Shown here: positions 1 through 36,627 of the stretch, piece after piece
How positions within the stretch are numbered: position 1 is the stretch's first letter
How the letters are laid out: each line of letters opens with the position of its first letter
NCBI GenBank assembly: GCA_017541025.1
Contig: JAFXZY010000070.1
Span: forward strand, 1 to 36,627
Source: Bacteroidaceae bacterium
GTDB taxonomy: Bacteria; Bacteroidota; Bacteroidia; Bacteroidales; Bacteroidaceae
DNA length: 36,627 nt
Direction: 5' to 3'
Translations under genes and position numbers: made by a program
Notes under the pieces: model-generated
Databases searched by the model: none
What the model saw: only the letters and a program-made list of their open reading frames with translations
Told to the model about the DNA's origin: nothing

Positions 1-713
1 AATTCGAGAACGAGAAGATTAGTGTTACTGTCGAAAATGCTACAGAGCTTAAGGCTGGTGACTTTAATAAGTATCTGACTGGATTTGAAGTGTTAAACCC
101 TGAATTGGTAATTTGCCATCTAGATTCAAAAGCTAGTATGCAGATGGAAATCAGCATTAATAAAGGTAGAGGCTATGTTCCTGCTGACGAGAACAAGGTT
201 TTCTGTACCGACGTTAATGTTATTCCCATTGATTCAATTTACACTCCTATCAGAAATGTAAAGTACTCAGTTGAGAACTTCCGTGTTGAGCAGAAGACTG
301 ACTACGAGAAACTGATACTCGAAATTTCTACCGATGGTTCCATTCACCCAAAGGACGCTTTGAGGGAAGCTGCAAAGATTCTTATTTACCACTTCATGCT
401 GTTCTCTGACGAGAAGATCACGCTCGAGAACACTGATGTTGACAGTAATGAAGAATTCGATGAGGAAGTACTTCACATGCGTCAGTTGCTGAAGACCAAA
501 CTTGTTGATATGGACCTCTCTGTTCGTGCCCTCAACTGCTTGAAGGCCGCAGATGTTGACACCCTGGGTGATCTGGTTCAGTACAACAAGACTGACCTTC
601 TTAAGTTCCGCAACTTTGGTAAGAAATCGCTCACGGAGCTTGATGATTTGCTCGAGAGTCTGAATCTGTCGTTTGGAACTGATATTTCTAAGTATAAATT
701 AGATAAAGATTAA
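1..713 (+). CDS. rpoA: RNA polymerase alpha subunit, 3' part (5' end outside window)
   Basis: Open from the first base of the window in the frame ending at the TAA before 714, so this is the C-terminal ~236 residues. RpoA forms the dimeric scaffold of RNA polymerase; its C-terminal domain contacts UP elements and activators. The visible part contains the end of the N-terminal assembly domain, an acidic linker (NEEFDEE) and a complete alpha-CTD with helix-hairpin-helix features ([20 protein letters not shown], then [19 protein letters not shown]). It ends 5 nt before rplQ, the usual rpsD-rpoA-rplQ order of bacterial ribosomal operons. Identity is very secure; only the N-terminal part is missing because of the window edge. 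Confidence 0.98.
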
Positions 714-718
714 AAACA

Positions 719-1201
719 ATGAGACATAATAAGAAATTCAATCATTTGAGTCGTACTGCATCTCACAGATCAGCTATGTTGAGCAACATGGCCGTGTCTT
801 TGATTATGCACAAAAGAATCACTACGACCCTCGCTAAGGCAAAAGCCTTGAAGAAGTATGTAGAGCCCCTGATCACAAAGTGCAAGCAGGACACTACAAA
901 CTCTCGCCGTGTTGTATTTAGCTATCTTCAGGACAAGAAGGCTATTACCGAGTTGTTCACTGTAATCTCTCAGAAGGTTGGTGACCGTCCCGGTGGTTAT
1001 ACCCGTATCATCAAGACCGGTTTCCGTGCTAATGATGCTGCACCTATGTGTTTCATCGAGCTCGTTGACTTTGATGAGAACATGGCTAAGACTGCAAAGA
1101 AGGCTAAGCGTACACGTCGTTCTTCAAAGAAGGCTGCTGAGGCACCCGCAGAGGCTCCTGTGACAGAAGCTCCTGCAGCAGAAGAAGCTCCCGCTGAATA
1201 A
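719..1201 (+). CDS. rplQ: Large ribosomal subunit protein bL17
   Basis: Protein of 160 residues starting [20 protein letters not shown], the diagnostic N-terminus of bL17, a 50S subunit protein. The conserved core ends near residue 120 ([16 protein letters not shown]). It is followed by a basic stretch ([12 protein letters not shown]) and an Ala/Pro/Glu-rich low-complexity tail, which makes the protein longer than the ~127-residue E. coli form; such tails are common in Bacteroidetes L17. It begins 5 nt after the rpoA stop and is the last gene of the ribosomal operon, followed by a strong terminator hairpin. Confidence 0.98.
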
Positions 1202-1221
1202 TTCTAAATTGCAATAATGTT

Positions 1222-1257
1222 AAGCCGCTCGTCTGTGAAAGATTGAGCGGCTTTTTT
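1222..1257 (+). terminator. Rho-independent terminator of the rpoA-rplQ operon
   Basis: A perfect 9-bp stem (AAGCCGCTC at 1222-1230 with GAGCGGCTT at 1245-1253), a 14-nt loop and a T run at 1252-1257, 20 nt after the rplQ stop. It insulates the ribosomal operon from the polysaccharide genes downstream. Confidence 0.9.
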
Positions 1258-1260
1258 ATT

Positions 1261-1291
1261 AATTGACAATTGATAATTGATAATTGACAAT
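1261..1291. repeat. Short AATTGATAATTGACAA mini-repeat
   Basis: A 31-bp stretch of overlapping AATTGA(T/C)AA units directly after the terminator. An 18-nt piece (1266-1283) recurs exactly on the minus strand inside the CotH-family gene near 24300, where it is coding. It looks like a short dispersed repeat; no function is visible. Confidence 0.7.
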
Positions 1292-1294
1292 AGG

Positions 1295-1740
1295 CTTTTC
1301 CCTCGCTTATTCGTAACTTTAGCTAATGCTGAACTTACTTTCGTTCGGAAATAAAAAGAAAAACTAGCTTTTCTTTTGTATTCCGCTCACTTATTCGTAA
1401 CTTTAGCTAACGCTGAACTTACTTTCGTTCGGAAATAAAAAGAAAAACTAGCTTTTCTTTTGTATTCCGCTCACTTATTCGTAACTTTGAGACTATCGTC
1501 TCGAAAATACTCACGTTCGGGAATAAAAATTATGAATTATTTTGTATTCCGCCCACTTAATCGTAACTTTAGCTAACGCTGAACTTACTTTCGTTCGGAA
1601 ATAAAAAGAAAAACTGCTTTTCTTTTGTATTCCACTCACTTATTCGTAACTTTGAGACTATCGTCTCGAAAATACTCACGTTCGGGAATAAAAATTATGA
1701 ATTATTTTGTATTCCGCTCACTTAATCGTATTTTTGCATG
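1295..1740 (+). repeat. Tandem array of ~83-bp promoter-bearing repeats upstream of wza
   Basis: This 450-bp gene-free stretch is a tandem array. The -7-like element TAACTTT(A/G) or TATTTTTG occurs at 1314, 1398, 1482, 1564, 1647 and 1729, giving periods of 84, 84, 82, 83 and 82 bp. The last five are each preceded by TTTG (1375, 1459, 1541, 1624, 1706) with exactly 19 nt between the boxes, the Bacteroidetes promoter geometry. Two sequence types occur in the order A, A, B, A, B. Type A continues AGCTAACGCTGAACTTAC; type B continues with the palindrome GAGACTATCGTCTC (1489-1502 and 1654-1667). The unit at 1729 ends in the wza leader. The array has no unique spacers, so it is not CRISPR. Confidence 0.9.
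1706..1736 (+). promoter_or_regulatory. Probable wza-wzc promoter (last unit of the array)
   Basis: TTTG at 1706-1709 and TATTTTTG at 1729-1736, separated by 19 nt, match the Bacteroidetes housekeeping promoter exactly. Initiation about 7 nt after the -7 box would leave a leader of only 10-20 nt before the wza start. The upstream units could add further initiation sites. Confidence 0.75.
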
Positions 1741-1762
1741 GAAAAATGTAAATATGATTCGA

Positions 1763-2575
1763 ATGAAGGTGTTGAAAAATATATTCTATTGTTTTTTCTT
1801 ATTGACAATTCTCTCATCTTGCATTTCTGATAAAAAGATGATATACCTGCAAGGAGCAACTGATGCATATGCCGTTCCTAAAGATTTGGAGGCGAACTTT
1901 GAATTGAAGGTAGAGCCGGATGACCAGTTGGCAATTTCCATTACCAGCAAAGACCAAGAATTATTACAGCGGTTTAATAATAATACACTGATAGGTGGCG
2001 GAAATAATCCTATGGTAGGAACCAACACTGTTAATGTGCAATCCGGTGTTTCCTATTTTCAGGTGGATAAAGCCGGAAACATAGCATTCCCTATTTTTGG
2101 TACCATCAACGTGGGTGGACTTACCACCCGTGAGATTTCTTCTTTGATTCAAAAACGAGTCAGAGAAGAATATATCAATGATGCTGTGGTGAATACTCGA
2201 ATCATGAGTTTCAAGGTTACTGTGATGGGTGATGTTGCCAACCCCGGTACTCAGACTTATCAGGGAGAGCGTCTGACGATTCTGGAAGCCCTGGGTAAGG
2301 CGGGTGACCTGAACAACAGTGCGCTACGTGACCATATTCTTGTGGTTCGGGAAGAAGGAGGCAAACGCGTGACATACGAGGTGAACCTATTAGACCAGGC
2401 GAGTGTGTTTAATTCACCTGCCTACTATCTGCAACAAAATGATGTGGTCTATGTTCGGCCTAATAAGAGCCAACGCGTAAAGGGAAGCACCAGCTACACA
2501 TGGCTTACGGTAGGAAGTACGGTAGTAGGAATGGTAGTTTCTGTTGTATCTCTGATTGTCGCACTTAAGAAATGA
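1763..2575 (+). CDS. wza: Polysaccharide export outer-membrane lipoprotein (Wza family)
   Basis: A 270-residue protein with a lipoprotein signal peptide; the lipobox is LSSC, with the acylated Cys at residue 20. It contains a Poly_export region (VEPDDQLAISITSKDQELLQ), then SLBB-like segments (FKVTVMGDVANPGTQTYQGE, LNNSALRDHILVVREE), and a hydrophobic C-terminal helix (about 245-268) ending in KK. Wza-type proteins form the outer-membrane channel for capsule or exopolysaccharide. An in-frame ATG at 1754 is an alternative start. An ATG at 1625 is also in frame but lies inside the repeat array and upstream of the best promoter, so I rejected it. The stop overlaps the wzc start (ATGA), showing translational coupling. 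Confidence 0.92.
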   Translation: MKVLKNIFYCFFLLTILSSCISDKKMIYLQGATDAYAVPKDLEANFELKVEPDDQLAISITSKDQELLQRFNNNTLIGGGNNPMVGTNTVNVQSGVSYFQVDKAGNIAFPIFGTINVGGLTTREISSLIQKRVREEYINDAVVNTRIMSFKVTVMGDVANPGTQTYQGERLTILEALGKAGDLNNSALRDHILVVREEGGKRVTYEVNLLDQASVFNSPAYYLQQNDVVYVRPNKSQRVKGSTSYTWLTVGSTVVGMVVSVVSLIVALKK

Positions 2576-5010
2576 GCTCAAATACTATGGAATACAAATC
2601 AGCAGGACCACAGTTTGGACCCCGTCAGCGCATAGGAAACAAGGGAACAGAAGAAATGTTCTCGTTACGTGATATTTTAGATACAGTACTGGACAACTGG
2701 AAGTGGTTCCTCCTTTCCGTAATTGTCTGCGTAGGTCTTGCCCGATTGTATCTGGCAAGTCGTTCATACATATATCAACGTCAGGCTGTAATGCTGGTAA
2801 AAGATGATTCCGGCAGTCCCGGCGGAAGACGTTCCAGTATCAGCACGGATGCCTTGATGCAACTCAATGGCGTGTTGGCCGGAACAAGCGTTAAGAACGA
2901 GGTTTATATCCTTCATTCTTTCCAACTGTCAAAGGAAGTGGCAAAGAACCTGCATCTGGATGTGATGTATAACTTCAAGAAACATTTGAAGAACATCTCC
3001 CTGTACAAAAACCGTCCTGTTACAGTAGATTTCCTGCAGCCCTTTACAGTCCCGGTTACTTTCAGCATGGATATCAACAGTTCACAAGAGTGCTTCATTC
3101 ACGACGTGAAATATGGTGTTCCTCTTAAGGAGTCTTCCTATACCGGTAAGGTTCGTATAGGACAAATGCTGGATGCACCGTTTGGAAAACTTCTTGTAAC
3201 GCCCATGGAAGGTAACATGAAGGCGTTCATTGGCAAGACTATAAAGGTGACCCGTATCAGTATCGACGATGCTGCTATCATGATTATGAATAAATGTAGC
3301 AGCAGTGAACTTGATAAGGAAAGCACACTTGTCCGCATTACGTGCAATGACACAAACATAGAACGTGCAGACGATATCTTGTCGGGACTCCTGGACGCAT
3401 ACAAACAGAGTATTATTGAAGACAAAAATCAGATAGCACAAAGCACGGCTGCATTTATTGACTCACGAATCCAACTTATCCATCAGGAACTTAGCGATGT
3501 GGAAGGTAAGATGGCGGATTTCAAGCAGAGTAGCGGTCTGATGGATATTAAAGCTAATTCCGAAGCATTCCTGGCTCAAAGTACTACGGCTCGTCAGCGT
3601 ACTATTCAGGCAGAAATGCAATATAGTATGGTGCAGTATTTGGTGGACTATCTGACTGAGAACAGCAAGGGACACAGCCTTATTCCTACCATGGGCGGCA
3701 TTAATGACAATGGCATCCAGGCACAGATAACCCAGTACAATCAGGCTATGCTTAACCGAAACAGACTGGCAGAAAATACCAGTGAGTCAAGCCCTGCCAT
3801 TAAGGAGTTGGACAGCAACCTTTCCCAGATGCATGCTGCTGCATTGGCTTCGTTAAGAGGATATGCTTCCAGTCTGAAGTTGCAGTTGGATAAGGCCAAG
3901 GCAGAGGAGGGGAAAGTCCTGAGTACCATCAATACGGTTCCCCAGAAGGAGAAGCAGGTGATAGATATCACACGTCAGCAGGTTCTTAAGGAAACCCTTT
4001 ATACCTTCCTGCTCAACAAACGGGAGGAGACGGCTCTTCAGCTGGCCATAACGGAGGCCAACATCCGCATCGTTGAACATCCTTTCGGAAGCAAGATCCC
4101 CGTTGCTCCCCGTAAGCTTGTTATCTCTCTCTTTGCGTTGATTCTGGGCCTTGCCATTCCTTTCACCTTCTTCCAGATAAAAGAAAGACTGAATATGAGT
4201 GTACGAGGCCGGAAGGATATAGAAACCTACACTACCATTCCTATTCTGGGTGAGATACCACACAGAAAGAGTGGAATCAGCGATTCTGATATTGTTGTTT
4301 CTGCCCAGAGTGACGATGTGATTGGAGAAGCCTTCCGTCTGCTTAGGTTCAGTATGTCTTTCATTAATAAGGATGCACGTATTATCATGTTCACCAGTAC
4401 TATGCCCGGTGAAGGTAAGACGTTTATAAGCAGGAACTTTGCCGCAACGTTGGGCATGGCCGGCAAAAAGGTTGTGCTGGTTGATACCGATATCCGTAAG
4501 CGTACGCAAAGCAAATTGTCTCTCAAGGGTCGCAGTCAGGGCCTTACCTCATACCTTTCCGGTGCTGAGGATGACATAACGGCTTTGGTTGTAACGCAAG
4601 ATAATGAATGTAATCTGGATATGCTACCTGCAGGTATCACGCCTCCGAATCCTGCTGAGTTGTTGATGAGTGATCGCCTGGAACAGTGTATGGAGGAATT
4701 GAAGAAGCACTATGATTACATCGTAGTGGATAACGTTCCTGCACAGGTGGTGGCTGACGCCGGTATTGTAAACAGAATAGCCGATCTTACCATCTATGTC
4801 ATTCGGGAGAGTAAAATTGACCGCAGGTATCTTCCTGAACTGGAACGCCTGCATCAGGAAGGTAAATTCAACCATCTGTGTATAGTAATGAACGACTGCC
4901 AGAATCGGAACAAGAAATATGGTTATGGCTATGGTTACGGCTACCGTGATGAAGTAAAGGAGAAGTCCTGGATTGCCAAACTATTCAGCCGTTCATCCAG
5001 AAGGAGTTAG
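2572..5010 (+). CDS. wzc: Polysaccharide co-polymerase / BY-kinase (Wzc family)
   Basis: An 812-residue inner-membrane protein that controls chain length and couples the cytoplasm to the Wza channel. There is a first TM helix near residues 43-60, a Wzz-type periplasmic region with long coiled-coil segments, and a second TM near 520-540. The cytoplasmic tyrosine kinase domain has Walker A TSTMPGEGKT (608-617), Walker A' VVLVDTDIR (about 636-644) and Walker B YIVVDNVP (about 715-722). It ends with a tyrosine cluster YGYGYGYGY (about 783-791), the usual autophosphorylation tail. It overlaps wza by 4 nt. Its TAG stop overlaps the TAA stop of the convergent gene on the other strand. Confidence 0.94.
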   Translation: MSSNTMEYKSAGPQFGPRQRIGNKGTEEMFSLRDILDTVLDNWKWFLLSVIVCVGLARLYLASRSYIYQRQAVMLVKDDSGSPGGRRSSISTDALMQLNGVLAGTSVKNEVYILHSFQLSKEVAKNLHLDVMYNFKKHLKNISLYKNRPVTVDFLQPFTVPVTFSMDINSSQECFIHDVKYGVPLKESSYTGKVRIGQMLDAPFGKLLVTPMEGNMKAFIGKTIKVTRISIDDAAIMIMNKCSSSELDKESTLVRITCNDTNIERADDILSGLLDAYKQSIIEDKNQIAQSTAAFIDSRIQLIHQELSDVEGKMADFKQSSGLMDIKANSEAFLAQSTTARQRTIQAEMQYSMVQYLVDYLTENSKGHSLIPTMGGINDNGIQAQITQYNQAMLNRNRLAENTSESSPAIKELDSNLSQMHAAALASLRGYASSLKLQLDKAKAEEGKVLSTINTVPQKEKQVIDITRQQVLKETLYTFLLNKREETALQLAITEANIRIVEHPFGSKIPVAPRKLVISLFALILGLAIPFTFFQIKERLNMSVRGRKDIETYTTIPILGEIPHRKSGISDSDIVVSAQSDDVIGEAFRLLRFSMSFINKDARIIMFTSTMPGEGKTFISRNFAATLGMAGKKVVLVDTDIRKRTQSKLSLKGRSQGLTSYLSGAEDDITALVVTQDNECNLDMLPAGITPPNPAELLMSDRLEQCMEELKKHYDYIVVDNVPAQVVADAGIVNRIADLTIYVIRESKIDRRYLPELERLHQEGKFNHLCIVMNDCQNRNKKYGYGYGYGYRDEVKEKSWIAKLFSRSSRRS

Positions 5011-6092
5011 TTATACCCTTTATATTTCCGCCATGCAAATTGGGCGAGCCTGTACCACGGGTTCCATAGGACTTCTCTGTGGTAATGTGAGATGAACCGC
5101 CAATTCCGGAATGTCTTTTGCCAGAAATTGCCCCACATATCTTGCCTAAGATGGTTACGTTCATCGGTATGCCCGAAGTTTCCGGCCTGTAGGATCTCGG
5201 AAAGAAGGAATTCACCTTCCTGTGCATCGGGCTGACATATCATACGGTCTTCCTGAAGGCCAAATGCTTCCTGTAGTACATACATCAGTGCCTGGCAGAA
5301 ACGTTCCATGTGAAGTTTCTTAACCATGAGTGCCGTTTCCGGGATATATTGTGTTGCCTCATCTAATTGAAGCAGATAGTAATAATCCATTATATGCCGG
5401 AGTCCGATGCCTTCGTTGAAGAGGTGTCGGTAGATGTGTGTCAGTTGGAAGAGCATGTTGACCCGTGTGGTGGGAACCTTTAGCTCTCCTTCCTCCGTAG
5501 CCACTGCAGGATTGGAAAACATTTCCTCTGCATGCTCCATGAAATAATGCTTCAATCTTCTGTTGTCAAAGGGGTTCGACATAAAGCTGGGTATGGTATG
5601 CACCTCTATGCTGCATCCTTTCTTTATGGGAAAATCCATCTCAACCCACTGAATGCGGATGTGAGGGAAGAACTGTCTCACGTAGCGGATGATTTTCTCG
5701 CGTGAACCCTCCAACCACACATCAACATCTCCAGAATGACGTAACAGTGGGTCGGGGTAGTGAAGGGCATTCCCTTGACCTTTTAAGATGACATTCCGGA
5801 AACCAACCTGCAGGAATTTCTTGCTGACCCATACAGCGTTATGGGTGGCTTCCCTGCTGTCATGTTTAATCTTCTCGGTAGTAGCCAGCCAGTCTACGAA
5901 AACTATGCGTGGAGGCCGCTGTTCTGCGGGAAGTTTTTCTATGGCAGCAAAGAGCGGACCTGCAATGGTATGCTTGTTGGCCATACTGAATAGGAATTTC
6001 CATTCCTGTTCTGTTGGCGGGTATGGCAGACTCTCTGCATTTCCTACAGAAATCTTTGTCAGTGCAAGGAATAGGGTCAGTCCTCTGTTCAT
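5007..6092 (-). CDS. NTP_transf_5-type nucleotidyltransferase family protein
   Basis: A 361-residue protein. I place the start at ATG 6092, 5 nt after the upstream stop; a longer reading to 6164 would run into that gene. Motifs fit the putative nucleotidyltransferase family common in polysaccharide loci: LKGQGNALHYPDP (about 103-115), HSGDVDVWL with the DxD pair (about 118-126), EVHT (about 161) and GIGLRHIMDYYYLL. Such proteins resemble MNT/Pol-beta-type transferases. Their substrate is not established; a role in modifying the polysaccharide or its precursor is inference from position. It is the last gene of the leftward cluster, tail to tail with wzc. Confidence 0.82.
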   Translation of the reverse strand: MNRGLTLFLALTKISVGNAESLPYPPTEQEWKFLFSMANKHTIAGPLFAAIEKLPAEQRPPRIVFVDWLATTEKIKHDSREATHNAVWVSKKFLQVGFRNVILKGQGNALHYPDPLLRHSGDVDVWLEGSREKIIRYVRQFFPHIRIQWVEMDFPIKKGCSIEVHTIPSFMSNPFDNRRLKHYFMEHAEEMFSNPAVATEEGELKVPTTRVNMLFQLTHIYRHLFNEGIGLRHIMDYYYLLQLDEATQYIPETALMVKKLHMERFCQALMYVLQEAFGLQEDRMICQPDAQEGEFLLSEILQAGNFGHTDERNHLRQDMWGNFWQKTFRNWRFISHYHREVLWNPWYRLAQFAWRKYKGYN

Positions 6093-6097
6093 CTTTA

Positions 6098-7939
6098 TTA
6101 GAATTTCTTTCCGAATATTATGCTTACAAAAGTAAGGAAGAGTACTTTGCAGTCGAACCACCACGACCGGTTCTTCAGGTAGTAGAGATCAAGTTCCAGA
6201 CGTCGGAGCATCTTCTCCATCGTATCCGTATATCCATAGTTGAGCGTTGCGTAACTGGTTACGCCAGGTCTAATCTGGTATAAGAAGGCATATCTGGGGT
6301 CGTGTTCCATAATCTGGTCGATATAGAATTTCCTTTCCGGTCGGTAGCCAATGAACGCCATGTCGCCAGTAAATACATTCCACAGTTGGGGCAGTTCATC
6401 CAGATGATGAGCCCGTAGCCATCCTCCTACCCTTGTCAGGCGCGGGTCGGTCTGACCGTTGGCATGGCTAAGCGCCGGTCCGGATGCTTCAGCGTCAACC
6501 CTCATGGAGCGGAACTTGTAAATCATGAAGGGTCGTCCAAAGCGTCCTATTCGCTCCTGTTTATAGATAGCAGGTCCGCCGTCATCCAGTTTGATGAGAA
6601 CGTAGCATAACAAGAATAATGGTGAGAATAAAATGAGGCAACATGCAGAAGCCACGAAGTCTAATATTCTCTTTGTAAAGCGACCGAACCCGGTCATGCC
6701 ATCGGCAATAAACTCTTGCGTGTTGCCGGAAAGCATGTCGGAAGAGAGCCCCATGGTACCAAAGTTCCTGATTTTCTTGTCCAAGGTTTCTGTTGGGACG
6801 TTTGCTTCCCAAGCCTCCCGACCATACTCTTTGTTCCATTGTTCGTGGGCAGAAGCAGCCTCATGACGGGCAATGCACCAGTCTATGACAAAGACGCAAA
6901 GTCCCCAGGCAAAGATGTCGATAAAGAAGGTAAGGGTCATTCCTATACCATAATACATACTTACAAGATTGTATGCAGTGAAAGCCAGAATAATCAGTGT
7001 GATAGTCCAGGGAATATACTTCTCCGGCATTCCTGTACGTATCAGACGGTGCTGCATCTGATTCTTGTCGGGCGTAAGGATACCTCTGTTTTCTATAATA
7101 CGACTCTTGAGTACACGTACAGCATCCAGAACAGGTACGATGGTTATACCTATACATACCATAATAGCTTCTTCCGGAAGTCTGCCACCGCTTTGTCTTG
7201 TCAAACCGATAGCCAGATAACTGAGTATGTATCCCAATATGTAGTTTCCCGAACTTCCCATCAGCGTCTTTTCCCACCTCTTGTCGAATTTCTTACACAG
7301 CGTAAAGGGTAGGGTAACGCCAATGGTGGCCGAGGCAATAATGGTACTTATGGCATGGTTGCCATAAATGCTTAAGAGAAGGAAAAGAAAAACCAGCAGC
7401 GTTCCTGTTCCTGTGGTCACGCCTTCCGGGCTGTCGGTGATAGAAGGCAATTCTGTAAGGTATATGGCTACAAACAGCGTAAGGGGCATACCTACCCACA
7501 TGGGTATCTGATGAATACCAAAGAGTCCGTACAAATCGTTAATCCATAAACCGGAGGCAGGAAACATGGCTGCGGCAAGGAAAAGAATCAGGAACTTATT
7601 AAAGGAACTTGTTCCGTGGAAATCATCTTTCACGCCCATAATATACAGGAAGGCCCCTCCAACGATAATCTGCAGAATACGCATGGTGGTGGGTTCTACT
7701 TGCAGGCGTAACTCTTCCATGTTCAGTACATGCGGCAATGCCATCGTAATGCACATGGAGATAAGCATGATAGGGAACAGAGAGAGTCCGCCCATCTCCA
7801 TGCCGAGTATGTCATCTTTGTTCTGCCTCAGATAAAGATAGCCGTTATAGCTGATGATTCTCATTTTCTGCGTGATAAGAAGGCTCAGCACAAAAGAGAT
7901 GGCAAAGGGTATAGCCAGAATTATAAATATGTCGTTCAT
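6098..7939 (-). CDS. Fusion of a WecA/MraY-like (polytopic) PGT with a monotopic PGT (WcaJ/PglC-like)
   Basis: 613 residues. The N-terminal ~350 residues are multi-spanning and resemble the WecA/TagO/MraY family: GG motif at 50-51, GVKDDFHGTSSFNK (102-115), TDSPEG (168-173), MGSSGN (227-232) and DKNQMQH (291-297). The C-terminal part (about 420-613) is a complete bacterial sugar transferase: re-entrant hydrophobic segment after KRILDFVASA, YKFRSMR, and the DE dyad in HHLDELPQLWNV (D514, E515). Both families perform the same first step, transferring a sugar phosphate to undecaprenyl phosphate. The monotopic half looks intact. The polytopic half lacks usual residues: GDxGS reads GSSGN, the HxHH stretch reads QMQH, and the DGxDG stretch reads DSPEG. 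Its start overlaps the GT2 stop by 4 nt. Confidence 0.9.
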   Translation of the reverse strand: MNDIFIILAIPFAISFVLSLLITQKMRIISYNGYLYLRQNKDDILGMEMGGLSLFPIMLISMCITMALPHVLNMEELRLQVEPTTMRILQIIVGGAFLYIMGVKDDFHGTSSFNKFLILFLAAAMFPASGLWINDLYGLFGIHQIPMWVGMPLTLFVAIYLTELPSITDSPEGVTTGTGTLLVFLFLLLSIYGNHAISTIIASATIGVTLPFTLCKKFDKRWEKTLMGSSGNYILGYILSYLAIGLTRQSGGRLPEEAIMVCIGITIVPVLDAVRVLKSRIIENRGILTPDKNQMQHRLIRTGMPEKYIPWTITLIILAFTAYNLVSMYYGIGMTLTFFIDIFAWGLCVFVIDWCIARHEAASAHEQWNKEYGREAWEANVPTETLDKKIRNFGTMGLSSDMLSGNTQEFIADGMTGFGRFTKRILDFVASACCLILFSPLFLLCYVLIKLDDGGPAIYKQERIGRFGRPFMIYKFRSMRVDAEASGPALSHANGQTDPRLTRVGGWLRAHHLDELPQLWNVFTGDMAFIGYRPERKFYIDQIMEHDPRYAFLYQIRPGVTSYATLNYGYTDTMEKMLRRLELDLYYLKNRSWWFDCKVLFLTFVSIIFGKKF

Positions 7940-8718
7940 CTGTGTAGTAATGTATCTATTTTAAACTTAAGCATATCCCATGCTTTAGGTATCAGTCTGC
8001 GTATCAGATAGAACCTTACGGGTTTGAATCCGTTGTCGCGGATGGCCCTGAGGATATTTTTGTTGCCTGTAATAATATTATGGATTGACTTGGTACTTTC
8101 ACCTCCCATTCTCATCTTTACAAAATAACGGTCCAGATAAGTGTTTCTGATCTGCCCTTTTTCAATGAATCGGAGCATTAGCTCAAAATCGGCAGATACG
8201 GCATATTGCAGATTAAAGGCTCCAAACCGTTCAAACCAGATGCTTTTCACATAGAAGGTAGGGTGGGCCGGATGCCAGCCGCTCAGGAACGCTCCGCATT
8301 CATGTTGCGAACCTTTCCAGATGCGTAGCGTGTTGTTTTTGTCATTCTCGTCGATAAAGACCAGATTGCCATAAACACATTCCACGTTTTTCTGGGTGAA
8401 TGCATTGGCTATGTCTTCCACAACGCGCTCATCGTGGTAGAAATCATCAGAGTTCAGTACACCGATCACATTCCCGCTGGCCATCTTTATGCCTTTGTTC
8501 ATGGCATCATAGATACCTTTGTCAGGCTCACTAATCCAGCGCATCCTTCCCTGGAACTTAGGCTCGTATTCGTGCACAATATCCATGGTCCCGTCTTTAG
8601 AGGCACCGTCCACAATGATACTTTCAATATCCTGATATGTTTGTGCCAGAATACTGTCAAGTGTATCGCGCAGGGTTATCTCGCTGTTATAGGTTGCTGT
8701 AATGACAGATATTTTCAT
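7936..8718 (-). CDS. Family 2 glycosyltransferase
   Basis: A 260-residue soluble GT-A enzyme starting MKISVITATYNSEITLRDTL. The nucleotide-binding stretch ends in IIVDGASKDGT, the PDKGIYDAMNKGI motif is typical of WcaA-like GT2 enzymes, and NSDD (near residue 90) is the metal-binding DxD-type motif. It adds a sugar to the lipid-linked repeat unit on the cytoplasmic face. It overlaps both neighbours by 4 nt (ATGA-type junctions), so it is translationally coupled within the operon. The sugar donor cannot be told from sequence. Confidence 0.93.
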   Translation of the reverse strand: MKISVITATYNSEITLRDTLDSILAQTYQDIESIIVDGASKDGTMDIVHEYEPKFQGRMRWISEPDKGIYDAMNKGIKMASGNVIGVLNSDDFYHDERVVEDIANAFTQKNVECVYGNLVFIDENDKNNTLRIWKGSQHECGAFLSGWHPAHPTFYVKSIWFERFGAFNLQYAVSADFELMLRFIEKGQIRNTYLDRYFVKMRMGGESTKSIHNIITGNKNILRAIRDNGFKPVRFYLIRRLIPKAWDMLKFKIDTLLHR

Positions 8719-9317
8719 ACGATAATCCTTTCCAACTGTTCGCGGGTGTAGCGTTCATTCTCGCTGTATAGTTTTTTCTCATGTTCCAGTATCTGGTCTA
8801 CGGTCCAATAGAACTTGATAACTTTGGCCGGTACCCCGCCGCAGATGCAATAGGGCGGCATGGACTTGTTTACAACAGCACCGGCAGCTACTGTTGTTCC
8901 TCGACCTATGGTTACATTGGATAGCAAGGTCACATTGCTTCCAATCCAAACATCTTCCTCAATTGTCACATCATGGTCATAACCCTCAGGCTTGTTGGAT
9001 TCCGTTATCTCGTTCACAAACATTCCCACCTGGCGTGCGTGGTTCCCCGTCTGTACATTCAACCCACAGGCTATACGGCATCCTTTCTTTACGATGAATC
9101 TGGCGTTCAGGGCCGAGATAGTTGCATTGCCAATGGCACCCTCGCTGTATATGAAAACATTTTTAGGATTAATGATATGCATGGGCGGTGTGAAGGTGGC
9201 GCCAGAGCATAAATGTCCGAACCTGGAGCGTGGGTAGCCGAACCTACTTCGGTATCCAAAGTACAGGCCCCGGATAAACCTGTTGTTCTTTATCTTCTGT
9301 TTAATAGCGTCTATCAT
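8715..9317 (-). CDS. Left-handed beta-helix acyltransferase (WcaF/CatB-like)
   Basis: A 200-residue protein with hexapeptide repeats (VTIEEDVWIGSNVTLLSNVT, then IGRGTTVAAGAVV) and the closing motif CICGGVPAKVIKF of O-acetyltransferases in the xenobiotic/colanic acid group. Catalytic His candidates lie in the NHAR region (about residue 109). It probably O-acetylates a sugar of the repeat unit using acetyl-CoA. The 4-nt overlap with the following GT2 gene and the 3-nt gap after the GT4 gene place it in the operon. Confidence 0.9.
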   Translation of the reverse strand: MIDAIKQKIKNNRFIRGLYFGYRSRFGYPRSRFGHLCSGATFTPPMHIINPKNVFIYSEGAIGNATISALNARFIVKKGCRIACGLNVQTGNHARQVGMFVNEITESNKPEGYDHDVTIEEDVWIGSNVTLLSNVTIGRGTTVAAGAVVNKSMPPYCICGGVPAKVIKFYWTVDQILEHEKKLYSENERYTREQLERIIV

Positions 9318-9320
9318 GTG

Positions 9321-10427
9321 TTACCTCCAGATATTTAAGAGTTGAGGCCATATCTTTTCTGTTGTATAGGTGCTGTACACCTTTTCTTTGGCCTTTTCTG
9401 ATAATTGTGTTCTGTATGCATCGTCTTTGTACAGTGCATTTGTTGCCTTTGCTACTTCATCTGCACTTTGTGGATTGAAACAGATTCCTGCTGTTTCACC
9501 CTTGTAATCCAATATCTCAGGTATAGCTCCTACGTTTGAGGATGCAATGGTACATCCGCATGCCATCGCTTCCAGAATCACGTTGGGGAAAGCCTCTGTA
9601 TAGCTGGGGAAGAGGAAAGAATCGGCCTGTAACAATTCCGTTATTACTTGGGTATAAGGTATTTCACCCATTACGTTTAGCCACTTCCCGTCTTCTCTTT
9701 CTGCTGCTAAGGATATGAGTTTTTCTTTCATCTCCTCTGTACATTTTCCAATAATCCGCAGGGATAAATCCGGCACCTGACAGCAACCTTTCACCAGTTC
9801 CGCTACGCCCTTTGTGGGAACCACATGACCCACGAAAACGGCTGATTTATAATTCCGTACAGTCTGTTCTTTCTGCTTCTCTGCTTCTTCCAGAAAAACA
9901 TCAGAAACAGGGTTGGGAATATAGGCTATGTTCTGGCAGTTCATGTCGGACAGCACTTGGAATGATTTCCTGTCTATCACAACAACTGTATCTGCCATAC
10001 CTAGGAGTTTCTTCAGAAGCCTGTACTCAAAGCCCTTTTCTTCTATGATGCTTGGCACCCTTCCAAAATGGAGATGTACGATGCTCTTTATGCCTTTCCT
10101 ATGGGCAGCGCGTGTCAGGATAATATCTTTTATGAAACCCAGATAACCGCTTGTGCAGATATGAATCACATCGGGCTCTTCAGTCTTTATCTTTCTTATG
10201 GCATTAACTACACACCTTCCTACCTCCTTCATGCCTGAGTAATAGCGCTTGAACCCTCCTACGGTGTATTCCTCAATATGCGTCCGTCGGTCAAAGGATA
10301 CCGGGACAATATCTATGCCGTTGCCGGTTTTCCGGTTATAGGCCATGATATTGCGTGCCCAGGTTCCTATGCCGCTGCTGACAACATCAGGAGTTTCAAG
10401 GTATGGAGTGCAGAAAAGTACCTTCAT
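9321..10427 (-). CDS. Family 4 glycosyltransferase (GT-B fold)
   Basis: A 368-residue retaining glycosyltransferase. The N-terminal domain begins MKVLFCTPYLETPDVVSSGI. The C-terminal donor domain has VFVGHVVPTKGVAELVKG (about 193-210) and the EX7E-type motif in SYTEAFPNVILEAMACG (about 276-292), with GICFNPQSADEVA near the end. It extends the lipid-linked repeat unit in the cytoplasm. It lies 4 nt after the LicD gene and 3 nt before the acyltransferase gene. Donor and acceptor are unknown. Confidence 0.93.
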   Translation of the reverse strand: MKVLFCTPYLETPDVVSSGIGTWARNIMAYNRKTGNGIDIVPVSFDRRTHIEEYTVGGFKRYYSGMKEVGRCVVNAIRKIKTEEPDVIHICTSGYLGFIKDIILTRAAHRKGIKSIVHLHFGRVPSIIEEKGFEYRLLKKLLGMADTVVVIDRKSFQVLSDMNCQNIAYIPNPVSDVFLEEAEKQKEQTVRNYKSAVFVGHVVPTKGVAELVKGCCQVPDLSLRIIGKCTEEMKEKLISLAAEREDGKWLNVMGEIPYTQVITELLQADSFLFPSYTEAFPNVILEAMACGCTIASSNVGAIPEILDYKGETAGICFNPQSADEVAKATNALYKDDAYRTQLSEKAKEKVYSTYTTEKIWPQLLNIWR

Positions 10428-10431
10428 AACA

Positions 10432-11235
10432 TCAGTCCTTCCAATATGCAGTGTTAGTATGATAAGTTTTCCTTTTCTCGGGCGGGGGCGGCGTCATGTA
10501 GTCTTCCCCAAACTGTAGGGAGAGATAGGTATGATAGTCGGCAAATCCGCTATATGCTTTCCCTTCGAAAGATGTCTCCACCAAATCGTGGAACAGACTC
10601 TTTGGGAAGGGTTTCTTGGCAAGTATTCCCTGACAGCATTCAAAGACTCGGCTGTATCCTTTCCCATTGTGTTGCTGAATGAATTTGTTTACCTCAACGG
10701 CACGCTTATGGGTATGATGGAAAAGCATTTTTATAAACACAAGGGCCACGTTGTTGTACCACTTGTGGTTTCTGGAGAATCTGATGCTTGTCAGCCTCAA
10801 CTTGTGTATCATGGGAAGTCTCTTGCGGTTGAAGAGTTTCCATGCTGTTTCATCGTCAGGCACATCGTCAACGGGGAATATATCTATACTGATACCAATG
10901 TGCTGTTGCTTATTCTTCTTCTCTTTTACCAATGTCCTGTTATCATAAATCTTGGCAAAGCAGGTGCCCCAGTTCTTTGTCCTGCTGAGGGAGGCCATCT
11001 GGTATCTGTCGAGATAAACATCTGGGAAGAGGGTATCCAGCCGGTCAAAATCCTCCCGGAGCATATAGATGTCAATGTCATCGTCCCAGGGGATGTAGCC
11101 TTTATGGCGGATGGCTCCAAGCATGGTGCCGCAGGCAAGAGAATAACGGATGCCTGTCTCTTGGCAAAATGTATGCAGGGCATCCAGTATCTCCGTCTGA
11201 ATCTGCTTGCGCTCATCTATTCCAATGGTTCTCAT
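10432..11235 (-). CDS. LicD-family phosphotransferase
   Basis: I take MRTIGIDERKQIQTEIL (ATG 11235, 10 nt after the upstream stop) as the start, giving 267 residues; an ATG at 11268 would overlap the upstream gene. The LicD signature is clear: SLACGTMLGAIRHKGYIPWD followed by DDIDIYM, with the acidic metal-binding DDDID. LicD proteins transfer a phospho-alcohol such as phosphocholine or phosphoribitol from a CDP derivative to a glycan. The gene directly upstream encodes a CDP-alcohol-type cytidylyltransferase, which probably makes the donor, so the polysaccharide is probably decorated with a phosphodiester-linked alcohol. Which alcohol is unknown. Confidence 0.9.
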   Translation of the reverse strand: MRTIGIDERKQIQTEILDALHTFCQETGIRYSLACGTMLGAIRHKGYIPWDDDIDIYMLREDFDRLDTLFPDVYLDRYQMASLSRTKNWGTCFAKIYDNRTLVKEKKNKQQHIGISIDIFPVDDVPDDETAWKLFNRKRLPMIHKLRLTSIRFSRNHKWYNNVALVFIKMLFHHTHKRAVEVNKFIQQHNGKGYSRVFECCQGILAKKPFPKSLFHDLVETSFEGKAYSGFADYHTYLSLQFGEDYMTPPPPEKRKTYHTNTAYWKD

Positions 11236-11245
11236 AATGGCTACG

Positions 11246-11650
11246 TTACTTGATGTTGATGAACTCACGTAATAACGAAGAGGATATGCCCTCTGTTCTT
11301 GGAATTACCACTACCTCCTTGCCGTTGGCTTTGCACCATTCGATGGCCTTTTGAAAACCTTCGTGGTTCTGGTCGGGCCCTATGGCAAATATGTCAAAGT
11401 CAATGTTTACAATATCCTTGTCTACATCCTTATAGGTAATCACTTCATCTACATATCTGATACCTGCCACCATCATACGGCGCTCGTCGGTAGTATTGAT
11501 GATTTTGGCATCTGGCTTGTATTTCAGTATGTAGCCGCCGTCTTGAACGGCAGCAATCAGGTAGTCTCCCTTTTCTCTGGCATGTTTGAACAGTAGTATG
11601 TGTCCAACGTGCAGAAGATCATATACTCCAAATGTAAGTACCTTTTTCAT
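11246..11650 (-). CDS. TagD-like cytidylyltransferase (CDP-alcohol synthesis)
   Basis: A 134-residue single-domain nucleotidyltransferase of the glycerol-3-phosphate/phosphocholine cytidylyltransferase group. The N-terminus reads MKKVLTFGVYDLLHVGH with the HxGH motif (HVGH, 15-18), and the C-terminal motif RTEGISSSLLR (about 118-128) corresponds to the RTxGISTT motif that binds CTP phosphates. It would make a CDP-activated alcohol from CTP and a phosphorylated alcohol. Its pairing with the adjacent LicD gene (10-nt gap) supports the role. No gene for making the phosphorylated alcohol is seen in the window. Confidence 0.92.
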   Translation of the reverse strand: MKKVLTFGVYDLLHVGHILLFKHAREKGDYLIAAVQDGGYILKYKPDAKIINTTDERRMMVAGIRYVDEVITYKDVDKDIVNIDFDIFAIGPDQNHEGFQKAIEWCKANGKEVVVIPRTEGISSSLLREFINIK

Positions 11651-11656
11651 TCCATT

Positions 11657-12739
11657 TCAGTTCTTGAACCATTCCAAATATCTTTTTGCACATTCGTCAA
11701 TAGCATAGGGACAACTGTCCTTTTCCCTTTCTGCCTGTGCGCTGATAGTCTCTTTGTTCTTTAGGAATCGCCTGACGGTTTCCTTGTATTCCTCCTTTGT
11801 GTGGCCGCTTGCCAGACAGCCATTCTCTCCCTCTTTTACTATATCCGTTGCTCCGCACACGGGGGTAGAGATAATGGATTTGCCACTTAGGTAAGCTTCG
11901 ATGAGGGTGATGGGCATTCCTTCATACTTTGAAGAAAGACAAAAAGCATCGGCACATGCCAGATAATCATAAACATTGTCTTTTGTGCCTATGAAGTGAA
12001 TGTTGTTGCAGGCTTTTTCTGCGATGCTTTTTCCTAAGGCCGAATCAAATCCTGCTCCTATAATCACCAATGCCAGTTTCTCTCCTTCTTCTATCAGTTC
12101 ATTGAAGCTTTCAACAAGCAGCATCTGGTCTTTGCAAGGGTGACAGCGGGCTATGTGTATAAATAAGGTGCCATCTGCTGTCGTTCTGTAGGCTTGCATC
12201 TCCTTTCTTACATCATCTGCCTTGTCTGTGAGGGCTGGCAATGCTCTGCCGTTGGGAATCAGTCTTTGTTTCAACTTTGGATGTACCGTACTGAACTGCC
12301 GGTAGTTAGTTTCCGAGATGGTGATGAACTTGCATCTTCCCAAGAATCCACTCAGCCTAACCTGAAGGCCCGACCAACCATGTGAGTAGTGGTCGCAAAC
12401 ATCGCTGTGTATAGTCAGGTAGAATTTGTACCTGCGTCCGTACAGCAGGTTGGCCAGCAACATGGTGTACCTGGCATGGCTGTGAACGTGTACAACATCC
12501 GGCTTTATCCTGTTTACCCATTTGCAGCATTGTACCAACTGCCTGATGCTGCCTCCTAAGGGCATCTTGGCCTCAAGAACCTTTACCTTAGGACTGAGTT
12601 GAGGCAGATAGAAATGCTCCACATCCTTCAGTATCAGCACAGTCACATCTTCTGTCTTCGACAGTTCGTTGCAGAGGTCGGTAACAAGTCTTTCTGCCCC
12701 CCCTGATGCCAGGCTTTGTATCACTTCAAGTATTTTCAT
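11657..12739 (-). CDS. Family 4 glycosyltransferase (GT-B fold)
   Basis: A 360-residue GT4 enzyme starting MKILEVIQSLASGGAERLV, the typical glycine-rich acceptor-domain entry. The C-terminal domain has LFIHIARCHPCKDQMLLVES (about 189-208), LVIIGAGFDSALGKSIAEK and the EX7E-type motif SSKYEGMPITLIEAYLSG (about 273-290). It is a cytoplasmic repeat-unit glycosyltransferase. It lies 5 nt after the wzy-like gene and 6 nt before the cytidylyltransferase gene, within the operon. Sugar specificity is not predictable. Confidence 0.93.
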   Translation of the reverse strand: MKILEVIQSLASGGAERLVTDLCNELSKTEDVTVLILKDVEHFYLPQLSPKVKVLEAKMPLGGSIRQLVQCCKWVNRIKPDVVHVHSHARYTMLLANLLYGRRYKFYLTIHSDVCDHYSHGWSGLQVRLSGFLGRCKFITISETNYRQFSTVHPKLKQRLIPNGRALPALTDKADDVRKEMQAYRTTADGTLFIHIARCHPCKDQMLLVESFNELIEEGEKLALVIIGAGFDSALGKSIAEKACNNIHFIGTKDNVYDYLACADAFCLSSKYEGMPITLIEAYLSGKSIISTPVCGATDIVKEGENGCLASGHTKEEYKETVRRFLKNKETISAQAEREKDSCPYAIDECAKRYLEWFKN

Positions 12740-12744
12740 GGGCG

Positions 12745-13917
12745 TCAGAAGGAGTTAGCGTTGGCATTGAAGTTGTCTATGGTGTAGAGCGAATATGCCA
12801 TATTGAATATGTTGGAGACAAGGAAAGCATACAGGGTGATTCTTACATATAGGCTTCCTGAGTAGTTCCGCAGGAAAATCATGGCAAAGATTGTCAGCGG
12901 GTAGCAGGCAGCATCCCAGAATCGTTGGGACAGGTAGGCCGACACGTTGTTGTTGAAGAACAGACAGGAGATATAGATAAGCAAATATGTCAGCATCAGC
13001 AGATGCTTCTCCATATAGCTTGCCTCCACCTTTTCAATAAATATCTTCTTTATGCCGTAGAAGAACAACATCAGTACCGGTAGTCTGTTGACAATAATCT
13101 TGAGGAATCCCCTTATGTTCAACTCTACCCTGAAACTTGATTCGATGTATTTTGTAGCCTTTTCCTGCATGGCATCGTTGTTGCTTACCATCCCGATAAA
13201 TTGGGTCGAGAGTTCTTTTGTTATATCGTAAAGGTAGGGGAAAAGCAGAACAGATACAATAATCATGGCCAGCGACTTGGTTCCCGGGATGAATAGTAAA
13301 AGGGACAAGACAATGAATACAAATATGGTAGAGTGGAAGAAAGTGGAGATTATCAGGAGAATTATGCCCATGACAAGTTTCTGGGGCATGGCATCTTCTG
13401 CAGAATGGAACAGGAGCACGTAGCCATAAAACATCATCATAAAACCCAGTGTCTGCCTTAGGTTGGGGAAGTAGTTCATCAACATGAGTGTGAAGACGAA
13501 GAACGAGAAATCCAGATCGCTCTTTATCTCGTCCAGAATCATAAACAGCAGGAAGGCCGCTAAGCCCCATACACAGAAACGCCAGAGGTAATAATTGGTA
13601 GGTAGTCCCTTTATGAGCAGTACATATACATCCTCAAAGTGTATGGGATGGTCAGACTGCACGTTCAAGTCGTAAATCACCTGGTTGTGCAGGAAATCAC
13701 CTCCCACACAGCCGAAGGTAACGAACAGCATGGTAAAGATAAGCATCCTGTACCAGAACGAGCGGGGCTTGTAGAAGAAGTATTCCTCCTCGGTCTCGTA
13801 GTTGTATTCCTCGTACAGCTTATCGTATTTCCGCATTTCACGATAGCCCAGCAATAGCATAATCACCCATGCTATCACCGTCAGAATTTCGTGTAATAAG
13901 GAAACCGAATACTGCAT
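12745..13917 (-). CDS. wzy: Wzy-like polysaccharide polymerase (EpsG family)
   Basis: A strongly hydrophobic 390-residue protein with about ten predicted TM segments, beginning with MQYSVSLLHEILTVIAWVIM. The start at 13917 is preceded by AAGAGAGG and lies 11 nt after the wzx stop; the reading upstream to 14016 overlaps wzx and was rejected. The pattern of TM helices with conserved aromatic and acidic loops (DLDFSFFVFTLMLMNYFPNL, SQRFWDAACYPL) resembles EpsG-type polymerases, which join lipid-linked repeat units at the periplasmic face. The assignment rests on topology, family resemblance and the neighbouring wzx, since polymerases diverge rapidly. Confidence 0.8.
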   Translation of the reverse strand: MQYSVSLLHEILTVIAWVIMLLLGYREMRKYDKLYEEYNYETEEEYFFYKPRSFWYRMLIFTMLFVTFGCVGGDFLHNQVIYDLNVQSDHPIHFEDVYVLLIKGLPTNYYLWRFCVWGLAAFLLFMILDEIKSDLDFSFFVFTLMLMNYFPNLRQTLGFMMMFYGYVLLFHSAEDAMPQKLVMGIILLIISTFFHSTIFVFIVLSLLLFIPGTKSLAMIIVSVLLFPYLYDITKELSTQFIGMVSNNDAMQEKATKYIESSFRVELNIRGFLKIIVNRLPVLMLFFYGIKKIFIEKVEASYMEKHLLMLTYLLIYISCLFFNNNVSAYLSQRFWDAACYPLTIFAMIFLRNYSGSLYVRITLYAFLVSNIFNMAYSLYTIDNFNANANSF

Positions 13918-13928
13918 AACCTCTCTTT

Positions 13929-15173
13929 CTATTTTGTATAATTCAACTTGCCCAGAATAAAGGCACTGATAATAATCTCTGGTGTCATCAGCAGGAATTG
14001 CGTCACGCCATACCATACTAACATGTTACTGCCCGTCCACAGGTTGCAGATGGCCCATATCAACAATATCCTTACTATGTTCAGCCCCACCTCCAGATTC
14101 AGGTAGTTCAGCGTCTTTGCCAGCAGGGTGAACATACCCAGGTAACAGATGGTGCCTGTTTGTATCAGCAGGATGAACAATACCTTCCACGTATAACTTC
14201 CCATATCCGCATATATGTAACTAACGCACGCTGCCGAGCATAGGGCAATAAACAGAATGACTCCGAAGTAGGGTAGGCCATATCTGAGTAACTTCTGCAC
14301 ATAGACTCTTATCTCCTCCACATTGTCGCGTGAGAATTTGGATAGGTAGAAGTTGTAGAAGGTGGACTTGAAGATGTATATCATGCCGATAAAACCCGAA
14401 GCAAAAGCCAGCGCAGCCGTAAAGCTCTTGTCTTGGTTCTTGGTGCAGATTAGGAACATCTTGTCAGCAATGATGAACAGGACGCCTGTCAGCCATACCT
14501 TTAGCGAGTATGTGGCAAATTCTACCAGCATAGGTTTCTCTATCTGCATGGGCCTGACGTTGCGTACCACCCTCAGCGTATAATCCTTAATATCCACTAC
14601 AAAGGGGAAAACAAATATCAGCAACAGCAGCAGCGCATTCCCCTCGGTTCGCGTCAGCGTGATATAGGCCAATGCAGCGATTCGCAATAGGAAGGCCGAA
14701 AGGGAAACCCACAGCATATAGCGGTATTGTTTCTGTTGGATGTTAGCCCCCTTGTTGTAAAGGAAAATGCTGGAAACTATCACGCTTAGGGCAAAGCAGA
14801 GCCTCTCGGCAAAGGAAAGGTCAGGCATCTTCAGCAACACGAACACAAAGCTTTGTGGCAACAGACAGCAGGCCAGAATACCAATGTTCAGCAATGTAAC
14901 CAGCGCGTAGTAGATGTTCAGGGACTGAGGGCTGTTCTGCTTGGCAAAGTAGTACAGCGCCATCACAAAACCCACCTGCATGGTGTTGGTGGCAAACAGC
15001 ACCATCTGGAAGATGTACACAAACTGGGTGTATGCATTGGGGGTAAGAATTATAGGGAGAAAAGCATTGACAAGGAAAGAAGAAATGCTGAATACAATGT
15101 TCGCCATCAGAAAGAACATAATATCCTTCTTCAGAAAGGCCACAGCTTTATCTTGTACTTCCTCCAGTGTCAT
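13929..15173 (-). CDS. wzx: Wzx-type repeat-unit flippase
   Basis: A 414-residue polytopic protein (about 12 TM) of the polysaccharide transporter/MOP group. I start it at ATG 15173 (MTLEEVQDKAVAFLKKDIMF), because the reading to 15248 runs back through a tRNA gene. It moves undecaprenyl-linked repeat units across the inner membrane. The first helix (MANIVFSISSFLVNAFLPII) with a following TQFVYIFQ segment fits the family. It is the first protein gene of the leftward operon and begins just 17 nt after the 3' end of tRNA-Pro. No separate promoter or terminator fits in between, so it is probably transcribed together with the tRNA. Confidence 0.87.
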   Translation of the reverse strand: MTLEEVQDKAVAFLKKDIMFFLMANIVFSISSFLVNAFLPIILTPNAYTQFVYIFQMVLFATNTMQVGFVMALYYFAKQNSPQSLNIYYALVTLLNIGILACCLLPQSFVFVLLKMPDLSFAERLCFALSVIVSSIFLYNKGANIQQKQYRYMLWVSLSAFLLRIAALAYITLTRTEGNALLLLLIFVFPFVVDIKDYTLRVVRNVRPMQIEKPMLVEFATYSLKVWLTGVLFIIADKMFLICTKNQDKSFTAALAFASGFIGMIYIFKSTFYNFYLSKFSRDNVEEIRVYVQKLLRYGLPYFGVILFIALCSAACVSYIYADMGSYTWKVLFILLIQTGTICYLGMFTLLAKTLNYLNLEVGLNIVRILLIWAICNLWTGSNMLVWYGVTQFLLMTPEIIISAFILGKLNYTK

Positions 15174-15190
15174 TAGTTGCGTCGTGGTTG

Positions 15191-15263
15191 TCGGATAGAG
15201 GAGACTCGAACTCCCGACCCCTACGTCCCGAACGTAGTACGCTACCAACTGCGCTACTATCCG
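15191..15263 (-). tRNA. tRNA-Pro (anticodon CGG)
   Basis: A full cloverleaf on the minus strand. Acceptor CGGATAG pairs with CTATCCG, the D-arm is GCGC/GCGT, and anticodon stem CTACG/CGTAG encloses the loop TTCGGGA, with CGG at positions 34-36. The T-arm is GGGAG-TTCGAGT-CTCCT. The discriminator is A and CCA is not encoded. It has its own strong promoter and sits at the head of the polysaccharide operon. Confidence 0.96.
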
Positions 15264-15303
15264 AATGCAATGTCATAAAGGCCGAAACCTCTAATTGCGG
15301 GTA

Positions 15304-15334
15304 CAAAGGTACGAATAAGTGAGCACAATACAAA
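15304..15334 (-). promoter_or_regulatory. Promoter of tRNA-Pro and probably of the polysaccharide operon
   Basis: On the minus strand, TTTG (15331-15334) and TACCTTTG (15304-15311) are separated by 19 nt, an exact Bacteroidetes promoter. It initiates about 35 nt before the tRNA. The intervening sequence (ATTGTGCTCACTTATTCG) closely matches that of the promoter repeats upstream of wza. Confidence 0.85.
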
Positions 15335-15503
15335 ATAAAAAAGAATAATATTTTTATTGTCGAATGAAAGAATCTTCGAGAAGTAGTCTTAAAATTACGA
15401 AAAATCGAGAGAAGAACAAAAGAATTCATTCTTTTTTATTCCGAGATGTAGTAATTTCGAGGCGACAGCCTCAAAGTGACGAAAAAAGATTCTGTTTTCC
15501 AAA
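15304..15503 (-). repeat. Diverged inverted copies of the ~83-bp promoter repeat
   Basis: Read on the minus strand, -7-like elements occur at 15472-15479 (TCACTTTG), 15390-15397 (TAATTTTA) and 15304-15311 (TACCTTTG), with periods of 82 and 86 bp. Sequence between them follows the type-B unit of the wza array: palindrome GAGGCTGTCGCCTC (15459-15472) in place of GAGACTATCGTCTC, then CTCGGAATAAAAA and TTTTGTATTGTGCTCACTTA. With 15535-15623 (surface-protein box) this accounts for most of the 415-bp gene-free interval 15264-15678. Confidence 0.75.
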
Positions 15504-15534
15504 TTTATTTAGCGCAATAAGCTTTTTGTCCCAA

Positions 15535-15623
15535 AAAACATAGGAAATCGGCTAACAAAAAAGCTATTGTTAGTTGTTTTTCTTTTTTGTTAGTCCCTAA
15601 AAGTTATTTTCCCCATATATTTG
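15535..15623 (+). promoter_or_regulatory. Shared operator box plus -7 element upstream of the LRR protein gene
   Basis: About 61 bp (15538-15598) match the region upstream of the gene at 19862 with four mismatches and one gap. It holds CTAACAA (15552-15558) and direct repeats TTGTTAG at 15567-15573 and 15587-15593, 20 bp apart. A good -7 box TATATTTG lies at 15616-15623, but no TTTG stands at the -33 position; the second half-site ends where it should be. This is the layout of a promoter needing an AraC-type activator. Confidence 0.75.
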
Positions 15624-15678
15624 CGACAAATAAAACCAATGATGATGAAATTGTAACTAGTCCTAAAACCAATACGCG

Positions 15679-17211
15679 ATGATGAAGACAATACTTTATA
15701 CCTTGACACTTGCTCTGACAGCTATGACTACCGCAGCTCAGGAAGTTGAGAACAACTGGCACTTCGAAGTCAATGGCGATGGTACAGCCACAGTGATTAA
15801 CTACGAACACGACACAAAAGTGTGGATTAACGGTATGGAGACAATAGGGACGACGACGTACGACTGCTACAGCGGCGATGCTGTCATCCCCTCAGTCACT
15901 CCCGAGGGCCTGACTGTGACGGGTATCGGCAAGGAGTGTTTCCGTGACTGCGACCGACTCACCTCGCTAACCATTCCTGGTACAGTTAAGACTATTGGCG
16001 ACGCTGCCATCTGGGGCTGTGACAACCTGAAAGAAATCGTCATCCCCTCCAGCGTGGAGGTCATGGGAAGCAATGCCGTGGTGTGGTGTGATTCTGTTGA
16101 AAAACTAATTATAGAAGACAGTCCCAATACGCTTGAAATCCCGTCGGGCTACGAGATGTTTCGAACGTTGAAAAGCCTGCAATACATCTATCAAGGCCGT
16201 AACATTGTGTCGAACGATAATACATGGAAACAAGTCTTTCGTTCGATGAACGGGCCCGTGGAGACTGTGGAGCAGGGACCGCAGGTGACACAGATAGAGG
16301 CTGGCGAGTTTGAGAGCAACAAGAGCCTGAAGACAGTGAAGCTGAGTCCCAACATGACGGTGATTCCGACAAATGCTTTTTACGGCTGCGAGGCACTGGA
16401 GGACGTGGACGCTTGTGCTATCGCCTCTATTGGAGAGAATGCCTTCAATTATTGCTATGCACTTAAGGCCACGCCTGATCTGAGTCACTGCAAAGAAATC
16501 CTGCAATGGGCGTTCGCTCACTGCAAAGCCATCGAGCGTGTGGTCATTTCCTCCAGCGTCGATACCCTAGGCTATGGCGCCTTCTATGATAACGATGCGC
16601 TGACAGAACTTATCATCGAGGACTACGACCGTCCGCTGAAAGTGGGCAGCTCAGGGATGTTCCGAGATGCGAACTCCCATCTGAAGAAGGCATATTTCGG
16701 ACGCAATGCCGAGAGTGCCAACTACCTGCAGTACGGCATCATTGAGGATAACCCGTCGGTAGAGGAAATTACTTTCGCCGGTTCCTGTTCCTATCTGCGT
16801 GGAAGCGAGTTCGCCGGTTGTAAGTCATTGAAAACCGTTCGCCTGGGCGCAAATATGAAGGAAATTTCAGCTCATGCGTTCGGCTGGAGCAGTCAACCGC
16901 TGGAACAGCTGACCATGCTCATCTGCGAGGCAGTAGAGCCACCGGTATGCAAGGACTATGCTCTTGACGCCATCGACAAGGAGAAATGTGTGCTTTACGT
17001 ACCTACGGAGAGCATTGAACTGTACAGGGATGCCAACGAATGGAAGAAGTTCTTCGAAACTCAGACGTCAGTCAACGGTATCCAGCCTGATGCCACAACC
17101 ATCGCTGCCAGTTTTACCCTTGGTGGTCAGCGCGCCACCGGCGTACAGCATGGCTTGATCATTCAACGCATGAGCAACGGAACCACCCGCAAGGTAATCA
17201 TTAACAACTAA
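15679..17211 (+). CDS. Secreted BspA-like leucine-rich repeat protein
   Basis: 510 residues with a Sec signal peptide (MMKTILYTLTLALTAMTTAAQ; ATG 15682 is an alternative start). The body is a series of LRR_5/BspA-type repeats, recognisable by the recurring pattern of IGxxAFxxCxxL and xIPxSVxxIG: for example GIGKECFRDCDRLTSLTIPG, IGENAFNYCYAL and LGYGAFYDNDALTELII. Such proteins are exported surface or extracellular proteins that mediate adhesion or binding in Prevotella, Tannerella and relatives. The last ~40 residues (LGGQRATGV, HGLIIQRMSNGTTRKVIIN) resemble the tail of the CotH-family protein and look like a T9SS-type sorting signal. It shares its upstream box with the convergent gene at 17328-19862. 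Confidence 0.88.
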   Translation: MMKTILYTLTLALTAMTTAAQEVENNWHFEVNGDGTATVINYEHDTKVWINGMETIGTTTYDCYSGDAVIPSVTPEGLTVTGIGKECFRDCDRLTSLTIPGTVKTIGDAAIWGCDNLKEIVIPSSVEVMGSNAVVWCDSVEKLIIEDSPNTLEIPSGYEMFRTLKSLQYIYQGRNIVSNDNTWKQVFRSMNGPVETVEQGPQVTQIEAGEFESNKSLKTVKLSPNMTVIPTNAFYGCEALEDVDACAIASIGENAFNYCYALKATPDLSHCKEILQWAFAHCKAIERVVISSSVDTLGYGAFYDNDALTELIIEDYDRPLKVGSSGMFRDANSHLKKAYFGRNAESANYLQYGIIEDNPSVEEITFAGSCSYLRGSEFAGCKSLKTVRLGANMKEISAHAFGWSSQPLEQLTMLICEAVEPPVCKDYALDAIDKEKCVLYVPTESIELYRDANEWKKFFETQTSVNGIQPDATTIAASFTLGGQRATGVQHGLIIQRMSNGTTRKVIINN

Positions 17212-17234
17212 TCATATCAAACAGATGTAGACAA

Positions 17235-17267
17235 AGAGCCACGTCATACATGTTGACGGTTGGCTCT
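17235..17267. terminator. Possible bidirectional terminator hairpin
   Basis: AGAGCCACGTCA (17235-17246) can pair with TGACG (17254-17258) and TGGCTCT (17261-17267), a 12-bp stem with a 2-nt bulge and a 7-nt loop. It lies between the convergent genes ending at 17211 and 17328. There is no T run, so termination is uncertain. Confidence 0.45.
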
Positions 17268-17327
17268 ATGTAACCAGCAAAATATCTGCGCGCAAGAACT
17301 TTATTCAGACATCCTAAGAATGACAGC

Positions 17328-19862
17328 CTATTTCTTGCGCACGGCACGAACGGCACAGCCTGAGCTGCGGACGATAATGTAGTAGGCATCATAGACATCG
17401 TTTTGCACAAACATGATGAACGCCGAATAAGAACTTTCTGTGTCAAGGGTACGAGACAAGTAGCAGGCTCCCTCTTCGTCCGCACCATTAAGTTCCGTAT
17501 CTATCATCCAGCCACAACAGGGAAGGAAGATGCTCTTACCGTTTGCCTTGCTGGTTACCCTTCTGCCAATAACGCCATTCACCATTTCATCGCTTATTGT
17601 CGTGTATCTGTTGTCCAGCAGTTCATCCAGCTGTTCGAGGCTTGGCGTCTGCCATTCGCTGCCCATGTTCTCTGTGGCGGCATCGTCCACAGGTTCAAGT
17701 TCCGTCTTGTTGTCGACGACACCTTCGTCTGCGTTGATACAATACTTGAAGACTTTCCAATCTGTATATCGATATTCCTTGTTGCCGTATTCGTATGTTT
17801 CCCATCTGTAGTTGTCCTTCGGCGTTGTCTCGCCCCAAGCGAAGTAGTCGCCAAAATCTTCGGGAGCGTTGGCACCGACATTGCATGTTGCCCACAGCGT
17901 GCCGCTGGGCAGCCCGAGGTCAACCCACTCATGAACATCGGTATCGCCTGACACAACCGTTACCTTACATTCGGCTGACACGCCGCTGCCGTCTGTGGCA
18001 CGGCAGGTAATGGTGCAGGTGCCGGCTTTTTTGCCTGTCACCGTTCCGTTTCCATCCACAGTAGCCACAGTCTCGTTGTTGCTTTCCCATGTTAATGCTG
18101 GGTTTTCTGCCTCTAAAGGAAGCACGACAGTTGTGATCGTCTTTGATTCGCCAATGCGAAGGCTCAGCTCCGAATCGATGAATATATTCGTTACAAGCTG
18201 GGACGGATCGTAGCTGCCGGGAACAAGCACGGGACGGACGGAGAGTCCCATATAGCGGCTGAAATCGCTGTAGCCTTGGGGCTTGATGTTAGAATTGAAT
18301 TGGTAATGGCTTGCTGCATAGGACTTGCCCGTGTTGAGCGACCTCGTCCAGTAGTGTCCCTGCGTGCCCACGGTGCTGTTTTTTGTATCATTATAGTCGC
18401 CCGAAGCCGGCAGGAAGATGCTTTCGCCGTTCCTTTTGCTCGTTATCCTGACACCTGTGACACCATTCTCTGTCGTCCATTCGTATGTCGTGTTGTCGCT
18501 ATGCACCAACTCATAGAACTGGTCATTTGTCGGCATCTGCCAGCACTCGCACCAGTTGACGCTTGCGGCATCGTCTGCGAGTTCGAGCAGCTTCTTGTCG
18601 TCCGTGAAGCCATTGAAACCATAGTTGCTATGCACGCAGTACTTCGTCATAGTGGTTTGCGAGCCTTCACAGTACCGATATGTGCCCCAGCTGTAGTCGT
18701 CCTTCTGCTCTGTCTCGCCCCAGGCGAAGTACGAGCCATGCTTCTCCGGACTGTATGCGCCGACGTTGCAAGTCGCCCACAAGGTCTGGCTTGGTAGCAT
18801 GAGGTCAACCCATTCGTGACCATGAACGATGCCATGCGTCGGTGCTCCACCGACCGTCACCTGACATTCGGCATATACACCACTGCTGTCTGCAGCGCGA
18901 CACGTGACGATACAACTGCCATTGCCTTTGGCAATAACCCTTCCTCTGCCATTCACCTCAGCCACAGAGGCATCGCTGCTTTCCCAGACGACAGCCCGAT
19001 TGTCGGCTTCCGCAGGAAGCACAGTGGGGGTGAGCACCTTTGCCTCGTTAAGTCGGAGGCTCAGGTAAAGCGGAAGCGTAATGCTCTTGACAAGCAGAAG
19101 CTGACGGCGCACGGGGCGAACAGAGAGGCCGAAGTAGCGGTAGGTGTAACTGCTCACATTGATGTTGTCCGAGTAGAAGAACATGTAGCATGCGCAGTTA
19201 CTGTTGTTCTGGTAGAGCGAACGCGACCAGTACACACCGTTTGTGCCGCCGCCATAGAAATTCGCGCCGGTGTAGTCTTGGGTGCAGAAGCCACCGGCAG
19301 CAGGCAGGAAGATGCTGTTGCCGTTCACCCTGCTCGTCACTTTCAGACCATAGACTCCGTTCTGCGTCGTCTGCTCGTTTGTTGTGAAGTACATGTTCCG
19401 CAATTCCTGCATCTGTTCCTGAGTCGGTGTTTGCCACTCGCTGCCCCAGTTGACGGTTGCTGCATCATCCTCCGACTCAAGGGCCGTCAAATTGTCCACC
19501 ATGCCGTAGCTGCTATTCGTGCAGTACTTTTTCATTGTATTCTGCGAACCGCCGCAGAGTCGGTAAACGCCCCAATTGTAGACATTCTTTGTCTGCGTCT
19601 CGCCCCAGGCAAAGTAGTCGCCATACTCCTCCGGGCTGTTGGCACCGACATTACATGTCGCCCAAAGTGTGCCGCTGGGCAGCCCGAGGTCAACCCACTC
19701 GTAGTCTGTTTCATTTTCCGAAAAAGTAACGTCTGCCACTTGAGGTACCTTATACACATGGGTCTCATTGTTTTTCAAACGGACAGTCATATTCTGTGCC
19801 CAACCCGTCTGAACGCCTGTCAACAGAAGAAACATGGCAGCAAGAATGCTCTTTATTCTCAT
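17328..19862 (-). CDS. Secreted three-module protein with Big_2 (Ig-like) domains
   Basis: 844 residues with a Sec signal peptide ending at WAQ (residue 23). It has three copies of a ~200-residue module (about 55-253, 349-548, 644-844). Each opens with WVDLGLPSGTLWATCNVGA or a close variant, then YFAWGET, a GSEWQTPT-like stretch, NGxSIFLPxxG and a final SVRPVR-like or AVRAVR-like end. This resembles the module found in many copies in Fibrobacter and Bacteroidetes surface proteins; its function is unknown. Two Big_2-type domains separate the modules (about 258-344 and 560-642, with VVWESSDASVAEVNGRGRV and LTWESNNETVATVDGNGTV). No T9SS tail is seen. It is transcribed towards the LRR protein gene and shares its promoter box. 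Confidence 0.88.
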   Translation of the reverse strand: MRIKSILAAMFLLLTGVQTGWAQNMTVRLKNNETHVYKVPQVADVTFSENETDYEWVDLGLPSGTLWATCNVGANSPEEYGDYFAWGETQTKNVYNWGVYRLCGGSQNTMKKYCTNSSYGMVDNLTALESEDDAATVNWGSEWQTPTQEQMQELRNMYFTTNEQTTQNGVYGLKVTSRVNGNSIFLPAAGGFCTQDYTGANFYGGGTNGVYWSRSLYQNNSNCACYMFFYSDNINVSSYTYRYFGLSVRPVRRQLLLVKSITLPLYLSLRLNEAKVLTPTVLPAEADNRAVVWESSDASVAEVNGRGRVIAKGNGSCIVTCRAADSSGVYAECQVTVGGAPTHGIVHGHEWVDLMLPSQTLWATCNVGAYSPEKHGSYFAWGETEQKDDYSWGTYRYCEGSQTTMTKYCVHSNYGFNGFTDDKKLLELADDAASVNWCECWQMPTNDQFYELVHSDNTTYEWTTENGVTGVRITSKRNGESIFLPASGDYNDTKNSTVGTQGHYWTRSLNTGKSYAASHYQFNSNIKPQGYSDFSRYMGLSVRPVLVPGSYDPSQLVTNIFIDSELSLRIGESKTITTVVLPLEAENPALTWESNNETVATVDGNGTVTGKKAGTCTITCRATDGSGVSAECKVTVVSGDTDVHEWVDLGLPSGTLWATCNVGANAPEDFGDYFAWGETTPKDNYRWETYEYGNKEYRYTDWKVFKYCINADEGVVDNKTELEPVDDAATENMGSEWQTPSLEQLDELLDNRYTTISDEMVNGVIGRRVTSKANGKSIFLPCCGWMIDTELNGADEEGACYLSRTLDTESSYSAFIMFVQNDVYDAYYIIVRSSGCAVRAVRKK

Positions 19863-19908
19863 ATGTAGAATAGATTATTAGTTTTCATGACAATTGTTTT
19901 CTCTGCTG

Positions 19909-19998
19909 CAAATATAAAAAGATAAATCGGTTTCAGAGACTAACAAAAAAGAAAAACGACTAACAAAAGCATTTTTGTTAGCCGATTTCTATGTTTTG
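19909..19998 (-). promoter_or_regulatory. Second copy of the shared operator box, upstream of the three-module protein
   Basis: The minus-strand counterpart of the box at 15535-15623, covering 19937-19996: the TTGTTAG half-sites lie at 19960-19966 and 19940-19946 (20 bp apart) and the inverted CTAACAA at 19975-19981. The -7 box TATATTTG lies at 19909-19916, with 23 nt to the nearer half-site (22 nt in the other copy). Again no -33 TTTG is present. It sits in the gap between the regulator gene and the gene at 19862. Confidence 0.75.
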
Positions 19999-20010
19999 TA
20001 GGATGCCCTT

Positions 20011-21684
20011 TTACTGCGAGCCCATCCACTCGCGGGGTGTTTTGCCGGTATGAGCTTTGAAAGCCCGGAAGAAGGATGTCTCGTTGTTAAAGCCTGACTC
20101 GGTGCATATCGTCGTAATCTTGATACTTGGCTGTTTGAGTATCAAATCCTTGGCATATTCCACACGGTAACGGTTAATGTATTGGTTGAAAGTGCAACCA
20201 GCCTGTGCATTGATGCAGGCCGACAGAAGGCTACGGTTGACATCCAACATCCGTGCAGCATCCGTAACACGGAAGTTGCTGTCCAGATAAGGTTTCTCCT
20301 CTTCCATAAGCTGGCAGATACGTAGCCAAAGCTCTGCATCATCCTTTTCGGCTGTCTGGTCAGATTCTTCCATTTCTGGCCTGTTTTTGTGGCGATGCCG
20401 TAACCATAGCAATGATAGCACAATGACAGAAAATAAGAGTATGCCAGCGAGTGCCAAAACTGACCAAGGGAATGAGGTGCTGGATGCCGTATGGAATTCC
20501 TGACTATCACCCAACGGAATGAGCCACACCTGATTGCTGGGTGAGAAATTGTTGTTGTCTACACCATTGGTACCACCGGCAATGAGCAGGTTACCTTGCG
20601 GAGTAAGCACAAAATGATTGAGCCCCATGTGTGGCAACGGATCGGTATAGTAAAGTGTCAGGGGGCTGGGTGATTTGTCATATTCGATGGAAAGCACGCA
20701 AAGATGCTTTTTCTTGTCGATTCCTGCCATATAGGCACGTTTAACCTTACGGTCAACAACAATGGGTGTGCGATAACTGATAGAATCCCATTTTGTTTCC
20801 ATAGGAATGGGAACCTCTGTGGGTAAAAGCGAGAATATGGTATCACAGACTTGAGCTAAAGCCACTTGAGATTTGTTCCTATTAAGAATAGGTATTAGGT
20901 AAGTTTTATCCTCGGGATTTCCAATGACACAATCTGTAGCGCAGGGCGATGTAATATCAAGGGGAAGCGGTAACCACTCCTCAAATAGCGGTACATTAAA
21001 AGCGTCGCCTTGTACACGATCCACTAGTGTGTTGGTAATGATTTCCCCATGCGTGTCATGGGAACTGAAAATGAGCACATCACCATTAGAGATGGGAAGC
21101 ATATAAGGGTGTACCCGTTGTATGGTAACATCCTTTACCTTCGTAAACTGACTGGTTCCGTTGAATACTTCTATGGCATCATCATGATACCAGTTGCCGG
21201 CAATAATGACCGTTCCACTATCGGGTTCCACAGCTGTAGGCATAACGCGTTTTACGTCCAGACAGCCGAAACCTTCTGAAGAGTGGTCTGTGGGATTGTA
21301 CATTTCCACTTCGAATGTCTGCCCAATGCCCAGATTCTTCTCATGGCTGCCAAACAACAGTATCTTGCCTGACTTCATCAGCAGACTACCACCTGAGTCG
21401 TGAGGATAGACCGTAGGCACTACATGCCATTGTCCTTCACAGAAATATTCGATGGTAGGAGTAAGCACAAAGCCAGAGGTGTGGCCACCGATAACGGTGG
21501 GCTGATCGTTCACATAATAGAAGCTATGACCGCAGCGCGGGATATTCAGGTCGGGCAGACGTTCAGCTTCAATCTTGACCATGCGACAACCCGTTGAGTT
21601 CTTTTCTGGCAGACTCAAATCATTCCCTTGTACCCTTGCTGTCAAACCCAGAGATAGGAAGAAAATAAACAGATACTTTTTCAT
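20011..21684 (-). CDS. Membrane-spanning AraC-family regulator with periplasmic propeller-like sensor
   Basis: 557 residues: signal peptide or first anchor (MKKYLFIFFLSLGLTARVQG), then ~380 residues predicted outside the membrane with Kelch/galactose-oxidase-like blades (CGHSFYYVNDQPTVIGGHTS, SGKILLFGS, SGTVIIAGNWY, NGDVLIFSS, QGNLLIAGGTNG). One TM helix follows at about 407-428, with a basic cytoplasmic flank (RHRHKNR). The cytoplasmic AraC-type domain (about 447-557) has helix-turn-helix 1 FRVTDAARMLDVNRSLLSAC and helix 2 ITTICTESGFNNETSFFRAF, then KTPREW. There is no kinase or receiver domain, so it is a one-component transmembrane sensor. It probably controls the neighbouring genes through the TTGTTAG boxes. 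A possible -7 element, TATCTTCG, lies just before the start. Confidence 0.87.
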   Translation of the reverse strand: MKKYLFIFFLSLGLTARVQGNDLSLPEKNSTGCRMVKIEAERLPDLNIPRCGHSFYYVNDQPTVIGGHTSGFVLTPTIEYFCEGQWHVVPTVYPHDSGGSLLMKSGKILLFGSHEKNLGIGQTFEVEMYNPTDHSSEGFGCLDVKRVMPTAVEPDSGTVIIAGNWYHDDAIEVFNGTSQFTKVKDVTIQRVHPYMLPISNGDVLIFSSHDTHGEIITNTLVDRVQGDAFNVPLFEEWLPLPLDITSPCATDCVIGNPEDKTYLIPILNRNKSQVALAQVCDTIFSLLPTEVPIPMETKWDSISYRTPIVVDRKVKRAYMAGIDKKKHLCVLSIEYDKSPSPLTLYYTDPLPHMGLNHFVLTPQGNLLIAGGTNGVDNNNFSPSNQVWLIPLGDSQEFHTASSTSFPWSVLALAGILLFSVIVLSLLWLRHRHKNRPEMEESDQTAEKDDAELWLRICQLMEEEKPYLDSNFRVTDAARMLDVNRSLLSACINAQAGCTFNQYINRYRVEYAKDLILKQPSIKITTICTESGFNNETSFFRAFKAHTGKTPREWMGSQ

Positions 21685-21774
21685 ATCACGTTGCGAAGAT
21701 ACGGAAAAAATGTTTAAATATAAGAGGTGTGAGGGGGCTAAATTCTTTTCTATGATAAAAAAAATGCCAAAAAG

Positions 21775-21806
21775 TTTGGTGGGTAAAAAAAAAGTGCATA
21801 CCTTTG
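21775..21806 (+). promoter_or_regulatory. tRNA-Phe promoter
   Basis: TTTG at 21775-21778 and TACCTTTG at 21799-21806, spaced by 20 nt, ~22 nt before the tRNA. Both boxes match the Bacteroidetes consensus. Confidence 0.8.
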
Positions 21807-21827
21807 CACCCGCTTAACAGAAACAAT

Positions 21828-21900
21828 GGTGTCATAGCTCAGTTGGTAGAGCAAAGGACTGAAAATCCTTGTGTCCCCGGTTCGATTCCTGGTGACACCA
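21828..21900 (+). tRNA. tRNA-Phe (anticodon GAA)
   Basis: Acceptor GGTGTCA pairs with TGACACC, the D-arm is GCTC/GAGC, anticodon stem AAGGA/TCCTT encloses the loop CTGAAAA with GAA at 34-36, and the T-loop is TTCGATT. The discriminator is A and CCA is not encoded. Confidence 0.97.
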
Positions 21901-21938
21901 CAAGAAAAAGCAAGTAAATGTTTTAGGGGTAAAGCGTG

Positions 21939-21980
21939 AAGATTCAGGTTCAGCAATGGATTTTGAATCTTTTTTTTTTG
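21939..21980 (+). terminator. Terminator of tRNA-Phe
   Basis: AAGATTCA (21939-21946) pairs with TGAATCTT (21964-21971), followed by a run of Ts to 21979. The loop is long (17 nt). It faces only the plus strand. Confidence 0.65.
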
Positions 21981-22013
21981 CCTTGACCCTTTGAAAAATA
22001 TTGTGCTCACTTT

Positions 22014-24134
22014 TCACTTGAAAACTGAAAGTACCGGATGCCCGATCCATGAAAGAGGAGTCGGGAGTGCAAGGATATGAGCCAAAGTAGCAGCCGTGTC
22101 ATATTGCATCATGGGATCTTTTATCACCATACCTTGACGAATGCCCTTACCGCATATTATAAAGGGATGCTCCATCTCCAATAAAGTCTTTCCTCCGTGA
22201 CCTTTGTCTTTGCCACCATGGTCGGCTGTTATAATGATAACGGTGTCATCATAGATGCCTGCCTGTTTCAGCGCCTCAATAAGACGACCTACTTGAACAT
22301 CCAATTCCGAAAGAGTTTGATAGTATGCCGGTGTATCGTGCCCAATGGCATGTCCCGTATGGTCGAGTTGATCCCAGCAGACGGCCAACAGCGTAGGCTT
22401 ACACTGTTTTATAGATTCTTCAGCCATTCGGCATAGCTCTTCGTGGTCTTTCTCCCAGTTTGTGGCAAGGGAATAGTTATCAATGGCCAGTGAATCCACG
22501 ACGTGCTTGATACCGCCCCATTCAGCCAGACAACCTGTAACAATTTCAGGACGTGCCTTTCGCAGCAGTGAGAAAATAGAAGGGAATATGTTGTGTTCAT
22601 TCAGTTCTATGGATGGTATCTCTGGCGTCTGCGAGCCCCACTCGGTATAGCCGTGAAACTCAGGACAGGTACCATTGAACATGGATGCCCAGTTAAGTGC
22701 GGAACTGGAAGGGAGTACCGAGCGTTTCTTAAGAGTATAGCATCCTTGCGACATCAACGAGCGAATATTAGGAATGTTATTAGCTTTATCCAGGCTGTAA
22801 CTTCCCCATCCATCTATGCCAATAACCAGAACATGAGCTGCCAGAGGAGCAGTGCTTAGACTCGGACGCAGTGTGGGATTCTGGTGATTGAAAATTCGGT
22901 CACAGAAATCCATATACCTGTGCCAATCATAAGAAGTAACATCATGCTTTCCTGCACGAATGTGATACGCTACCTGATTTTGAATAGGCTGATGAACGGC
23001 TGGCATGGTGGTGCTCTCAATACCCTTCAGCCCATAGAGGGCATAGACAGGAGAGGTTGCCTGTGCAGCGAGGAACTCCCCGTGAGGGTCGGCCCAGCGA
23101 TCTTCCTCGGCACTTGCAACGTACAGACAACGAGGAGCTATCAGTGCCAATAGTTCGTGCTGGTCAAATGGTAAAGCCTGTTCATCCTCAGCATATTCTG
23201 AGAAAGCGGGACAGAACCAATGAGGGAAAGAGCGGGTGATTCGCCCAACTGTCTCGCCAAATGCACGCTTGGAGAGGGCTGCGCCGCCACAACCTGAGTT
23301 ATTGGATATTACTACCTGAAAACGTTCGTCCTGAGCTCCTGCCCAGATGGCGGCTTTCCCTTGGCGAGAATGACCAATAATAGCCATTTGACTGGCATCG
23401 GCCCATGGTTGGCGCTGTACCCAGTCGGCCATACGGCTACTTCCCCAAGCCCAAGCACCTAATGCCTGCCAACGTGCATCACCATCCTGATTCTCAGGGA
23501 AAAGGGGAATAATGCTCCCAGCTGTGCCATCAGCTCTGTCGGGGAAGATATCCTGATAACACATGGTGACAACGGCATAACCCCTGCGTACTATGTCCTC
23601 CAGTGGCCAACGGAAGAATTGTATGTTGCGTTGGAGAGCCGGACTTTTCTTGTCGGTAATCTTTTCAAAGAAGGGCGAGTAAAGTACCGTCGTGTCAGAG
23701 GTGATACTATGGTTGCCCATGAAATTATACCCGATGAAAACAGGCACACGCCCTTTGTGGTGGTTGGGAATGTAGGCAAGTAAAAGCGCCTTTCGCTCCT
23801 GCCCCTGACCCTTGAAAGTCAACATCACCTGTTGCGAAGTAGCCAATCCTCCCAAAGCCTGCTGATTCTCAAATACCAGTTTGCAGGAAGTCTTTATCTT
23901 GTCTTTTGGCGTGCGGCCATATTCTTGGTCTGCAAAAAGCTGAAGTAGCTCCGGACGTCTTTTTTTCTCCCAGTCTTTAACATTTTTTACCCGTGTCCCG
24001 TCTATGCAAAGCAATGGGTCTGGTAATGTAAAGGAAGGTACCTTCGTTTCGTCATAGTTGGCTTCTTGTGCCATCATCGATGCACAACAAAAGAGCATTA
24101 GCTGTGCTGCCAAAATAAAAGTCAGATTCTTCAT
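22014..24134 (-). CDS. CE15-like glucuronoyl esterase fused to a type I phosphodiesterase/phosphatase
   Basis: 706 residues with a signal peptide ending MMAQ. Residues ~25-420 form an alpha/beta hydrolase of the bacterial CE15 type: nucleophile Ser256 in IIGHSRQGKAAIWAGAQDER, then ISNNSGCGGAALSKR, acidic EEDRWAD (343-349) and His397 in AGKHDVTSYDWH. CE15 enzymes cut glucuronate esters linking xylan to lignin. Residues ~434-706 resemble the type I phosphodiesterase / nucleotide pyrophosphatase family: Asp441 in VIGIDGWG, a Ser nucleophile candidate in PSSSALNW (475-482), CWDQLDHTGHAIGHD, and ADHGGKDKGHGG, so the two-metal ligand set appears present. Such a pairing in one secreted protein is unusual. 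Last gene of the leftward operon, 20 nt after the CotH gene. Confidence 0.87.
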   Translation of the reverse strand: MKNLTFILAAQLMLFCCASMMAQEANYDETKVPSFTLPDPLLCIDGTRVKNVKDWEKKRRPELLQLFADQEYGRTPKDKIKTSCKLVFENQQALGGLATSQQVMLTFKGQGQERKALLLAYIPNHHKGRVPVFIGYNFMGNHSITSDTTVLYSPFFEKITDKKSPALQRNIQFFRWPLEDIVRRGYAVVTMCYQDIFPDRADGTAGSIIPLFPENQDGDARWQALGAWAWGSSRMADWVQRQPWADASQMAIIGHSRQGKAAIWAGAQDERFQVVISNNSGCGGAALSKRAFGETVGRITRSFPHWFCPAFSEYAEDEQALPFDQHELLALIAPRCLYVASAEEDRWADPHGEFLAAQATSPVYALYGLKGIESTTMPAVHQPIQNQVAYHIRAGKHDVTSYDWHRYMDFCDRIFNHQNPTLRPSLSTAPLAAHVLVIGIDGWGSYSLDKANNIPNIRSLMSQGCYTLKKRSVLPSSSALNWASMFNGTCPEFHGYTEWGSQTPEIPSIELNEHNIFPSIFSLLRKARPEIVTGCLAEWGGIKHVVDSLAIDNYSLATNWEKDHEELCRMAEESIKQCKPTLLAVCWDQLDHTGHAIGHDTPAYYQTLSELDVQVGRLIEALKQAGIYDDTVIIITADHGGKDKGHGGKTLLEMEHPFIICGKGIRQGMVIKDPMMQYDTAATLAHILALPTPLSWIGHPVLSVFK

Positions 24135-24154
24135 GATAATTATGTTTCTTGAAC

Positions 24155-27100
24155 TTATTTTACCAAAACCTTGCGCATGGTTCCATCATTCATGTGGATA
24201 ATGACGATACCCTTTCGTTTATGTGAAGAATGAGGAAGGAAAAGTGAAGAATCGACTTTTCTTCCTGAAAGGTCATAAACACTAATCGAGTTATCAATTA
24301 TCAATTGTCCATTATCAATTGAACTGATGCCGTCCACAATATCCATTGCTTCCTCTACACGGAAGGTTGAGCCGTCGTCGGTTGGACTATTTCCGTCATC
24401 CCAGAACTTTAGTGGACCGCCTCCTCCACCAAACTGGTTAATACAGCAATAGTCGGTTCCCGTTTCCCGTAGCACGAAACCTCCATTGTTGGGCAGCAAG
24501 TCCCACGTATAGTCGCCCTTACGCATCACGGCACTCTCACCGTCCTTGCTCAGTGTCTCGGCAAAACCTGTTGTGTAATTATACACCTTCACATGGTAGG
24601 GATCACCACCGAAGGCCCACAGGTATTCTGGCGTCTGGGTTATATTACCGTCATTTAGCTTTGGATAGTAAGGTTCACTTTCCTCTTTGCCTACATACCA
24701 GCCGCTACGAATGTGCATGTTATACCACACGGCATCTTTCTCTGAGGTGGAGAACTCAAAGGGTCCTGTCCATTCCGCCTCGTAATCCAACGTCAAATCT
24801 TCATGAACGGCAAAGGGGATGTCTTTAGGTTCTATCAGGTGAATGTAGGCGTTCTCCCAATTTTTGGATGGCATGGGCACCATAGAGCCATCTGCCACCT
24901 TTGCTGTCTCTTCGCCAATAACCTGTCCGTTAAACAAGATGCGGTTGGTAACGGCAAAGAAGCTCTCTTCTGCCAGTGCCAAAGCCTCTGTAGGATCAAA
25001 GTCGCCTGCTTCTTCTATCAGCCAACGGTTACCGTCGTCGGGTGTATCCCAACTGTTGATAACAATCTGGCCGTTGTTGTTGAAATAGTATGTGCCGCCG
25101 CTTTCGTTCTTGACAGAAAGCATATAAAGGTATTTCCCATCTGCATTATCAGTACTAAAATGAATGGGAGTTCCCAAAGCATCTACCCACGTTCCATTGT
25201 CTTGATAGTTAAGGAATTCCTCTGTAACAGGGCTGTAAAGGTAGTTTTTACCTTCAATATAGAGGATGGCAAAGAGTTTGTCTTCCTCTGGCGCATCTCT
25301 TCTGGTCTGTCCTGCTGCCAGACCGGTGTGATAATCATCCAGCACCAGTCCACCACGTCGGCACTTGAGGGTGTAGAGCTTATTGTTGGCAAATAGATTT
25401 TCCTCAGGTTCGTCTCCCGGATCCTCTCCCGGATCAATGATATCCGGCATGCGGCCACTGACAAGATCATCGTAGATTGTCTGAGAACGGATAGCTAACC
25501 ACTCAGAGGCCTCCTGTACCTGTGCGGCGTAGTCGGTGTAATCACCCCATACTTTTCGGTTGTCATTTAAAGAGTTCTTGGCAAAGTCGTAGTAGTCTTG
25601 GCAGTATTCTAACAATTCCGTCAGATCATTTTCCATGAACTGCTCCCACAATTCTTTATAGATATCATTTAATGGTTCGTATTTGAAGCGTAGGTCGCGA
25701 ATAAATTCTACCACTTCCATTCCAGGGCAATCTATCCAGTAGTTATTGGTGGCTTCGTTACGGAAGTAGTTTCCATACCGCTCGTAGCCATACGCCCAAT
25801 CAAGATCCCATACGGGACCAAAGACATATTTACTTGTGTCGCTTTCAAACGATTCGCGATAGCAGAAGGTACTTTTGGGATGGTAAAACTCATAGTTCAG
25901 AATTAACTCGTTAACCATCATGAAACGTGCCAACTGCGTAATATCAACGTACTTTGAGATATCACGCTTCCAATAGACTGTACGCATGAATTCGTTGAAG
26001 TTCGAGGACACATCCTCCAGCGTCAGCTTCGTAGTGCCCTCCGAGAATGTTGGCTCCTTAACGTTGATGGGCAGACCGTAAGGTTCCGAACGGAATTTTT
26101 GACCATTTTCTACATCGTAATAGGAATCAAGTTCTAACAAAGCGGCAGCGCTCTCATCGTCCAGATTGACACTGTTGTTGGCGAAACCGACTTTTTCTGT
26201 AAAGTTATAACTTCCACGGTATTCGCCATTAAGATAGATGTCAACAGGTACTATATGGTTGGCTGCAGCTGCTCCCATCAGGTTGGCAGCTTTCATACCT
26301 ATGGCGTTAGACATCATCGAACCGGTCTGGTAATTACTCAACAGAACCCAGTTCTTGCCTCTCTTCATACCCAGAGGTTTTACTGCGTTTGCAAACTTCA
26401 GTCGGTAGGGCTTCTTAGGCCAGCCCCAACTACTGTTGCCACGCCCTTTTATCTGCACTTCAGTTTCGTCCATCGAAGGGAATATGTCGTGGCCATCGAT
26501 GCGGATGGTGGCATCCTTGAAATAATCCTTGCTTGTAATGGGCAGACCGTCGGAAGTGTTGATATAGATGGTGGGAACTTCAGCACGGTCTGTCAGCCAA
26601 TCCACATGAACACGAACAATACGTCCATAAGGCTGCATGGAATAGGTGCCAGTGCCCTTCTCTGAAGAATCAACAGGCAGCAGCATCCTGTAGCCAGGAC
26701 GAGTTATAACGTAATAGATGTCTTTGTCGAAACGCAAGCGCGAGACCTTACTCTCTTGCTGTTCATTTTTTACATATACCTCAACATTCTCGTCCTCGGT
26801 CAGTTTGAACGATGGTGTCAGGCGTTTGCCTATAGCACAGATAGTTGCGAAGACAGTATCAGCAATTATCTCCCCGTCTACATCCGTAAACACCTGGTCG
26901 TTATATTTGTTATTGAACTTGAACGACTCAAAAGTGGGGAAATCCGTTGGTGCCGTTTCGCTTACAGAATCCACATCGGCCAGCGCATAAGTGAATGTCT
27001 GCCCCATGTTGGTCTCAATAACCAACTGCCCGTTTGTCTCGCTAAACTTAGTGACATAGCCCTTTGGGTAAGCTTCCAACCGACCGTCTTTCAGATATAC

Positions 27101-27676
27101 GTGCAGGGCATCAGGGAAAGAAGTGCGTTCTGCAGGATCGGGGTCTATCTGCGGATCAGAACCAGGATCATCCCCTTTTTTCTCAAAGAAAAAGTGTTCA
27201 TTGTTACTATTTCCCCATCCTCCGTGATACGTACCTAATAGCCCTTGGTCATATCGGAGATTCCAGTAATAAGAATCGGCTACTACGCTGTTGATGCTGA
27301 ACGAGCCGTCACCATTCTCGAGTACATACCACAAATGGCTTTGGTCATCAGGCGCAGAATCCGCCAGAGTCATATACTTATAATTAGCATCCACTCGGTC
27401 TGTTGTATATATGAGATATTGACCGCTTGTTTCGTTTCGGAAAGTATAGCCGGATTTGGTATTAGTAACTACCCAAAAGGCATCAGCCGTTAAAGCACTG
27501 CCATCTTTCATGTAGCAGATATATGGATCTACGTTGTGATATGCGCCCAATGCTACGTACCCATCACCTTGCAGACAAGAGATGGAATAGACTCCGTTCT
27601 CTAATGCGGCAAACGTTCTCAGTGGACATAAGCAGAAATATAAGATAATCAGGTAAAATAGAGACTTTTTCATCAT
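24155..27676 (-). CDS. Large secreted CotH-family protein with lectin-like regions and T9SS-like tail
   Basis: 1173 residues with a signal peptide (MMKKSLFYLIILYFCLCPL). A ricin-like/lectin-like region (about 20-170) is followed by a linker with Asp/Pro repeats and a CotH kinase-like domain (about 365-740): VQIKGRGNSSWGWPKKPYRL, WVLLSNYQTGSMMSNAIGMK, SYNFTEKVG and FGPVWDLDWAYG. Some CotH proteins are atypical protein kinases; activity here is not proven. A second lectin-like region (about 758-890) and further beta-rich sequence follow. The C-terminal ~50 residues (SVYDLSGRKV, GIVIIHMNDGTMRKVLVK) look like a T9SS sorting tail. The linker SIDNGQLIIDNS is encoded by the AATTGATAATTGA mini-repeat. 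It lies 38 nt after the symporter gene. Confidence 0.85.
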   Translation of the reverse strand: MMKKSLFYLIILYFCLCPLRTFAALENGVYSISCLQGDGYVALGAYHNVDPYICYMKDGSALTADAFWVVTNTKSGYTFRNETSGQYLIYTTDRVDANYKYMTLADSAPDDQSHLWYVLENGDGSFSINSVVADSYYWNLRYDQGLLGTYHGGWGNSNNEHFFFEKKGDDPGSDPQIDPDPAERTSFPDALHVYLKDGRLEAYPKGYVTKFSETNGQLVIETNMGQTFTYALADVDSVSETAPTDFPTFESFKFNNKYNDQVFTDVDGEIIADTVFATICAIGKRLTPSFKLTEDENVEVYVKNEQQESKVSRLRFDKDIYYVITRPGYRMLLPVDSSEKGTGTYSMQPYGRIVRVHVDWLTDRAEVPTIYINTSDGLPITSKDYFKDATIRIDGHDIFPSMDETEVQIKGRGNSSWGWPKKPYRLKFANAVKPLGMKRGKNWVLLSNYQTGSMMSNAIGMKAANLMGAAAANHIVPVDIYLNGEYRGSYNFTEKVGFANNSVNLDDESAAALLELDSYYDVENGQKFRSEPYGLPINVKEPTFSEGTTKLTLEDVSSNFNEFMRTVYWKRDISKYVDITQLARFMMVNELILNYEFYHPKSTFCYRESFESDTSKYVFGPVWDLDWAYGYERYGNYFRNEATNNYWIDCPGMEVVEFIRDLRFKYEPLNDIYKELWEQFMENDLTELLEYCQDYYDFAKNSLNDNRKVWGDYTDYAAQVQEASEWLAIRSQTIYDDLVSGRMPDIIDPGEDPGDEPEENLFANNKLYTLKCRRGGLVLDDYHTGLAAGQTRRDAPEEDKLFAILYIEGKNYLYSPVTEEFLNYQDNGTWVDALGTPIHFSTDNADGKYLYMLSVKNESGGTYYFNNNGQIVINSWDTPDDGNRWLIEEAGDFDPTEALALAEESFFAVTNRILFNGQVIGEETAKVADGSMVPMPSKNWENAYIHLIEPKDIPFAVHEDLTLDYEAEWTGPFEFSTSEKDAVWYNMHIRSGWYVGKEESEPYYPKLNDGNITQTPEYLWAFGGDPYHVKVYNYTTGFAETLSKDGESAVMRKGDYTWDLLPNNGGFVLRETGTDYCCINQFGGGGGPLKFWDDGNSPTDDGSTFRVEEAMDIVDGISSIDNGQLIIDNSISVYDLSGRKVDSSLFLPHSSHKRKGIVIIHMNDGTMRKVLVK
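24291..24322 (-). repeat. AATTGATAATTGA mini-repeat inside the CotH-family gene
   Basis: On the minus strand this contains ACAATTGATAATTGATAA, identical over 18 nt to 1266-1283. In the CotH gene it is read in frame as the linker SIDNGQLIIDNS just before the C-terminal tail. Confidence 0.75.
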
Positions 27677-27714
27677 TTATGGTATTGTTAAACTTAAGAG
27701 GTTTTTCTGTTTAG

Positions 27715-29196
27715 TTATTGTAACATGATTTCAGGGGAGGTGGTCCGGTTAATTCCGTTTTTGGAGAAAACCAGCAGCCCCAGAAATGTTAGGGCGGCAT
27801 TTATCAGCAACAGTTCGTAGCTGAAGTGATAGTTCCAGAGGATGGGAGCCAGACAATCAAGGAGTATGCATATTATGGGTGAGATAATAGCTACATATGG
27901 AACGGCCCTGTCTATCACGCGTCTGTGAGTAAAGAGACCAAAGCAGAATAGTCCCAGCAGTGGTCCGTAAGTGTAGCCCGCCAATCGGTAAATGGTGTCG
28001 ATGATGGTACCGCTTCCTGCTAAATGGAATATTGTGATGCAAAGGGCAAAAGCCAGCGCAACCGTAGCATGAACATGGTAACGTATACGCAGCGCCTTCT
28101 TAACATCTATTTCCTTGCGTTCCACCTTCAGAATATCAACGCAGATGCTGGTTGTCAGGGCTGTCATGGCACTGTCGGCACTTGATAAAGCTGCTGCCGT
28201 AATACCTATTGTGAACGGGAATACGACAAGGGTCCCCAGTGCTCCACTACCAACAAGCATGGGCAGCAAACGGTCTCCTGCATCAGGAATGGCAACGCCT
28301 CTTTGAGCGGCAAAGGTATAAAGCAGGACACCAAGAGAAAGAAAGAGGAAGTTCACGGGCAGGATGCATGCCCCGTAGAGACACATATTCTTTTGTGCAG
28401 CACGCAGAGAGGAACAGGTAAGATTCTTCTGCATCATATCCTGATCTAACCCGTTCATCACAATGGTTATGAACATACCGTTAATGAACTGGCGAAAAAA
28501 GAACTGCGTACTTGATGTGTCCCAGCAGAATAGCTGACCCATAGGACTCTGTGCGATGGTCTCAGCAATGCCAGATGGCGTAAGATTCAACTTCGCCGAA
28601 ACGCCCCAGATAATAAATACAGTGGCAAGAAGCATACAGAAGGTTTGCAGGGCATCTGTGCGGATAATGTTTTCTGTGCCACCACGCCGTGTATAGAGAA
28701 AAATAGCCAACAAGATAACGCCTATGGTAAACCAGAAGGGTAGTCCCAGCGGGCGAATGGCCATTTCGTGCAGCACTGTGCAGGTCAGGTAAAGGCGGGC
28801 AGCAGCACCGGTCAGTTTGCTCAGCAGGAAGAAGCAGGAACCGGTCAGGTGGCTTCTCCGTCCGAAACGCTCTGCCAGATAAGTATAGATGCTGGTCAGC
28901 TGCAGTCGGTAGTATAGGGGCAGAAGCACAAAGGCAATGACAACAAAGCCGGCAAAGAAACCCAGGCACATCTGAATATAGGTCATGCCGTTCTGATTCA
29001 CCCACCCCGGCACACTCACAAGGCTGACTCCGCTGATGCTGGAGCCTATCATGCCAAAGGCAACAAGAAGCCAGGGCGACTTTCTTCCTGCTCGGAAGAA
29101 AGCATCATTGTCACCCTCCGATTTTGCCATTTTTGCAAAGACATACAACAGGAGAATGTATAGCGATAGAGCGGTGAATACAAAATAATTTGCCAT
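27715..29196 (-). CDS. Sodium:solute symporter family protein
   Basis: 493 residues with about 13 TM helices, SSS family. Typical features include the N-terminal LYVFAKMAKSEGDNDAFFRAGRKSPW loop (first 20 residues of it shared by many SSS proteins), GMIGSSISGVSLVSVPGW (about 53-70), the TRRGGTENIIRTDALQTF segment (about 169-186) and ADSAMTALTTSICVDIL (about 314-330). These proteins couple uptake of sugars, organic acids or other solutes to sodium. It is first in an apparent operon with the CotH and CE15-phosphodiesterase genes, suggesting that it imports a product released by those secreted enzymes; the substrate is unknown. A -7 element TAAATTTG lies at 29237-29244 without a clear -33 box. 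Confidence 0.9.
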   Translation of the reverse strand: MANYFVFTALSLYILLLYVFAKMAKSEGDNDAFFRAGRKSPWLLVAFGMIGSSISGVSLVSVPGWVNQNGMTYIQMCLGFFAGFVVIAFVLLPLYYRLQLTSIYTYLAERFGRRSHLTGSCFFLLSKLTGAAARLYLTCTVLHEMAIRPLGLPFWFTIGVILLAIFLYTRRGGTENIIRTDALQTFCMLLATVFIIWGVSAKLNLTPSGIAETIAQSPMGQLFCWDTSSTQFFFRQFINGMFITIVMNGLDQDMMQKNLTCSSLRAAQKNMCLYGACILPVNFLFLSLGVLLYTFAAQRGVAIPDAGDRLLPMLVGSGALGTLVVFPFTIGITAAALSSADSAMTALTTSICVDILKVERKEIDVKKALRIRYHVHATVALAFALCITIFHLAGSGTIIDTIYRLAGYTYGPLLGLFCFGLFTHRRVIDRAVPYVAIISPIICILLDCLAPILWNYHFSYELLLINAALTFLGLLVFSKNGINRTTSPEIMLQ

Positions 29197-29507
29197 TTCA
29201 AAAGACTCTTGTTCGTTTTCTTATAGTTTGTCGTTGCAAATTTAGAAAAAAAACTTAAACAAAAGCGTATATTATTATTAATAATAAGGTGGGGATGAAA
29301 AAATCAGGTGATATTTAAAAAAAATTAAAAAAAAATATGTGGGTTATGATTTTTTTTTGTATTTTTGAAAGCGAAATGACTGTTGAATGATTTTCAGGGC
29401 GCGTTTTCCTGATATTATGAGTATTTTAACGCGGTCATATAATTTAAGATTTAATACCCATATCTGAAAGAATATTTCAATACCATTAAAAATATGAGTT
29501 AAATTTT
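29197..29507. promoter_or_regulatory. AT-rich divergent intergenic region
   Basis: A 311-bp gene-free stretch between the divergent symporter and fimbrial operons. On the minus strand TAAATTTG (29237-29244) is a likely -7 element for the symporter. On the plus strand TATTTTTG (29360-29367) is a likely -7 element for the fimbrial operon, which would have a ~135-nt leader; neither has a good TTTG at 19 nt. Long A and T tracts (29247-29360) and a weak hairpin CAGGGCGCGTTTTCCTG (29395-29411) are the only other visible structure. Confidence 0.5.
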
Positions 29508-30083
29508 ATGCATAGGAATTCTCTTTGTATACTTTTCCTTCTATTCCTGCTCATAGGTAGCCCTTTAACCTATGCACAACGTATTGCTATCAACAACAAT
29601 GTACTATTTGATGCGGCGGGAGCGTTGTCTATGGGTATTGAAATCCCCTGTTCAAAGAAGATATCCATTGAAACTTATGCCAGTGTCAGGCCATGGAAAC
29701 GTGCAGAAGATAATGTCCATAAGCACTGGTTATTGCAGACTCAATGCCGAATTTGGCCCTGCCAAGTCATGAACGGCTTTTTCTATGGTCCTTACGCACA
29801 TACTGGTCAGTTCAATATAGGAAACCATGAGTTGTTTTTTGGCCTTCTTAATGGACTGAAGCCAAATCGCTACGAAGGATGGCTGATAGGTGGCGGCATG
29901 GGCGTGGGTTACGAATACGTATTGGCTAAGCATTGGAGCCTCTGCGCTGAGGTGGGCGTGGGCTATACATATATTAAATATAAGAAATATGACTGTGAGG
30001 TATGCGGTAGAATGAAAGAAGATAAAGCGTATCATTACTTTGGTGTCTCCAGATTGGCCCTTAGTCTCATATATGTGTTTTAA
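29508..30083 (+). CDS. DUF3575 family outer-membrane protein (fimbrial locus)
   Basis: 191 residues with a signal peptide (about 1-24, ending TYAQ). The sequence pattern RIAINNNVLFDAAGALSMGI, the central YGPYAHTGQFNIGN and GWLIGGGMGVGYEYVLAKHW, and the end FGVSRLALSLIYVF fit DUF3575, a small beta-barrel-like family frequently found first in Mfa/Fim-type fimbrial operons of Bacteroidales. Its precise role is not known; alternating hydrophobic strands and the terminal aromatic residue suggest the outer membrane. It is the first gene of a five-gene rightward operon, 20 nt before the next. Confidence 0.85.
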   Translation: MHRNSLCILFLLFLLIGSPLTYAQRIAINNNVLFDAAGALSMGIEIPCSKKISIETYASVRPWKRAEDNVHKHWLLQTQCRIWPCQVMNGFFYGPYAHTGQFNIGNHELFFGLLNGLKPNRYEGWLIGGGMGVGYEYVLAKHWSLCAEVGVGYTYIKYKKYDCEVCGRMKEDKAYHYFGVSRLALSLIYVF

Positions 30084-30103
30084 CCTTATCACTCTGTGGC
30101 AAT

Positions 30104-31618
30104 ATGATTATTTTTGGCAAACATATCATTAAGAACTTGCATAAAATTACCATTGGTGGCAATGGGGTGTTTCTTCTGCTGCTGAGCATTTTTCTGCCTG
30201 TAACCGCATCCGTGGGCTTGGCAAAGAAGCAGGATACGAAAAAGCCTGTTCGCGAATACGTGATGACGATTAACCGTTCTGCTTTGGCAGTAGTGGACAG
30301 CAATGTGGTTGTCTCCCTCCAGATGACAGCTATTCAGGATGTTCCACCGACACAGGTTGTCGTCTTGGCACCGGTACTGATGGATACACTAACACAACGT
30401 CAGGTGGAGTTCCCCTTAGTGTTCATTAACAGCCGTACCCAGCAAATCTATTTTGAACGTAGTCTAAAGAAAGAATACCCCGATGCTATTGCCGTACAAA
30501 AAAAGAGAGGCAAGAATCTGAACATAGACTATCTCCGTTCTACCAGATATGAACCATGGATGGATAAGGCAGTGCTAAAACTACGCAAGCAGAGTTGCGC
30601 CTGCAGCAATATGAAGGACAGGGGCGAGGAGATAATAGCTTCCTTCGGTAAAGAGGAAGAGGTAGTGCCTGAGATAAAGCTCTTCCCTGTATATCTGATA
30701 CCACCTGCTGACAATGAAGTGAAGGTGCGTGAGGAAAAGGGATCGGCATACCTGTGTTTCGAGGTTAACAAATGGGATATAAAACCAGATTATATGAGCA
30801 ATCCTACAGAGCTTATGAAGATACACAACTCTGTGAATTTGGTTAAGAATGACTCTGACGTCACTATCCGTAAAATGACAATTGAGGGGTATGCCTCGCC
30901 TGAAGGACCGGAATATAAGAACCTCATTCTAAGCGAGAATAGAACAGCAGCTCTGAAGAGTTATCTGCAGGCAACACAGATTGCAAAGAACATCAATGTG
31001 GAGGCCGTCGGAAAAGGTGAAAACTGGGAAGGCTTTGTGAACTATCTCAAGAATCATGCAGAAGTTCCCCAGCGCACTAAGTTGCTTAGCATTGCAAATG
31101 GATACATAACAAACGATGAGAAGGAGCAGCAGATGCGACGGGAGACTCCCGAGGGCTTCTCTTATGTACTGAAAGAAGTTTTTCCGGCCTTGCGCTGTAC
31201 GGATTATACGGTTATATACACCGTCAGACCTTTTACCCTTGAGGAGTCGGAAAGGGTATTTGAAACACGTCCTGTCAACCTTAACTTAAGCGAAATTTAC
31301 CGACTGGCAGACAAATATGCCCACAACGAGGAGAAGTATTACTCAATTATTCGCAAGGCATATATGCTATATCCCAATGACTCTTATATCAACCTTACTA
31401 TGGCTTATCTGGCTATCAGGAAAGGTGAAGCAGATGAGGCTTCCGAATTTCTGAGCAAGGTGGGCGACTGTCCTGAGAAGATGTTGAACGAAGGTATTGT
31501 GGCCTATCTGAAAAACGATTTGGAAAATGCAGTCAGACTTGTTGAAGAAGCCGCTAAGAAGGGTGTTAAAGAAGCTGCTGCACAGCTTGAGGAATTTAGC
31601 AAAATTAAAAAACCATAA
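30104..31618 (+). CDS. DUF3868 / OmpA-like fimbrial-locus protein
   Basis: 504 residues with an N-terminal membrane segment (VFLLLLSIFLPVTASVGLA, about 22-40). The N-terminal half (INRSALAVVDSNVVVSLQM and the Pro-rich VYLIPPADNEVKV) fits the DUF3868 group encoded in Bacteroidales fimbrial loci. An OmpA-like domain (about 230-330) has MTIEGYASPEGPEYKNLILS followed by ENRTAALKSYL, a peptidoglycan-binding fold. The C-terminal ~100 residues are helical, TPR-like (ALRKAYMLYP-type spacing: YSIIRKAYMLYPNDSYINLT). It may anchor the fimbrial assembly between outer membrane and cell wall. This role is inference from domain content. Confidence 0.82.
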   Translation: MIIFGKHIIKNLHKITIGGNGVFLLLLSIFLPVTASVGLAKKQDTKKPVREYVMTINRSALAVVDSNVVVSLQMTAIQDVPPTQVVVLAPVLMDTLTQRQVEFPLVFINSRTQQIYFERSLKKEYPDAIAVQKKRGKNLNIDYLRSTRYEPWMDKAVLKLRKQSCACSNMKDRGEEIIASFGKEEEVVPEIKLFPVYLIPPADNEVKVREEKGSAYLCFEVNKWDIKPDYMSNPTELMKIHNSVNLVKNDSDVTIRKMTIEGYASPEGPEYKNLILSENRTAALKSYLQATQIAKNINVEAVGKGENWEGFVNYLKNHAEVPQRTKLLSIANGYITNDEKEQQMRRETPEGFSYVLKEVFPALRCTDYTVIYTVRPFTLEESERVFETRPVNLNLSEIYRLADKYAHNEEKYYSIIRKAYMLYPNDSYINLTMAYLAIRKGEADEASEFLSKVGDCPEKMLNEGIVAYLKNDLENAVRLVEEAAKKGVKEAAAQLEEFSKIKKP

Positions 31619-31632
31619 AACATATATTTACT

Positions 31633-33129
31633 ATGTACCATTCTAAAAAAAACATCGTAACGCTTTTTTTATTCAGTGTTGTTCTTCTTGGTTGCAGCCA
31701 GTACGAAGATGTTGACGACACCAAAGAGGTAAACAAACATGATAATACCGGTGTGGTATTCCGCCTTCGCACAAATGTTTCGGCTGATCCTTTCACACGT
31801 AGTGCAGAGGACAGTTATTTACATGAGCAGGGTAAACCGGAAGAGTATAATGTGAACAACGCACGGGTTTATCTCTTTGACGCTCCCTCCAAACTTTTTG
31901 TCAAAAGTTTCTTGCTTACAAATCTGACGCGTTCTGGTACCGACGCAAGTGGTAACATCATTTATGAGACAGAGCATGTGTACGTACCACAGGGTACCTA
32001 TGATATTTTCGTAACGGCCAATACAGACAGGTTGATCAGCAAGAATACAGAGTCAGAATTCCTGGCCGACATAGACAGTATATCGTATGTAAAAGCATAT
32101 ATTGATGATATTTCCAAAGGCATTGTTATGACAAACCGTGCATCAGAGAATACCGGTATTGTTATAGCAAATAACCCAGAGTACGAGGACAATGTTGTTA
32201 ATATAACCCTGGAGCGTGTCTTGGCCCGTATAGATATTGCCAAAGGCAGCGAATCGTTCCAGTTGACTGATGATTATGGTAAGATGTATGCCACAATAAC
32301 ACTTGACAAATTCTATATTGTGAATATGCCCAAGTACTATTATTCGTATCGGCATACAGCTGTTCTCAATTCTATGATAGAACCTGACTGGAACCTCAAC
32401 GAGCATTTCGGTAATGTAAAGGATGTTAATGGGTATGTAGTAGATCCTTATTTCTTTGAAAAAACAATTGATGCATCTGCATTCAATAACTCAAAAAAAT
32501 ACTATGAGCATTTCTTTGGTGACTTCAGCAATCCAAATGCCGTAGCGTGGACTTTTCTCAAACCCGTAGGAGAAACCCCAGATTATAATTCGGTGTATTG
32601 CCTGGAAAACTGTACGCTGGCCCCTGCCCAGAAAAACGGTTATAGTACAGGTGTTATCTTTAGAGGCAAGATGGAGCCTTATAACAACGTGTTTCGTTTA
32701 GCTGACGATGGTAATTTGGTGTTGGTTACTGATAAGACTAAATATCCTGAGGTTTTATATTACTACAAATACAAATTCTATGACTCTCCTGAGGCTTTGG
32801 CATCAGCTATTGGCGTAACTTCACTTAGCGACGTCAGTTTAGATATGTATAAGGTACGGAAATATGAGAAGACCGACGAGGGCTATCTTTCCTATTACAC
32901 ATACTGGATCCGCCATTTGGACAACTACAAGCCAACCACCATGGGTGTGATGGAATTTGGCATTGTACGCAACAACCTTTACCGCTTGCTCATTACCAAT
33001 GTATCAGGCTTGGGATATCCAGACGTGCCCGTCAATACGGATACTCCAGACGAAGGAGAGACTTATTTGTCGGTAGTTCTCAATGTTAAACCTTGGATTG
33101 TCAGAGACCTTACAAATATTGTGCTTTGA
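31633..33129 (+). CDS. Mfa1-like fimbrillin lipoprotein (fimbrial subunit)
   Basis: 498 residues; lipoprotein signal with Cys21 in VVLLGCS. A donor-strand-like segment (VVFRLRTNVS) is followed by an Arg site (FTRSAED, R56-S57), where Arg-specific proteolysis activates fimbrillins of Porphyromonas. Then come two beta-sandwich domains with typical fimbrillin features: NNARVYLFDA, VYVPQGTYDIFVTANTD, NITLERVLARIDIA and the end GIVRNNLYRLLITNVSGLG, YLSVVLNVKPW. It is probably the main or an accessory shaft subunit of an Mfa-type pilus. It shares many stretches with the C-terminal part of the protein at 34094. The stop overlaps the next start. Confidence 0.88.
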   Translation: MYHSKKNIVTLFLFSVVLLGCSQYEDVDDTKEVNKHDNTGVVFRLRTNVSADPFTRSAEDSYLHEQGKPEEYNVNNARVYLFDAPSKLFVKSFLLTNLTRSGTDASGNIIYETEHVYVPQGTYDIFVTANTDRLISKNTESEFLADIDSISYVKAYIDDISKGIVMTNRASENTGIVIANNPEYEDNVVNITLERVLARIDIAKGSESFQLTDDYGKMYATITLDKFYIVNMPKYYYSYRHTAVLNSMIEPDWNLNEHFGNVKDVNGYVVDPYFFEKTIDASAFNNSKKYYEHFFGDFSNPNAVAWTFLKPVGETPDYNSVYCLENCTLAPAQKNGYSTGVIFRGKMEPYNNVFRLADDGNLVLVTDKTKYPEVLYYYKYKFYDSPEALASAIGVTSLSDVSLDMYKVRKYEKTDEGYLSYYTYWIRHLDNYKPTTMGVMEFGIVRNNLYRLLITNVSGLGYPDVPVNTDTPDEGETYLSVVLNVKPWIVRDLTNIVL

Positions 33130-34091
33130 AAAATCTATTTTCCATAATATGCCTTCTGTCACTGATGTCCTGCTCATGGGTGAAGGATGACATTGATGAC
33201 TGTCCCTTCGGGTTCTGGTTAAAGTTGCACTATACCTACAATATTTTAGATGTGGAGGCTGCACCCAAATACCTGATGGATGCATACGTCTATGTGTATG
33301 ATGTAGATGGAGACTATATCAAACGTATCTATGTAACCCGTGACGACTTGAAGGCCAATGACTATCGTGTCAGGATTGAGGGACTTCCTGAAGGTGACTA
33401 TCAGTTTGTAGTATGGAGCGGTATAGGCAACAGCCAGTATGCTGTATCCGGCGATACAAAAACAATTGACGATTTCCGTCTTTCGCTTGTTGGGGCCGGA
33501 GGTAACTATGAAGGCGAATTACCCCCGCTTTATCATGGTTATCTGCAAACTGTCCATTATGACGACTCGTATGCCCAGCATGATGTTAATTTGATGAAGA
33601 ATACCAATCATCTGGCATGCCTCGTTGTAACAGTATCTGATCAGACAGTAATGAATCCTGACGACTATTCCATGACAATTACTGCTGATAACGGGACTAT
33701 GGATGCTTATAACAAAATAGTCCCAGATGCCAATACCATCTTTGAGCCCTTTCTCAAGGACAGTGTAATCATAAACGACTCTGACTATGGTGAACTTCAT
33801 GGATTACAATTCAATATCATGACTCTTCGACTGATGGCCAGTAGCAACAACCGCATTGTCCTTACAAATACCAAGACGGAGCAGACGGTATTCAATATAT
33901 CTTTTGCTGAGTACATAGGTATGATAGGGGCATTCTACACTAATCTCGGTAGGCAGATTCCTGTTCAGGAATATCTTGACAGACAGGACTTCTACACCAT
34001 TGTGTTTTATCTTTCAGCAGATCTTGACCAACTTATTCAGTTGCAAGTAAACAGTTGGCGATTGAGGGCCAATAATCACTTAAAACTATAG
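33126..34091 (+). CDS. Mfa2/FimB-like fimbrial anchor lipoprotein
   Basis: I choose TTG 33126 as the start: it overlaps the upstream TGA stop (TTGA) and gives a clean lipoprotein signal (MKNLFSIICLLSLMSC, with TTG read as Met; Cys16). An in-frame ATG at 33093 lies inside the upstream gene and adds 11 residues of poor signal sequence. The 321-residue protein has the Mfa2/FimB family pattern: DDIDDCPFGFWLKLHYTYN, AYVYVYDVDGDYI and LPEGDYQFVVWSGIGNS. The family anchors and length-limits the pilus at the outer membrane. The order Mfa1-like then Mfa2-like is typical. The gene is followed 2 nt later by the thioredoxin-fimbrillin gene. Confidence 0.86.
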   Translation: MKNLFSIICLLSLMSCSWVKDDIDDCPFGFWLKLHYTYNILDVEAAPKYLMDAYVYVYDVDGDYIKRIYVTRDDLKANDYRVRIEGLPEGDYQFVVWSGIGNSQYAVSGDTKTIDDFRLSLVGAGGNYEGELPPLYHGYLQTVHYDDSYAQHDVNLMKNTNHLACLVVTVSDQTVMNPDDYSMTITADNGTMDAYNKIVPDANTIFEPFLKDSVIINDSDYGELHGLQFNIMTLRLMASSNNRIVLTNTKTEQTVFNISFAEYIGMIGAFYTNLGRQIPVQEYLDRQDFYTIVFYLSADLDQLIQLQVNSWRLRANNHLKL

Positions 34092-34093
34092 GC

Positions 34094-36028
34094 GTGTTGT
34101 TTCGATTGAAAAGATATCGTACAGGAGTTTTTCTTCAATTTAGGGGAAGATTCAGGGAAAAGAGACAGGTCGTATTGTCCTTCCTTCTCCTTTTCGTTCT
34201 TTTGGTATCATGTGTCCAGGACCATGACGAATCTGACAACTCAGCTATGAAAGTGAATGTCGGTGATTACGTTCCAGCTTTTATTCTCTCCGGTTCAGAC
34301 GGAAATGAAGTCTCGTCCGCATCGTTGGAAGGGCAAATTTATATTCTGAACTTCTTTGATACGGGATGTCTGGACTGTAGGGAAGAGTTACAGGTAATGC
34401 AGAAGGTTTTCGATAAATTTCATGGTAATGTGCCGATACTTAATGTACCACGCAGCCAGACTGATGAAGAGGTGAAAGCATATTGGAACAAGGCTGGACT
34501 GAATATGCCTTTTTACATGCCTAACGACAAGAATCTCTATTATAGGTTTGCAACAAAGATTATTCCGCGAACCTATATCGTGGATGGCAACGGAAGGGTG
34601 AGGGCTGCCTTTTCCGATAAACCAATAGCTGACAGCGCTACATTGGAAACTCTCTTGCAGCAATTGGTTGGAGAAGGCAGTAGTGGAGAAGGGTATGTCA
34701 ATTTGTCCATGAGACTTAGAGTACCCGCCAGAGGCCGCAGCATTGATGATTATTATTTCCACAATGAGTATACCATCAGCAACCTTGAAGTCTGGTTTTT
34801 CAATGCCGAAACCAAGAAAATCTTTACCAAGGCAGAGATTAAAGGACTTTCAATGGAGAATGCTTATTATGATACACGGTATGATATCAGCTACCTATTT
34901 AAGGACATGAGGCTTCTCGTGGGTATCTACGATATTTTCTTTCTGGCTAACTATTATAATGATCCCATTGAGGCAGAGGACGAGATGGAATTTCTTAATC
35001 ACGTGGATAGTATCACGTACAGCGATGGTGTTGAGGCTAATTTGCCTGAAACAGGTCCTGTTATGACAAACCGTGCAACTTCATTGATGGGAATAAATCT
35101 TTTGCCGTGGTCAAACAAAAGCTATATGCTGAATGTGGAACTAGAACGTGTGATGGCAAAGCTTCAAATAGGCGTGGCTCAAAACATTTTCCAACTGAAA
35201 CATAATCAGCGGAAATATGCAGATATCAACATAACCAATTACAAGTTGGTCAATCTGAACAGACGATATTACCTCTTTCAGCATAGGGACAGTCTGCCGA
35301 CTTTCACTCCTCAGCCTGAATTCATTTTGCCCTACCATTTTAGCGATTATTCTGATGTGGGTGAACAATATGTGGTTGATCCACTCTTCTACAGGAAATT
35401 AGCCAACAAAGAAGATGCCAAAGCTGTTGGCAGTTACTACCAATCATGGTTCGGGGATTTTACTACCGAGAATTTCGCCTCTATGCCCTCGGCGGACAAT
35501 TTTGGCTATGCCTACATTTTGGAAAACACGGTTTTCAAGACAAGCCAGAAAAATGGCTACTCACCCGGTGTAGTATTCAAAGCTGCTGTGAACCCGGTAT
35601 TCGTATATCTTTATGATTTCAGTCAAAAAGCATTGAAAGAGGAATACCGACCAGAATACTGGCCAAGGGTCATTTACCTGTACAACTACAACTTCTATGG
35701 TTCGGTACAGGCCGTCAATTTGGCCAGTGGACTAACTCTTGACGAATTGGTAACTTATACTGATGAACAACTGAAAACGTACGGAATTAAGCAGTGTAGG
35801 TTCAATATGGGAGTTTATGAGACCTTCTACACCTACTGGATTCACCATCGTTGTAATCAGACCGATTTCATGGGAGCCATGGAATATGGCATCGTCAGGA
35901 ATAATTTCTACAGGATGGTGGTCACAGGTGTCAACGGCATAGGAAACAGTGTCATTGAACCGGATATTATGCGGAACAATTATCCTAACTCCTATGTTGA
36001 TGTGGAGGTGAATGTCAATCAGAACTGA
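34094..36028 (+). CDS. Thioredoxin (TlpA-like)-fimbrillin fusion lipoprotein
   Basis: 644 residues from a GTG start 2 nt after the previous stop. Lipoprotein signal with a long basic n-region; lipobox LVSC, Cys40. Residues ~51-193 are a TlpA/thioredoxin-like domain: PAFILSGSDGNEVSSASLEG, active site GCLDCREEL (C92 and C95), cis-Pro158 in IIPRTYIVDGNGRV. Residues ~200-644 are a fimbrillin homologous to the protein at 31633 (shared MTNRA, FGDF, YWI.H and GIVRNN-YR.-.T.V-G.G). A donor-strand-like YVNLSMRLRV precedes an Arg site GRSIDDYY (R215-S216). The thioredoxin domain therefore precedes the region normally removed on maturation. It may be a tip or accessory subunit with redox activity; that is inference. 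Confidence 0.87.
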   Translation: MLFRLKRYRTGVFLQFRGRFREKRQVVLSFLLLFVLLVSCVQDHDESDNSAMKVNVGDYVPAFILSGSDGNEVSSASLEGQIYILNFFDTGCLDCREELQVMQKVFDKFHGNVPILNVPRSQTDEEVKAYWNKAGLNMPFYMPNDKNLYYRFATKIIPRTYIVDGNGRVRAAFSDKPIADSATLETLLQQLVGEGSSGEGYVNLSMRLRVPARGRSIDDYYFHNEYTISNLEVWFFNAETKKIFTKAEIKGLSMENAYYDTRYDISYLFKDMRLLVGIYDIFFLANYYNDPIEAEDEMEFLNHVDSITYSDGVEANLPETGPVMTNRATSLMGINLLPWSNKSYMLNVELERVMAKLQIGVAQNIFQLKHNQRKYADINITNYKLVNLNRRYYLFQHRDSLPTFTPQPEFILPYHFSDYSDVGEQYVVDPLFYRKLANKEDAKAVGSYYQSWFGDFTTENFASMPSADNFGYAYILENTVFKTSQKNGYSPGVVFKAAVNPVFVYLYDFSQKALKEEYRPEYWPRVIYLYNYNFYGSVQAVNLASGLTLDELVTYTDEQLKTYGIKQCRFNMGVYETFYTYWIHHRCNQTDFMGAMEYGIVRNNFYRMVVTGVNGIGNSVIEPDIMRNNYPNSYVDVEVNVNQN

Positions 36029-36040
36029 CTTCTTCTGCCT

Positions 36041-36627
36041 TTATAGTCGCATACCTATGATGGCACGGGCACGCCACTTGTTCTGATTGATAATCCCTGC
36101 ATCATTGTCATAAACGGAGTTGTTCATTACCAGCGTAGCACCGGCAAAGTAATGCTTAGAGAAGTTATATATGACGGCGACACGCTCATTGAAAATCATG
36201 TGGAAACGCATGTGCTTGGCTTCAAGCTCCTCTTCATTGAGCATTAGTTTATTCCTGTTATAGACTACGATGGTGGGCAGGGCAGAAAGATGCAGCAGCC
36301 ATTTCTTGCCGAGTACCAGATTATAGCCGTAGCCCCCACCAATGCCTAAATGCCCAAATTTCAGGCTGACATCATGTGCTTCCGGTCTTCTTGTTTTCAA
36401 ATCTTCGGTTGTATGGATAATTCCGCCCTGATAGCTGATGCCAGCCAGCCAGGAACCAGCAGAACGACGTTGGATATAGTTCTGGTCAGGGCAGACGCTC
36501 AATAGTTTTGACATTGCTTTTTGATGCCTAGGACAATGTCCCTGGTTTCCTCGTTCCATCCACAGAATTTCCTCTTGCTTGCAATGCCAACCTTCTTGTC
36601 CCATGATTTCAGCATCATCAGCGCCAT
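36041..36627 (-). CDS. DUF4421-like outer-membrane protein, 5' part outside window
   Basis: The frame is open to the right edge (the ATG at 36604 is not necessarily the start), so the gene is partial. Residues after the motif QNYIQRRSAGSWLAGISYQG fit DUF4421, a Bacteroidetes beta-barrel-like family: GHLGIGGGYGYNLVLGKKWL, LSALPTIVVYNRN and the end KHYFAGATLVMNNS, IGMRL. The ~45 residues upstream of this motif (WHCKQEEILWMERG and so on) do not look like the family, and another frame gives a more plausible stretch there, so a frameshift near 36500 is possible. The gene converges on the fimbrial operon with a 12-nt gap. Confidence 0.65.
   Translation of the reverse strand, partial: GADDAEIMGQEGWHCKQEEILWMERGNQGHCPRHQKAMSKLLSVCPDQNYIQRRSAGSWLAGISYQGGIIHTTEDLKTRRPEAHDVSLKFGHLGIGGGYGYNLVLGKKWLLHLSALPTIVVYNRNKLMLNEEELEAKHMRFHMIFNERVAVIYNFSKHYFAGATLVMNNSVYDNDAGIINQNKWRARAIIGMRL

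Follow-up and report, generated by a model that had tools for sequence, protein, structure and literature searches.

The window analyzed here, a stretch of 36,627 nucleotides from a Bacteroidaceae bacterium, carries a fimbrial operon of five genes on one strand (+) in the order DUF3575, DUF3868/OmpA, Mfa1, Mfa2 and, as the last gene, a fusion. The first gene (29508..30083) encodes a DUF3575 protein (Pfam PF12099, E 9.3e-55). It is followed by the gene of a DUF3868/OmpA-like protein (30104..31618), which has orthologues in the same slot and which scored 28.5 bits against the Pfam OmpA model (cut-off 27.2) and 17.7 against the DUF3868 model, under the cut-off of 27. The third gene (31633..33129) encodes a shaft-type fimbrillin of the Mfa1 family (NCBIfam NF038041, 202.3 bits, cut-off 130) with the Arg site TRSAEDS and a C-terminal Trp tail. 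The fourth (33093..34091) encodes an Mfa2-type anchor lipoprotein (Pfam Mfa2 PF08842, E 3.8e-51, 174.7 bits); it overlaps the Mfa1 gene, and its start codon is uncertain. With start codons called mechanically, the genes are spaced by gaps of 20 and 14 bases, one overlap and then 2 bases.

The last gene (34094..36028, +) encodes a TlpA-fimbrillin fusion lipoprotein of 644 amino acids. Its first in-frame start is GTG, and the start common to its relatives, as read from the alignment, is probably the TTG at 34106 (residue 5). Judged by its sequence, this single protein is a combination of a thioredoxin-type domain and a type V pilus subunit, encoded by the last gene of a pilus operon. The sequence-only reading had noted a paralogous fimbrillin three genes earlier in the same operon; such a paralogue is present and is 34% identical, but it lies two genes upstream with Mfa2 in between. 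Among literature titles and the beginnings of abstracts, we found no description of such a fusion. Xu 2016, reportedly the founding paper or main structural survey of type V pili, lay outside this scope and may mention one.

Domain structure of the fusion lipoprotein

From the N-terminus, the chain runs from the lipid through the thioredoxin domain, the first strand and the loop to the fimbrillin, with all features on the + strand. The alignments place the lipobox Cys40, presumed to carry the lipid, at 34211..34213, then CVQDHDES. The TlpA/ResA-like thioredoxin domain covers approximately residues 56-192 (34259..34669) and contains the active site C92-L-D-C95 (34367..34378) and the cis-Pro158 position (34565..34567), which aligns with a Pro of ResA 4nmu. 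Residues 201-210 (34694..34723) form the presumed first beta strand, which shows an alternating pattern common to the shaft paralogues and which would fill the groove by analogy with the pilins described in excerpts of PMC5789003. The presumed beta1-beta2 loop comprises residues 211-222 (34724..34759) with R213 and R215. The fimbrillin half extends from residue 201 to 644 (34694..36025) without the shaft-type C-terminal tail.

For the thioredoxin half, the Pfam model AhpC-TSA matched residues 56-171 with 51.5 bits (cut-off 26, E 1.2e-13). The Thioredoxin_8 and Redoxin models also exceeded their cut-offs, and all three matches lie within residues 56-187. Solved ResA-type structures match this half by sequence (4nmu, E 4e-13) and support a thioredoxin fold. 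The cut-offs of the NCBIfam models for ResA, StoA, TlpA and DsbE were not reached, the best score being 63.5 bits against 170 for ResA. The first seven fusions aligned show no variation at C92, C95 or P158, and the CxxC cysteines and the Pro are present in 22/22 fusions. These data confirm the TlpA-like domain with CxxC and cis-Pro that had been read in a lipoprotein from the letters. The fusion thus shares CxxC, cis-Pro and a ResA-like sequence with TlpA/ResA-like oxidoreductases of the AhpC-TSA/Redoxin superfamily, but differs from them in being joined to a pilin. Its site motif is FFDTxCxDC, in contrast to the CxPC-type site of ResA 4nmu, and the residue preceding the Pro is Ile in 21/22 fusions and Val in one. 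Enzyme activity of this half is presumed, as is any direction of electron flow. The closest relatives found for the fused TlpA stand alone, belong to the same genus and family and are at most 63% identical. The halves are joined by a linker of variable length, which is shortest in L049, L051, L052 and L072 and longest in L060.

The ratio dN/dS ranged from 0.10 to 0.20 for the TlpA half in four pairs and from 0.10 to 0.26 for the fimbrillin half in four sufficiently diverged pairs. Synonymous divergence in the TlpA half was high in three of the four pairs (dS 0.8, 0.9, 1.5), and since dS is near or above 1 in some pairs, the ratios are rough. Six pairs were run; for two of them (L061/L062 and L058/L059), the TlpA halves were too similar to give a ratio. 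These estimates support purifying selection on both halves of the fusion.

For the fimbrillin half, Fimbrillin_C matched residues 577-643 with 46 bits (cut-off 27). P_gingi_FimA scored 17.2 on residues 223-340 of the window protein, under its cut-off of 21.4, which was reached by the TlpA-free orthologue L071 and by the separate fimbrillin of genome G340. The NCBIfam Mfa1 model NF038041 matched residues 197-642 with E 3.3e-33; the fimbrillin half covers its profile positions 33-484 of 495. As the score of 115.7 bits lies under the cut-off of 130, we consider the fusion fimbrillin a relative of Mfa1 and not a member of the NF038041 subfamily. A profile search of both halves thus recovers TlpA and Fimbrillin_C, while P_gingi_FimA and NF038041 remain under their cut-offs. 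Like the type V pilin precursors Mfa1, Mfa3 and Mfa4 of Porphyromonas gingivalis, the fusion is a lipoprotein with a first strand and loop (by alignment) and matches to fimbrillin profiles, and like the operons of these pilins its own contains an Mfa2-type anchor gene. In contrast to those precursors, it carries a complete thioredoxin-type domain in place of a short N-terminal extension.

Recurrence and other gene states

We found 22 fusion genes in 22 genomes, namely the window and 21 further loci, and Mfa2 lies directly upstream in 22/22. In the window's genus, 7/139 genomes carry the fusion, all seven directly after Mfa2. A scan of named genomes returned 38 loci with 21 intact fusions, again directly after Mfa2 in 21/21; six of these genomes overlap with the genus set of seven, and the window brings the total to 22. 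The survey of other operons thus returned the same architecture in the same slot in 21 further genomes. An assembly or gene-calling artefact joining two neighbouring genes, which the sequence-only reading had kept in view and for which one might cite the separate genes of G340, is ruled out by this recurrence of one open frame each in 22 genomes (21 beyond the window).

Among the candidates scored, an intact fusion was present in 3/399 genomes of the window's family (G000, G110 and G275) and a broken one in G431 (E<=1e-40). In the window's order (393 genomes, 207 genera), the only fusion among the candidates scored at E<=1e-30 was that of the window's own genome; in both scans three candidates were scored per genome listed, and remote fusions may be missed. 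Two further genera gave 1/17 (G275) and 0/45 intact with one broken. The fusion so appears rare and local to the window's group. Most genomes compared are metagenome bins or uncultured isolates, and many bins are incomplete. Duplicates were dropped (L030-L036, equal to L050, L052, L062, L065, L064, L059 and L074), and the near-identical pairs L058/L059 and L061/L062 were retained in the counts of 22. For nine of the 21 fusion genomes, the record mentions a ruminant as host or a ruminant stomach (goat, sheep, red deer, yak), and three records are uninformative; the other nine bear RUG codes, which we take to stand for rumen uncultured genomes. The carriers are rumen bacteria related to Prevotella.

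Besides the fused state, three other gene states exist: both parts as separate genes in one operon, the fimbrillin without TlpA, and TlpA alone. The separate state was seen in one genome only (G340, 59% complete), with the order DUF3575, DUF3868, Mfa1, Mfa2, TlpA (172 aa) and fimbrillin (494 aa). As called, the TlpA gene shares 4 bases with the Mfa2 gene and 14 bases with the fimbrillin gene; each protein has a lipobox by eye. Fimbrillins without TlpA occupy the same slot in L066, L067, L071, L073 and L155 (for L067, the script annotated only Mfa1 upstream). By eye, they keep the signal peptide, lipobox and first strand, from which it follows that TlpA stands where a pilin has its N-terminal extension. 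A sixth TlpA-free fimbrillin, the truncated L068, is accompanied by no further gene of the operon in the available DNA. A search at E<=1e-20 returned no TlpA in four of the five TlpA-free genomes L066, L067, L068, L071 and L073; L071 has one match with 34% identity.

TlpA alone was found in L074-L080; at E<=1e-15, neither Mfa1 nor the fimbrillin half had a match in any of these genomes (0/7). Three genomes of genus g13 (G214, G371 and G411) speak against avoidance of such pili by standalone TlpA as a rule, since each combines it with a more distant Mfa1 operon at another place. At E<=1e-20, each of the 22 fusion carriers searched (21 intact, 1 broken) gave a single TlpA match, its own fusion. 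This lack of double carriers means little as a sign of mutual exclusion between fused and standalone TlpA, since standalone TlpA occurs at the same threshold in only 11/139 genomes of the window's genus and many bins are incomplete. In L042, L083, L125 and L126, a standalone TlpA lies within ~1.5 kb of a fimbrial operon; we draw nothing from this as to clustering, as other TlpA of g13 share a fimbria-free neighbourhood.

In the TlpA tree (58 rows, L084 left out of the TlpA sets), the 22 fused and 11 standalone proteins fall on one side of a branch (100/99). Fused and standalone forms interleave there with eight changes, at least three of them forced by starred branches, and a single clade of fused TlpA was neither accepted nor rejected by the AU test (p = 0.053). 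The TlpA of G340 lies outside that group in the free tree, and a placement with it is not rejected (p 0.58). In the fimbrillin tree (37 rows), fused, TlpA-free and G340 fimbrillins form one clade apart from Mfa1 (100/100), with G340 outermost (100/99 for the rest), on a long branch that makes its placement unsure. TlpA-free fimbrillins branch within the fused ones (L067 groups with L049, 100/90; L073 lies inside a group with 100/95), with at least three forced state changes; the bootstrap is unsettled and the direction is not fixed by the tree. Our preferred reading of this history is a TlpA gene that entered the operon, became fused and was followed by repeated loss of either half.

One change is recent. 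L070 and L075 share a locus, with flanks of 7.2 kb (94.7% identity) and 2.9 kb (93.5%). At L070 it holds a TlpA-fimbrillin fusion with a frame shift, real or a sequencing fault, in the fimbrillin half; at L075 TlpA stops at the linker by a stop codon, and unrelated sequence with McrBC-type genes lies beyond. Identity drops in the last third of the TlpA domain, so that the exchanged stretch may begin inside it. The rest of the fimbrial operon was not seen at either locus. These two loci show that the state changed recently and that TlpA can persist without the fimbrillin.

Lipid anchor, cleavage loop and C-terminal tail

A lipoprotein signal with the lipobox Cys pattern is present in 22/22 fusions; the automatic pattern missed most Mfa1 rows as well as some TlpA-free and standalone ones, and hence it was counted for fusions only. 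At least two acidic residues follow at +2..+6 from the lipid Cys in 21/22 fusions, and comparable surface export signals are described for Bacteroidota in excerpts of PMC5080379 and PMC6222051. The fusion lipoprotein is probably located at the cell surface.

The sequence-only reading had expected cleavage to release the thioredoxin domain, and a lack of cleavage to leave it as a redox-active cap or tip. Neither outcome is supported by the order of the parts. The lipid sits at the same end as the thioredoxin. If the loop were cut, the fimbrillin would therefore come free while the enzyme remained membrane-bound; if it were not, neither half would leave the membrane.

R215-S216 was found in the window protein where the Arg cleavage site had been proposed, but as a general feature the site did not hold. 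By eye on the alignment, fusion loops contain Arg in 10/22, only Lys in 4/22 and neither in 8/22 cases; L057, whose unusual loop lacks the YFxNEY motif, was positioned by alignment. The Mfa1 rows examined, in contrast, show Arg in 24/24 loops in the form R[S/G]..(D/E)DS (Fisher p 1.7e-5, uncorrected for kinship); L061 and L083 were left out of this count as truncated or distant. The eight fusions without Arg or Lys weaken the case for cleavage by an Arg- or Lys-specific protease. Among the six TlpA-free relatives, L066 and L067 also have no Arg or Lys in the loop (L068, L071, L073 and L155 have Arg), and the lack of the site is therefore not caused by the fusion. Cutting elsewhere is possible: when the Arg sites of Mfa4 were removed, cutting is described as shifting upstream to another Arg or Lys (excerpts of PMC4789730), and a basic residue lies near the end of the first strand in 21/22 fusions by eye (all but L072).

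A protease search of the window's genome gave one C25 match in a 1259-aa frame, which is possibly PorU, and one C11 (clostripain-family) match. Nothing follows from the presence of these genes about the fusion as a substrate. According to the accessible part of a review, a surface clostripain cuts pilins and the C-terminus of the next pilin enters the groove (PMC12632263).

The fimbrillin half had been described as full, and it is a fimbrillin, but one that ends early. Trp is absent from the last 25 residues in all fusion-type fimbrillins (0/28) and present in 26/26 Mfa1, and by medians the fusion-type proteins end ~13 residues earlier than Mfa1, without the terminal Trp and donor tail. Tail length was unreadable in 2/28 rows and odd (18) in one, L067 was left out, and the 26 Mfa1 include L061 and L083. 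In P. gingivalis, the tail of shaft subunits is described as required for polymerisation and the tip protein Mfa4 as having a short C-terminus with no such Trp, as in the fusion fimbrillin; the same excerpts (PMC5789003, PMC5954841) call the donor strand itself unsettled. Without a donor tail, the fusion fimbrillin would accept a strand from the next subunit and could not donate one. On the P. gingivalis scheme, a tail-less subunit therefore fits only the first position, i.e., the tip. The missing tail suggests that the fusion fimbrillin is a tip-type subunit.

Fate of the two halves

The architecture and its recurrence, the operon, the other gene states, the missing tail, the kept active-site residues and the purifying selection can be brought together if the gene product is a two-part surface lipoprotein precursor for the type V pilus. 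The fimbrillin half would be the operon's minor, tip-type subunit, with a groove-filling first strand and no C-terminal donor tail. The N-terminal extension, short in ordinary pilins and in the TlpA-free orthologues, would here be a TlpA-type thioredoxin. The precursor would be lipidated and then flipped to the cell surface, and a cut in the beta1-beta2 loop would send the fimbrillin to the pilus tip. The thioredoxin would be left behind on the outer membrane, a thiol-disulfide enzyme at the cell surface, just as would be expected where a separate gene encodes TlpA. Surface export, tip position and cleavage are the conditional steps of this account, to which we tentatively give nearly an even chance. 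The separate polypeptides of G340 correspond to what cleavage of the fusion would yield and support it. A bolder version, possible but doubtful, would regard the pilin precursor as a polyprotein, one cut of which gives a tip subunit and an equal number of lipid-anchored surface thioredoxins, the leader having become an enzyme.

The non-conserved cut site, with 8/22 loops free of Arg and Lys, and the missing donor tail would also be expected if the lipoprotein were never cleaved. The first strand would then stay in the groove, and the whole protein would remain at the outer membrane, at or near the pilus base, like Mfa2, with the thioredoxin tethered to a non-polymerising fimbrillin; according to the available text of PMC5789003, P. 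gingivalis Mfa2, without a cut site or extended tail, stays in the membrane. Against this stand the separate proteins of G340, by which a permanent linkage is not essential, and the closed fimbrillin, which has no obvious use and yet is under purifying selection as is the other half. We regard a permanently uncleaved protein as somewhat unlikely, if a serious competitor. TlpA could also be a surface lipoprotein of use in its own right that the operon has captured and that is now only expressed along with the pilus, the fusion having no mechanistic role in the fibre. This would agree with TlpA alone in seven of seven genomes tested, none of which matched Mfa1 or the fimbrillin half, with the interleaving of fused and standalone TlpA, the at least three changes between fused and TlpA-free fimbrillins, and the broken fusion and standalone TlpA at the common locus of L070 and L075. 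The TlpA gene between Mfa2 and fimbrillin in G340 and the 22 fusions argue instead for a benefit of the pairing, and we consider mere capture improbable; in part it is compatible with the cleaved precursor.

If the thioredoxin travelled to the far end of the fibre and acted there on thiols of host, feed or neighbours, it would make use of a tip-type fimbrillin, and other tip subunits do carry extra domains, such as the von Willebrand domain of Mfa5 (PMC7835359) and C-terminal ligand-binding domains (PMC12632263), in the accessible parts of these sources. The likeness extends to a functional domain on a minor pilus component. The fusion domain differs in being enzyme-like and in lying between the lipid and the first strand, on the side to be cut off, whereas the extra tip domains described usually lie at the C-terminus and Mfa5 uses the type IX system for export (excerpts of PMC5954841, PMC7835359). 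With the lipid anchor ahead of TlpA, the thioredoxin could reach the distal tip only through a second cut, within the 15 residues that separate C40 from the domain (up to approximately residue 55). A redox-active tip would be the least likely of the three fates, cut or uncut, and we think it very improbable. Recurrent cysteines in the Mfa1 and Mfa2 rows, and an oxidoreductase that serves pilus assembly in Actinomyces (excerpt of PMC5478893), could speak for TlpA as a folding helper that forms or rearranges disulfides of pilus subunits. The Mfa1 cysteines (LENC, GYxCY), however, are also present in the four TlpA-free operons L066, L067, L071 and L073; as they do not track TlpA, we rejected it as a folding enzyme for shaft cysteines, and the wider helper role is scarcely credible.

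The proposed link between fimbriae and thiol chemistry at the cell surface stands genetically, by one gene or one operon, and is putative at the biochemical level; the TlpA-free lineages keep the operon. A fimbrillin-family protein and a thiol oxidoreductase are also listed together in an iron-regulated locus of B. thetaiotaomicron in the available text of PMC10434189.

For the cleaved precursor as for its competitors, the four natural gene states provide a test of the fate of type V pilin leaders: with a cut fusion, the enzyme marks the destination of the leader; with an uncut one, such pilins need no cutting. The fusion further points to a family of probably surface-exposed, putative thiol-disulfide enzymes in these bacteria.

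Other genes in the window

Beside the end of the fimbrial operon, the window encodes a DUF4421 protein (36041-36604, reverse strand) that is incomplete at the contig end; in L053, a relative lies on the same side of the operon. Also on the reverse strand, a single ORF of 706 aa (22014-24134) carries two domains, the first glucuronyl-esterase-like and the second phosphodiesterase/sulfatase-like, and another gene (24155-27676) encodes a CotH-kinase-like protein of 1173 aa with a ricin-B-type lectin match close to its start.

Shaft fimbrillins and operon variants

The cysteine in the LENC motif is common to the shaft fimbrillins, i.e., Mfa1 of the window (31633-33129) and its orthologues. A GYxCY cysteine is present in most shaft fimbrillins and absent from the window's Mfa1. 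At L142 (3423-7435), two tandem DUF3575-DUF3868 pairs precede a single Mfa1-Mfa2.

TlpA as a separate gene

In genome G340, TlpA and fimbrillin are distinct overlapping genes downstream of Mfa2 (L124:6430-9420). Standalone TlpA genes of the same family were also observed about 1.5 kb or less from DUF3575-type fimbrial operons (L042:4333-6872, L083:6108-7604, L125:5100-7115 and L126:6564-8869), a closeness that could be due to chance.

Two close genomes carry the same chromosomal locus in two states: L070 (6974-8651) holds a fusion with a frame-shifted fimbrillin half, whereas L075 (6968-7522) holds a standalone TlpA followed by McrBC-type genes. The point of change lies close to the domain boundary.
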